From positions 1-44,154 of the forward strand of contig JAEWPN010000194.1 in NCBI GenBank assembly GCA_023399455.1: a stretch of DNA of 44,154 nt, read 5' to 3'. The notes below the pieces were generated by a model. That model ran no database searches. It had not been told where the DNA came from and saw nothing but the letters and a program-made list of their open reading frames with translations. This document shows positions 1-44,154 of this stretch, piece by piece (position 1 is the first letter of the stretch; the number at the start of each line of letters is the position of its first letter). The translations under genes and the position numbers were made by a program. This stretch comes from Bacillota bacterium (GTDB lineage Bacteria; Bacillota; Clostridia; Lachnospirales; Lachnospiraceae).

Positions 1-85
1 AGCAGGAAAAGCATGACAAGTTGACGGCTGGGTATTATAATAGTAAGGACAAGGTTAAAATTCAAGAAAGAAGTGAGGATACATT

Positions 86-682
86 ATGCAGCATATACCG
101 CAGCCACATGAGATTTACAGGCATTTCAAGGGAAATACCTATCAAATCATTACAATAGCGGAGCACTCGGAAACGGGAGAAATGTTTGTCATATATCAGG
201 CTATGTACGGAAATTACAAGACTTATGCAAGACCTATGGATATATTTCTGGAGAAGCTGGATAAGGAAAAATATCCTCAAGCGACACAGGAATATAGATT
301 CGAGTTGGCAGCGATGACTCAGGCTTTCGGAGAACCTGCCAATGCACCGGTAAAAGATCCAGCAAACGGACAAGAAAAAGTACCGGCAATGGAAGCGAAA
401 AAAGAATTAGTGATAGAATCGGTAACAGTACCGATAAGCGAACAAGAAGAACAAATTTTAGATATTGACCCTCAGGTACTTAAGTTTCTCGAGGCGGACT
501 CTTATGAGGAGAGGCTGAATATACTTACTGGTATTCATCACCGTATTACTGACGATATGATAAATGTTATGGCAATAGCTACTGATATAGAAGTAAAGTC
601 CGGGGATATAGAGGAAAGATTCCTGGAGCTTAGAAATTGTCTCCTTAAGCTTGAGAAATTTGAATGCAACAGATTGCGCTGA
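86..682 (+). CDS. DUF1653 domain protein
   Basis: Residues 1 to about 75 match the DUF1653 pattern: YRHFKGN, then an HSETGE stretch, then YQAMYG, and a PLxxFLEK-like segment. This is a small beta-rich domain of unknown function found across bacteria. Residues 90 to 198 are an acidic, lysine-rich and mostly helical tail with no motif I recognise; the family is often little more than the N-terminal domain, so this is a long member. The ATG follows an AAGAAGTGAGG Shine-Dalgarno-like stretch. It lies 35 bp upstream of the SfsA-MutY gene on the same strand and may share its transcript. The domain call is good; the role is unknown. Confidence 0.8.
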   Translation: MQHIPQPHEIYRHFKGNTYQIITIAEHSETGEMFVIYQAMYGNYKTYARPMDIFLEKLDKEKYPQATQEYRFELAAMTQAFGEPANAPVKDPANGQEKVPAMEAKKELVIESVTVPISEQEEQILDIDPQVLKFLEADSYEERLNILTGIHHRITDDMINVMAIATDIEVKSGDIEERFLELRNCLLKLEKFECNRLR

Positions 683-717
683 TACCAAAGCGCTCATAGG
701 AAAGATATGGTATTGAA

Positions 718-2469
718 ATGAAATATAGGAACATTACGGAGGGTGAATTTCTGGATCGTCCGAACCGTTTTATTGCCTATGTGGAAATAAACGGAAAAAG
801 GGAAAAGGTCCATGTGAAAAATACAGGAAGATGCAGGGAGCTTTTGGTTCACCGTGCTACGGTGTATCTGGAGAAGAGTGACAATGAGGAACGCTCCACT
901 GCCTATGATCTTGTAGCGGTAAAAAAAGGCGCGCGCATGATAAATATGGATTCGGCTGCTCCCAATAAAGCGGTGCACGAATGGCTTCTTAAGAAGGAGC
1001 TTTTCCCGGGATTAAAAAATGTATATCCGGAAAAGGTCTACAAAAATTCACGATTCGATTTTTATATAGAGACGGAGGAGGAAAATATCTTCCTCGAGGT
1101 AAAGGGTGTAACGCTGGAGCGGGATAATGCTGTGTATTTTCCCGATGCTCCGTCGGAGCGTGCCGTGAAGCATGTGGAAGAGCTGGCGGAGGCGGTAGAG
1201 GAAGGATATAGTGCGTATATTATATTAGTAATCCAGATGAGGGCGGTAGATTTTTTTGCACCTAATGTGGAAACTCATCCGGCCTTTGCGCAGGCGCTTT
1301 TGAAGGCGCGGGAGGCGGGAGTGAAGATCCTGGCTTACGACTGTGTTGTAACACCGGACAGCATGGAAATCGATAATCCGGTGCCGGTAGTATTGAACGA
1401 GCTGGACTTGATCGCGAGGCCGCTGCTTTCATGGTATGACAGCGGCAGGAGAATACTTCCATGGAGAGAACATCCTGCCCCTTATTATGTCTGGCTTTCC
1501 GAAATTATGCTGCAGCAGACGCGGGTAGAGGCAGTGAAGCCGTATTTTGACAGATTCATCAGTCAGGTACCCGATATAGAAAGCCTCGCCTGTTTGGAAG
1601 AAGAACGTCTGGTAAAGCTGTGGGAAGGATTAGGTTATTATAACAGGGTCCGTAATCTTCAGCGTGCTGCAAAAATAATTATGGAGGAGTACGAAGGCGT
1701 CATGCCCTCCGGGCATGAGGAACTTATGGCCCTTCCGGGAATCGGGAGCTATACGGCGGGGGCGATAGCCTCCATCGCCTATGGGAAAGTGGTGCCTGCG
1801 GTAGACGGCAACGTGTTGCGGGTGCTTTCCAGACTGCGTATGGACGGAGAGGATATCCTTTCCCAGAGGACGAAGAGCAGAGTGGAAAAGGAGTTGAGTG
1901 CCGTGATTCCGGGGGACAGGCCGGGCGACTTCAATCAGGCACTGATGGAGCTTGGTGCTACGGTGTGCCTGCCAAACGGTGTGCCGAAGTGTATGGAGTG
2001 CCCATGGAAGATATTTTGCAAGGCACATTTGCAGGATAGAATCTCTGAATTTCCGAAAAAGAAGACCAAGAAGGAAAGGGCTATAGAAGAAAAAACAGTG
2101 CTCGTCATTAAGGCGGAGGATAGGGCCGCTTTTGAAAAAAGACCGGAGAAGGGGCTGTTAGCGGGAATGTATGGTTTCCCTATGCTGGAGGGGCACTGCT
2201 CGGAGGAAGAGGTGCTTTACTTTCTAAGGACAAAGGGGCTGAGAGTTATTCGTATCCAGAGCATTGGAGAAGCGAAGCATATTTTTTCCCATAAGGAATG
2301 GCATATGAAAGGTTATGCGGTTAAAATTGACGAGCTGGACGCGCCGAATGATGGTGTGGCAAAAGCCGGCTGGATATTTGCCGATAAGGATGAGGCAAGA
2401 GAACGTTATCCGATTCCTGCGGCCTATGCGTCTTATGCCAAATATTTGGATATTAAGCTGGGAATATGA
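718..2469 (+). CDS. mutY: SfsA nuclease-like domain fused to MutY adenine DNA glycosylase
   Basis: One 583-residue protein carries two normally separate proteins. Residues 1 to about 226 are SfsA-like: DRPNRF near the start, NTGRC, the central FDFY and FLEVKGVTL motifs, and the HVEEL segment. Residues 227 to 583 are MutY, which removes adenine mispaired with 8-oxoguanine. Visible MutY features are the catalytic Glu in LSEIMLQQTRV (about E262), the helix-hairpin-helix LPGIGSYTAGA, the catalytic Asp in VDGNV (about D363), a four-cysteine cluster with spacing C-X7-C-X2-C-X5-C, and a C-terminal NUDIX-like mismatch-recognition domain containing GLLAGMYGFP. There is no stop or frame break between the parts. 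Both halves keep their key residues, so both are probably functional. It lacks a clear strong Shine-Dalgarno. Confidence 0.93.
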   Translation: MKYRNITEGEFLDRPNRFIAYVEINGKREKVHVKNTGRCRELLVHRATVYLEKSDNEERSTAYDLVAVKKGARMINMDSAAPNKAVHEWLLKKELFPGLKNVYPEKVYKNSRFDFYIETEEENIFLEVKGVTLERDNAVYFPDAPSERAVKHVEELAEAVEEGYSAYIILVIQMRAVDFFAPNVETHPAFAQALLKAREAGVKILAYDCVVTPDSMEIDNPVPVVLNELDLIARPLLSWYDSGRRILPWREHPAPYYVWLSEIMLQQTRVEAVKPYFDRFISQVPDIESLACLEEERLVKLWEGLGYYNRVRNLQRAAKIIMEEYEGVMPSGHEELMALPGIGSYTAGAIASIAYGKVVPAVDGNVLRVLSRLRMDGEDILSQRTKSRVEKELSAVIPGDRPGDFNQALMELGATVCLPNGVPKCMECPWKIFCKAHLQDRISEFPKKKTKKERAIEEKTVLVIKAEDRAAFEKRPEKGLLAGMYGFPMLEGHCSEEEVLYFLRTKGLRVIRIQSIGEAKHIFSHKEWHMKGYAVKIDELDAPNDGVAKAGWIFADKDEARERYPIPAAYASYAKYLDIKLGI

Positions 2470-2580
2470 CGAGGAATGAAATCTTCATTGTCTGTGCAGA
2501 ATAAGAGCATGAGCTAGATAAAAAAGCTGCTAAGGATGAAAATCATAAAATCCATGAATTTTAATGGTTGGAGGAAGAAA

Positions 2581-3606
2581 ATGAAGTTATTAACAATTGC
2601 GATACCCTGTTATAACTCGGAAGGGTATATGAGAAAATGTGTAGAGTCTCTGCTTACAGGCGGAGAGGATGTGGAAATTATCATAGTGGATGACGGTTCT
2701 AAGGACGGTACCGCGGTAATTGCAGACGAATATGCAGAAAAATATCCGTCCATTGTACGTGCTGTGCATAAAGAAAACGGAGGACATGGCTCGGCGGTGA
2801 ATACAGGAATAGAAAATGCCACCGGTTTGTTTTTCAAAGTGGTGGATAGCGACGACTGGGTAAAAGAAAGCGATTACATGCAGGTATTGGATACCCTGAG
2901 GAACTTGGCAGGGGGAGAAAAGGTACTGGATATGCTGATCAGCAACTTCGTCTATGAAAAAGAAGGCGAGAAAAGGAATAGGGTCATGCGTTATCACTAT
3001 GCCCTGCCTCGGGACGAAATGTTCTCATGGAATGATGTAAGATATTTCCGTAAGGGACAATACATCCTTATGCACTCCGTTATCTTTCGGACGAAACTTT
3101 TGAAGGATTGCGGACTGAAGCTGCCGGAGCACACTTTTTACGTGGACAACCTATATGTGTTCGAGCCTCTTCCTTTTGTAAAAAATATGTATTATCTCGA
3201 TGTGAATTTTTACCGCTACTACATCGGGCGGGAGGGCCAGTCGGTAAATGAAACTATCATGATTTCCAGAATCGACCAGCAAATCAAGGTGAATAAAATC
3301 ATGGTGGATTATATGGCGGAGAATAAGGCTAAAATAAAAGCGAACCGCAAAATGCGCAAATATATGTTTAACTATTTGGAAATCATAACGACGATTTCCT
3401 CAATACTCCTTATCCGTGGAGGAAGCGAGGAACATCTTACGAAAAAGAAGGAGCTCTGGGATTATATCAAGCAGAAGGATAGAATGCTTTATACAAGGCT
3501 TAGATACGGCATTCTCGGAAACTCTATGAATCTTCCCGGAAAGGGCGGCAGAAAGATTTCTGTAGAAGGTTACCGTATTTGCCAGCGCTTTTTCAAATTC
3601 AATTAA
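2581..3606 (+). CDS. Family 2 glycosyltransferase
   Basis: The GT-A fold signature is clear: LTIAIPCYNSE at the N-terminus, IIIVDDGSKDGT about 25 residues on, the NGGHGSAVNTGI acceptor-side motif, and the DSDDW metal-binding DxD. The C-terminal third is basic and helical without clear transmembrane segments, so the enzyme is probably cytoplasmic and acts on a lipid-linked or wall sugar acceptor. I take the second Met at 2581 because a GGAGG lies six bases upstream; the first Met, 45 bp earlier, has weaker support. It has 341 residues. A strong bidirectional terminator follows immediately. Donor and acceptor cannot be read from sequence. Confidence 0.9.
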   Translation: MKLLTIAIPCYNSEGYMRKCVESLLTGGEDVEIIIVDDGSKDGTAVIADEYAEKYPSIVRAVHKENGGHGSAVNTGIENATGLFFKVVDSDDWVKESDYMQVLDTLRNLAGGEKVLDMLISNFVYEKEGEKRNRVMRYHYALPRDEMFSWNDVRYFRKGQYILMHSVIFRTKLLKDCGLKLPEHTFYVDNLYVFEPLPFVKNMYYLDVNFYRYYIGREGQSVNETIMISRIDQQIKVNKIMVDYMAENKAKIKANRKMRKYMFNYLEIITTISSILLIRGGSEEHLTKKKELWDYIKQKDRMLYTRLRYGILGNSMNLPGKGGRKISVEGYRICQRFFKFN

Positions 3607-3628
3607 ATTTTTAAATTCGATTAAAAAA

Positions 3629-3666
3629 CACCGTAGGTCTTAGTTGACCTGCGGTGCTGCTTTTTT
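3629..3666. terminator. Bidirectional intrinsic terminator
   Basis: An 11-bp stem pairs 3629-3639 with 3646-3656 across a six-base loop. An A-run (3623-3628) lies on the left and a T-run (3661-3666) on the right, so it can end both the rightward glycosyltransferase transcript and the leftward PAP2 transcript. The PAP2 stop codon sits in the loop. Confidence 0.85.
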
Positions 3667-4317
3667 ACGGGCATGAGCTCTTTCCTTGTATACCATGACG
3701 ATGTCGTACTTGTATACGATGCCATACATGATTGCGGCCATGATGAAGGCGGTGACCACATCGAATAAAGAATGCTGTTTGAGGAACATGGTGGAAAGGA
3801 TAATGGAAATACATGTAATCAACGAACCTCTTGCCACCCACTTTTTACCCGCCAGACGGGGGTTCTTTACAACGGCAAAATGCGCTCCCAGTGAATTATA
3901 TACATGGATGCTGGGCCATAGGTTGGTAGGAGTATCCGTACTGTATAAGTAAGTTGTCAAATGGGTAAAAATATTTTCTCTTGGCATAACCGCCGGGCGT
4001 AAATGATGCACGTTGGGAAACAGCGTGGAAATAATAAGAAATATAGTCATGCCGATAATGAAGAATACGCAAGATTTGGCGTAATCTTCTTTGTTTTTGA
4101 AAAAAAAGTAAATAACTACTGCAGATACGTAAACGAACCATAAAAAGTACGGAATGACAAAAAATTCACAAAAAGGAATATAATCATCCAAGGTCACATG
4201 GATGACCCGGAAGTTTCTCTTATTACTTTCCTCCAAATACAGAAACCAGGTCATATAAATTACCGCATAAATCATGACCGGTATCGCATGCTTATATTTT
4301 TCATAAAAAGTTTTCAT
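3640..4317 (-). CDS. PAP2-family membrane phosphatase
   Basis: About 225 residues with six likely transmembrane segments. PAP2 phosphatase motifs are present in degenerate form: LRPAVMPR, then WPSIHVYNSLGAH (PSGH position reads PSIH), then a KQHSLFDV block supplying the last His-x3-Asp pair. Such enzymes dephosphorylate lipid phosphates, for example phosphatidic acid or undecaprenyl pyrophosphate. The open frame extends upstream to 4575, but that part overlaps the lipid kinase and is not protein-like; the ATG at 4317 has AAGGTG just upstream. It lies 35 bp after the lipid kinase and is probably co-transcribed, suggesting paired lipid phosphorylation and dephosphorylation. Confidence 0.85.
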   Translation of the reverse strand: MKTFYEKYKHAIPVMIYAVIYMTWFLYLEESNKRNFRVIHVTLDDYIPFCEFFVIPYFLWFVYVSAVVIYFFFKNKEDYAKSCVFFIIGMTIFLIISTLFPNVHHLRPAVMPRENIFTHLTTYLYSTDTPTNLWPSIHVYNSLGAHFAVVKNPRLAGKKWVARGSLITCISIILSTMFLKQHSLFDVVTAFIMAAIMYGIVYKYDIVMVYKERAHARKKAAPQVN

Positions 4318-4352
4318 TTTGCACCTTATGCCCTCCCATGGCAGACGGAAAA

Positions 4353-5330
4353 TCACATCATTAATTTTATTTTCTGCGAAATGCAAGAAATAGAGATACT
4401 GTCGGACTTCGCATACACTTCGCCGTCGGTATGTACCCAAAGCGGCATTGAGGCAGTAAGCTTTGCCTTTGATGCCGAATAATGCTTTATTTGAGAAAAC
4501 ATATAATGTTTTCCGAAAAATGCGGTAGGAAGTGCCAGCAATATAATCGGCTTGGGGATATTTCCCACTACGCATAGATCCAAAATCCCATCGGCAGAAT
4601 CAGCCGTCGGGCAGAACTTAAAGCCTCCGCCCTCATATTTGTGGATCATGAATGCTGTAAACAAGAAACTATTCAGGTGAATGGGTTCCTTCGCATCGTC
4701 CAGATAGATATCGCAGGAGACGGACCTTGCGGCAATCAATTGCTTAAGTGCGATAACGAGGTAAGTGAGCTTTCCAAGTCCAAGCTTGTTTAAAATATTT
4801 TTAAAACGGGAGGCCAGAGCTTCCTCACATACGGCAGCATCGAAGCCGATACCGCTGCTTACAGAAAAATACCGGGTATCCGGTACCTCCTGCGCGTGAA
4901 GCCTGGAGAGTTCTCCCGGCGGATTATCATAAGTGAGCAGTCCAAGATCCATGGTGCGGACAACTTTCCCTTCTATAATAGTAGAAAGAATATCCAGAGG
5001 ATTCCTCGGAAGCAGTAAATCTCTCGCCAAATCGTTGCTGGAACCGGTGGGGATATAGCCCAGCCATACGCGGTCGAAATCACTGATGCCCTGAAGTACT
5101 TCATTCATGGTGCCGTCGCCTCCAAGAATGATCAGCCTGATAGGATCTGCGGCAGGATTATCGGCAAGAGGAGCGGTAAGCTTTGCAACAACCTGTGTAA
5201 CGTGCCCGATTCCTTTCGAAAAGACAACCTTATACGGTATTTCCCCTTCCTTGAAAACCTCTTCCAGTTCTATCCATATCTGTCGTCCCCGCCCGGACTT
5301 CGAAGCAGGATTTACAATCACATAATACAT
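4353..5330 (-). CDS. Diacylglycerol kinase-family lipid kinase
   Basis: A 325-residue soluble lipid kinase of the DagK/YegS/BmrU family. Motifs in order: VNPASKSGRG near the start, the nucleotide-binding GGDGTMNEVLQG at about residue 75, PTGSSNDLAR at about 100, and a C-terminal beta domain ending with WVHTDGE. These enzymes phosphorylate diacylglycerol or related lipids with ATP at the inner membrane face. The ATG at 5330 has GAGGG seven bases upstream. It is the first gene of a leftward pair with the PAP2 phosphatase and the last host gene before the prophage. The exact substrate is not determinable. Confidence 0.9.
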   Translation of the reverse strand: MYYVIVNPASKSGRGRQIWIELEEVFKEGEIPYKVVFSKGIGHVTQVVAKLTAPLADNPAADPIRLIILGGDGTMNEVLQGISDFDRVWLGYIPTGSSNDLARDLLLPRNPLDILSTIIEGKVVRTMDLGLLTYDNPPGELSRLHAQEVPDTRYFSVSSGIGFDAAVCEEALASRFKNILNKLGLGKLTYLVIALKQLIAARSVSCDIYLDDAKEPIHLNSFLFTAFMIHKYEGGGFKFCPTADSADGILDLCVVGNIPKPIILLALPTAFFGKHYMFSQIKHYSASKAKLTASMPLWVHTDGEVYAKSDSISISCISQKIKLMM

Positions 5331-5429
5331 AACATGCCCTCATTTGCAAAAAAAATATACCGCTTTTTGATTAACCCTCATTTTAGCAGTATTTTAAAAG
5401 GAAGTAAATAAGACATTGGATATAATTTC

Positions 5430-5444
5430 TTAAATATTCCTTAA
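5430..5444. other. attL: attL core candidate
   Basis: TTAAATATTCCTTAA occurs here and again at 41704-41718 in the same orientation. It lies between the last host gene and the integrase 3' end, in the expected place for a phage attachment core. The proposal assumes these repeats, not the 20-bp ones, are the crossover site. Confidence 0.6.
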
Positions 5445-5521
5445 ATATACGAGTTATATTTAATCATAAATGCATTAAATACGCCATTTCTTTGATATAG
5501 ATAATTATATATTTGAATACA

Positions 5522-5541
5522 AAAGTTACACTAAGTATACA
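5522..5541. repeat. Left arm-type integrase site candidate
   Basis: AAAGTTACACTAAGTATACA matches 41647-41666 at 19 of 20 positions in direct orientation. In the circular phage the two copies would flank the core, as arm sites of lambda- or Tn916-type integrases do. The copy lies immediately after the integrase stop codon. Confidence 0.5.
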
Positions 5542-5543
5542 CT

Positions 5544-6623
5544 TTATATCATATCTATGGCACTAATTAAATCAAACAGATCCTTTTGCACATAAACTCC
5601 ATTTGTGACATCTTGACGTTTATGCCCTAATATCATTTTTTTGCAATTTTCATTGACGCCGGCTCTATCCAATAAAGACGCGCAAGTATATTTTGTATCA
5701 TGGGGCAGGTGTTTCATTCCCAGTTTTTCCATTGCAGGATTCCAAATTTCGATTAAAAAGCTATTCCTCCAATATCGGTTGTCTTGTCGCTGCAAAAGAT
5801 AAATGTTGCCTTTGTCGTATATTTCCTCAATAAAAGGCATTATTTTCCTTGAAATAGGAATAATGCGGTCTTTTCCGGCCTTGGTCTTTATCCCTCCAAT
5901 CATGTATCTATCAGCAATATATACTTTGTCCGTAAGCTGTGAGAGCAGTTCTTCTATTCTAAATCCCGTATATATCATAATCAGTATTATTCTTACATTA
6001 AAATCATCTTTATTATTCCACAGCATATCAACTTCTTTACGGGAAAACATAGAGTGTTTTGATTCATCATTAGTCTTATATATAAATTCTATATCCGAGA
6101 CAAAATTTTCGGTGATATACTTTTGCTTTCTGGCCAAGTCGAACGTAAAATTTAGTATTATTTTCACATTCAAAACAGTTGAATATGACATCTCGGATAT
6201 ATCGTCTGCAATATCTTGGATATCTTGGAATTGTATCTTATCTATGCGTTTGCCGTGTACTGGTTTACATTTTTTAAAGGCGGATTTATAGGATGTGACT
6301 AACTGATCAGATACTCCACCTTTCTTTTTCCGTAGGTTCTCGGTATGACGATCAAGCCATAGTTCAAATAGTTCCTTGAAGGTAGGGCAGTATGATATGT
6401 TTGGCATAGTCCGCACATTTACGCCGCTGTTATACTTTGCTAATAAATCAATTGCAGCCGTTTTCCCCTCGGGCGTGCGAGGAAAATAGTCCAGGTACTT
6501 ATAATCGTTAATTTCTACTCCCTGCTTATTAAATTTTTTCCCGTTCGGAACACGTACTGCAATTGGCCTGCGCCTATTTTTTCCTAAATCAACTATAGTT
6601 CCGTATCCTGGTGGATTTCTCAT
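5544..6623 (-). CDS. int: Tyrosine recombinase (phage integrase)
   Basis: A 359-residue integrase that would join phage and host attachment sites. It has an N-terminal arm-binding region, a core-binding SAM-like domain at about residues 85-180, and a C-terminal catalytic domain. Visible catalytic positions are R222 in YTGFRIEEL, a Lys in IKTKAGKDR, H308 in HDTK, H334 in LGHKRQD and the nucleophile Y344. The second arginine (HxxR) is Lys here (K311). I chose the start at 6623 because AGGAGG lies seven bases upstream; the longer frame to 6677 has no such site. It reads toward attL, the usual layout. Confidence 0.93.
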   Translation of the reverse strand: MRNPPGYGTIVDLGKNRRRPIAVRVPNGKKFNKQGVEINDYKYLDYFPRTPEGKTAAIDLLAKYNSGVNVRTMPNISYCPTFKELFELWLDRHTENLRKKKGGVSDQLVTSYKSAFKKCKPVHGKRIDKIQFQDIQDIADDISEMSYSTVLNVKIILNFTFDLARKQKYITENFVSDIEFIYKTNDESKHSMFSRKEVDMLWNNKDDFNVRIILIMIYTGFRIEELLSQLTDKVYIADRYMIGGIKTKAGKDRIIPISRKIMPFIEEIYDKGNIYLLQRQDNRYWRNSFLIEIWNPAMEKLGMKHLPHDTKYTCASLLDRAGVNENCKKMILGHKRQDVTNGVYVQKDLFDLISAIDMI

Positions 6624-6663
6624 TGTATTTCCTCCTGATTTTGGGTATAAAAAATACACCCTA

Positions 6664-6693
6664 TTGCATGGGTGCACTATAATGTGCTATAAT
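6664..6693 (+). promoter_or_regulatory. Promoter for a short rightward RNA
   Basis: TTGCAT and TATAAT are separated by 18 bp. They lie in the integrase upstream region but point the other way, toward the terminator ending at 6778. A second TATAAT ten bases earlier is unpaired. Confidence 0.4.
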
Positions 6694-6699
6694 CATCTT

Positions 6700-6778
6700 G
6701 CTTGGAGATGACTATAGCGGGTACACCCGTTGATAGTTACTTGGTTTCCGCCCTTGTTTGCGCAGGGGCGGTTTTTTA
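6700..6778 (+). ncRNA. Candidate small RNA between integrase and PH-domain gene
   Basis: The expected transcript has a two-tier hairpin (ACTAT/ATAGT outside CGGG/CCCG with a TACA loop), then a GC-rich hairpin CCGCCC/GGGCGG followed by six Ts at 6773-6778. No open frame fills it. It converges on the 3' end of the leftward PH-domain gene and overlaps its run-off transcript, as the RNA at 7331 does with its toxin. Function is not known; antisense control is an inference. Confidence 0.4.
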
Positions 6779-6785
6779 TTCTAAA

Positions 6786-7160
6786 CTACAGAATATATCC
6801 GCTGATCATTTGGCCTATCTTTACAATGTCACTGGCTCCCGAAAACTCAAATTTAACCTTTCCAAGACCACTAAAATATAATTCTAATTCGCTATCCATA
6901 TCAAATACACCGGCGGTCTCGATAGAAAATACTTGAATCTTTGCATACGGAAGCGTGGAAAAGTCTTTCTTCTTCCCTGTCATACCTTGTACGTTCACAG
7001 AAATTATACGCTTTTCGGTAAACACAACATAATCCCTCATGGACTTATAAGCTCCGATGACAGTCTCTCCAGATACTAATAGTGGCGCTATGTCACTTAC
7101 TACTGTATCCGCATTAATTCTGCTCAGTTTTATAACTGCTTTGTTTTGGAAATCAATCAT
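6786..7160 (-). CDS. Bacterial PH-domain protein (bPH_1-like)
   Basis: All 124 residues fit the bacterial pleckstrin-homology family bPH_1: an N-terminal helix, DYVVFTEKRIISVNVQG, KKKDFSTLPYAKIQVFSIETAG and the terminal strand pair with ELELYFSGLGKVKFEF. These proteins are usually cytoplasmic, of unknown ligand, and recur in phages and mobile elements. A GGGG ribosome binding site lies seven bases before the ATG. It is the gene upstream of the integrase on the same strand. A candidate small RNA converges on its 3' end. The function in the phage is unknown. Confidence 0.8.
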   Translation of the reverse strand: MIDFQNKAVIKLSRINADTVVSDIAPLLVSGETVIGAYKSMRDYVVFTEKRIISVNVQGMTGKKKDFSTLPYAKIQVFSIETAGVFDMDSELELYFSGLGKVKFEFSGASDIVKIGQMISGYIL

Positions 7161-7295
7161 ATTGTAATTCCCCTTTCTTTATATAGTTTTGTTTATATCA
7201 ATTCTAATACGCCTTAAGACGGTTCGAATAGATAACTAGTAGAATCGTGAGGTTTCAGAATTGGATCACCGAGGTTATTTTACCTTAGAATACTA

Positions 7296-7324
7296 TTTAC
7301 AAAAATACACCATTTAGGTATAAT
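7296..7324 (+). promoter_or_regulatory. Promoter of the antitoxin-like RNA
   Basis: TTTACA and TATAAT are spaced by exactly 17 bp. Transcription should start near 7331 and run to the terminator at 7427. Confidence 0.65.
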
Positions 7325-7330
7325 ATACTT

Positions 7331-7427
7331 ACAGAACAGCCGATGCGATAGAGCAAACCTATCCGCTCCGGCAAAACTTATACTAAAAAATAGTCGTTAG
7401 CTTGTCAGGGCAGGACGGCTATTTTTT
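7331..7427 (+). ncRNA. RatA-like antitoxin RNA candidate
   Basis: The RNA begins after a near-consensus promoter, folds into a two-tier hairpin (GCCG...CGGC outside GCGATAG...CTATC with an unpaired AGCAAAC loop), and ends at a TAGTCGT/ACGGCTA hairpin followed by six Ts. Its 3' end overlaps the last codons and 3' region of the leftward toxin ORF. Tail-to-tail overlap of this kind is how RatA silences TxpA in Bacillus subtilis. The assignment is by architecture only. Confidence 0.55.
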
Positions 7428-7505
7428 ATGTAATTTTATGGTTAAAGCAATAATGCTAGTAATCATAACGACAAAGGAAATCAATTCGCTCCATGTCACG
7501 TACAT
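7419..7505 (-). CDS. Holin-like type I toxin (28 aa)
   Basis: A 28-residue peptide: short polar start, one hydrophobic segment (ISFVVMITSIIALTI) and a basic LHKK tail. This is the profile of the small holin-like toxins of Firmicutes prophages, which damage the membrane when not silenced. A GGGGTGG ribosome binding site lies four bases before the ATG. The stop codon lies inside the terminator stem of the convergent small RNA. It sits between the integrase and repressor, a common place for such modules in the lysogeny region. Confidence 0.6.
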   Translation of the reverse strand: MYVTWSELISFVVMITSIIALTIKLHKK

Positions 7506-7682
7506 AAGCACCACCCCTTTCCTCAGAACTTGGAACGGATGGCATGAACCGCCCATCGGCTGCCTTGTAAGTATATTGAATTGTCATGGTGCTAATTTAC
7601 CCTTATGTCGTGTTTCCCGCCCCTGCAATAACTCTCTATAGCGTATATCAAGAAGCTTTACTTAATAATGAGTAAAAAGACT

Positions 7683-7787
7683 TTATTTTTCTTTAAATGG
7701 TGTATCGGGGGTCTCTGCGAGCTCTTTTACACACGTTACAACTTCTCTCCAGAGTTGCAGCATTCTGTCTATTTCTAATTTTCCCAA
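7683..7787 (-). CDS. Small ORF trailing the repressor (34 aa)
   Basis: A TTG-initiated frame overlaps the repressor stop by 13 bases and encodes a 34-residue acidic, helical peptide ending ETPDTPFKEK. A later in-frame ATG at 7763 would give 25 residues. The composition is protein-like (amphipathic LQLWREVVTCVKEL), and it lies in the position of a coupled second gene of the repressor operon. There is no strong ribosome binding site, so translational coupling would be needed. I do not recognise a family. Confidence 0.35.
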   Translation of the reverse strand: MGKLEIDRMLQLWREVVTCVKELAETPDTPFKEK

Positions 7788-8290
7788 CCCTTACCAACCA
7801 CAGGAAATTCATCAAATTTTTTTAGTGTCTTTTCTATCCACAAATTATATACATCATCATCAATAGTATCTTTATCATGAAGTTCTTTCATTTTATCCCA
7901 TTCAAATAGAAAATCTTTCATTTTGTCATTACCGAAACTGATGGTAGAAAGTCTATTAAAACCATCAATATCTGAATTTATATATTCCGAACATATACAA
8001 ATATCCAGACTAATTTCTAATTTTAATAATAATCTAATTGCATCTCCATAGGTTTCTATATTATCAGAGTAGCTTTCTTTTTCACTCAATCCGCATAACC
8101 AATCGATGGATACATTACATTTTTCTGCTATATTCCTTGCAACATCGAGTGGAGGTTTCATTATGCTTCGCTCATATCCTGATAATGTTTGTTGCTTAAT
8201 TTCTATGAATTTTGCGAAATCAGTCTGATTTAATTCCATTTTTTCTCTTATCTGCTTGATTCTTATTGCAAATATTTCTACTTCACCCAT
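7775..8290 (-). CDS. CI-like XRE repressor
   Basis: An N-terminal helix-turn-helix of the XRE/Cro-CI type is clear at residues 5-65: IKQIREKMELNQTDFAKF, then QQTLSGYERS, then PPLDVARNIAEKCNVSIDWLCG. The remaining hundred residues are acidic and helical, with no peptidase Ser-Lys dyad that I can see, so it probably does not self-cleave like lambda CI. I start at the ATG at 8290; a GTG 15 bases upstream is possible. It is divergent from the Cro-like gene, with repeated operator-like AATATTAAA sequences between them. It should maintain lysogeny. Confidence 0.85.
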   Translation of the reverse strand: MGEVEIFAIRIKQIREKMELNQTDFAKFIEIKQQTLSGYERSIMKPPLDVARNIAEKCNVSIDWLCGLSEKESYSDNIETYGDAIRLLLKLEISLDICICSEYINSDIDGFNRLSTISFGNDKMKDFLFEWDKMKELHDKDTIDDDVYNLWIEKTLKKFDEFPVVGKGWEN

Positions 8291-8309
8291 CCTATTATTA
8301 CTCACTTTC

Positions 8310-8372
8310 TTTAATATTAGTTTGATTTTAACATAAAACACACGGACTAACAATATTAAAGACAATATTAAA
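8310..8372. promoter_or_regulatory. Operator-like repeats between repressor and Cro-like gene
   Basis: AATATTAAA occurs at 8352-8360 and again at 8364-8372, a 12-bp step, and its reverse complement TTTAATATT lies at 8310-8318. They sit in the divergent control region and are good candidates for repressor binding sites. The AT-rich background weakens the case. Confidence 0.4.
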
Positions 8373-8443
8373 ATAAATATGATTAAATAAAATTAATACT
8401 TGTAAGATACAATTTAAAATGTTAAAATACATTAAAGAAGGAG

Positions 8444-8659
8444 GTGGCAGCTATAAAACTTAATTTAACAATGATTAGGGTAGAAATGGCAAAGCAAAAT
8501 TTAAATCAAAAGAAATTGGCTCATAAGGCAAATATCCAAGAGCCTACAATTTGCTTGATTATGAATGGTAAAAGTAGGGGAAGTATAGAAACATGGGGAA
8601 AGATAGCAGCAGCTTTAGGTGTGGATGTAACAGAAATTATCGAAAAAAGTTCAAAGTAA
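8444..8659 (+). CDS. Cro-like XRE regulator
   Basis: A small helix-turn-helix protein of about 62 to 71 residues: MIRVEMAKQNLNQKKLAHKA, PTICLIMNGKSR, then WGKIAAALGVDVTEII. It would act as the lytic-switch partner of the divergent repressor. The start is unclear. The GTG at 8444 sits directly on the AAGGAGG, which is too close. The ATG at 8471 is too far from it. The codon at correct spacing (8453) is ATA, which may be a mutated ATG. Short early genes follow on the same strand. Confidence 0.75.
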   Translation: MAAIKLNLTMIRVEMAKQNLNQKKLAHKANIQEPTICLIMNGKSRGSIETWGKIAAALGVDVTEIIEKSSK

Positions 8660-8712
8660 TGAGGATAAAAGGCGATGAAAGACAATAACAGAATAAGGGG
8701 GGGAGAAGAGGA

Positions 8713-8952
8713 ATGGAGATAAATGCGTTTGTACCTAATGAATTGAAAAAAATCGAAGTAGATGTTGAAAAGAAAATATTTAATGTAAATGGGGTTCCGT
8801 TTGGAGATAGGTGTACAGGATTTAGTATTTCCTGCGATGCATCAGACGGATTTGTGATTCGCATGGAGATTGATACGATGGTAATTCTTTCAGATTATGA
8901 TTTGACTGGGAGTAAGAAAACTGACCACGCTCACGGAAAGCGTAGCCAGTAA
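8713..8952 (+). CDS. Small early phage protein, unknown
   Basis: 79 residues with a beta-rich predicted pattern, beginning MEINAFVPNELKKIEVD and containing NVNGVPFGDRC and an IRMEIDTMV strand. A GGGGGAGAAGAGG ribosome binding site precedes the ATG. It lies 53 bp after the Cro-like gene and probably shares its early transcript. The acidic start and small size fit an early regulatory or host-takeover protein, but I recognise no family and no catalytic motif. The last ten residues (KKTDHAHGKRSQ) are basic. Confidence 0.6.
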   Translation: MEINAFVPNELKKIEVDVEKKIFNVNGVPFGDRCTGFSISCDASDGFVIRMEIDTMVILSDYDLTGSKKTDHAHGKRSQ

Positions 8953-8955
8953 TTG

Positions 8956-9294
8956 TTAGAAATTTAAGCCAGAAACAATACCGACAGTAAGATCGGCTAT
9001 GTATTTCGTTACCTCTACAATGCTAGATTTAAAACGATTTTCCATTTGAATTATAAGAACGTCTTCGATATAAAAACTACCACCGACATATCTCTTGATA
9101 AAATGAGCATTGTTTAGTTCACGCAAGGCATCGGAGATATCAGCGCTCTGCCAATCGGACAAAGCTTTTATATCTTTGTAAAAGTTGTTTTCAAACTGTT
9201 TTGATTCAGTTTTTGATTTGCCTTCTTTTCTTCGATTAAGGTAAATCTCGTAAATAGAAGCAACAACTTTTGATGTTTCTTTTGTTAATTCCAT
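8956..9294 (-). CDS. Small protein of unknown function, minus strand
   Basis: A 112-residue protein on the strand opposite its early neighbours. It is helical and charged, with a KSKTESKQFENNFYKDIKAL segment and an ALRELNNAHFIKRYVGGSFY segment resembling the recognition part of a winged-helix fold. A GGGGG ribosome binding site lies seven bases before the ATG at 9294; the longer frame to 9330 has no better site. It is convergent with the 79-residue gene, four bases away. Being leftward in an early rightward operon suggests expression in the lysogen. A DNA-binding role is only a guess. Confidence 0.6.
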   Translation of the reverse strand: MELTKETSKVVASIYEIYLNRRKEGKSKTESKQFENNFYKDIKALSDWQSADISDALRELNNAHFIKRYVGGSFYIEDVLIIQMENRFKSSIVEVTKYIADLTVGIVSGLNF

Positions 9295-9391
9295 TAAAAT
9301 TCCCCCTTCCATATGTACTCGGTGCGGCAACGCCTGTACTTAAAGTATAAGAGGGACGGCAATAAAAATCAACAAGAAAGGAAGTGAATAA

Positions 9392-9592
9392 ATGCAAAAT
9401 TGCACGATAGAGCTTGTGTCTGTAGGACAAGCAGCGGAAGAGCTAAATATATCACCAGCAAAACTAAGAAGTTGGATGCGTCACGGATTAATACATATTG
9501 GAATAGCCGACAGAAAGGAAGATGCCGAGAATTGGAACTACACAATATTTAGACCGCATCTTGAGAAGTTCAAAAATGGGGAAGTAATATGA
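9392..9592 (+). CDS. Excisionase/MerR-like helix-turn-helix protein
   Basis: 66 residues with a winged-helix DNA-binding pattern: VSVGQAAEELNISPAKLRSWMRHGLI, followed by a short wing and a FRPHLEKF helix. This resembles small phage excisionase or MerR-type helix-turn-helix proteins. AAGGAAGTG precedes the ATG. The next small membrane-protein gene starts on its stop codon (ATGA overlap), so the two are translationally coupled. It may control the direction of integrase action, but its distance from the integrase makes that uncertain. Confidence 0.65.
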   Translation: MQNCTIELVSVGQAAEELNISPAKLRSWMRHGLIHIGIADRKEDAENWNYTIFRPHLEKFKNGEVI

Positions 9593-9765
9593 CCCTTACA
9601 AAATTGTTAGGTAATTTCGGTTTTATCTTCTGCCTATTAGGCGTAGCCGGAATAGGTGGATATTTCGATAAAGGGACGGGATTTATTGTGCTGACAGAAT
9701 TATTCATTGTCGGAATCATATGTTTTCACTTTTACATAAAGGAAGGAGAGTTATATGAAGAATAA
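9589..9765 (+). CDS. Small two-helix membrane protein (58 aa)
   Basis: A 58-residue frame from an ATGA overlap with the upstream gene to a stop inside the antirepressor start. It has two hydrophobic segments, about residues 8-23 and 30-49, separated by a short GYFDKGTG turn, and a charged C-terminal tail. Both ends overlap neighbouring genes, which supports real translation in an operon. Short membrane proteins in this position can act in superinfection exclusion, but nothing in the sequence proves that here. I recognise no named family. Confidence 0.6.
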   Translation: MTLTKLLGNFGFIFCLLGVAGIGGYFDKGTGFIVLTELFIVGIICFHFYIKEGELYEE

Positions 9766-10507
9766 TCTGCAAGTTTTTGAAAATAGCGAGTTCGGGCAAG
9801 TGAGAACGGTCATTATAAACGATGAACCCATGTTTTGCCTGTCGGACGTGTGCAGAGTGCTTGAACTAACAAGCGTATCAAAGGTTAGAGAGCGGCTTTT
9901 ACAAAAGGGTGTGAATAGTATTCCTACCCCTACTAACGGTGGCACACAAGAAATGACGTTCATCAATGAAAGCAACTTATATAAAGTCATTTTTCAGAGC
10001 AGGAAGCCGGAAGCGGAAAGATTTTCTGATTGGGTAACAACCGAAGTCCTCCCCTCGATTCGCAAGCATGGAGTATATGTAACAGAATCAACTTTGGACA
10101 AAATTCTTGGGAATCCTGAGTTTGGTATACGACTCCTTACATCTTTAAAAGAAGAACGTGAAAAGAATAAGATGCTAGCGCAGCAGAATGATGTAATGAA
10201 ACCTAAAGCATTATTTGCAGATGCGGTATCAGCTTCAGACACATCGATTCTTGTTCGGGACCTTGCTAAGATGATGCGCCAGAATGGCGTGCAAATTGGC
10301 GAAAGAAGATTGTATACGTGGATGAGGGAGAACGGTTACATATGTAAAGGCTCCACGATGCCTACACAAAAGGCTATGGAAATGGAAATGTTTGAGATTG
10401 TAGTAAGAACGATCGAACGAGGAAACGGGCTTCCCTTAGAAACAAAGACGTCCAAGGTTACTGGTAAAGGGCAAGTGTATTTTGTGCAAAAGTTTCTTGC
10501 AACATAA
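9755..10507 (+). CDS. Phage antirepressor (BRO-N plus KilAC)
   Basis: 250 residues with two standard domains. The N-terminal BRO-N domain (about residues 5-110) reads FGQVRTVIINDEPMFCLSDVCRVLEL, then LYKVIFQSRKPEAERFSDWV, then EVLPSIRKHG. The C-terminal KilAC domain (about 125-245) contains LVRDLAKMMRQNGVQIGERRLYTWMRENGYI and a final YFVQKF strand. Such proteins counter the phage repressor or bind DNA during induction. It overlaps the upstream membrane-protein gene and has a GGAAGGAGAG ribosome binding site. It is complete. Confidence 0.92.
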   Translation: MKNNLQVFENSEFGQVRTVIINDEPMFCLSDVCRVLELTSVSKVRERLLQKGVNSIPTPTNGGTQEMTFINESNLYKVIFQSRKPEAERFSDWVTTEVLPSIRKHGVYVTESTLDKILGNPEFGIRLLTSLKEEREKNKMLAQQNDVMKPKALFADAVSASDTSILVRDLAKMMRQNGVQIGERRLYTWMRENGYICKGSTMPTQKAMEMEMFEIVVRTIERGNGLPLETKTSKVTGKGQVYFVQKFLAT

Positions 10508-10565
10508 TTATCTGTTTTGTTAAGTGAAAAGCAATCAAATATGACACATGAAAGGAGTAATTGTA

Positions 10566-10817
10566 ATGGTACAATTGTTAATGAGTGGGAATCAAGAAGT
10601 AAATGTTTTGGTTATTAAGTTAATAACAGAATTTAATAAATTTTCTGTTCAAGAATTACATGATTTTAAATTGGAGTGGGAAAAGGAATTGATAAGCAGG
10701 GAACGAGACCAACAGCTTATTGATCTCTGTAAAACGATAGTAGACGCAGTAATTATCTATAAATCGGAAGAGAGCGTAGATAATCAACAGACAATAAATG
10801 AGTTTATGAAATCTTAA
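10566..10817 (+). CDS. Small early protein, unknown (83 aa)
   Basis: The frame opens at 10548, but the ATG at 10566 has AAAGGAG eight bases upstream and is the better start. The 83 residues are mostly helical: a hydrophobic stretch VNVLVIKLITEFNKF, then charged helices, with no recognisable motif. It follows the antirepressor after 58 bp and is probably part of the early operon. Function unknown. Confidence 0.55.
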   Translation: MVQLLMSGNQEVNVLVIKLITEFNKFSVQELHDFKLEWEKELISRERDQQLIDLCKTIVDAVIIYKSEESVDNQQTINEFMKS

Positions 10818-10884
10818 GAACTAATCACTTGTGTTTAACTGACCTTTTTTAAAATAATTAATATAGAAAGAAGGCTTATAAGTC

Positions 10885-10956
10885 ATGAAAAGCGATATTG
10901 GAAATACTTACCTAATCCAGGGCAAGAAAATAGCCTTGATAGAGCTGCAACTCTAA
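10885..10956 (+). other. Tiny ORF or RNA hairpin region
   Basis: A 23-codon frame with a weak AAGAAGG site ends inside a two-tier hairpin (GCCTTG/CAAGGC outside TAGAG/CTCTA, loop CTGCAA, about 10931-10966). The same hairpin design recurs elsewhere in the prophage. There is no T-run, so it is not a simple terminator. It may be a leader RNA for the next gene rather than a coding sequence. Confidence 0.3.
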
Positions 10957-11040
10957 CCAAGGCGATGTAACCTATCAACCCTATATTTAGTCGGATATAA
11001 ATATATTATACACTATCTCCGGCAGAAAGTGAAGTGAAAA

Positions 11041-11253
11041 ATGGGAAATATATATGATACAAACGAAACAATGAGATTATTAGGGCGTCAAGATTATTGC
11101 GCATTGTATAACCGGGAAGGAGAAGCATATAAAGGTATTAAAGAAATACAACAAGCGCGCACGAGCGAATTTGTTATGGATGCCGCGTTTGATATATTTG
11201 CGCTGGGCTTTATTCATGGAAAGAGAGTAGAACGTAATAGAAATAAAAAATAG
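11041..11253 (+). CDS. Small early protein, unknown (70 aa)
   Basis: 70 residues beginning MGNIYDTNETMRLLGRQDY, with a hydrophobic middle (FVMDAAFDIFALGFIHGK) and a strongly basic C-terminus (RVERNRNKK). A GAAGTG ribosome binding site precedes the ATG. It lies between the antirepressor group and the helix-turn-helix gene at 11298. The compact helical make-up and basic tail would suit nucleic-acid binding, but I cannot place it in a family. Confidence 0.55.
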   Translation: MGNIYDTNETMRLLGRQDYCALYNREGEAYKGIKEIQQARTSEFVMDAAFDIFALGFIHGKRVERNRNKK

Positions 11254-11297
11254 TATTGTAAATATTAACATGGATAACGAAAATGGAGGATGTACAT

Positions 11298-11594
11298 ATG
11301 GCAAATATAATGGTAAACACCAACATTATGAAACGACAGACTAAATGTCGTAGGGTTTGGGGACTTATAGAAAATTATCGCTCCATTAAACAAATGGAAA
11401 ATAAGGATTTAGCAAAGAAAATACATTGTTCGAAGCAAACAATTTATAACCGACGCAAGAAGCCCGAATATATGACCCTTGATGAGCTGCTGAGATATGC
11501 GGATGCACTTAATATACCGGACAGAGAGCTTGCAGAAGCTATTATCGGTAGAAGAATAATACAGATGGAAGAATCTAATGATAAAAATGCTTAA
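11298..11594 (+). CDS. Helix-turn-helix early regulator
   Basis: 98 residues. The central part fits an XRE-like helix-turn-helix: WGLIENYRSIKQMENKDLAKKI, then SKQTIYNRRKKPEYMTLDELLRYADALNI. The start at 11298 has GGAGG eight bases upstream; an ATG 15 bases earlier lies on that site and is unlikely. It directly precedes the replication genes. It may set the level of the replication operon, which is inference from position. Confidence 0.7.
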   Translation: MANIMVNTNIMKRQTKCRRVWGLIENYRSIKQMENKDLAKKIHCSKQTIYNRRKKPEYMTLDELLRYADALNIPDRELAEAIIGRRIIQMEESNDKNA

Positions 11595-11665
11595 TTACCA
11601 TACAAGCATAAGAGTTTCTTGGTAGCGATGAAGTGAAAATTTATATTTGGGAGGTGTGAGATTAA

Positions 11666-12505
11666 ATGGCAGGAAGACCACCGAAAAAGGGAATTGATTA
11701 TGCCGGGTGGTCAGTAGATATTTTCGATAATGATACAAAGATGGATAAGCTCCTTGATGCGCAGGGATGGAGTGGATTTGGGATCTATTTCTATCTTTGC
11801 CAGAGAGCTTATGGTAGTGATGGATATTTCTATAAATGGTGCTATGACGATTGTGCAACGACCGCAAGGAAGATGGGCGGCGGCATTGGTGCCGGTACGG
11901 TTAAGGAAACCGTGGACTACTGCTTGCAGATTGGTCTTTTTGATAAAAGGCTGTTTGACAGGTGGGGAGTGCTTACCAGTAGAGGTATTCAAAAACGATA
12001 TAACGAGGCAATTAAAAGCAGAGATGTAAAAGAAGTAGTTGCCGAGTATTGGCTTTTGCAAAATGGAGAAAATTGCAAGGGTTTAATAAGGTTACCATTA
12101 AATATTAATTTATCGGATGATAATACTAATTCCCCGGAAGGAAATTCAAATAACGACGAGGGCAATGCTAATTTCCAGATACAAAAGGAAAGTAAAGTAA
12201 AGAAAAGGAAAGTAAAGGAGAGTAAAGAAAAGGAGAATTACTTTCCCAACGATGAAACCCTCAATCAAGCATTTGCTGATTATGTGGCTATGCGGAAGGA
12301 TATTAAGAAACCAATGACAGAGAAGGCGGTAGATTTAGCCATAAAGAAATTAACCGATCTTTCGACAGCACCATTAAGTGGTGGTATGGATAATGAATTG
12401 GCGATACAGATACTTAATCAATCGATTTTTAATAGCTGGCAAGGGTTGTTTCCGCTGAAGGAAACGGGAATGAAAAATACCCATGTAGATTGGAGTAAAG
12501 TATGA
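11666..12505 (+). CDS. Replication initiator-like protein (DUF4373)
   Basis: 279 residues. The N-terminal 130 match the DUF4373 (Lin1244/Lin1753-like) domain found in phage replication initiators: RPPKKGIDYAGWSVDIFDNDTKM, GWSGFGIYFYLCQRAYG, then a winged-helix region with KETVDYCLQIGLFD and LTSRGIQKRY. A low-complexity Lys/Glu linker (about residues 175-192) leads to a C-terminal helical domain that resembles a DnaD-like end. It probably binds the phage origin and recruits the helicase loader, whose gene overlaps its stop by four bases. GGGAGGTG precedes the ATG. Confidence 0.82.
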   Translation: MAGRPPKKGIDYAGWSVDIFDNDTKMDKLLDAQGWSGFGIYFYLCQRAYGSDGYFYKWCYDDCATTARKMGGGIGAGTVKETVDYCLQIGLFDKRLFDRWGVLTSRGIQKRYNEAIKSRDVKEVVAEYWLLQNGENCKGLIRLPLNINLSDDNTNSPEGNSNNDEGNANFQIQKESKVKKRKVKESKEKENYFPNDETLNQAFADYVAMRKDIKKPMTEKAVDLAIKKLTDLSTAPLSGGMDNELAIQILNQSIFNSWQGLFPLKETGMKNTHVDWSKV

Positions 12506-13071
12506 TGACAAGGGATGAAGTAAAGGAAATAGTTATGGTAATATATTCAACTTATCCGAACTGGAAACCGGATGATTTGAAGTTTACCGTTAATGCTTGG
12601 TATTTGATGCTATCGGATTATGATTATAAACAAATATCACTTGCACTAAAAGCATACATAACAACGGACATAAGCGGATTCGCACCAAGTGTTGGACAGG
12701 TTATTGGTAAACTGCAGATGCTTAGTATGCCGGATGAGCTGAACGAGATGGAAGCCTGGGCGCTTGTAAGCAATGCTCTACGAAATGGGTATTATGGGGC
12801 TGATGATGAATTTAATAAGCTGCCGCCATTGGTGCAAAAGGCAGTAGGAACGGCAAGCCAACTAAGGCATTGGAGCCAAACGGATATTGAAAGCGTCGAA
12901 AATGTAGTTCAATCCAACTTTATGAGAACGTATAGAACAGTGGTGCGGCGAGAAAAAGAATTAATGCGGTTGCCTGAGGAAATTAAAGCCATGAGAATTA
13001 GTGAAAATTCAAATAGTATTGAAAATCACCAATACCTTACGCATCGTCCGAAATCTACGAAGAATCCCTAA
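12502..13071 (+). CDS. Replicative helicase loader/inhibitor, chimeric C-terminus
   Basis: The first 170 or so residues fit the helicase loader/inhibitor family (G39P-like): VIYSTYPNWKPDD, VNAWYLMLSDYDYKQISLALKAYI, FAPSVGQVIGKL, and a charged helical C-terminal half. These proteins deliver the replicative helicase to the origin. The gene overlaps the initiator by four bases. The last residues (roughly from LTHRPKSTKNP) are read out of frame from DNA homologous to the endolysin 3' end, so the native C-terminus has been lost by recombination. No helicase, single-strand binding protein or resolvase gene follows. Confidence 0.8.
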   Translation: MMTRDEVKEIVMVIYSTYPNWKPDDLKFTVNAWYLMLSDYDYKQISLALKAYITTDISGFAPSVGQVIGKLQMLSMPDELNEMEAWALVSNALRNGYYGADDEFNKLPPLVQKAVGTASQLRHWSQTDIESVENVVQSNFMRTYRTVVRREKELMRLPEEIKAMRISENSNSIENHQYLTHRPKSTKNP

Positions 13072-13262
13072 TCAGTGATTACATAGAGAAGTACGACCTG
13101 ACACGGTTCGATGCGGTAGAAGATGAGCTTGCGCCGGAAGGTAAGTTATGGGTGGTGCAGCTTGGGGCGTATAAGAGCCGGAACAACGCGGAGAGGTTTA
13201 TTAAGCGGCTGGAAGGTATGGGGGTGATTTCCATGCTGAAATTATATAAAGTAGAAGAATAA
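13035..13262 (+). pseudogene. Relic of an endolysin 3' end
   Basis: From about 13038 to the TAA at 13260, one frame encodes a protein tail nearly identical in layout to the last 70 residues of the endolysin at 37243-38436: SDYIEKYDLTRFDAVEDELAP, then KLWVVQLGAYKSRNNAERF, then LKLYKVEE and a stop. There is no start codon and no catalytic domain. The 5' side runs straight into the helicase loader. A terminator follows, as it does after the intact endolysin. It marks a recombination joint. Confidence 0.88.
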
Positions 13263-13264
13263 GA

Positions 13265-13309
13265 AAAGGCTTTGGGTTGTGATTTATTTCATGATTCAAA
13301 GCCTTTTTT
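13265..13309 (+). terminator. Intrinsic terminator after the endolysin relic
   Basis: AAAGGCTTTG (13265-13274) pairs with CAAAGCCTTT (13297-13306), followed by a T-run. It corresponds in position and loop sequence to the terminator at 38442-38481 after the intact endolysin. Confidence 0.85.
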
Positions 13310-13407
13310 ATTGCGAATAATAGTCAAAAAAATATAATTTTACAAAAATAATAGACAAAAACATATTTATATGATAATATAATATACAAATAATAGTAAA
13401 GTGAGGT

Positions 13408-14058
13408 ATGGTATTGGAAGAGAAGCTAAAAAAAGTTTATGATGAAAACTTTGAATTAAGGAACAAAATCATCATACGTTATAATATTGAAACTGCATTA
13501 AAAATACATAAAGAGTTTATTGCGGAAAATGAAAATTATTTGGATAATCCAAAGCGTAAAATTATAATAAGTCACCTTCGTACCTTCGCAATAGAAAGGC
13601 AATTATATAATAGTTCTTTCTTTCCCCAGTCTCCATATAGTGCATATTATGAAGAAGTAAATAGCTTTCACTACCCTGTTTTATACTTAGAAACAGAAGA
13701 TTTTGTTATTAATTTGGCAAAAACCCCCAAATACAACAGGATTCCATTCAATTCTAAATACAGATTAAAGAACGCAAGGAATAATGAAGAAATATCAGGT
13801 CAAATTAATTTATTTGACAAAGCAGAAAATTCAGATAAGAAGTACGCATTTATCATATATGGAGTCGATAAAGAGAGCAATATTACACATATGGGAATTA
13901 TGCTCCCTGATTCACAATTGAAATCTTTTTATAATTATGATAATTTATTAGAGTTACCACATGCGGTTAAAGGAATAGAAATTAATCAGACAATGGATGA
14001 GGAAAGCCTGGTTAAGTTTAGAAAAGAACTAAGTTCAGAAATGAGCAAAATAATTTAG
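13408..14058 (+). CDS. Unknown protein paired with XRE-ImmA/IrrE gene
   Basis: 216 residues, strongly AT-rich coding, with no signal or membrane segment. It starts with a charged helical region (KVYDENFELRNKIII), has a beta-rich centre (VLYLETEDFVINLA, KYAFIIYGVDKESN) and a helical acidic end. I recognise no family. The ATG at 13408 sits close to GTGAGG; a TTG at 13414 has better spacing, so the start is uncertain by two residues. It ends ten bases before the XRE-ImmA gene, so the two form an operon. By that pairing it may be the effector or toxin partner. Confidence 0.7.
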   Translation: MVLEEKLKKVYDENFELRNKIIIRYNIETALKIHKEFIAENENYLDNPKRKIIISHLRTFAIERQLYNSSFFPQSPYSAYYEEVNSFHYPVLYLETEDFVINLAKTPKYNRIPFNSKYRLKNARNNEEISGQINLFDKAENSDKKYAFIIYGVDKESNITHMGIMLPDSQLKSFYNYDNLLELPHAVKGIEINQTMDEESLVKFRKELSSEMSKII

Positions 14059-14068
14059 GAGTGATTAC

Positions 14069-15220
14069 ATGGATATTAAATCTAAGGCAATAATTCCGTA
14101 TAGAATAACATTGGCAAGAGAATCAAGAGGGTATTCGCAAAAGGATTTAGCTGACTTAATGGATATGAGTAAACAAGCCATAAACCGATATGAAAATGGA
14201 AATATGTCTCCTTCCGATACTGCATTATTAAAAATATCTCAGATATTAAATTATCCTATAAGTTTTTTTGAAAAGGGATGTCCTGCAGATAATCTAACAA
14301 GCGGGCAAGTATTTTTCAGAAGCAGAAGAACAACAAAAGTATCTGAGAAAAAGGCGGCATGTGCAAAGATAATGATATTTAAGGAAATAGCAGATTATTT
14401 TGAGAGATATTTGGAATTCCCCAAATTAAACTTACCGCAAGTGAAATATCATGATCTCAATGAAGAATTAAACAGATCGGATATAGAAGAGTACGCTATG
14501 GAACTGAGAAAATGTTGGGATTTAGGAAGCGGACCAATACCCAATCTTATCAATGTTGTGCAAAAAAATGGTATTATGGTTTCGACAATGAAAATAGGAT
14601 ATAGCAAGATTGATGCTTTTTCAGTCTTTAAAGATGGGCGACCATATATCTTTCTAAGTGGAGATAAAGAATCCAATGCAAAAATCAGATTTAGTATAGC
14701 CCATGAGCTTGGACATATGTTAATGCACTCAGATTTAATTTCAGAGGATGATTTGGATAAGAATGTGATCGATACTAAGTTAGAAGAAGAGGCCAATATT
14801 TTTGCAGCCGCTTTCTTACTTCCCCGCGAAACTTTTAGTAGGGATGTAACTTCGTCATCTATTGATCATTTTGTTAGGCTGAAAGGAAAATGGCTAGCTT
14901 CCATCGGAAGTATGATTTATAGGTGCGACGATTTAGGACTTCTTACCGAAAATCAAATTAGATATTTAAAGAGTCAAATGACAAGTAATCGTTATTGGAG
15001 AAAAGAACCGTTAGATGATAAAATACAAATTGAGAAACCCTTTATATTCAGACAAGCGGTTGAACTTTTATTAGATAGTTTTACAGTTACACGTTCACAA
15101 TTAGTTACGGATATAGGTTGTCGGGCGGATGAAATAGAAAAATACTGTTTTCTTGAAGAAGGTACATTAAAAGAAAAGACTCCTAATAATATAATAAAAT
15201 TGAAAGATATTGTCGGTTAG
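14069..15220 (+). CDS. XRE regulator with ImmA/IrrE metallopeptidase domain
   Basis: 383 residues. An N-terminal helix-turn-helix (about 12-65; LARESRGYSQKDLADLMDMS, INRYENGNMSPS) is joined through a linker with VFFRSRRTTKVS to an ImmA/IrrE zinc peptidase domain with the HELGH motif (FSIAHELGHMLMH) and downstream Glu in EEEANIFAAAFLLP. The layout matches the Spr1629-type repressor/antitoxin family. ImmA-type peptidases cleave repressors in response to damage signals. It is co-transcribed with the unknown gene at 13408, and a terminator follows at once. It may be an addiction or phage-defence pair carried as cargo. Confidence 0.85.
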   Translation: MDIKSKAIIPYRITLARESRGYSQKDLADLMDMSKQAINRYENGNMSPSDTALLKISQILNYPISFFEKGCPADNLTSGQVFFRSRRTTKVSEKKAACAKIMIFKEIADYFERYLEFPKLNLPQVKYHDLNEELNRSDIEEYAMELRKCWDLGSGPIPNLINVVQKNGIMVSTMKIGYSKIDAFSVFKDGRPYIFLSGDKESNAKIRFSIAHELGHMLMHSDLISEDDLDKNVIDTKLEEEANIFAAAFLLPRETFSRDVTSSSIDHFVRLKGKWLASIGSMIYRCDDLGLLTENQIRYLKSQMTSNRYWRKEPLDDKIQIEKPFIFRQAVELLLDSFTVTRSQLVTDIGCRADEIEKYCFLEEGTLKEKTPNNIIKLKDIVG

Positions 15221-15246
15221 GGCGGCCCTACAGCCGCCTTTTCTAT
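15221..15246 (+). terminator. Intrinsic terminator ending cargo cassette 1
   Basis: GGCGGC (15221-15226) pairs with GCCGCC (15233-15238), followed by TTTT. The string GCCGCCTTTTCTAT recurs exactly after cargo cassette 2 (40447-40460) and in the relic at 43853-43866. Confidence 0.85.
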
Positions 15247-15283
15247 ACTCAAATATCAAGGTCAAAGCTGCCGGTATTGATAA

Positions 15284-15312
15284 TTGAATATTGAGGGTTA
15301 AAATGGTACAAT
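15284..15312 (+). promoter_or_regulatory. Promoter of the DUF2971 gene
   Basis: TTGAAT and TACAAT with a 17-bp spacer, 28 bp before the ATG. The gene thus has its own promoter after the upstream terminator, as is common for lysogen-expressed cargo. Confidence 0.5.
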
Positions 15313-15340
15313 AATCTTAATAAAACTTAGGAGAAACAAT

Positions 15341-16069
15341 ATGAACTGGAAGAAAATATTTGTAAAATTAATATTTACAAGAACTGGAAGGTTTATAGCA
15401 CTTTTTATTTATGCACTGAAGCAACCACCAAATATTTTTCGTTATAGACCGGGAAATAAGAATGATATTGACTCGTTGAATAATAATTATATTTGGCTGT
15501 CAAACATAACTGAAGTAAATGATAAATTTGAAGGACTAAACGAAATCAAGTATGATAAGGTAAAACTAAATTACGAGTTTTTGAAAACAGGGTTAAAGAA
15601 TATTGTTGATAACATAATAGATGGAGTAAGAAAGAAATTCTATGTAGCGTGTTTCACGGAAACGGAAACAAATGAAAGAATGTGGGAGGAATATGCTGAT
15701 AATGGAAGTGGGTTCTGTATAGAATATTATTTTTATGACTTCAAGACGTTTATTTTTCCCGTTATATACAATGAAAGCAAATTGGTTGATATTGATAAGT
15801 ATGATGTTAATGAGATGAGAAGAAGTCTTATAACAAAGTATACCAAATGGTCAGAAGAAAATGAATGGAGAATTTTATGGCCATATGATGAGGATGAGGA
15901 AAAAGGCAAAAAGATTAGCCAGCCGAGACCGAAGGCTATATATATGGGAGAGAACATCAAGAAAGATTTAGTTTCGTTCCTCATGGAATACTGCCAAAAT
16001 AATTACGTTGGTTTGTATCAAATGAAAAAAGATGATGTAGGCAGGATTATATCAACAGTAGTAATATAA
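15341..16069 (+). CDS. DUF2971 family protein
   Basis: 242 residues fitting DUF2971: FRYRPGN, IWLSNITEVNDKFEG, the YVACFTET block, MWEEYADNGSGFCIEY, and KWSEENEWRI. The biochemical role is not established; members are scattered in genomes and often sit in accessory regions. An AGGAGA ribosome binding site precedes the ATG and the gene has its own promoter. It stands alone between cargo cassette 1 and the packaging module, so it is probably a lysogen-expressed cargo gene. The N-terminal 28 residues are basic and hydrophobic but not a clear signal peptide. Confidence 0.85.
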   Translation: MNWKKIFVKLIFTRTGRFIALFIYALKQPPNIFRYRPGNKNDIDSLNNNYIWLSNITEVNDKFEGLNEIKYDKVKLNYEFLKTGLKNIVDNIIDGVRKKFYVACFTETETNERMWEEYADNGSGFCIEYYFYDFKTFIFPVIYNESKLVDIDKYDVNEMRRSLITKYTKWSEENEWRILWPYDEDEEKGKKISQPRPKAIYMGENIKKDLVSFLMEYCQNNYVGLYQMKKDDVGRIISTVVI

Positions 16070-16084
16070 ATATTAGACTATTAT

Positions 16085-16113
16085 TTGACACCAACATAAC
16101 CATAAGTTATAAT
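16085..16113 (+). promoter_or_regulatory. Strong promoter of a short RNA
   Basis: TTGACA and TATAAT with exactly 17 bp between them, the best consensus promoter in the window. Transcription would start near 16120. Confidence 0.7.
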
Positions 16114-16119
16114 ATACCT

Positions 16120-16187
16120 ATAACAACATAACAGAAATAGAGCCAATGAGCCAATATGTAGAGCAATCTGCATAGGGGCTCTTTTTT
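16120..16187 (+). ncRNA. Candidate small RNA before the packaging genes
   Basis: From the consensus promoter the RNA runs about 65 nt to a two-tier hairpin: GAGCC/GGCTC outside TATGTAG/CTGCATA with an AGCAAT loop, followed by six Ts. Its loop shares TAGAGCAA with the RNA at 7331. No good open frame fills it. It may be a stand-alone regulator or a short leader with attenuation for the small ORFs that follow. Confidence 0.5.
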
Positions 16188-16207
16188 ATTATAAAGGTGG
16201 TGGAAGT

Positions 16208-16348
16208 ATGGCAAATCTAAGAGGAATCATAAAGAAACTGCAAACGGCCATATCCCTAAAAGAATATATCATCCGAATTAACACCTAACAATTTTATTCA
16301 CAAGAATAGAGAAGTTTTATAATCGGTAATTCCTTAACATATAGATGA
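16208..16348 (+). pseudogene. Broken small phage gene with two in-frame stops
   Basis: A GGTGGTGGAAG site precedes an ATG and a 26-residue frame (basic, IIKKLQTAISLKEYIIRINT). The same frame then reads TAA, QFYSQE, TAG and a further dozen residues. The continuity of protein-like sequence across two stops suggests a once longer gene. From memory, short phage proteins with an I-x-K-IQTA...RINT...QF pattern occur in clostridial prophages, but I cannot check this. It may still be expressed as a 26-mer. Confidence 0.4.
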
Positions 16349-16423
16349 TTTACATAATGTATTTGAATTAATAATCTAAACCATTAAAATAAGAAAACTT
16401 CAATAATATTGTTTACATAATGC

Positions 16424-16452
16424 TTGTAAACTTCATTAAATAATGTTATAAT
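16424..16452 (+). promoter_or_regulatory. Promoter with overlapping inverted repeat, before the frameshifted small gene
   Basis: TTGTAA and TATAAT (16447-16452) are spaced by 17 bp. GTTTACA and TGTAAAC form a 7-bp inverted repeat over the -35 element. TTTACATAATG also occurs about 60 bp upstream, and a near copy lies over the promoter at 23175, suggesting a common regulator. Confidence 0.5.
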
Positions 16453-16485
16453 ATAGTTGTAAATATCAGCAGAGAGACAGGCGGT

Positions 16486-16611
16486 ATGATTAATCGCCCT
16501 GACTTAAGGGAAGAAATAAAAAGCAAGTCAGATACCATCTGCCAAATACTCCTTAAGGGAAAGAGCGTAGAGATAAAGCGCAGCACAGATGGTTCAGTAA
16601 AGATATATGAG
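16486..16611 (+). pseudogene. Frameshifted small phage gene
   Basis: The ATG frame gives 41 residues: MINRPDLREEIKSKSD, then ICQILLKGK, and then an unlikely basic string to a TGA. Skipping one A in the run at 16560-16563 continues instead as SVEIKRSTDGSVKIYEIDK, which reads like the natural sequel to ILLKGK. I therefore take it as a gene with one extra A. It has its own promoter but only a weak GGCGG site before the ATG. A large two-tier hairpin follows at 16670-16712. Confidence 0.45.
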
Positions 16612-16669
16612 ATAGATAAAAGAAAAAGATAATAAATGGCATTCACAATCGAGTGAGTGTAACGGCTAA

Positions 16670-16712
16670 TAGGAGTCAGATGATCGTAGAAGTACGGTTG
16701 TTTGACTCCTAT
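16670..16712. other. Large two-tier hairpin before the packaging operon
   Basis: AATAGGAGTCA pairs with TGACTCCTATT (11 bp), enclosing a second stem GATCGTA/TACGGTT with a four-base loop. There is no T-run on the plus strand. It could be a processing or antitermination site just upstream of the late genes. Confidence 0.5.
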
Positions 16713-16732
16713 TGTACGTATGGAGGAGTAAC

Positions 16733-17032
16733 ATGATTAACGTGACGCAGAAACAAAAGGAATTTTTCAATGCTTGCGGAGTTGAGGTAATTGAGTTCAA
16801 ACGGTGGGTGTTGAAATTAAAAAAGGACATTGACGATATCGCGCTGGCGATAATTAAGTGCATTAATGAGTTGGCAAAAATATTAGAACCAATCCTTGAG
16901 GTTGTCAAGAAATACCTTGGTTCCGATGAGATAACCGCGAGGGATAAGTATAAATTTTGCAAGTCTATAGGCATTGATTACCAGCCATACATAAAACGGA
17001 ACCAGATTTACAGATGTAGGAATAATTGTTGA
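16733..17032 (+). CDS. Unknown protein at the start of the late operon
   Basis: 99 residues. The start at 16733 has GGAGG six bases upstream; the frame opens 21 bases earlier without a site. The protein has a helical, partly hydrophobic centre (DIDDIALAIIKCINELAKILEPILEVVKKYL) that could form an amphipathic helix pair, and a basic end with NQIYRCRNNC. It opens the rightward late gene group, just before the putative metallopeptidase. I do not recognise it. Confidence 0.6.
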   Translation: MINVTQKQKEFFNACGVEVIEFKRWVLKLKKDIDDIALAIIKCINELAKILEPILEVVKKYLGSDEITARDKYKFCKSIGIDYQPYIKRNQIYRCRNNC

Positions 17033-17052
17033 AAGCAAATAGGAGTTAAGTT

Positions 17053-17643
17053 ATGGCAAGAGCAGAATTGTGTAGCGGATGCATAAATGAAGATAATTGC
17101 AAACAGAATAGATGCTATTGCTCAGCCATAAATGAATTGTTCCACGTCTATGACGATAGTAAGAAGCAGATAGCGCAGACATTCGTAGACGAACATAGAC
17201 AGTGGCTTAGTATCGAGGATGCAGAAGAATGCAAGGAATACGGGGAGATAGCCAGCAAGGTTATAGATTCCGTAGAGGAACTAACATTCATAAAGGAACT
17301 GGATATAAAGGTCGGCTATGTGAAGTCCTATGAAGCAAAGGTAAAGGATGGCCGTATTATATACGGAGACTGCCGTAAGGTAAATGACATATACCAGAGC
17401 TTCATTCCGTTTGATTTTATTATAACACTGTATGAGCCTAACATAACGCTGCTGAGTGATAATCAATTAAAGGTTCTCTTATGGCATGAGCTGCGGCACA
17501 TAGGGATAAACGAACGTACTCTTAAGACAGAGTATAAACTAATGCCTCATGAAGTGGAGGATTTCCATAGTATTTTAGATAGATTAGGGACAAGGTGGAA
17601 TATGCCGGATGCACAAATAGAGGATATATGCGGAGAGGTGTAG
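17053..17643 (+). CDS. Putative phage metallopeptidase (HELRH)
   Basis: 196 residues. The N-terminus has a cysteine-rich patch (CSGCINEDNCKQNRCYC) that may bind a metal. The C-terminal half carries LLWHELRHIGI, a zinc HExxH-type motif in the form HELRH, and a later HEVEDF that could supply the third ligand. This matches the putative phage metallopeptidase family often found beside terminase genes. AGGAG lies before the ATG, and the terminase gene starts three bases after its stop. Its substrate is unknown; head-protein processing is a possible role. Confidence 0.75.
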   Translation: MARAELCSGCINEDNCKQNRCYCSAINELFHVYDDSKKQIAQTFVDEHRQWLSIEDAEECKEYGEIASKVIDSVEELTFIKELDIKVGYVKSYEAKVKDGRIIYGDCRKVNDIYQSFIPFDFIITLYEPNITLLSDNQLKVLLWHELRHIGINERTLKTEYKLMPHEVEDFHSILDRLGTRWNMPDAQIEDICGEV

Positions 17644-17646
17644 TCT

Positions 17647-19305
17647 ATGGCGGGAAAAGATAACTTGATTACCTTAACCTCGGAGAAAGCACGGGAGATA
17701 GGTAAAAAAGGAGGTAAGGCGAGTGGAGAAGCGAGGAAAAAGAAAAAGACACTCGAAGAATTAACTTCCATGATGCTCAATCAGAAGATTACTGACACCG
17801 CAAAGGTAGCTATCAAGCGTTCGGGAATCAATGTGGATGATATAGACCCGGAGGATATGAACGCTACGGCTTATATGATAGCCGGACAGATCAAGGCTGC
17901 CGCTACGGGCAATGTGAGAGCCTTTGAGTGTATTACGGGATTGGCGGAGCGAGACGCGGGAAAAGAAGGGAAAGCAAAATACACTATTCCCATTACGGAT
18001 ATCACAGTAGATTTTGTTGAGGTATACCGCAAGATACATGCTGCCTTTGACGGAACAGAGAATATCCGAGAGATTATATCTAAAGGCGGTCGTGGCTCTA
18101 TTAAATCTAACTTTTGGGCGGCGGTTGCAGAGGAAACTATATATAACGATCCGCAGGCGCATGTAGTATACACCAGGCGATACAAGACAGACCTCCGTGG
18201 TTCTGTATATAACCAGTTCATGAAAACCATCATACGACATGAAAGGCTGGATGAATGGGAATTTACCACATCTCCTATGATGGCTAAATATAAGAGGACA
18301 GGGCAGTGTGTAATATTCGTAGGCGCGGATAAGCCTATCAGCTTAAAGTCATATAACCTCTCTTTTGGATATGTAAAACTCCTGATCCACGAAGAGTGTG
18401 ACGAGATGGCAGGTCTGGAACAGATGGACAACATCGAGGACACGTTTCTACGATCAGACACACCGGCTATTGATGTAAAGGTGTTTAACCCTCCCAAGTC
18501 AGCCAATAACTTTATGAATGAATACGTGGAAAAGTGTAGAAAAAAAGAGGGTACATATATATGCCATTCGTATTATTACAATGTTCCGGTTAAGTGGTTA
18601 GGGAAGAGATTCTTTGACCGCGCGGATCAATTCAAGAAGCATAAGCCGAGATATTACGATAATAACTACCTCGGATTAGTGACGGGAACCGGCGGCGCGA
18701 TATTTGAAAATGTAGAAGTAAGGACGATCACGGATGAAGAAATAGAGAATATGCCTTATTTCAGCCACGGCCTTGATTTTGGATACGAGCATCCGCAGAC
18801 TTTTGAAAAGTCATATTATGACAGCGATGCTGATGTATTGTATTGCGTGGGAGAAGTATTCGCCAAGAGATGCAAGAACCCTACGTTCGCACGTAAAATT
18901 AAGAAGTTTATGAATGTAGAGATTATAGCAGACTCGGCGAGACCGGATAATATTGCCGAGATGAATGACTGGGGATTCCATGTAATCGGGGCTAAAAAGC
19001 GCTGGGGAAGTGGAAAAGGCCGTGATTACTGCTGGGAGTGGTTGCAAGAAACAACAAAGATTGTTGTAGACCCGGATAGATGTCCGAATCTCAAGAGGGA
19101 ACTTACCACACTCGAGCATGAGCAGCTTGCAGATGGAACCTTTAGCAGTGCATATCCGACATTGGGCGAGGACTGCGTTATGGCTCTTATATACGGGCTC
19201 AATCGAGATATTATGGAATCCCGCCGCAATGATACGTTGTTTGATGATGATTATGTGGATGAGAATAGCGAGGAAGAATGGGAGCCCGAGGATGATGAGG
19301 AATAG
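17647..19305 (+). CDS. Fused small and large terminase (TerS-TerL)
   Basis: 552 residues, about 110 more than a PBSX-type large terminase. Residues 1 to about 105 look like a small terminase: the AREIGKKGGKASGEARKKKK motif, then helices ending in AAATGNVRAFECI. The rest is the large subunit: an ATPase with SKGGRGSIKS (Walker A) and LLIHEECDEM (Walker B with catalytic acid), then a nuclease with GLDFGYEHP, IIADSARPDNI and GEDCVMALIYGL acidic motifs. There is no stop between the parts. It packages phage DNA into proheads using the portal encoded downstream. Confidence 0.9.
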   Translation: MAGKDNLITLTSEKAREIGKKGGKASGEARKKKKTLEELTSMMLNQKITDTAKVAIKRSGINVDDIDPEDMNATAYMIAGQIKAAATGNVRAFECITGLAERDAGKEGKAKYTIPITDITVDFVEVYRKIHAAFDGTENIREIISKGGRGSIKSNFWAAVAEETIYNDPQAHVVYTRRYKTDLRGSVYNQFMKTIIRHERLDEWEFTTSPMMAKYKRTGQCVIFVGADKPISLKSYNLSFGYVKLLIHEECDEMAGLEQMDNIEDTFLRSDTPAIDVKVFNPPKSANNFMNEYVEKCRKKEGTYICHSYYYNVPVKWLGKRFFDRADQFKKHKPRYYDNNYLGLVTGTGGAIFENVEVRTITDEEIENMPYFSHGLDFGYEHPQTFEKSYYDSDADVLYCVGEVFAKRCKNPTFARKIKKFMNVEIIADSARPDNIAEMNDWGFHVIGAKKRWGSGKGRDYCWEWLQETTKIVVDPDRCPNLKRELTTLEHEQLADGTFSSAYPTLGEDCVMALIYGLNRDIMESRRNDTLFDDDYVDENSEEEWEPEDDEE

Positions 19306-19317
19306 AGAGGAAATATC

Positions 19318-19764
19318 ATGAAAAATCCAAAATTTGTAATGCCGGATAATTTATTGCCGGAAGGTATAATATGCCCAGTGCTGGGCGGTACTCTTAATGC
19401 CGTGGAATCGAAAACGACGGTAAATATCCTCGGAACTAAATGGGAGATCAGAAAAGAGGACTTTGATCAGCCGGAACTGAAAGGAAAGAACCGGAGCGGG
19501 TATTGCTTCTTTAATGCAAAGCGGATCGTGATAGAGGACCTGAGTACGGATGAAGCATGGAAAGACGAATCAGAATCGGTACGGAAGAGTCGCGAGAACG
19601 AAATATTGCGGCATGAAATAATGCACGCATTCTTAGACGAATCAGGACTATCCCAGTGCAGCGCCGAGTGTGACGCATGGGCGGTTAATGAGGAGATGGT
19701 TGATTGGTTGGCAATACAATCTCCCAAAATATATAAGGTATTTTCAGAGTTAGACATATTATAG
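19318..19764 (+). CDS. Second putative metallopeptidase (HEIMH)
   Basis: 148 residues. ILRHEIMHAFLDESGL contains a zinc HExxH motif, and the acidic ECDAWAVNEEMVDWL stretch behind it could supply the third ligand, as in minigluzincin-type peptidases. The N-terminal half is beta-rich (VNILGTKWEIRKED, RSGYCFFNAKRIVIEDL). It lies 12 bp after the terminase and 10 bp before the portal, with GAGAGGAAA as its ribosome binding site, so it is a late protein. It has no detectable similarity to the HELRH protein outside the motif. Confidence 0.7.
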   Translation: MKNPKFVMPDNLLPEGIICPVLGGTLNAVESKTTVNILGTKWEIRKEDFDQPELKGKNRSGYCFFNAKRIVIEDLSTDEAWKDESESVRKSRENEILRHEIMHAFLDESGLSQCSAECDAWAVNEEMVDWLAIQSPKIYKVFSELDIL

Positions 19765-19774
19765 GCGGTGCGGT

Positions 19775-21250
19775 ATGGGATTATTTAACAGAGTGAGGGC
19801 ATGGTTCATGAATCTTTTTAAGAGCGAAGCAGAAAAGCAATTTAACGTTGATATAGTATCATCTGCCATGATGGAAGCTGCACAGTCCAGATGGATGAAT
19901 GTAATTAATGGCACTCCCGCGTGGATAGACAAAGAGGGCGGTATTGAGACAATCAATTTCGCAAAGTTTCTCTGCTACTATACATCAAAAAAGACATGTC
20001 TCGATATCAAGGTTACGGTATCGGGTTCTGAGAGGGCAGACTACATCAATAAGTGCATAAAGGCTATGGTCGATAAATCTATCCGGGATAAGGTAGAGGA
20101 TGCCTGCGGCGTAGGCGGTATTATATTCAAGCCCAACGGTACATATAATCCGTCCGGCGCAATTGATTACATGATGCCTGGGGACTTCGCCGTGACAGAC
20201 CGCAACTCAAACGGGGATATCTTAGGAGCGATATTTATTGACCGCCTGCAGAAGGGAGATACGTTCTATACCCGCCTCGAGTATCACCACTTTGAAGATA
20301 TTGCGACGGAAGAAGGCGAAACGGTACGCGCCTACAGCATTGAGAATCGTGCATACAGAAGCCAGTCGAGCGAAGCACTGGGGAATGAGATACCACTCGC
20401 CAATGTAGACGAATGGAGCGGTATACAGCCTATAACAACACTCTCCAATGTGGAAAAGCCTTTATTCGGATATTTCAAGATGCCGTACAACAATACGGTT
20501 GATTACGCATCCCCAGAGGGCGTGGCGATATTTTCTAACTGCCTTAAGGAATTGGAAGCGCTGGACGTAGCATGGAGCCGTAAAACGGATGAAGTATACG
20601 ATAGCCGGCATATGACATTTGTATCTCAAAGACTCATTAAGGGACCGAGGAATAAGCAAAACCCAAACGGCAAACCTTTCAAACTCCCTCGATTTGTGCA
20701 AGAACTCGCGCAGGGAACCGAGGATGGCGGCAACATAGATGAGCATATAGCCACCTTGCTTACTGAGCAGCGCGTCGCGGATATGAATAGTATACTCTCC
20801 ATGATATCCACAAAGGCAGGATTCTCGCAAGGACAATTCGTCATGGACCGCAAAGAAGGACGCGTTACTGCTACACAAATCGAATCGGATGATAGTGAGA
20901 CGATAGAAACCATAACTGATATGAGGACGGCTCTTAAATCGGCTATTAAAGACCTCATATATGCACTAGATAAATACTGTGACGTGTTCTATCAGATGCC
21001 GAGCGGGTATGTGAACGCATTGGACGATAATACGCCGGATGAAGATATCTTTTACTTTAAAGATTTACTTGCGTCCTTCGAGCAAGACCGCACCCGCGCA
21101 TATCAGCTTATGCAAGCGGGAGTATATAGCAAAGTAAAGTATCTTACGGAGTATGAAGGTTTTTCTAAATCTGAAGCCGTTAAGATGCTTGCCGAGGCGG
21201 AGGAAGAAAAGAAGAGGACGGAACCAAAAGGATTGTTTGGCGATGAATAG
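19775..21250 (+). CDS. Portal protein, A118/SPP1-like
   Basis: 491 residues, the normal size for A118-type portals. The dodecameric portal forms the DNA entry channel and head-tail vertex. Family features include the short basic N-terminus, AAQSRWMNVINGTPAW, the early ACGVGGIIFKPNGT strand pair, DYMMPGDFAVTDRNSNGD, FKMPYNNTVDYASPEGVAIF, the clip/stem region with KTDEVYDSRHMTFVSQ, and a C-terminal wing/crown with SDDSETIETI and a helical KYLTEYEGFSKSEA end. It directly follows the metallopeptidase gene and precedes minor capsid genes, the usual A118 order. Confidence 0.88.
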   Translation: MGLFNRVRAWFMNLFKSEAEKQFNVDIVSSAMMEAAQSRWMNVINGTPAWIDKEGGIETINFAKFLCYYTSKKTCLDIKVTVSGSERADYINKCIKAMVDKSIRDKVEDACGVGGIIFKPNGTYNPSGAIDYMMPGDFAVTDRNSNGDILGAIFIDRLQKGDTFYTRLEYHHFEDIATEEGETVRAYSIENRAYRSQSSEALGNEIPLANVDEWSGIQPITTLSNVEKPLFGYFKMPYNNTVDYASPEGVAIFSNCLKELEALDVAWSRKTDEVYDSRHMTFVSQRLIKGPRNKQNPNGKPFKLPRFVQELAQGTEDGGNIDEHIATLLTEQRVADMNSILSMISTKAGFSQGQFVMDRKEGRVTATQIESDDSETIETITDMRTALKSAIKDLIYALDKYCDVFYQMPSGYVNALDDNTPDEDIFYFKDLLASFEQDRTRAYQLMQAGVYSKVKYLTEYEGFSKSEAVKMLAEAEEEKKRTEPKGLFGDE

Positions 21251-21262
21251 TGAGGTGCCGAA

Positions 21263-21748
21263 ATGGGTGTATCAAAGAATCATTTTGAGAAAATGTTTGC
21301 CAAGCTCCGCTTGAAAAGAAATAAGGGAGGCGTGTCGATTTCGCTAAGCTTGGAAGCATTTGGAAGGAAATTAGATATAGCACAAGACGCACTTGACGCC
21401 CAAGTATGGAACGACGTAAGCAAATACATGCCAATGGACACCGGCAATTTGATATCAGAAACAGGCGCTATTAATGCTACTGTGAGGGGAGAGGTATATT
21501 TATACCCGCGGGATTCCGACTACGGACACTACCAGTATGAGGGTGTTAAATATGTTGACCCGCTGTATGATATAGGGGCCTTTTACAATCCCGATTATGG
21601 TTTCTGGTCCCGGGAGGGCGTAAAAAAGGTTCCGAGTGACGAGCCTCTATTTTACGGTAGAGACAGCGCGGAGGCGCATTGGGATGAGGTCGCGTATCAG
21701 AATCATCATAAACAATGGGTGCAAGTTGCGAAAAATGCATTGAAGTGA
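21263..21748 (+). CDS. Minor capsid protein
   Basis: 161 residues fitting the small phage minor capsid family: DTGNLISETGA, VYLYPRDSDYGHYQYEGVKYVDP, and the terminal HWDEVAYQNHHKQW. These proteins usually sit at the head-tail vertex region, and related genes are more often found after the major capsid gene; here it lies between portal and the larger minor capsid gene. GAGGTG precedes the ATG by six bases. The product is probably structural and cytoplasm-assembled. Confidence 0.75.
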   Translation: MGVSKNHFEKMFAKLRLKRNKGGVSISLSLEAFGRKLDIAQDALDAQVWNDVSKYMPMDTGNLISETGAINATVRGEVYLYPRDSDYGHYQYEGVKYVDPLYDIGAFYNPDYGFWSREGVKKVPSDEPLFYGRDSAEAHWDEVAYQNHHKQWVQVAKNALK

Positions 21749-21757
21749 GGTATATAG

Positions 21758-23110
21758 ATGCTGACACCGGAATATTTGACAAGAATCGTGGATGCCACGC
21801 AAGAAAAAGTATCGGAAGTAAATGCATATCTGGTGGCCCGTATCGCAAGGCGCATAAAGGAGCTGTTCGAGAGTACCGGCAAGGTCGACATCTCTCCTTC
21901 CTCCATAAGCGATATTAACAAGCAGCTTGCGGCCGGCAAAGTGTATGAGGAAGTGCAATCTGAAATCGAAAAGGAGCTCCCAGGTATTCAACGGGAAGTG
22001 AAACGAGCGTTTTATGATGCTGCCGGAAAGATATCTTATGACAATGCGGTATTTACTAAAAAAGTAGTTGAGATAGAGCAGGAGCAAGGGAACTTGCTTG
22101 ATATCGAACTCCCCAAGGCTACCAAACTAGAAAAAATCGGCATACCTGAGGACGCAAGTAAATTGAATATGACTCCAAAAGAAATAAGGGTGCTCGAATC
22201 GGCTTATAAGCGTACAAATGGAGAAATATACAACCTTACACGTACATGCGCAGGAGAGGCACAGAGAGACTTCATAGAGGCATGTGATAGAGCTTTCTTC
22301 CGGGTAAAGCATGGAGTAAGTATAGACACGGCCATTATGGATGCGATAAATGAAGTGGCAAGCAAGGGGATAACAACGGTACACTATGGACGCAGGAATG
22401 ATTCAATCGAATCTGCTATAGCGAGGGCGGTCAGAACCGGAGTTAATCAAGCGAACGGCGATATAGTCCTTACACGGTGCGCAGAAATGGGCGTAAATCA
22501 TGTGTTAGCTTCACAGCACGTCGGTGCGCGTGTTACCAAACGTGACGATTATACAAACCACAGCTTATGGCAAGGCAAGGTATATAAGATAGACTGGAAT
22601 AACCCGACACTATCACAATATGAACCCACGTTGCAGGAGATACAAGAAAACAGCAACTCCTTTGCTTTCCTTGATAAGATAAAAGGATTCTTCCAGTCAA
22701 AGAAAGACGATAATAAGTACCAAGACTTCATAATGGAGTGTGGTTACGGGCAGATGTTAGGTATATGTGGTATTAACTGCCGACATTCATTCGGTGCATT
22801 TTATCCGGGAGTAAATATAAATACCAACAAGCCCATCAATCAAAAGCTGAATGAAGAAAAGTATAATCTCGAGCAGAAGCAACGCAGCATGGAGCGCGAG
22901 ATAAGGAAAACCAAGCGTGTAAAGAATGCCATAGAAGCATCCGATCTTGAAGGGAAAGAGTTTGCCGAACGCATTCGAGGGATTAACCGACTCATCAAGG
23001 AACGGACGGAATCATACAATAGTTTCTGCGCCGCACACGCTGATAAAGGGATAAAGCCTATCAACTGGAGGCTGAAAGTAGCAAAAGCGGAAGGAATACC
23101 CAATGAATAG
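21758..23110 (+). CDS. Phage minor capsid protein (Phage_min_cap2-type)
   Basis: 450 residues matching the A118 gp4-like minor capsid family. Typical blocks are LTPEYLTRIVDATQEKVSEV, LESAYKRTNGEIYNLTRT, GVSIDTAIMDAINEVASKGITTV, HVGARVTKRDDYTNHSLWQGKVY and the cysteine-bearing YGQMLGICGINCRHSFGAF. It likely attaches to the portal inside the head and may be injected with DNA. A charged coiled-coil segment at about residues 360-420 is added at the C-terminus. GAGG stands before the ATG. The late operon pauses after it: a promoter-driven small ORF and terminator follow. Confidence 0.88.
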   Translation: MLTPEYLTRIVDATQEKVSEVNAYLVARIARRIKELFESTGKVDISPSSISDINKQLAAGKVYEEVQSEIEKELPGIQREVKRAFYDAAGKISYDNAVFTKKVVEIEQEQGNLLDIELPKATKLEKIGIPEDASKLNMTPKEIRVLESAYKRTNGEIYNLTRTCAGEAQRDFIEACDRAFFRVKHGVSIDTAIMDAINEVASKGITTVHYGRRNDSIESAIARAVRTGVNQANGDIVLTRCAEMGVNHVLASQHVGARVTKRDDYTNHSLWQGKVYKIDWNNPTLSQYEPTLQEIQENSNSFAFLDKIKGFFQSKKDDNKYQDFIMECGYGQMLGICGINCRHSFGAFYPGVNINTNKPINQKLNEEKYNLEQKQRSMEREIRKTKRVKNAIEASDLEGKEFAERIRGINRLIKERTESYNSFCAAHADKGIKPINWRLKVAKAEGIPNE

Positions 23111-23174
23111 TTAACATAAACATAATTATCATAAGAAAAATAATTATAAGTAGCATATTTAAGGCATTTCCCTA

Positions 23175-23203
23175 TTGATATAGTTCACATAATGTTGTAT
23201 AAT
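23175..23203 (+). promoter_or_regulatory. Internal promoter of the 45-aa ORF
   Basis: TTGATA and TATAAT with a 17-bp spacer. TTCACATAATG lies within the spacer and resembles the TTTACATAATG copies near 16350 and 16412. Confidence 0.6.
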
Positions 23204-23220
23204 AAAGGAGAATAAGTAAC

Positions 23221-23358
23221 ATGGTGAAGATTGAAATTGATGAAAAATCACTCGAACGCATATCCCACCTTGAAGTGAGGAAGCGTAAGGATGAAATAGT
23301 TATCCTGGAAGTACCAAAAGCCAAACAAATACAGAGCATTACTCCCGCTGGGGAGTGA
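23221..23358 (+). CDS. Small ORF with its own promoter inside the late operon (45 aa)
   Basis: 45 residues, charged and beta-like: MVKIEIDEKSLERIS, then KRKDEIVILEVPKAK. It has a near-consensus promoter, a GGAG ribosome binding site and its own two-tier terminator (23372-23413), all within the head gene cluster. Such isolation suggests expression in the lysogen independent of late transcription. Its layout parallels the frameshifted small gene at 16486, though I do not claim they are homologous. Function unknown. Confidence 0.65.
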   Translation: MVKIEIDEKSLERISHLEVRKRKDEIVILEVPKAKQIQSITPAGE

Positions 23359-23371
23359 TAAGGATTCAATG

Positions 23372-23413
23372 GAGTCGGCTTACAAGCAAAGTCTTGTAGG
23401 TTGGCTCTTTTTT
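23372..23413 (+). terminator. Two-tier intrinsic terminator inside the head cluster
   Basis: GAGTC/GGCTC encloses TACAAG/CTTGTA with a CAAAGT loop, followed by six Ts. It should end the short transcript from 23210; late transcription must read through it. Confidence 0.75.
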
Positions 23414-23452
23414 ATTTGCTTACTGACATATTTCACATAAATCCTCCTTCTA

Positions 23453-23590
23453 GCGGCAGCCCTTAATAGAAAATCGAAAGATGAGGTTTAAAAGCGGGTG
23501 CAATTCCCGGTTGCCGCACTGCCTTGATAGTGGCGTAACTATCGAAAATAACCTTTGTTGGAGAGACCAACGGAAAAAATCGAAAGGAAG
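23453..23590 (+). ncRNA. Structured leader of the scaffold gene, partly tRNA-like
   Basis: GCGGCAG (23453-23459) pairs over seven bases with TTGCCGC (23511-23517). Immediately before the 3' strand is a 17-nt arm: CGGG/CCCG stem with a seven-base TGCAATT loop, the geometry of a tRNA acceptor plus T-arm. Between them is a short hairpin with a GAAA tetraloop instead of D and anticodon arms. Two more hairpins follow (23526-23543 and 23557-23571) before the ribosome binding site. RNA motifs named GP20-a and GP20-b have been described before genes of this family; I cannot test a match. Confidence 0.5.
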
Positions 23591-23597
23591 GTATTAC

Positions 23598-24269
23598 ATG
23601 GAACAAATTATCGCTATTTTAAAAGCTCTTGGTATAGAAGTGCCGGAGGAGCAGCAAACAACCTTATTCACGGAGATGAAAAAGTGCTTTGCTACTGCCA
23701 AAGAATTGGAGCAGAAGAAATTGAAAATCGCTACTCTCGAAACCGAAAAGGAAGAGTTGTCGACAAAGGCAGGAGAAACCGAAAAGCAACTCAAGGCATT
23801 AGAGGGAGTAGACGTGAAGGAATGGGAGAATAAGGTAAAAGAACTTACTGATACCCTCCAAGCAGAGCGCGAGGCAAGAAAAAAGCAGGACGAGAAACTG
23901 TCTTTGGAAACAATGGTATCCGAATTTTTCGCGGGAAAGACCTTTGTGAACGACATCACGTCCAATGCAATTAAGGCACAGCTCATCGATGATCTCCAAA
24001 AAGACACTGCTAAAGGAAAGAGTATAGCTGATTTATTTGATTCCATTACAAAGGATGAGAAAGGCGAGTTAAAGCCCAACATCCTGATTGATGAAAAGAC
24101 ACTGGAAGCCGAAAAGAATCGCTCGAAGATTCTCGGACGCTCCATCACATCCAGTACCACCGGATTAAAAGTAACCAAGGAACAGTTTTTAAAAATGAAC
24201 ATCGAGGAGAGGACGAAGTTGAAAGAAACCGATCCTGATACCTACGATGCATTAAGAAAGATGAGGTAA
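23598..24269 (+). CDS. Phage scaffolding protein (GP20-like)
   Basis: 223 residues, almost wholly helical and highly charged, with a coiled-coil from about residue 35 to 105 (KKLKIATLETEKEELSTKAG and KVKELTDTLQAEREARKKQD). The C-terminal part has the family's LGRSITSSTTGLKVTKEQFLKM segment. Scaffolding proteins guide prohead assembly and leave before DNA packaging. The frame opens at 23481, but the ATG at 23598 follows AAGGAAGG and starts the family-like sequence. It lies seven bases before the major capsid gene, and behind a structured leader. Confidence 0.85.
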   Translation: MEQIIAILKALGIEVPEEQQTTLFTEMKKCFATAKELEQKKLKIATLETEKEELSTKAGETEKQLKALEGVDVKEWENKVKELTDTLQAEREARKKQDEKLSLETMVSEFFAGKTFVNDITSNAIKAQLIDDLQKDTAKGKSIADLFDSITKDEKGELKPNILIDEKTLEAEKNRSKILGRSITSSTTGLKVTKEQFLKMNIEERTKLKETDPDTYDALRKMR

Positions 24270-24276
24270 TGAAACA

Positions 24277-25299
24277 ATGGCAAGAACAGGCTTATTTGGC
24301 GGTTTTTACTTTGACGAAGAAGTTTTCACGGATATGATGCAGGAAGCTGACACATGGGATAACTCTATCCTGGCATCCGGCATACTTACAAGTGACGCAT
24401 CCATTATGGACGCAATAGGTACAAAAGGAAACGTTGCTACCATTCCTATGTATAGGCCCTTATCCATAGAGGATTCGGGAATGCTGCCTCTTAACAACGA
24501 TGGACTGACGAACAATGTGCCGGTAGAGGTAACAGGAAATAAGCAGACATGTATGTTAACGCAGCTCATGAAAGCATTTAAGGCGAAAGATTTTACGAAA
24601 GAGTTAACTGGTGCCGATCCATTGGGAGATATTAAAAACAAGATTGCAAATTATTATCAGCAGGCTTGGATTTTATATCTTATGGGTATTACGGATGCAG
24701 TACTGGGAGTGTCGGCTATGGCTGAGCATATCACAGATATTGCTGCCACCGGGAGTACGGTAGCGGATGCGAATAAAATCGATAGCACCACATTGATTTA
24801 CGCACAGCAGAAAGCGCTCGGGGATATGGCGGACGGCTTCGGATTGTTTGTAATAAATTCCATGATATATGCGAAGTATAAGGCGCTCGGACTGGTTGAT
24901 TATAACAAGTACACCATCACCAATGCAATTGAGAGAGAGGTTAACCTTCCTACAATTGGCGGTCTTATTCCTATCGTGATGGATAGATACACGATTGATA
25001 CATCAGGTACGAATCCTGTTTATAAGTCCTACATACTCGGCCAGGGCGCTTTTCTGGAAGCGGATAAAACAAACTATGAGAAGCAGTACACAACGGACTA
25101 TGATCCTGAAACATCTGCTGGTATCGACAAGTTTTATACCAAGCAGGGTAAAGTAATCCATCCGAACGGTTTATCTCTTGCCGTGGACAATATTGCGAAC
25201 GAATCTCCTACTCTTGCAGAACTTAAGACGGCCGCAAACTGGTCCCTCAAGGCAAACCACAAAAACGTGAAGATTGGCGTTATCAAGTCTAACGGTTAA
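24277..25299 (+). CDS. Major capsid protein
   Basis: 340 residues of HK97-fold type by size, content and position just after the scaffold. The N-terminus FGGFYFDEEVFTDMMQEADTW leads to VATIPMYRPLS, a loop rich in Asn/Gly, a central helical spine with ADGFGLFVINSMIYAKYKALGLVDY, and LPTIGGLIPIVMDRY, where capsid proteins of this group bear the P-domain. No protease cleavage delta domain is evident. It should be the most abundant late protein. Identification rests on neighbourhood and this motif pattern rather than a single diagnostic residue. Confidence 0.85.
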   Translation: MARTGLFGGFYFDEEVFTDMMQEADTWDNSILASGILTSDASIMDAIGTKGNVATIPMYRPLSIEDSGMLPLNNDGLTNNVPVEVTGNKQTCMLTQLMKAFKAKDFTKELTGADPLGDIKNKIANYYQQAWILYLMGITDAVLGVSAMAEHITDIAATGSTVADANKIDSTTLIYAQQKALGDMADGFGLFVINSMIYAKYKALGLVDYNKYTITNAIEREVNLPTIGGLIPIVMDRYTIDTSGTNPVYKSYILGQGAFLEADKTNYEKQYTTDYDPETSAGIDKFYTKQGKVIHPNGLSLAVDNIANESPTLAELKTAANWSLKANHKNVKIGVIKSNG

Positions 25300-25309
25300 G
25301 GAGGGCAAC

Positions 25310-25525
25310 ATGCTTTTTAAGATTATTGACGGGAAGCCATACCTGTTCTCTCATGAGAAACTGTACCGCGCCAGCGTAAGCGCATCATCCGTAAGTATTG
25401 GTGATGTTGTGGAGCTGTCGGGAGATAACCCGGGATTATATACAGTAGCGGAAATCTTAGCGAAATGCTCCACGCTCTCAAGTATGGAAGAAAAGAAGCC
25501 TACAAGGCAAAAGAAAACGGAGTAA
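25310..25525 (+). CDS. Small protein after the major capsid gene (71 aa)
   Basis: 71 residues: a beta-rich first half (FKIIDGKPYLFSHEKLYRASV) and IGDVVELSGDNPGLYTVAEIL, then a basic tail (EEKKPTRQKKTE). The start at 25310 has GGAGGG four bases upstream. It lies between major capsid and connector genes, a slot often used by head decoration or small connector-associated proteins. I cannot assign it further. Confidence 0.6.
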   Translation: MLFKIIDGKPYLFSHEKLYRASVSASSVSIGDVVELSGDNPGLYTVAEILAKCSTLSSMEEKKPTRQKKTE

Positions 25526-25542
25526 AAAGAAAGGCGGTCACT

Positions 25543-25950
25543 ATGGCATATACAACTTACGTATTTTACAAAGATGTTTATTACGGTGATGTTATTGCCG
25601 ATGAGACCGCCTTTAACAAGTGGGCGGCGAGGGCAACGGATAAGCTCAATTATCTGACCTTTGGGAATATCACACCGGATGCGCTGGAAGATTACGACAC
25701 AGAAGTACAGAAAGCCACATGCGCTCTCATAGATGTGCTGTATCAGATAGACTACGCCACCAAGAACGCTACGGACGCGGAAAAGGGAAATGTAAAGTCT
25801 AAATCAAGTGGGAACGAGTCGGTTACCTTCGGCAGCAACGACACGCTTATAACGGCGGTAATGTCCGACCAAAAGGCTCAATACAAGCTCATGGTGGATG
25901 CGGTTACGGAGTACCTGCAAGGGACCGGTCTTTTATACGCGGGGGTGTAG
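25543..25950 (+). CDS. Head-tail connector-like protein
   Basis: 135 residues. Features such as VFYKDVYYGDVIADETAFNKWAARATDKL and DALEDYDTEVQKATCALIDVLYQ fit the helical adaptor (gp6/gp15-like) proteins that bind the portal. The start at 25543 has AAAGGCGG upstream; the longer frame from 25465 overlaps the previous gene. It is followed two bases later by the next connector gene, and the group of three ends with the tail tube gene. Confidence 0.7.
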   Translation: MAYTTYVFYKDVYYGDVIADETAFNKWAARATDKLNYLTFGNITPDALEDYDTEVQKATCALIDVLYQIDYATKNATDAEKGNVKSKSSGNESVTFGSNDTLITAVMSDQKAQYKLMVDAVTEYLQGTGLLYAGV

Positions 25951-25952
25951 GT

Positions 25953-26378
25953 ATGGCAATCTTTTATACAAAGACCATTACGCTATACAACCGCACCGTA
26001 ACGGGGGGAGTGATGGGCGGAGAAACGTGGCTCCCTACGGTGTTCACCGATGTACGGCTACTTATCAATAAGGGCGCTAACGTTGCCGCAACGAGCATGA
26101 ATGATGCGGATAGCGCGAAGCTACACATTAGCCGCAAGAATCTCCCGAAGCCCTATTTACCTCCGATAGAATGGCAAGCCTTATCAGATGCCGGAAAAGG
26201 AGAAAATTTCACATTAACGAGCGGACATGACTTCTTTGTGGAGGGCGATACAAGCGCTGAGACTGTTAAGAGTGAGGATTTCTTTTCTTACATGAAGGGT
26301 AAATATTCCAATTGCTACAAAATAACTAATGCGGATATCTATGATCTCATCCCGCATTTTGAAATCGGAGGTAGGTAA
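25953..26378 (+). CDS. Head closure or minor capsid-like protein
   Basis: 141 residues, beta-rich, beginning AIFYTKTITLYNRTVTGGVMGGETW. VRLLINKGANVAATSMNDADSAKLHI and DFFVEGDTSAE are like head-closure (stopper) proteins of siphophages, which form the ring below the adaptor. It lies second in the connector group and its stop codon overlaps the next gene's ATG by one base, indicating translational coupling. The family assignment comes from position and beta pattern. Confidence 0.6.
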   Translation: MAIFYTKTITLYNRTVTGGVMGGETWLPTVFTDVRLLINKGANVAATSMNDADSAKLHISRKNLPKPYLPPIEWQALSDAGKGENFTLTSGHDFFVEGDTSAETVKSEDFFSYMKGKYSNCYKITNADIYDLIPHFEIGGR

Positions 26379-26839
26379 TGGCAGACCCGAAACCGCTCAA
26401 TTTAATAGATATGGAAACCATATCCGAAGCAATCCTGCAAATGGTAGCACAGTACCCTGATTTGCCGTTCGAGGCAAACGCACAGAATATCGTGTGGCAG
26501 AACACTCCACCGGACGGAGGTATGGGAATTATACCGCTACCAAACGGAGCGTTTTATGTAAGCCAATATTTGAGCGGTTCCTATGTGGCGCAAGTTCCTT
26601 TCCGCATCATCTATAGGGCGAATCCAACCACGAACCCGGGGCGAATTGAAAAAGAGAACCTTGTACATGACCTATCCGCATGGATGGAAACATGCACAGC
26701 CACATTCACAGATGCCCGGATTCAGTTACAGAAAATCGAACGCACCTCGCCGGTATATAAGTCCCAGGCGCAGGATAGCGGATATGAAGATTATACATGT
26801 ACTTTAACACTTGAGTACTTCTACAAGAAAGGAAGGTAA
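26378..26839 (+). CDS. Minor capsid or tail-completion protein
   Basis: 153 residues. LNLIDMETISEAILQMVAQYPDLPF followed by VWQNTPPDGGMGIIPLPNGAFYVSQYLSGSY and VPFRIIYR matches the minor capsid/tail-terminator type encoded just before the tail tube in A118-like phages. The last part (DYTCTLTLEYFYKKGR) forms a closing strand. Its start overlaps the preceding stop. Its likely role is capping the tail tube and joining it to the head. Confidence 0.65.
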   Translation: MADPKPLNLIDMETISEAILQMVAQYPDLPFEANAQNIVWQNTPPDGGMGIIPLPNGAFYVSQYLSGSYVAQVPFRIIYRANPTTNPGRIEKENLVHDLSAWMETCTATFTDARIQLQKIERTSPVYKSQAQDSGYEDYTCTLTLEYFYKKGR

Positions 26840-26842
26840 CAA

Positions 26843-27361
26843 ATGGCATTAGATAGAACAAACATGGTTTCCCTTTTGGATATAGGGAAATGGCTAAGCG
26901 GTTCCACATCAAATCTGATAATGATGGGTGATGGATATAACGAACTTACTGAGGAGTGGGGGCCGGATTTTATTTCTACAAAATACGTGAATATGAAAAC
27001 AGCATCCTCCACGCTCAATGGATATGAATTTTCAGTTACAGCCGAGAGAGAGCATCTTTCCGATACGATGCAGACAAAAATCAACGAAGCATTTCGAAAG
27101 CTCCCTACTGGCACAGCGGCAGAAACTCAGTACATCCGGTTTTACAAATCTGATATTGTAACAGGTGAAACTACCGCGACAGGTCCGGCAATTATGATCC
27201 CGGTTACTGTGGGACCTTCTTCGACCGGCGGCTCTGCAAACGATCCATTATCTTCCGCTATCGAAATCCACGGAAACGGAGATGTTGTGCAGGGAACCAT
27301 CACAATCGCATCTGACGGTACATATACCTTTGCTCCTGCAACGGAACCGGAAGAACCATAA
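26843..27361 (+). CDS. Major tail (tube) protein
   Basis: 172 residues, starting ALDRTNMVSLLDIGKWLSGS and containing WGPDFISTKYVNMKTASSTLNGYEFSVTAERE. The second half contains IMIPVTVGPSSTGGSAND and IEIHGNGDVVQGTITIASDGTY, a beta-sandwich pattern of tail tube subunits. The position before the chaperone pair and tape measure supports this. GAAAGGAAGG precedes the ATG. It should be made in large excess over the following chaperone, and an RNA switch candidate lies between the two genes. Confidence 0.8.
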   Translation: MALDRTNMVSLLDIGKWLSGSTSNLIMMGDGYNELTEEWGPDFISTKYVNMKTASSTLNGYEFSVTAEREHLSDTMQTKINEAFRKLPTGTAAETQYIRFYKSDIVTGETTATGPAIMIPVTVGPSSTGGSANDPLSSAIEIHGNGDVVQGTITIASDGTYTFAPATEPEEP

Positions 27362-27386
27362 AATAGGTGTTAATCAAATTTAACAT

Positions 27387-27429
27387 ATCGGGGCATGTTC
27401 CTTTCTGACATGTCCCGATTCAGAAAGGA
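27387..27429 (+). promoter_or_regulatory. Bistable leader RNA that can hide the chaperone ribosome binding site
   Basis: Structure 1 pairs 27387-27398 with 27408-27419 (12 bp with one G-U) and leaves TCCTTTCTG in the loop. Structure 2 pairs TCCTTTCTGA (27399-27408) with TCAGAAAGGA (27420-27429), a perfect 10 bp that includes the Shine-Dalgarno of the gene at 27437. The two folds exclude each other. There is no T-run, so this is not an ordinary terminator. Confidence 0.65.
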
Positions 27430-27436
27430 TGTTAAA

Positions 27437-27928
27437 ATGGAAAATTTAAAAATGAAAATATCAAGAGGTATCAAAGAGATAGCTGTTGAAAACGAAAAAG
27501 GCGAGATTACTACAACTCTTTTCATCAATATGGAAAATGAAGATATCATTCCGGCATTTTCAAGACTGATTCAGAATTTAAGCCATGTAACAGATGAATT
27601 TATGAAAGAAGCCGAGGAACTGGAAGATAAATATAAGGATGAGAACGAAGATTCCGGATACGAGGGAATTGTAGAGAAAAGCCGCGCCAAAGTAAGGTAC
27701 ATAGAGAAATGCATTGCGGAAATCGATGCGGTATTCGGGCAGGGAACTATCCGCAATGTGTATAAGGAATGTTATGACCTCAACAAGTATTTTGTGCCGT
27801 CCGAAGAGCTTCTTATTCAGTTCGTGGACGAGGTCATCCCTATTATGAACGAGTTGTTCAAACAAAAGTTCCAAGAGAATAAAAGGCGCTACAGCCCCAC
27901 TAAAAAAGGCAAAAGACCGGGAAGGTAA
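27437..27928 (+). CDS. Tail assembly chaperone, gpG-like
   Basis: 163 residues, acidic in the middle and basic at the end. The start MENLKMKISRGIKEIAVENE is beta-like, then helices (AFSRLIQNLSHVTDEFMKEAEELED, SRAKVRYIEKCIAEIDAVFG). Size and place between tail tube and Gp15 gene fit the first tail chaperone, which coats the tape measure during assembly. The start at 27437 has AGAAAGGA seven bases upstream. The 3' end carries an A6 run, and the minus-one frame beyond it is open into Gp15. Rare translational slippage there is possible. Confidence 0.7.
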   Translation: MENLKMKISRGIKEIAVENEKGEITTTLFINMENEDIIPAFSRLIQNLSHVTDEFMKEAEELEDKYKDENEDSGYEGIVEKSRAKVRYIEKCIAEIDAVFGQGTIRNVYKECYDLNKYFVPSEELLIQFVDEVIPIMNELFKQKFQENKRRYSPTKKGKRPGR

Positions 27929-27933
27929 AGCCT

Positions 27934-28542
27934 ATGTACTGCAATGTCCTTTACGATGAGCTGCCGGTAGAGTGGAACGGCTACGAATTAAATACGGGAT
28001 TCCAGATAGGCATACAAGTTTATCTGCTGTATGAGGATAAAACGATGTCCTCTTATGAGAAAAACATTAACCTCGCTTGGCTGCTATTCGGCTATGAAGA
28101 TAAAAACGGGCAGGAGCAATATAAAGAGATTCCTCCCGCAGCAGAGTTTGAAGAATGTCTGGAATGGTTTCTGAATGGCTGGTACTTGGATAATCCATTG
28201 GAACAGAAAAAGAAAAGTAAGTACATGGATTATTACATAGACCAGTGGCGCATATACGCGGACTTTCGGCAGATATATGGTATCAATCTCAATGAATCTG
28301 ACATGCACTGGTGGGAATTCAACGGACTCCTTTGGAATATGCCCGTGGAACAATCATCTTTCCACAAAGCAGTGAGTGAAAGGTTGATTGACATAACAAA
28401 TGATATGTCGCCACAGGCGAAGGAGTATTACAAGGGTAGAAAGAAAGTCCTTGCTTTAGACCAGCCGCCGGTAGAACGTACAGAAAAAGAACTAAAGAGT
28501 ATTGATGATTTTGACAAATTTATGAACAGAGCAAAGCAGTAG
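27934..28542 (+). CDS. Gp15-family tail protein
   Basis: 202 residues matching the phage Gp15 family: YDELPVEWNGYELNTGFQIGIQ, then LEWFLNGW, the YYIDQWRIYADFRQIYGINL segment and MHWWEFNGLLWNM. Members lie directly before the tape measure and act as the second tail assembly chaperone. It starts five bases after the previous stop, in the minus-one frame, with its own GGAAGG site. Residues 170-202 are charged and disordered-looking. It ends 15 bp before the tape measure gene. Confidence 0.85.
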   Translation: MYCNVLYDELPVEWNGYELNTGFQIGIQVYLLYEDKTMSSYEKNINLAWLLFGYEDKNGQEQYKEIPPAAEFEECLEWFLNGWYLDNPLEQKKKSKYMDYYIDQWRIYADFRQIYGINLNESDMHWWEFNGLLWNMPVEQSSFHKAVSERLIDITNDMSPQAKEYYKGRKKVLALDQPPVERTEKELKSIDDFDKFMNRAKQ

Positions 28543-28557
28543 AAAGGGCGCAAACCT

Positions 28558-31500
28558 ATGGCAAATTATGACGGACGTATAAAAATAGATACAGAGATAT
28601 CCGGTAAAAATGCGAGCAGTCAGATGATGTCATTGGAGAAGCGCATTGTACAGACAGCGGATAAGATAGCAGCACTCAAAGATAAAATGAGTGCTCTTTC
28701 TGCTGCAAAAATTCCTACGCAGGAATACGCGGATTTAAAAAAAGAATTGGCAGCCGCGGAAGATAGGGCAGATAAGTTATATGGAAAACTTCGCATAATG
28801 GAAAAGTCTGGTGATTTAACATCAATGGGATATAAAAAAGTAGTTTCCGAGATTGGCATAGTAAATAAATCCATTGAGGTAACACGACAAGAGGTGAACG
28901 ATTTGGTCGCATCGGGCAAGGCATTCACGCTGGGCGCCGATTCCCCCAAATATTCCAAGATGTCCACGGACCTCCAGAACGCACAGTCGAACATGGACAT
29001 ATTGCTAAAAAAACATGATGAACTTGAAGCAAAGCAAAACAAAGCGGGCAGTAACGGAGAGAAAGCATTCTCTCGCATAGGAAAAGCCGTTAATAAAACG
29101 AGCGGTTTCCTTAAAAAGATGAACGCCAGCATAAACGGATTCATCAAGAAAATACATACATTCTTCATAAGTGCCAATAAAGAAGTGACTAAGACAAATA
29201 ATCTTTTCGGAACCTTCGGCAGCCGTCTGAAAGGAATCCTTTTAAGTCTGCTGGTATTTAATTGGGTAACCAAGGGATTTAATTCCATGATTGAAGCGAT
29301 AAAAGAAGGATTTAAAGACCTATCTTCTTATTCCGCATCCTTTAATCAAAAGATGTCACAGCTCGTATCTACGCAGGAAACGCTTAAGAAGAGCATTGCA
29401 ACGGCGTTCATGCCAATTGCTGAAATTGCCATCCCTTACATAGTGCAGTTCCTCGGATTCTTAACGGAGTGTGTCAATAAGGTAAATCAACTCGCTTCTT
29501 TAATCGCTGGGAAAGATACCTGGACAAAAGCAAAGAAGGTAATCATTGATTATAACGAATCGCTGAAAGATGAAGCGGACGCAGCAGACGAAGCAAAAGA
29601 GGCGTTAGAGGGTTATTTATCACCTATAGATGAAATCAATAAATTTAAAAGCCCTGACACGTCTATAGATACACCGGATGGCAAAGACCTAACGGACATG
29701 TTCGAAGAGGTTCCTATTGAAAACAACATGAAGAAAGCCTTTGAAGCTATGAAAGAAGTGCTGGAATCCTTCTTTGCGCCTTTGAAAAAAGCGTGGAATT
29801 CTACGGGCGAGAAAGTCATTGACTCGTGGAAAAAAGCTCTTAATAGCGTTAAAGACTTGGTGAAAGAAATAGGCTCCGATTTTCTCGAAGTATGGAATGA
29901 GGATGAAACCGTTAGAGTCTTTGAGAATATCTTATGGATCATCTCTGATATAGGACTTGTAGTATCAAACCTCGCCGATAACTTCCGCAAGGCGTGGGCG
30001 GCAAATGATACCGGAAAAGCCATCCTACAGAATATCCGGGATATCATCGGAATTATCGTAGAGAACATCAAACATGCGGCAGATACTACCGTAGAGTGGT
30101 CAAAGAATTTAAACTTTACGCCACTTCTTGAATCCTTCGAACGGTTCACTTCATCCTTGAAACCCGCTATTGATGCGCTGAGCGGAACACTGACCGATTT
30201 CTATGAAAAGGTGCTATTGCCGCTTGGCAAATGGACGCTAGAGAAGGGATTGCCGCAGCTCCTTGACGTATTTACAGCCTTTAATGAGAAGGTGGATTGG
30301 AATGCCTTAAGGGAGCGTCTTGCGCAGTTTTGGGAGCATCTGGAGCCTTTTGCGGAGACGATAGGCGAAGGTCTTATCGTATTCATAGAACGCTGCTCTG
30401 ACTTGCTGGCAGATTTTATAAACAGTGATAAATTCGACGACTTCCTCACAAGAATTGAAGAATGGATGGACAATGTTACGCCGGAGGATGTGGCAGACGG
30501 TATCGAGACGCTCGCAAAAGCTATTATAGGCTTAAAGGGCGCCCTTGTTGCTCTTGATGGAATCATAAAGGTAGGCGGTACCGCCGTAACATTGGGAAAT
30601 ATTGCAAAAGGAATAAAATCATTTACGGCAGCCGCAGGCGGATCAGGCGCGGCGAGTCTTGGTCTATTAGAATCTGCTGGAGTAATGGGGACTTTTGTTG
30701 AGAATTATAACCATATTAAAAAGACAAATGAATTAGACGACATCATGGAATCCATACCTAAGCGTGAGGACTATGAGAGCTTAGAAGAATTTAATGAAGC
30801 TTTGTACGAAAGTAAAAAGCGCCTTGAAGAAGTTTCGAACGGAAAGTACAAAATACCTGATGCAGATTATGACGCGAGCGCGTGGGATAACAAGTTTTCA
30901 GAACTCAAAGAAAAAATATCCGGCTGGTGGGAATCCATGAAGGGCAAGTGGTCATGGCACACTCTATCAGGCGATGTTGCCGAATGGTGGAGCGGAAGCG
31001 TCACTCCTAAGCTCGAAGAACTAAAGAACAATATCGTTACATGGTGGGAATCCATGAAAGGGAAGTGGTCATGGAATACACTTTTCTCAAATATATCTGA
31101 CTGGTGGAAAAATGATGTTTCTCCCAAGACGCAGGAAGTAAAAGCAAACATAAATACATGGTGGACATCAATGAAAGAGAAATGGTCATTCACGACACTC
31201 TTCACAAAGGTATCTGACTGGTGGAAGAATGACGTTGCTCCAAAGATTCAGGAATCTAAAACAAACCTAAATACGTGGTGGGGTTCTATGAAAGAAAAAT
31301 TCTCTTGGAACACTTTGTTTACCAATATATCTAACTGGTGGAGCAAAGACATAACGCCCTGGTTCACTGCTAATAAGTGGACATTCAGCGGAATCAAGGA
31401 CGGCCTTAAGAGCGCGTTTAATGCGGCGGTAGATGCAGTTAAGCAGATATGGAACACATTCGCAAATTGGCTTAATAGCAAATTAAAACTTACCATACCG

Positions 31501-31869
31501 CCTATAAGTATTATGGGATTCACCTTATTTGGAGGAACCACGCTTGATCTCGGGAAAATACCTACCTTCCAAACAGGAGGATTCCCGGAAGATGGATTAT
31601 TTGCTGCAAATAGCGGGGAGCTGGTAGGAAAATTCTCGAACGGTAAAACGGCGGTTGCCAATAACGACCAAATCACTACCGGTATCAGAAATGCCGTTTA
31701 CGATGCAATGGTAAGCGTACTACCTCAGATGAACAATAACGGGGGTGAAATACAGAACGCCGACCTTACCTTTAAGATTGGGGATGTTGCCATGACACAA
31801 GCGGTTATACGAGGCGGTAAAATACTGCAATCGGCAACCGGCATGAATCCCTTTTATTTACCTACATAG
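28558..31869 (+). CDS. Tape measure protein
   Basis: 1,103 residues, the longest product here. Residues 1-200 form coiled-coils (ASSQMMSLEKRIVQTADKIA, ATISAL-like heptads). A hydrophobic stretch at about 220-310 (GILLSLLVFNWVTKGFN, AFMPIAEIAIPYIVQFLGFL) could enter the host membrane. Residues about 780-940 hold four tandem 39-residue units marked by WW-x-SMK. The protein sets tail length and is probably helped by the two upstream chaperones. GGGCGC is a weak ribosome site, and coupling to the previous gene is likely. Confidence 0.93.
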   Translation: MANYDGRIKIDTEISGKNASSQMMSLEKRIVQTADKIAALKDKMSALSAAKIPTQEYADLKKELAAAEDRADKLYGKLRIMEKSGDLTSMGYKKVVSEIGIVNKSIEVTRQEVNDLVASGKAFTLGADSPKYSKMSTDLQNAQSNMDILLKKHDELEAKQNKAGSNGEKAFSRIGKAVNKTSGFLKKMNASINGFIKKIHTFFISANKEVTKTNNLFGTFGSRLKGILLSLLVFNWVTKGFNSMIEAIKEGFKDLSSYSASFNQKMSQLVSTQETLKKSIATAFMPIAEIAIPYIVQFLGFLTECVNKVNQLASLIAGKDTWTKAKKVIIDYNESLKDEADAADEAKEALEGYLSPIDEINKFKSPDTSIDTPDGKDLTDMFEEVPIENNMKKAFEAMKEVLESFFAPLKKAWNSTGEKVIDSWKKALNSVKDLVKEIGSDFLEVWNEDETVRVFENILWIISDIGLVVSNLADNFRKAWAANDTGKAILQNIRDIIGIIVENIKHAADTTVEWSKNLNFTPLLESFERFTSSLKPAIDALSGTLTDFYEKVLLPLGKWTLEKGLPQLLDVFTAFNEKVDWNALRERLAQFWEHLEPFAETIGEGLIVFIERCSDLLADFINSDKFDDFLTRIEEWMDNVTPEDVADGIETLAKAIIGLKGALVALDGIIKVGGTAVTLGNIAKGIKSFTAAAGGSGAASLGLLESAGVMGTFVENYNHIKKTNELDDIMESIPKREDYESLEEFNEALYESKKRLEEVSNGKYKIPDADYDASAWDNKFSELKEKISGWWESMKGKWSWHTLSGDVAEWWSGSVTPKLEELKNNIVTWWESMKGKWSWNTLFSNISDWWKNDVSPKTQEVKANINTWWTSMKEKWSFTTLFTKVSDWWKNDVAPKIQESKTNLNTWWGSMKEKFSWNTLFTNISNWWSKDITPWFTANKWTFSGIKDGLKSAFNAAVDAVKQIWNTFANWLNSKLKLTIPPISIMGFTLFGGTTLDLGKIPTFQTGGFPEDGLFAANSGELVGKFSNGKTAVANNDQITTGIRNAVYDAMVSVLPQMNNNGGEIQNADLTFKIGDVAMTQAVIRGGKILQSATGMNPFYLPT
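30925..31392 (+). repeat. Four 117-bp tandem repeats in the tape measure gene
   Basis: The WW-x-SMK codons start at 30925, 31042, 31159 and 31276, an exact 117-bp period. Each unit has two Trp pairs (WWESMKGKWSW and SDWWKNDV-like). The copies differ at many bases, so the expansion is not recent. Confidence 0.9.
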
Positions 31870-31878
31870 GAGCAGAAC

Positions 31879-32250
31879 ATGAGTAGACAATTTGAAATAA
31901 ACGGAATAGCAATCGCGCGTCCCACAAAAGTAAATCCGTTATTTGCGACTACCTCTACAGAGGACTCGGAACGCGCCCAAACGGGAAAGATGCATAATAC
32001 TCCGATGTTTACCGTTGATGGATTCGACCTTTCATGGGAGATGCTTACATCCGAAGAAATATCGACCATATTGCAACAAGTAATAAATAAAAGCAGTTTT
32101 TCCTTCTATGGGCCGCATCCTTTTACCGGACAGTGGGAGAGAAAACAGTATTATGCATCGAATTACAGCGGAGCACTGTTAGATACGGTTGACGGTGTAG
32201 ATAAATGGAAAGACTTGTCTTTCAACATAAGGGGGATTGACCCAGTATGA
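31879..32250 (+). CDS. Distal tail component-like protein
   Basis: 123 residues, beta-rich: MSRQFEINGIAIARPTKVNP, PMFTVDGFDLSWEMLTSEEI, SFYGPHPFTGQWERKQYYASNY, and DKWKDLSFNIRGIDPV. It lies between the tape measure and the large baseplate protein, where siphophages encode the distal tail protein. Its small size suggests only the ring-forming core. The stop overlaps the next start by four bases, so the two are translationally coupled. I rely on position more than on sequence. Confidence 0.65.
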   Translation: MSRQFEINGIAIARPTKVNPLFATTSTEDSERAQTGKMHNTPMFTVDGFDLSWEMLTSEEISTILQQVINKSSFSFYGPHPFTGQWERKQYYASNYSGALLDTVDGVDKWKDLSFNIRGIDPV

Positions 32251-34733
32251 GAAACGCATCAAACGAATTTAAACAAATACTGAAGGATGATTCGCAGAGC
32301 ATTGTTAATTATTTTGACATCACCCTTGCAGACAGTACCGTCTTGCATATAGGACCTGATCGGGTAAAGTCCGGTAGCGTATCGATAACCGAGGCTTCCA
32401 CCAGCGGCGAATACTTTGAGTTGGGTTCTGCGATTGGTAAAATACTGAGCTTCAGCATTATCAATCATGACGATTTGTATTCCATCTATGATTTCTACAA
32501 TGCAAGGGTAATCGCTTATGATGCGCTGACATTATCGGATAATTCGGTGGAGAAGATACGACACGGCCATTATACAGTAACCACGCCGGAATCCCCAGGA
32601 AGTACCATTTCCATTACGGCAGTAGATAATATCTATAAATTCGATAAACCTTATGCGGCTGATACTACATTTCCGGCCACGCTACTAACGATACTAACGG
32701 ATTGCTGCCTTGACTGCGGTGTAGGAATCGGGTTCAGTCACTTTGACAGGTACAACACCCAAGCGCTGAATAAGCCCACAGATTGCACCTATAGACAAGT
32801 GGTGCAGTGGGTTGCGCAGATAGTCGGAATGAATGCACGTATGAGCGATTTAGATGCGTTAGAGCTGGTATTCTATGAATTTGATACTTCTTATATAGAA
32901 GGAAGTGCGTGGGGCGGTAATTTTGATGCGAATACTCCATACGCGACCGGAGATAACTTATGGGGCGGTAATTTTGATGATTGGACATCCGGCGATAACT
33001 TTAGCGGCGGAACCTTTGATAATTGGGTAGGCCCACTAAACAAATGCAAGGATGTTGTTGTGTCCACAGACGATATAATCATTACTGGAATTACGATAGT
33101 AAACGGTGACAACGAAACGAGCGTAGGAGATACATCGTACCAGCTTACTATAAAAGATAATCCGCTTACCGTTGGAAAAGAATCCGAAATATTGGAGTAT
33201 TTGTCTGATAGAATCATAGGCTTGTCATACCGTCCTTACAGCCTCAAGGAAAAGTCAAATCCATTATATACAACAAATGACACCGTGAGGGTTCCTGACA
33301 CAAAGGGGCGCACTTATTCAAGCATTATAAATTACATTATATATAAGCCGGGAGGGCACTCGCAGTTAAGCGCAAAAGCCGAGAGCCCCATAAAGAACAG
33401 CAGCACGTACCCGACGGAGAGTTCAAGAGCAAGCGCGAATGCTAAGCAATATACTGACGACCAGCTAAGCAATTATGATAAGCAAGTCCAGTTAATGGAT
33501 GCGATTGCGGTTAACGCTTTTGGTTATCATAAAACCATCGAAAAGCAGCCCGATAATAGTGACATCACCTATATGCATGATAAGCCATTATTGGAAGATT
33601 CTTTAATCATATACAAAATATCCATAGACGGCTTCTTCGTTTCGCAGGACGGCGGTGAAACTTATGTATATGGGTTTACATCTGACGGACGCGCAGTGGT
33701 CAACATTCTATCCGCAATAGGAATAGTGTGCGACTGGATAAGGGGTGGAACGCTTCGACTTGGCGGCGATAATAATGTCAATGGATGGATCGAGTTATAC
33801 GATGAAGATAATGTACTGATAGGAAAGTGGGATAAAAGCGGACTTAACGTATATAAGGGTGATATCATAGGCAGTAATATAACAGTCGGTGGCGTTGATA
33901 ATACCTATGGTTATATAACGGTATTAGATAACAATGGAACAACGATAGCAAGGATAGGCGGATATTTCGGCATAACGCTGGACAGGGCCATTATAGCTAA
34001 CGTATATTTCGGCAACGACATTGATTATGTGAATGGCCTGTACACATCGTCAGCAATATCGTCAGTAGACACTACTGTATACAGCACGAGGACAAGGAAG
34101 TGCGAATTATCCCTCGGGAATATATATGGAAAATTAAAGTATAGCGGGTCATGGGCGGACGTATTTTCGCTTGGGTATAGCAACACATTAAACGAGCCAT
34201 CTTTGACAATGACAAACAAGGTGCTCAATAAAAGCGTCACATTGGCTCCGGATAGACTTTATTTATACAACGGTGCTATATGGGCGCACGATTTACATAT
34301 AGATTCGTCTGGTACGAAGAGCAAAATCGCATCAACTCAGAGTTATGGCGACAGATTGCTTTACTGCTATGAAACACCGACCCCATATTTCGGAGATATC
34401 GGAGAGGGACAGCTCGACAGTACAGGCGTTTGCTATGTGCAGATAGATGAGATATTCCGAGAGACTATCAACACAGGTTGCAATTATCAAGTATTCCTGC
34501 AACCATACGGAGAAGGCTCTGCCTGGATAGAGGAGCGAAACTTTAATCATTTTATTGTAAAAGGTACGCCTGATATGCATTTTTCGTGGGAAATCAAAGC
34601 TAAACAGGCGGGATTTGAATATAAAAGGCTTGATAAATTTAAATGGGAAGAAAAAGAGCCTTTTACAGATTATATGTCAGAAGCTATTAACTATGTCACT
34701 AACTTTTATAAGGAGCTAGAAAATTATGAATGA
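32247..34733 (+). CDS. Baseplate/tail spike protein
   Basis: 828 residues. The N-terminal 380 resemble phage endopeptidase-tail/baseplate hub proteins (SGSVSITEASTSGEYFELGSA, AVDNIYKFDKPY, CTYRQVVQWVAQIVGMNARM, KGRTYSSIINYIIYKPGGHSQ). A Gly-Asn-rich insertion with WGGNFD repeats is at about residues 220-262. After about 400 it becomes beta-helical or spike-like (IVCDWIRGGTLRLGGDNNVNG) and ends in a different, charged domain. It is likely to bind the host surface. It overlaps both neighbours by a few bases. Confidence 0.8.
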   Translation: MRNASNEFKQILKDDSQSIVNYFDITLADSTVLHIGPDRVKSGSVSITEASTSGEYFELGSAIGKILSFSIINHDDLYSIYDFYNARVIAYDALTLSDNSVEKIRHGHYTVTTPESPGSTISITAVDNIYKFDKPYAADTTFPATLLTILTDCCLDCGVGIGFSHFDRYNTQALNKPTDCTYRQVVQWVAQIVGMNARMSDLDALELVFYEFDTSYIEGSAWGGNFDANTPYATGDNLWGGNFDDWTSGDNFSGGTFDNWVGPLNKCKDVVVSTDDIIITGITIVNGDNETSVGDTSYQLTIKDNPLTVGKESEILEYLSDRIIGLSYRPYSLKEKSNPLYTTNDTVRVPDTKGRTYSSIINYIIYKPGGHSQLSAKAESPIKNSSTYPTESSRASANAKQYTDDQLSNYDKQVQLMDAIAVNAFGYHKTIEKQPDNSDITYMHDKPLLEDSLIIYKISIDGFFVSQDGGETYVYGFTSDGRAVVNILSAIGIVCDWIRGGTLRLGGDNNVNGWIELYDEDNVLIGKWDKSGLNVYKGDIIGSNITVGGVDNTYGYITVLDNNGTTIARIGGYFGITLDRAIIANVYFGNDIDYVNGLYTSSAISSVDTTVYSTRTRKCELSLGNIYGKLKYSGSWADVFSLGYSNTLNEPSLTMTNKVLNKSVTLAPDRLYLYNGAIWAHDLHIDSSGTKSKIASTQSYGDRLLYCYETPTPYFGDIGEGQLDSTGVCYVQIDEIFRETINTGCNYQVFLQPYGEGSAWIEERNFNHFIVKGTPDMHFSWEIKAKQAGFEYKRLDKFKWEEKEPFTDYMSEAINYVTNFYKELENYE

Positions 34734-34938
34734 AGAAAAAATTAAGAAAATTATGAGTGTTATCGTCTTAACGACAGGAGAGGGAAAAAGATTATGCGCC
34801 ACATATTCCGAGATATCTCCAGAAGGAGAATTGATATCAGAAAATAATCAAGCTAATCGTATTATTGTATCAGATGAAGTACTGGAAAGCGTGGCAAAAC
34901 TTGAAGAATTTGCGCAAGGAATTATCGAAGGAAAGTAG
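34726..34938 (+). CDS. Small tail-module protein, unknown (70 aa)
   Basis: 70 residues, acidic, with a beta-beta-helix order: MSVIVLTTGEGKRLCATYSE, then a hinge SPEGELISENNQA, then VLESVAKLEEFAQGII. It overlaps the spike gene by eight bases and is followed nine bases later by the fibre-like gene. AAAATTATGAATGAAG gives no strong ribosome site, so coupling is likely. It may be a fibre chaperone, but that is position-based inference. Confidence 0.55.
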   Translation: MNEEKIKKIMSVIVLTTGEGKRLCATYSEISPEGELISENNQANRIIVSDEVLESVAKLEEFAQGIIEGK

Positions 34939-34947
34939 GTGGAACTT

Positions 34948-35880
34948 ATGGCATTACAAGTACGGTTCGGCCCGGAATCGAAATATGACGGCGATAAAAT
35001 GATTACCGGGGAATGGGCGGTGTCTACAGATACCCGATATGTCCGCATGTGCTTCGCTCCCGGAATAGTATACCGAATGGCTACGTATGAGTCGTTTGAG
35101 GAAGATATGCTGCAAATACAGCAGATACTAGCTACATGCGAAGATATACAAACAGCGGTAGAAGCGTTTGAGGCATTAGCACAGCAACACGCAAACGACG
35201 CGGCGCAGAGTGCCAGTGACGCGGCTCAAAGCGCAATAGACGCAGAGGAGTGGGCGAGAATTGCAGAGGCAGCCGCTGGCGTTGGTATAGCGGACTATGA
35301 TATCGCCGGTCTTGTAAAAGGAAATCTAGGAGAACTGAATATTGACGAGTTCGGAAAGATGTCCATACCTTCCGACTTCACACCGCAGACAACTTTAGAA
35401 GCAGTGACGGGAACCGAGAATAAGAAAACTTTCTTCGGCAAGGTCGCAAAGGTAATCGCTGACTTTTTAGCCCATGCGGCAAATCTTTCCATCCACTTTG
35501 GACTTACCAACAATCTCCTCGCTACCGAAGCAGGAACAGCATTGGACGCGGTACAGGGTAAGGCGCTGGATGATAAGATTACAACTAACGGAACAGCGAT
35601 AACGGACATAAACAATAGAATGCCACAGAGCTCTAACGTAATTCGCACTGGCGCAACTACTATAAATTGTCTGCCGAATACTATCAGCAGCCTAGACTTG
35701 ACCAGTACGATACTGAGCGCATTTGGGTGGACGAATATTAGTGTTTTAATACCCGTACTTCATTCCTCGATACCGAACACGCTGTCCATTAGCAATATGC
35801 AAGGGGTGTTATATGTTTACAACAATTCAGCGGCGCAGTATGACAACGTGATTGTGAGATATTTGGCTATTGGAAAATAA
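34948..35880 (+). CDS. Tail fibre-like protein
   Basis: 310 residues. The N-terminal 60 form a beta domain (ALQVRFGPESKYDGDKMITGEW, MCFAPGIVYRMATYESFEED). Then an Ala-rich helix with HANDAAQSASDAAQSAIDA suggests a trimeric coiled-coil stalk, followed by AGLVKGNLGELNIDEFGKMSIP. The end is beta-rich (SNVIRTGATTINCLPNTISS, VLIPVLHSSIPNTLSI), like a receptor-binding tip. The ATG at 34948 has AGGTGG upstream, better than the GTG nine bases earlier. It is probably a fibre or BppU-type component. Confidence 0.65.
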   Translation: MALQVRFGPESKYDGDKMITGEWAVSTDTRYVRMCFAPGIVYRMATYESFEEDMLQIQQILATCEDIQTAVEAFEALAQQHANDAAQSASDAAQSAIDAEEWARIAEAAAGVGIADYDIAGLVKGNLGELNIDEFGKMSIPSDFTPQTTLEAVTGTENKKTFFGKVAKVIADFLAHAANLSIHFGLTNNLLATEAGTALDAVQGKALDDKITTNGTAITDINNRMPQSSNVIRTGATTINCLPNTISSLDLTSTILSAFGWTNISVLIPVLHSSIPNTLSISNMQGVLYVYNNSAAQYDNVIVRYLAIGK

Positions 35881-35895
35881 AGAAAGGAGCAAACT

Positions 35896-36258
35896 ATGAG
35901 CAAAGATAAGCTGATATTAAAAGACCTCACAGAAATCGAACTGGAAACTGGCGCGAGTCTTAGCGCTATCGGCGCGCTGTCTGCGGATAAGGCGGCTATG
36001 GTTGCCACATGGGATAAGCTTACACCAGATAACCTTGCGGTAGTGCAAGTGAAGAACGGCGATGGGCTTACGGTTGGTAATTATACGGACCTCATATTGG
36101 TGTCCGAGACATCAACCGCCAATTCTGACGGAACGATACTTACATATTTCAACTTAAGGGAGAAAACAGACATGGAAAAGAACCTGGACAACGTAACGGC
36201 GCAGACTGAGCAGAACTCTGCGGATATTGACTACATTTTAATGATGACGGAGGTATGA
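35896..36258 (+). CDS. Small tail-fibre module protein (120 aa)
   Basis: 120 residues: LILKDLTEIELETGASLSAIGAL, DKAAMVATWDKLTPDNLAVVQV, LTVGNYTDLILVSETSTANSDG and YFNLREKTDMEKNLDNVTAQTE. The order of a beta domain followed by a helical tail resembles XkdW-like proteins that precede XkdX in PBSX-type phages, and the next gene is indeed XkdX-like. A GAAAGGAG site precedes the ATG. It is likely part of the fibre or its assembly. Confidence 0.6.
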   Translation: MSKDKLILKDLTEIELETGASLSAIGALSADKAAMVATWDKLTPDNLAVVQVKNGDGLTVGNYTDLILVSETSTANSDGTILTYFNLREKTDMEKNLDNVTAQTEQNSADIDYILMMTEV

Positions 36259-36259
36259 G

Positions 36260-36427
36260 ATGGCAAAAGCAAAAACAGCAGAACATTCGACGAATTATGA
36301 AAAAGTAAAAGACTATTATGATCGCGGGTTATGGGACATCAACCAGGTGTTTAATGCAGTCGGGCGGTGGATAACCGAAGAGGAGTATAAGGAAATTACC
36401 GGATATGATTATCCAAATAAAGAATAA
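36260..36427 (+). CDS. XkdX-family protein (55 aa)
   Basis: 55 residues matching the small XkdX family: YEKVKDYYDRGLWDINQVFNAV, then GRWITEEEYKEITGYDY. A GGAGGTATGAG site precedes the ATG. It sits between the fibre genes and XhlA, as in PBSX-type prophages of Firmicutes. It is thought to be a minor tail-associated protein. The frame was found by reading because it is short. Confidence 0.8.
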   Translation: MAKAKTAEHSTNYEKVKDYYDRGLWDINQVFNAVGRWITEEEYKEITGYDYPNKE

Positions 36428-36442
36428 CCCGGGGGGAAATGT

Positions 36443-36742
36443 ATGGAAACAGAAGTTGCGGTAAAATTCGAAGCTCACGAGCATGAAATAAAGTCATTAA
36501 AGCATCGGGTACATAGCTTAGAAGTGCAAGGCAAGGCAATACAGGACCTTGTCATATCGGTTAATAAAATGGCGGTCAACATGGAGAACATGCTTGAGGA
36601 GCAGAAGAAACAAGGAGCAAGGCTGGAAGCGTTGGAGAAAGTACCATCCGAAACCAACAAGCAAGTAAAAAACGCTGTCATTACCGCTCTCGTGGGTGGC
36701 ATTGTGGGGGCTTTTTTAGCGGCAATATTAACAATCATTTAA
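36443..36742 (+). CDS. XhlA-like lysis-associated membrane protein
   Basis: 99 residues: an N-terminal amphipathic coiled-coil (FEAHEHEIKSLKHRVHSLE, VISVNKMAVNMENMLEEQKK) and one C-terminal membrane segment (VITALVGGIVGAFLAAILTII). This is the XhlA layout; in PBSX, XhlA acts with the holin in host lysis. GGGGGGAAATGT precedes the ATG. A 26-bp stretch at 43756 repeats its first codons with three mismatches. Confidence 0.8.
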   Translation: METEVAVKFEAHEHEIKSLKHRVHSLEVQGKAIQDLVISVNKMAVNMENMLEEQKKQGARLEALEKVPSETNKQVKNAVITALVGGIVGAFLAAILTII

Positions 36743-36759
36743 TCATAAGGAGAAAGAGT

Positions 36760-36966
36760 ATGAAAAATCAAGAATTTGTAACATGGTTAAAAGCAGCAGG
36801 AATCAGAGCACTGAAAACAGTAGCACAGACAGCAGTGGCAACTATTGGCACGGCGGCTATCATGTCCGAGGTAAATTGGGTAGTGGTGGCATCCGCTTCG
36901 GCGCTGGCCGGAATCTTATCTTTGCTGACCTCGACAGCGGGATTACCTGAGCTGAAGGAGGATTAA
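36760..36966 (+). CDS. Phage holin, r1t-like
   Basis: 68 residues with two membrane segments (about 18-36 and 41-57) separated by a short SEVNW turn, and a charged C-terminus (GLPELKED). This fits the r1t-type class II holins. It permeabilises the membrane to time lysis. AAGGAGAAAGAGT precedes the ATG. It stands between XhlA and the Tad2-like gene, with the endolysin further downstream. Confidence 0.85.
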   Translation: MKNQEFVTWLKAAGIRALKTVAQTAVATIGTAAIMSEVNWVVVASASALAGILSLLTSTAGLPELKED

Positions 36967-36968
36967 TT

Positions 36969-37229
36969 ATGAATTTTGGAAAAGCAATAGAAGAATTAAA
37001 AGCGGGACAGAAAGTAGCGCGCCACGGTTGGAATGGCAAAGGAATGTTTTTATATTATGTTCCCGCGAATAAATATCCATCATCAACTCCCATCGGAGAC
37101 AGTATAGCCGACGAGGATGGGAAAGTCGAATACGGGGCCTATATCGCAATGAAAACGGCTCAAGGCAACGTTGTGCCGTGGCTTGCCTCTCAGACAGATG
37201 TGCTTTCTGAGGACTGGGAAGTAGTTTAA
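36969..37229 (+). CDS. Tad2-like (DUF2829) anti-Thoeris candidate
   Basis: 86 residues fitting DUF2829: MNFGKAIEELKAGQKVARHGWNG, GMFLYYV near 27, and the end AYIAMKTAQGNVVPWLASQTD followed by EDWEVV. Proteins of this family include Tad2, which sequesters the cyclic ADP-ribose-type signal of Thoeris defence. The whole 86-residue domain is present, with the conserved Trp-x-x-SQTD end. It lies two bases after the holin stop with AAGGAGG upstream, so it is co-expressed with the lysis genes. Family membership is firm; activity against Thoeris is inference. Confidence 0.85.
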   Translation: MNFGKAIEELKAGQKVARHGWNGKGMFLYYVPANKYPSSTPIGDSIADEDGKVEYGAYIAMKTAQGNVVPWLASQTDVLSEDWEVV

Positions 37230-37242
37230 AGGAGAATGCGTT

Positions 37243-38436
37243 ATGACAATAGGAATTAACTGCGGGCATACCGTAAGCGGTGCCGGATATGGCGCTGTAG
37301 GCCTTATAAAAGAGTCGGAGCATACAAGACTTGTCGGTCATGCCCTTATGGAGAAATTACGTGCTGCGGGCGTGAGTGTGGTGGATTGTACTATTGATAC
37401 TGCCAACACACAAGCGGAATACCTTGCTGCAGCCGTTGCGCTGGCAAATCGTGAGGATTTGGACTGGTTTATCAGTATCCACTTTAACGCTTCCTCGGCG
37501 CATACCGGACAAGGGGTAGAAGTCTATACCTATGAGGGTAGGCAGTACCAGGATGCGCTTGATGTATGCAATAATATCGCGTCCTATGGCTTCAAAAACC
37601 GTGGGGTAAAGGCTGGTAGCGGACTGTATGTCATTAAGAGAACGAAGGATAAATCGATGCTGATAGAAGTCTGCTTTTGTGATAATAAAGAGGATGTAGA
37701 CCTATACAACAGTATCGGTGGTGCGGATACCATTGCTCAAGCTATTTTTAATGCCATCTATAATTATGCAGTAACTCCAGAGGATGTACCGGAAGAAAAT
37801 CACAATATGCCATTTGAAGAATTTGTGGAGTACGTGGGAGAAATTGCGCGGCAGGATTGGATTGACCGTAAGATTATGCTTCCTTCGGTTGTAGTGGCTC
37901 AGGCGATAAAGGAATCCGCGAGGGGAACTTCGGAACTTGCTCAGAATGCTAATGCCTTGTTCGGCATCAAGAAAAACGGCTGGACAGGCAAGACCTATAT
38001 CAAGATTGCTACAGAGCAACGTCCGGATGGAAGCTATTACACCGTAAACGACACTGAATGGAGAGCATACGGAAGTTGGAAAGAGTCGATTTTAGACCAC
38101 AACACATACATAGCTGAAAGAAGTGCGGACGGTGGAAAAACCTTGCGATACGGACCCATAATCGGCTGTGAAGAGTACGTGCTTGTTTGTCAGTATTTGC
38201 AGGATTTAGGATATGCCACATCGTTGACCTATGCGGAATCTCTCGTTAATGATTACATAGAGAAATATGAACTGACACGGTTTGATGCGGTAGAAGATGA
38301 ACTTGCACCGGATGGGAAGCTATGGGTGGTGCAACTTGGAGCCTACAGGAGCCGGAACAATGCGGAGAGGTTTATCAAACGGTTAGGGAGTATGGGAATA
38401 ATATCTCTTTTGAAACTTTATAATGTGGAAGAGTAA
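37243..38436 (+). CDS. Bifunctional endolysin: amidase plus glucosaminidase
   Basis: 397 residues in three parts. Residues 1-180 are an Amidase_3 zinc amidase with H9 (NCGH), a nearby acidic residue in KESEHTR, H80 (SIHFN) and catalytic E142 (LIEVCF). Residues about 185-345 are a GH73-like glucosaminidase (PSVVVAQAIKESARGTSELAQNANALFGIK, with Glu in KESARG). The last 40 residues, KLWVVQLGAYRSRNNAERF onward, resemble a SPOR-type peptidoglycan-binding domain. It cuts the host wall after holin opening. AAAGGAG precedes the ATG. A copy of its 3' end lies at 13035-13262. Confidence 0.92.
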   Translation: MTIGINCGHTVSGAGYGAVGLIKESEHTRLVGHALMEKLRAAGVSVVDCTIDTANTQAEYLAAAVALANREDLDWFISIHFNASSAHTGQGVEVYTYEGRQYQDALDVCNNIASYGFKNRGVKAGSGLYVIKRTKDKSMLIEVCFCDNKEDVDLYNSIGGADTIAQAIFNAIYNYAVTPEDVPEENHNMPFEEFVEYVGEIARQDWIDRKIMLPSVVVAQAIKESARGTSELAQNANALFGIKKNGWTGKTYIKIATEQRPDGSYYTVNDTEWRAYGSWKESILDHNTYIAERSADGGKTLRYGPIIGCEEYVLVCQYLQDLGYATSLTYAESLVNDYIEKYELTRFDAVEDELAPDGKLWVVQLGAYRSRNNAERFIKRLGSMGIISLLKLYNVEE

Positions 38437-38441
38437 GTGGG

Positions 38442-38481
38442 AGGCCCTAAGCTGTGATTTTTCATGGTTTGGGGCTTTTTT
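38442..38481 (+). terminator. Intrinsic terminator after the endolysin
   Basis: GCCCTAA pairs with TTTGGGGC (one G-U, slight bulge) across a GCTGTGATTTTTCATGG loop, followed by six Ts. Its loop resembles the one in the terminator at 13265, after the endolysin relic. Confidence 0.8.
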
Positions 38482-38622
38482 ATTGCACTTTGCCATCCAA
38501 AAGTAAAGCAAAATATATAAGAGACTAGATAAAATCATAAATTACATGAATTGAGTGTAGAAAAACATCTGTTTTTGGTATATAATGTTAAATTATAATA
38601 CTTATGATAGGGGAATGAAAAA

Positions 38623-39093
38623 TTGAATTGTATAGGAATTCGCGTGACGCCTAAAACAATATTTTTTTCTATTGTAAAGGTGGAAAATGAGAACTTCTCA
38701 ATCATTACAACAGAAAAAATAATAGTACCAGTGTCTATGGATGTGCCGGACCAATTAAGTTTTATCAGAACTACATTGTTTTCAGTAATAAAAGAATATC
38801 AAGTAATCCATGCTGGACTCCGCAGAATGGAGGATAACGCTCGAAGCGGAAGATTAGAGCCTATAATAAAAAGAGCATATCTTGAAGGCGTAATACAAGA
38901 ATTAATTTCCAATTGCTCAATCGAGAAATATTTTTCCGGGAAATTGTCACAGATCAGTTGCTTTTTAAAAATAAAAGATATCAAATCATGCGTAGAAGGC
39001 GATGCTAATATATATAGAATTGAAGATTGGAATAGCTACGCAAAAGAAGAAAGGGAAAGTATTGTATGCGCTTTAGCGGCGAGTACTTTGTAG
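38623..39093 (+). CDS. RNase H/RuvC-fold-like protein beside the kinase
   Basis: 156 residues read from a TTG start behind GGGG. The N-terminal strands (NCIGIRVTPKTIFFSIVKVE, NFSIITTEKIIVP) and a central helix GLRRMEDNARSGRLEPIIKRAYLEGVIQEL look like an RNase H/RuvC fold of the DUF3010 kind. The first-strand Asp of active nucleases is absent (GIRVTP), so it is probably not a standard nuclease. It ends seven bases before the kinase gene. A role with the kinase, as sensor, target or regulator, is inferred from that. The fold call is tentative. Confidence 0.6.
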   Translation: MNCIGIRVTPKTIFFSIVKVENENFSIITTEKIIVPVSMDVPDQLSFIRTTLFSVIKEYQVIHAGLRRMEDNARSGRLEPIIKRAYLEGVIQELISNCSIEKYFSGKLSQISCFLKIKDIKSCVEGDANIYRIEDWNSYAKEERESIVCALAASTL

Positions 39094-39100
39094 GTGGATT

Positions 39101-40162
39101 ATGTTTGATATTACAACTTCGATTGACTTGAGCACATTACAACCTTTAAATAATGAAGGAAAAAATTCATCCGTATACTCATACTGTGATAATCAACTGG
39201 GAAAAGATTTTATTGTTAAGGTAATAAGTAACGAAAAAGCATATAATCAATATGGTAGCGATTATATAAATAATTTATTTGCAGAATCTAAAATATTGTA
39301 TGCAAATAAACATCCAAATATAGTCGAGATACAATATGCAAGCTATGATGAGGATAATGTGTATATAAGTATGCCTAAATACAAAAATGGTTCGCTTAAT
39401 GCACTTATAGATTCCAAATTTCTTACAGTAAGAGAAGTATTAAAATTCGCTCTTGAATTTTTAAGCGGATTGCATTATGTACATACAAATGATTTGATAC
39501 ATTTTGACATAAAACCAACAAATATTTTAATTGACGATAATGGCAAGGCTGTTTTAACGGATTTTGGACTAGCTAAATATACAAAAACTGATGGAACAGC
39601 TACACCGGACATGATGTATACAGCGCATAAACCGCCTGAACATTTTAAAAATATAAAATTGACAAACAAATCGGACATATATCAAGCAGGAGTCACATTA
39701 TATAGATTATGTAATGGAAATGATATTTTCTGTAATCAATTTCAGGAATCAGCTAATTATGTAAATGATATAATTAATGGTAAGTTACCAAATAGAAAAT
39801 TTTATTTACCACACATACCATCGAAATTGCAGAAAATTATTAATAAATCAATAAGTGTAGATCCTGATGATAGGTATGATACTGTTTTAGATATGATAAA
39901 CCAGCTATCTAATATTAATGAAAATTTGGATTGGAGACCGACTACTATAAATGATGAATTAGCCTGGTCAATGCTAAACGATAAACGTACACATGAAGAT
40001 TATATTATATTATCAAAAGATGGGAATAATAAGTATAATGTTAAAAAAGTAAAGAAAAATTTAGAAAATGGGAAATTAATAAATGGTAGTTTGCCGAATT
40101 CTAAGAGTTTAGAATTATTAGAAGCATATAAATTAGTTGCAGGGATATTTAAAACGTGGTAA
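39101..40162 (+). CDS. Ser/Thr protein kinase
   Basis: 353 residues. The kinase domain fills residues 15-265 and keeps every key element: a Ser-rich phosphate loop (EGKNSSVYSY), K40 in IVKVIS, the helix-C Glu in FAESKIL, the catalytic HFDIKPTN (D136), DFG (D154) and a PPEHF end of the activation segment. HFD replaces HRD, so it may not need activation-loop phosphorylation. The remaining 90 residues are an unrelated basic tail without a membrane segment or PASTA repeats. AGGTGG precedes the ATG. It is the core of cargo cassette 2. Confidence 0.9.
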   Translation: MFDITTSIDLSTLQPLNNEGKNSSVYSYCDNQLGKDFIVKVISNEKAYNQYGSDYINNLFAESKILYANKHPNIVEIQYASYDEDNVYISMPKYKNGSLNALIDSKFLTVREVLKFALEFLSGLHYVHTNDLIHFDIKPTNILIDDNGKAVLTDFGLAKYTKTDGTATPDMMYTAHKPPEHFKNIKLTNKSDIYQAGVTLYRLCNGNDIFCNQFQESANYVNDIINGKLPNRKFYLPHIPSKLQKIINKSISVDPDDRYDTVLDMINQLSNINENLDWRPTTINDELAWSMLNDKRTHEDYIILSKDGNNKYNVKKVKKNLENGKLINGSLPNSKSLELLEAYKLVAGIFKTW

Positions 40163-40188
40163 AATCTAATTAAATGGAGGTGATATCT

Positions 40189-40374
40189 ATGTTTAAAGTT
40201 GTTAATCAAGCTAAAAAAGTCTCCAGGAAAAATTTAGCTGATAAAAGCCTTGGCATACCATATCACGACAGACTGGGTAAGTCGCAAAACTCTGAAACAT
40301 ATGCCCCATTTTTCCCAGTAGATTGTGGAAATGGATATTCTAGGTTTGAGTATGTTAAGACTCACAATATATAA
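40189..40374 (+). CDS. Small protein after the kinase (61 aa)
   Basis: 61 residues, basic at the start (FKVVNQAKKVSRKNLADKS) and aromatic at the end (YAPFFPVDCGNGYSRFEY). The ATG has GGAGGTG seven bases upstream, one of the strongest sites in the window, so it is probably well translated. It lies 26 bases after the kinase stop and before the cassette terminator. It may be a kinase substrate, inhibitor or structural partner; the sequence does not show which. No family recognised. Confidence 0.6.
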   Translation: MFKVVNQAKKVSRKNLADKSLGIPYHDRLGKSQNSETYAPFFPVDCGNGYSRFEYVKTHNI

Positions 40375-40434
40375 ATGTTATAAAGTTTACTTGATAAAAT
40401 TTGAACGAGACAAATAACAACAAAAGATTTAAAG

Positions 40435-40460
40435 GGCGGCCCCACAGCCGCCTTTTCTAT
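40435..40460 (+). terminator. Intrinsic terminator ending cargo cassette 2
   Basis: GGCGGC (40435-40440) pairs with GCCGCC (40447-40452) and is followed by TTTT. It repeats the terminator after cassette 1 with one base difference in the loop. Confidence 0.85.
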
Positions 40461-40482
40461 TACCTAGTACATAATTCCCATT

Positions 40483-40570
40483 GCCTCACCTGAAACCAAG
40501 TGCTATACTGGCCTTTGTAAAATTCCCCTTTTACGTGTGGAGAGTGCTCGTCTACGGATGGGCGCTTTTC
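40483..40570 (+). ncRNA. Weak candidate small RNA facing the frameshifted gene
   Basis: TTGCCT and TATACT are spaced by 17 bp (from about 40480 to 40510). A transcript from there would end at the hairpin GTGCTC/GGGCGC followed by TTTT at about 40568, just before the 3' end of the minus-strand gene. The layout resembles that of the RNAs at 6700 and 7331, but the evidence is thin. Confidence 0.25.
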
Positions 40571-40575
40571 TTATA

Positions 40576-40894
40576 TCAAATATCTTTCGCCACGCCCTCC
40601 AGCGTCTCAATAAATTTCTTCCCGAATTCGTTCTCCATATCAACATCATCCCACTCAATCCCTGGAACGGCATATACGACAAAGGCCTTGTATAATTCCG
40701 TATTCTGTATAGATAAAAACAAAGCGGCCCTATCTACCGCATTCTTGCACATAATTCTCATATCCCCTTGGGATATGTCATACTTAGAGTGTGCATCCTC
40801 GATAACTTCCCGGAATATAAAATTTGCCAAAGCCTTGGCATAAGCATCTTTTTGTGTGGTTGCTAATTGATAAAGTTGTTTTTCGAAAATCCAT
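40576..40894 (-). pseudogene. Frameshifted small phage gene near attR
   Basis: The minus frame from 40830 to 40576 encodes an acidic, helical protein (FREVIEDAHSKYDISQGDMRI, DDVDMENEFGKKFIETL). The frame continues upstream as FEKQLYQLATTQKDAYAKALA but has no start codon. An ATG at 40894 with AGGAGGG upstream is in another frame. Removing one base from the A4 run at 40886-40889 would join them into about 105 residues starting MDFEKQLYQL. Either the gene is broken or the run length is a sequence error. Function unknown. Confidence 0.6.
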
Positions 40895-41000
40895 AAGCCC
40901 TCCTATGTGGTATATGGATATTTATAACACAATGCGAGCCGTTAAGCAACGAGAACAATCCATTCAACGTTTAGGAAGAATTTTCCGACGTTCGATGCAT

Positions 41001-41016
41001 GTTGCCCCTATGCAAC
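41001..41016. promoter_or_regulatory. Inverted repeat before the XRE gene
   Basis: GTTGC (41001-41005) and GCAAC (41012-41016) form an inverted repeat 65 bp before the XRE gene. It could be an operator for that regulator, which is a guess from location. Confidence 0.25.
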
Positions 41017-41080
41017 ACTTTCTGACTACAATAATAATTAACGATTAAATGTAGATAATACTTCGCATGGAGGTATCTAC

Positions 41081-41278
41081 ATGAAAATCAATTTGCGCGA
41101 ATTGAGATTGGAAAATAATATATCAGTCAGGGGGCTTGCAAAATTATCGGGCGTAAGCGCCAGCGCTATCAGCAGGATTGAAAACGAGGGCGTAACACCG
41201 TCGTTATTAACAATTTGCAAGCTGCGCTGTGCGCTTAACGTGGGGATAGAAAAAATGGTGGATTGTGAAGAAGAGTAG
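41081..41278 (+). CDS. Small XRE regulator near attR (65 aa)
   Basis: A single helix-turn-helix domain fills all 65 residues: LRELRLENNISVRGLAKLSGV, then ASAISRIENEGVTPSLLTICKL, then a short acidic end (DCEEE). GGAGG lies seven bases before the ATG. It stands next to the LexA-controlled small gene at 41388, separated by a promoter. It may repress that gene or the right end of the prophage. It is not a copy of the Cro-like regulator at 8444. Confidence 0.8.
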   Translation: MKINLRELRLENNISVRGLAKLSGVSASAISRIENEGVTPSLLTICKLRCALNVGIEKMVDCEEE

Positions 41279-41312
41279 TACGATGTGTTTTTCATTGTAC
41301 TATATCTTGTGG

Positions 41313-41341
41313 TTGAAAAATAAGAACATATGTTCTATAAT
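41313..41341 (+). promoter_or_regulatory. SOS (LexA) promoter
   Basis: TTGAAA (41313-41318) and TATAAT (41336-41341) are spaced by 17 bp. The spacer contains GAACATATGTTC (41324-41335), a perfect Bacillus-type LexA box. A second box, AAACATGTGTTC (41352-41363), has one mismatch. LexA bound here would block the promoter until DNA damage. Confidence 0.8.
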
Positions 41342-41387
41342 GAGATTTAACAAACATGTGTTCGATTATTTATGGAGGGCGTTACGG

Positions 41388-41588
41388 ATGACTAAAGAGG
41401 AAGTGTGCGAAGAATTAGTAAAGTATGTATTAGCGGCGGAAAATGAATGCAAAACAATCAATCCAGAGGATTTTTCGAAGTGGAAGAATGATATATTAAG
41501 TAGGTGCAGCGCGGGGGATAGCTCAGTATATCGGCTTATGGAAGGGGTTGTTGATATTATTTGGAAAGACATATATACAAAAACATAA
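41388..41588 (+). CDS. SOS-controlled small protein (66 aa)
   Basis: 66 residues, acidic and helical: TKEEVCEELVKYVLAAENECK, PEDFSKWKNDILSRCSAGDSS, VYRLMEGVVDIIWKDIYTK. The start at 41388 has GGAGGG eight bases upstream. A LexA-boxed promoter drives it and a terminator follows at once, so it is a single-gene SOS unit beside attR. A prophage protein made only on DNA damage could be an antirepressor or excision helper. The sequence itself gives no function, and no known family is evident. Confidence 0.65.
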   Translation: MTKEEVCEELVKYVLAAENECKTINPEDFSKWKNDILSRCSAGDSSVYRLMEGVVDIIWKDIYTKT

Positions 41589-41590
41589 AG

Positions 41591-41615
41591 AAGGCGGCTG
41601 TTTATGCCGCCTTTT
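41591..41615 (+). terminator. Intrinsic terminator of the SOS gene
   Basis: AAGGCGGC (41591-41598) pairs with GCCGCCTT (41606-41613) and is followed by TT. It is the last phage transcription signal before attR. Confidence 0.8.
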
Positions 41616-41646
41616 CGTTATTATTGGTAAGAATATATTTGTTCCG

Positions 41647-41666
41647 AAAGTTACACAAAGTATACA
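41647..41666. repeat. Right arm-type integrase site candidate
   Basis: AAAGTTACACAAAGTATACA differs from the left copy (5522-5541) at one base. It lies 38 bp inside the proposed right core. Confidence 0.5.
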
Positions 41667-41703
41667 AAAATGTCGATTCTGCCGATAAACACGCATATTA
41701 ATT

Positions 41704-41718
41704 TTAAATATTCCTTAA
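41704..41718. other. attR: attR core candidate
   Basis: This is the right copy of the 15-bp repeat at 5430-5444, in direct orientation. Host-type sequence, including the terminator of a minus-strand gene, begins just after it. Confidence 0.6.
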
Positions 41719-41790
41719 TTAACGGATTGTCCTTAATCAGAGGTAGATCATGTAAGCGTGTACGAAAGATCGGCATGCCAAAATAATAAA

Positions 41791-41811
41791 CGTCTTAGAA
41801 AAACTAAGACG
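41791..41811 (-). terminator. Terminator of the DUF4163/DUF3298-type gene
   Basis: CGTCTTAG pairs with CTAAGACG across a five-base loop, and the minus strand then reads a T-rich tract (41781-41790). It ends the leftward host gene just right of the prophage. Confidence 0.75.
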
Positions 41812-41812
41812 T

Positions 41813-42451
41813 TCAACAAACATTACATGTGGGAAAACTAAATTCCGGTATACCAGTTGAATATGGAGCAATATCATACTGCTGATAATAAATAGTACCA
41901 TACGAGGGATGTAAATAGAAATTACTTGCATTAAAATAATCTCTTAATAGAAATCTGTAATTATCAAAGTATATGCCCGGGTTTTCATGGAGTCTTTCTG
42001 ATATTTGTTTTTGAATACTTTCCTGAAGATTAAGTAATGAATTTGGTGTGAGGGGATATACATCACCAAGCTGCATTAAAATCCCGGTTCTGAGATTCCA
42101 TGTATTTGATCTGCGTATCGTGTTGCCGTGTGCACCGCCGGTATAAGTGTAAGTGTCCATATAAAGACTGATAATACAGCACTTATTATATGTTACTGTG
42201 AAATCAACTATAAATTCATAGTTATTGAAAGGAAACCCTTCGGTATTCTGGGCATTTTCCTGGGCCATTTGGTATAGTACTATACGACAATAATCCTCAC
42301 TGTTTTTTGCTTCGTAGTAAAAGAAATTATTTATATTTTTTACAGATGCTGAGTTGGATACAATGCATGGATAATATATTTTGTAAGACAGTACAGGTAT
42401 ATCGCCATAATACATAGTATCTTCGAAAGACTTTCGATAAACATATTGCAT
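41813..42451 (-). CDS. DUF4163/DUF3298-type surface protein
   Basis: 212 residues. The order DIPVLSYKIYYPCI, NINNFFYYEAKNSEDY, then YTGGAHGNTIRRSNTWNLRTG, QLGDVYPL and FYLHPSYGTIYYQQYDIAPYSTGIPEFSFP is the DUF4163 plus DUF3298 pattern seen in PdaC and RsiV-type extracellular domains. No signal peptide or membrane anchor is evident at the N-terminus, which is unusual for the family. It may therefore be cytoplasmic, or the start is misplaced. It is a host gene, ending 95 bp from attR. Confidence 0.75.
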   Translation of the reverse strand: MQYVYRKSFEDTMYYGDIPVLSYKIYYPCIVSNSASVKNINNFFYYEAKNSEDYCRIVLYQMAQENAQNTEGFPFNNYEFIVDFTVTYNKCCIISLYMDTYTYTGGAHGNTIRRSNTWNLRTGILMQLGDVYPLTPNSLLNLQESIQKQISERLHENPGIYFDNYRFLLRDYFNASNFYLHPSYGTIYYQQYDIAPYSTGIPEFSFPTCNVC

Positions 42452-42676
42452 GATAAGACCATAGATTAGTAGTTAAATTAATATATGCACATATCGTTGG
42501 AATGACACCGAATGGATTATGATCGGGCGAGTCGCCTGTGATTGGATTATTGAATATGAAAATAGAAGATTTAATCGAGAGAGCCTTCCCGGAATTATAA
42601 AAAATACCGGGAAATGTAGCAATCAGTAGAAACTGGAATATATTTATAATAGCTAATAAGGAAAGGAAATGCTGAT
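42452..42676. other. Intergenic region between two host genes
   Basis: No gene of ordinary size. It holds a 14-codon frame with a stop (42556-42600) and an inverted repeat CCCGG/CCGGG (42591-42611) without a T-run. A TATAAT at 42645 could belong to the amidase promoter, with no clear -35. Confidence 0.4.
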
Positions 42677-43246
42677 ATGGCTATTAGAATATTTATTGAT
42701 CAGGGACATAACCCCAGCGGATATTTTAACAGCGGTGCGGAAGCAAATGGCTTAACCGAATCGGAAATAAATTATCAGGTGGGGCTGTATTTGCAGAGCC
42801 TGCTGAACAATGATCCGAGGTTCGAGGCACGGGTGTCCAGACCGGAACCGAATACTGTATTGGGGACAGATAATACCACTAGCCTGGCAGAGAGAGTCCG
42901 CTTGGCCAATGCGTGGCCCGCAGACTATTTTATCAGCATTCACGCCAATTATAATCCCAATCCGGCCTACAACGGGACAGAAGTGTACATTTATCAATAC
43001 GGCACTCAGTCTCAATGGCTGGCAGAGCAGATCATGTATGGAGTAACTCAGGTAACCGGAACGAGAAATAATGGAATCAGGGAAAACCCCTCCTTATATG
43101 TTTTAAGAAATACGAATATGCCGGCAAATCTTGTTGAACTGGGATATTTAGGCAATCCCTCGGATGCGGAAAAGTTGCGTAATAACCAATACGGATTTGC
43201 TTATGGTATTTACTTAGGGCTGCTTCGGTACTTTGGACTTACCTGA
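42677..43246 (+). CDS. N-acetylmuramoyl-L-alanine amidase (host)
   Basis: 189 residues, all Amidase_3 domain. Zinc and catalytic motifs: FIDQGHNPSG near the start, an acidic ligand region in NGLTESEINYQVG, FISIHANYNPN at about residue 90, and the catalytic NLVELGYLGN near 155. It cuts the wall between MurNAc and the peptide. There is no signal peptide or wall-binding repeat, so it resembles phage or spore-mother-cell lytic enzymes. AAGGAAAGG precedes the ATG. It lies beyond attR, but could descend from the older prophage whose relic is downstream. Confidence 0.9.
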   Translation: MAIRIFIDQGHNPSGYFNSGAEANGLTESEINYQVGLYLQSLLNNDPRFEARVSRPEPNTVLGTDNTTSLAERVRLANAWPADYFISIHANYNPNPAYNGTEVYIYQYGTQSQWLAEQIMYGVTQVTGTRNNGIRENPSLYVLRNTNMPANLVELGYLGNPSDAEKLRNNQYGFAYGIYLGLLRYFGLT

Positions 43247-43271
43247 CAGACATTGGCGTGGAGGAATAGTT

Positions 43272-43317
43272 CCCTTTACGGCAGACAGTCCTTATATTCT
43301 GCTGTCTGCCGTAAGGG
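43272..43317. other. Long inverted repeat after the host amidase
   Basis: CCCTTTACGGCAGACAG pairs with CTGTCTGCCGTAAGGG (one bulge) across a 13-base loop. There is no T-run, so it is a processing or attenuation site or the end of a mobile piece rather than a classic terminator. Confidence 0.5.
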
Positions 43318-43419
43318 TGTGGCACTGGTTTAAAAATTAACGTGATATTTGCGGACAGGCTATCCGCCAAAGCTGAAAGTTAACGATGGATCATAAGAGG
43401 TTGGAAATCAGGTAAAATA

Positions 43420-43578
43420 TTATTTCTTTCGTGATTTTATTCGATCACCGAGTAAGCCTAATGAGGTGCCAAACAAAAGTCCGAGTGCCAAATTGTTAAA
43501 CAGTAATCCGAATATCAGGCCCAGGCTGATACCGATACATACTCCTTCAGGTATATCATTTTTATTTTTATTAAACAT
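43420..43578 (-). CDS. Small glycine-rich membrane protein (52 aa)
   Basis: 52 residues: a charged start (FNKNKNDIPE), two hydrophobic stretches rich in Gly and Leu (VCIGISLGLIFGLLF, LALGLLFGTSLGLLG), and a basic end (DRIKSRKK). Glycine-zipper spacing suggests self-association in the membrane. AGAAAGGA lies nine bases before the ATG at 43578. The longer frame to 43617 lacks a site. It is a host gene of unknown role, perhaps a small transporter-like or stress membrane protein. Confidence 0.6.
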   Translation of the reverse strand: MFNKNKNDIPEGVCIGISLGLIFGLLFNNLALGLLFGTSLGLLGDRIKSRKK

Positions 43579-43618
43579 AATGTTTTTCCTTTCTTCTATA
43601 AAAAGATTATACATCATT

Positions 43619-44028
43619 TACCTGAACAATTATACAGGAACTTGCTGGTGATAAAAATATTTAAGGAATGATAATAGCTGAAGTTACGTTGATTTAAAAG
43701 AGCCGATAGAGAGCAATCTCTACCGGCTTTTTGGCATATAGGAATACGTAATGCGATGGAAACAGAAATTGTGGTAAGATTAAATGCCTGCGCCCACTCC
43801 CGGGTGGGCGTAACCCATATGAAAAGCAGCGCAATGCAGGAACATTTTATGCGCCGCCTTTTCTATAGAGGTTATAATGAAACAATAACAATTACGTTGT
43901 GCTTGCAGTTACTAGATTTAGGAATCAAGTAAGAGAGTTATCTCAATGCTATACTATTCTCTCGGACGGATTTGGAAACTTGTTTATTTCCTTAGAAAAG
44001 AAAAGCGCCAACTGGGAATGGGAAAAAA
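43619..44028. other. Long non-coding stretch with prophage relics
   Basis: No gene fits here. It contains a two-tier hairpin terminator at 43702-43733 (AGCCG/CGGCT outside TAGAGA/TCTCTA, then five Ts), the XhlA relic at 43756, a CGCCCAC/GTGGGCG hairpin at 43791-43810, and the GCCGCCTTTTCTAT string at 43853. I see nothing in 43880-44028 beyond AT-rich sequence. Confidence 0.5.
43756..43866 (+). pseudogene. Relic of an older prophage (XhlA start plus cassette terminator)
   Basis: ATGGAAACAGAA and the next 14 bases match the XhlA gene start at 36443 with three mismatches over 26 bp. The frame then dissolves. At 43853-43866 the GCCGCCTTTTCTAT string of the cargo-cassette terminators appears, preceded by a GCGCA/TGCGC hairpin. 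A deletion seems to have joined a lysis-gene start to a right-end terminator. Confidence 0.5.
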
Positions 44029-44154
44029 TTAATCATATTCATAGTAATCAAACCATTCCTGCGTTGTTCTGAAAACAGTATTGTAGGAATGTAAAGCCGG
44101 AGCAAAGATGCTGAACATTTTTAAGTCTGAGCCGCCAATGTTTATAATATTATG
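44029..44154 (-). CDS. C-terminal end of an unidentified protein (partial)
   Basis: The minus frame is open from the window edge to the TAA at 44029, giving 41 residues rich in aromatics: INIGGSDLKMFSIFAPALHSY followed by NTVFRTTQEWFDYYEYD. The composition is protein-like and ends naturally. It is cut by the window end, so the gene begins to the right. I do not recognise the family. Confidence 0.45.
   Translation of the reverse strand, partial: HNIINIGGSDLKMFSIFAPALHSYNTVFRTTQEWFDYYEYD

Follow-up and report, generated by a model that had tools for sequence, protein, structure and literature searches.

A probable phage-exclusion cassette of the Stk type in a Bacillota prophage, encoding a RuvC-fold protein, a protein kinase and a small basic protein

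The DNA analysed here (the window) is a 44,154-nt stretch of a Bacillota genome. It contains a prophage flanked by two exact copies of a 15-bp repeat (0.03 matches expected from shuffled sequences), with host-type genes outside both copies. Three same-strand genes, called A, B and C below, occupy the interval between the endolysin gene (37243–38436) and the right end of the prophage (Table 1); if the candidate attR core is taken as that end, the cassette lies inside the prophage, near its right end. The tight packing of these genes behind the endolysin, remarked on in the first-pass annotation, is borne out by their coordinates, and so is their low GC content (0.344, 0.279 and 0.349 for A, B and C, respectively, against 0.456 for the endolysin gene and 0.435 for the structural region). 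A start at 40174, as in the mechanical ORF of C, would give a 66-aa product; the ribosome site listed in Table 1 favours the shorter form. The interval separating the cassette from the right att repeat contains a Cro/CI-type regulator (41081–41278; HTH_3, E = 2.6e-13) and a small ORF without known family (41265–41588); an 84-aa ORF on the minus strand (40576–40830), also of no known family, faces the cassette from beyond its terminator.

It had also been proposed that the cassette carries its own terminators. This stands for the downstream side, where a terminator-like hairpin follows C, and probably not for the upstream side, where the hairpin most likely serves as the end of the endolysin unit. 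A simple consensus scan reported neither hairpin, and the terminator-like and promoter-like sites that it did find in the region were at shuffle level (1 versus 1.0 and 13 versus 12.4, respectively). The candidate promoter upstream of A is no better than chance, and the window cassette is not located behind a repressor gene.

Table 1. Coordinates of the cassette and of the prophage features around it
Feature	Position	Strand	Remarks
Candidate attL core (prophage left end)	5430..5444	+	Exact 15-bp repeat; integrase (5544–6677) beside it
Terminator-like hairpin after endolysin, insulating the cassette upstream	38439..38480	+	RNA fold −25.4 kcal/mol, z −7.07
Candidate sigma-70-like promoter, TAGAAA-17-TATAAT	38558..38586	+	10/12 consensus matches, 36 nt 5' of A start
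Gene A, RuvC-fold pseudo-nuclease, 156 aa, PHROG 3875; candidate sensor	38623..39093	+	TTG start
Gene B, Stk-type protein kinase, 353 aa; candidate effector	39101..40162	+	7-nt gap after A
Gene C, small basic protein; candidate regulator or substrate	40189..40374	+	61 aa from ATG after GGAGGTG
Terminator-like hairpin closing the cassette	40431..40456	+	RNA fold −15.9 kcal/mol, z −3.78
Candidate attR core (prophage right end)	41704..41718	+	PdaC- and amidase-type genes to its right

An AlphaFold2 model of A (pLDDT 93.4) together with a structure search indicates a RuvC fold across the full length of the protein, in keeping with the degenerate RNase H/RuvC fold suspected at first reading. The catalytic acids of RuvC are, in E. 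coli numbering, D7, E66, D138 and D141. The full set of four is lacking in A, as judged from 45 aligned relatives: two of the catalytic-acid positions hold arginine (R7 and R67) in all 45, position 142 is glutamate in 35, and E145, present in all 45, is the sole match to a catalytic acid that is kept throughout. When A was aligned by profile with four bona fide RuvC proteins, R7 fell on the first Asp and the alignment stopped at L66, adjoining the Glu. The two arginines distinguish A from the RuvC Holliday-junction resolvase and from the RuvC-like domains of TEFM, Tex and Spt6; the pair is not kept in more distant A proteins (K67 in L182 and L183, K7 in L147). The Pfam RuvC model gives the window copy 13 bits, under its gathering score of 22.2, and matches 17 of the 45 relatives at E ≤ 0.1 (best 1.3e-4). 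The arginines and this sub-threshold score speak against a RuvC resolvase, and an identity with DUF3010 (PF11215) was likewise rejected, there being no Pfam match to window A up to E = 1 and a match to only one of the 45 relatives (E = 0.092). A junction-resolvase fold devoid of two catalytic acids suggests that A is a reader of DNA structure.

Gene B encodes a complete predicted protein kinase (Pkinase, E = 3.3e-41; PHROG 2361, E = 4.2e-74), with the kinase domain at residues ~19–260 and a beta-rich C-terminal domain at ~278–353. The latter domain (~75 residues with a final helix; model pLDDT 89.3) gave no confident match, structural or Pfam. Retention of the catalytic residues, claimed from the window copy, was confirmed in an alignment of that copy with 38 of the 41 loci that are non-redundant at 90% identity of A (the alignment excludes L017, L024 and the split L033): K40, E62, D136, K138, N141, D154, F155 and G156 are invariant (39/39). 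The Arg of the HRD motif is missing in all 39 sequences (F in 31, L in 5, and V, C and M in one each), and B is thus a non-RD kinase. The parts characteristic of PrkC-type kinases are indeed absent: B is predicted to be soluble, has no PASTA match in Pfam and scores 133.6 with the full-length PknB_PASTA model (cut-off 450), the match stopping at residue 283; on these grounds a PrkC/PknB PASTA kinase was ruled out. Membership of MADS was ruled out by the NCBIfam MAD6 score (135.5 versus a cut-off of 460). The kinase domain of B is similar to those of the PADLOC models mad6 (E = 3.8e-48) and PD-T4-6 (E = 3e-41), these being E values given without the PADLOC cut-offs, whereas A and C match no PADLOC model; neither do they match a phosphatase family. 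PD-T4-6 is a stand-alone defensive kinase encoded by a single gene, and B is one component of a three-gene set.

That the genes might not travel together elsewhere, the outcome that would have spoken against the module, is clearly contradicted by their distribution. In a collection of 50,697 phage records, A matches only 14, and the identical 14 are the top 14 matches of B. They comprise SPbetaL6 and SPbetaL7 of Bacillus and twelve records, in part duplicates, of E. coli phages whose immunity region is 933W-like; 933W's own record is absent from these matches. Scans of viral contigs with single sequences of A or B returned no relatives, alignments being needed, and the alignment search with A yielded 22 loci in bacterial genomes and 55 in viral contigs, which together with phi24B and SPbetaL7 make 79 loci. 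The kinase follows A on the same strand in 77 of them, and the two others (L029 and L030) end right after A at contig edges. The kinase start usually falls within −51 to +13 nt of where A ends; L033, L051 and L057 have a split or shortened kinase. Seen from the kinase side, A is present in the locus of 66 of the 67 close kinases (E ≤ 2e-52), directly adjacent in 63 cases and before a split or shortened kinase in three, and the single exception begins at a contig edge. The A-based scan had already yielded 53 of the 67 contigs; of the other 14, all 13 that are testable have A. Eleven distant kinases follow the 67, and one of them, on an IMG/VR contig (L147:1978–3475; 29% identity), has a RuvC-type neighbour scoring 29.3 bits, above the Pfam cut-off of 22.2.

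The three-gene set is rare and scattered: in even samples of three phyla, counted without the centre genomes, A with an adjacent kinase was found in 1/397 genomes of Bacillota, 1/397 of Pseudomonadota and 3/295 of Bacteroidota, and a DUF3010–kinase pair occurred in one more Pseudomonadota genome. A close copy is carried by 223 of 5426 complete E. coli genomes, with at least 80% of the cassette covered in 221. As judged from these sequences, the genes of the set occur together far beyond chance and recur in Bacillota, Pseudomonadota and Bacteroidota. The DUF3010–kinase pair is that of the Pseudomonadota genome G443 (L179:297–1860), in which a DUF3010 protein (PF11215, 81 bits) is encoded directly upstream of a protein kinase, possibly a sister arrangement of an RNase H-fold protein plus kinase.

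The third gene required a different approach. When C was used as query against 5.8 billion proteins, merely two near copies were returned, so that its family had to be assembled from genome position. An ORF of 50–84 aa that begins within −28 to +54 nt of the stop codon of the kinase gene is present in all 41 non-redundant loci, and with the window copy included its pI exceeds 8.8 in 42/42 cases, compared with 21 of 161 other ORF ends that are followed by a similar ORF (these control ends being those of uncurated mechanical ORFs of at least 200 aa). The motif D-x-G-N-G-[YF], common to window C and some copies from Bacillota and Bacteroidota, occurs in 34/42 copies versus 5/161 control ends. Both the motif and the pI limit were picked after the 42 copies had been viewed, and the fair test is provided by the 14 contigs found only via the kinase: an ORF of 53–75 aa follows in 13/13 testable and has a pI above 8.8 in 12. 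The lone exception, on an IMG/VR contig (L142, 2375–3500 region), is an acidic 60-aa ORF with a pI of 5.7. Five further sampled genomes also have an ORF of 57–74 aa after the kinase; no C-like copy follows it in L147 or L179, the two pairs that are most distant.

Profile searches between groups gave mixed results. With a profile of the 29 copies counted as non-Firmicute, four true copies rank first (E = 6e-6 to 6e-3) among 750 ORFs taken from the 13 loci counted as Firmicute, a grouping that assumes the hosts of viral contigs; the window's own copy ranks 10th in the same search (E = 1.7). In the reverse direction (13 Firmicute-counted copies against 1793 ORFs), the best true copy has E = 0.44 and a false ORF tops the list. 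Sequence homology of C across groups is thus weak, and the case rests on position, size, charge and selection. The last was estimated from four enterobacterial pairs as dN/dS, a rough measure here given that several dS values exceed 1 and that A and B were incomputable in one of the pairs: C gives 0.20–0.40, indicative of purifying selection, compared with 0.08–0.10 for B and 0.05–0.09 for A, the strongest of the three. By these sequence criteria C is a real coding gene. The E. coli copy is annotated as a hypothetical protein in RefSeq.

The closest characterised homologue of the kinase is Stk of phage 933W, and the link to it runs through the record of phi24B, 933W's own sequence not being in the comparison. 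The Stk proteins of phi24B-type phages are 43–44% identical to B over 77%. In phi24B, a homologue of A (30% identity over 98%) is encoded directly upstream of the kinase and a 54-aa ORF directly downstream, as in the window; of these three genes stk alone is annotated in the record, which calls the region similar to 933W. The settings differ: in phi24B the three genes are in the immunity region behind cI, with one small gene between, whereas those of the window follow the endolysin and lack an upstream repressor. The slot behind cI is the place of rexAB in lambda. SPbetaL7 has the identical three-gene order (gp73-gp72-gp71), with 42% identity for A and 47% for B, and gp71 shares the above motif with window C. 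SPbetaL6 and SPbetaL7 are phages of another type, in which the genes are at another position and are annotated only as hypothetical proteins.

According to the parts available of the papers on 933W (PMC3564112, PMC3681748, PMC6356687), its kinase shares a transcript with cI and, once activated by HK97 infection, aborts that infection, the kinase alone being named for exclusion; in the same partial sources its specificity is reported as tyrosine. The earlier suggestion of a kinase that acts in exclusion is backed, by homology, by this report. The description of the module as new holds only in part: the kinase family is known (PHROG 2361; Stk published), and by sequence the window cassette belongs to the Stk kind, in another position and another type of prophage, whereas the RuvC-like and small partners are apparently unreported, as a literature search whose coverage did not extend to the primary Stk papers found no paper on either. 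Among other systems, KKP (kinase-kinase-phosphatase; PfkA-PfkB-PfpC) of Pf prophages resembles the cassette as a prophage-borne kinase module for which defence and growth inhibition are reported, and Stk2 of staphylococci as a kinase protecting against phages (PMC11341870, as far as its text was available, which cites the work on Stk2). Unlike the window cassette, Stk2 is a single host-encoded locus according to that source, and KKP consists of two kinases and a phosphatase. Having a single kinase together with a RuvC-like protein, and no match to a phosphatase family, the cassette was not identified as KKP.

Taken together with the analogy to 933W, these observations lead us to favour the view that we are dealing with a prophage-borne Stk-type cassette for phage exclusion (abortive infection), made up of three conserved proteins and working through a sensing mechanism as set out below, a view that we hold with reasonable, by no means full, confidence. 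The genes of the dormant virus would probably make the infected cell shut down when a rival virus enters. In the lysogen the kinase would be kept quiet. An early event in the life of another phage, most likely intermediates of DNA recombination or replication, or the recombinase responsible for them, would be recognised by the RuvC-fold pseudo-nuclease, upon which the kinase would phosphorylate itself and proteins of the cell, and growth would stop; the intruder would then not be released and neighbouring lysogens would survive. The small basic protein, acting at the kinase, is a candidate brake, adaptor or first substrate. A role of the kinase as effector is supported, by analogy, by the 933W homologue. 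We infer that the window copy acts like that of 933W, with the RuvC-like protein as sensor, DNA intermediates or a recombinase as trigger and the small protein in the place given here. As the kinase alone is named for 933W exclusion, that process may not require A or C.

The table of HK97 proteins lists, in the early region, Gp40, an Erf-like ssDNA annealing protein, 'recombinase' entries and Gp43 in this order, so that by gene numbering Gp41 would be Erf or its neighbour. Work by Friedman from 2011 is said to have named HK97 orf41 as the trigger; if this is right, the system, with its dead-resolvase partner, is triggered by a recombination protein. Phage recombinases are targeted by various unrelated defence systems, according to the part available of a 2025 paper (PMC11846896). 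A broader proposal, which we put forward tentatively and consider rather doubtful, is that of a widespread unrecognised three-protein immune system, in which a dead Holliday-junction resolvase would read phage recombination structures or the annealing recombinase and activate a eukaryote-like non-RD kinase via a small basic adaptor, 933W Stk being the first, incompletely described case; the sensing of DNA structure would thereby be linked to signalling by a kinase. A sister version of such a system may pair DUF3010 with a kinase.

Of the other explanations, the one that survives best, possible although distinctly less probable than exclusion, is a tripartite toxin-antitoxin system in which a kinase toxin would be checked by its small basic partner, its RuvC-like partner or both until phage attack removes the brake, in the manner of the KKP phosphatase. 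The small partner directly 3' of the kinase gene, often overlapping it, fits this explanation, and in four loci (L191–L194) the kinase is marked as frameshifted or incomplete while A is intact and C is annotated in three of the four; these copies, however, were chosen for odd lengths among 60 listed entries, which allows no rate to be derived, and the kinase is the longest of the genes. In E. coli O45:H2 (L190:151–3132), an IS3-family element is inserted within A, and the kinase and C are annotated intact. The kinase can therefore persist in the presence of a natural single-gene disruption of the candidate sensor, and A is no obligate antitoxin unless the insertion silences the kinase. Moreover, limited if any Stk activity is reported for uninfected cells in the available part of PMC3681748, a state that needs no brake.

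A prophage-control module, with the kinase phosphorylating a repressor or host silencer to tune induction and exclusion as a by-product, is unlikely. A cI-like repressor is found up to 1.6 kb upstream in the same orientation in 14 of the 41 loci, and KKP governs prophage production besides defence (PMC11341870, available in part). However, with a search profile seeded with one cI, no such repressor was found upstream in 27 of the 41 loci (six of which have less than 1 kb of upstream DNA), the window cassette is at the far right end of the prophage after the endolysin, some copies on bacterial contigs adjoin restriction or transposase genes, and five plasmid records have A. Least probable is that the RuvC-like protein is a nuclease effector turned on by phosphorylation, given that Arg at two catalytic-acid positions in 45/45 relatives should disturb metal binding and only E145 fits in all of them.

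In the literature available to us in part, Stk is treated as a single kinase and no sensor is named; the three-gene set kept in three phyla provides candidates for sensor and regulator, and makes the question of activation directly accessible through deletion of single genes. Detection of phage DNA metabolism by a dead resolvase that drives a kinase would, if true, be unusual. Libraries used in finding defence genes could include the set by a simple rule: PHROG 3875 followed by PHROG 2361 and by a small ORF that is basic in most cases. On a Mesorhizobium plasmid (L196:2910–5483), the cassette comes after DUF4433 and macro-domain genes, a pair that we take to be typical of DarTG-like systems, and this copy may for that reason be located in a defence cluster.
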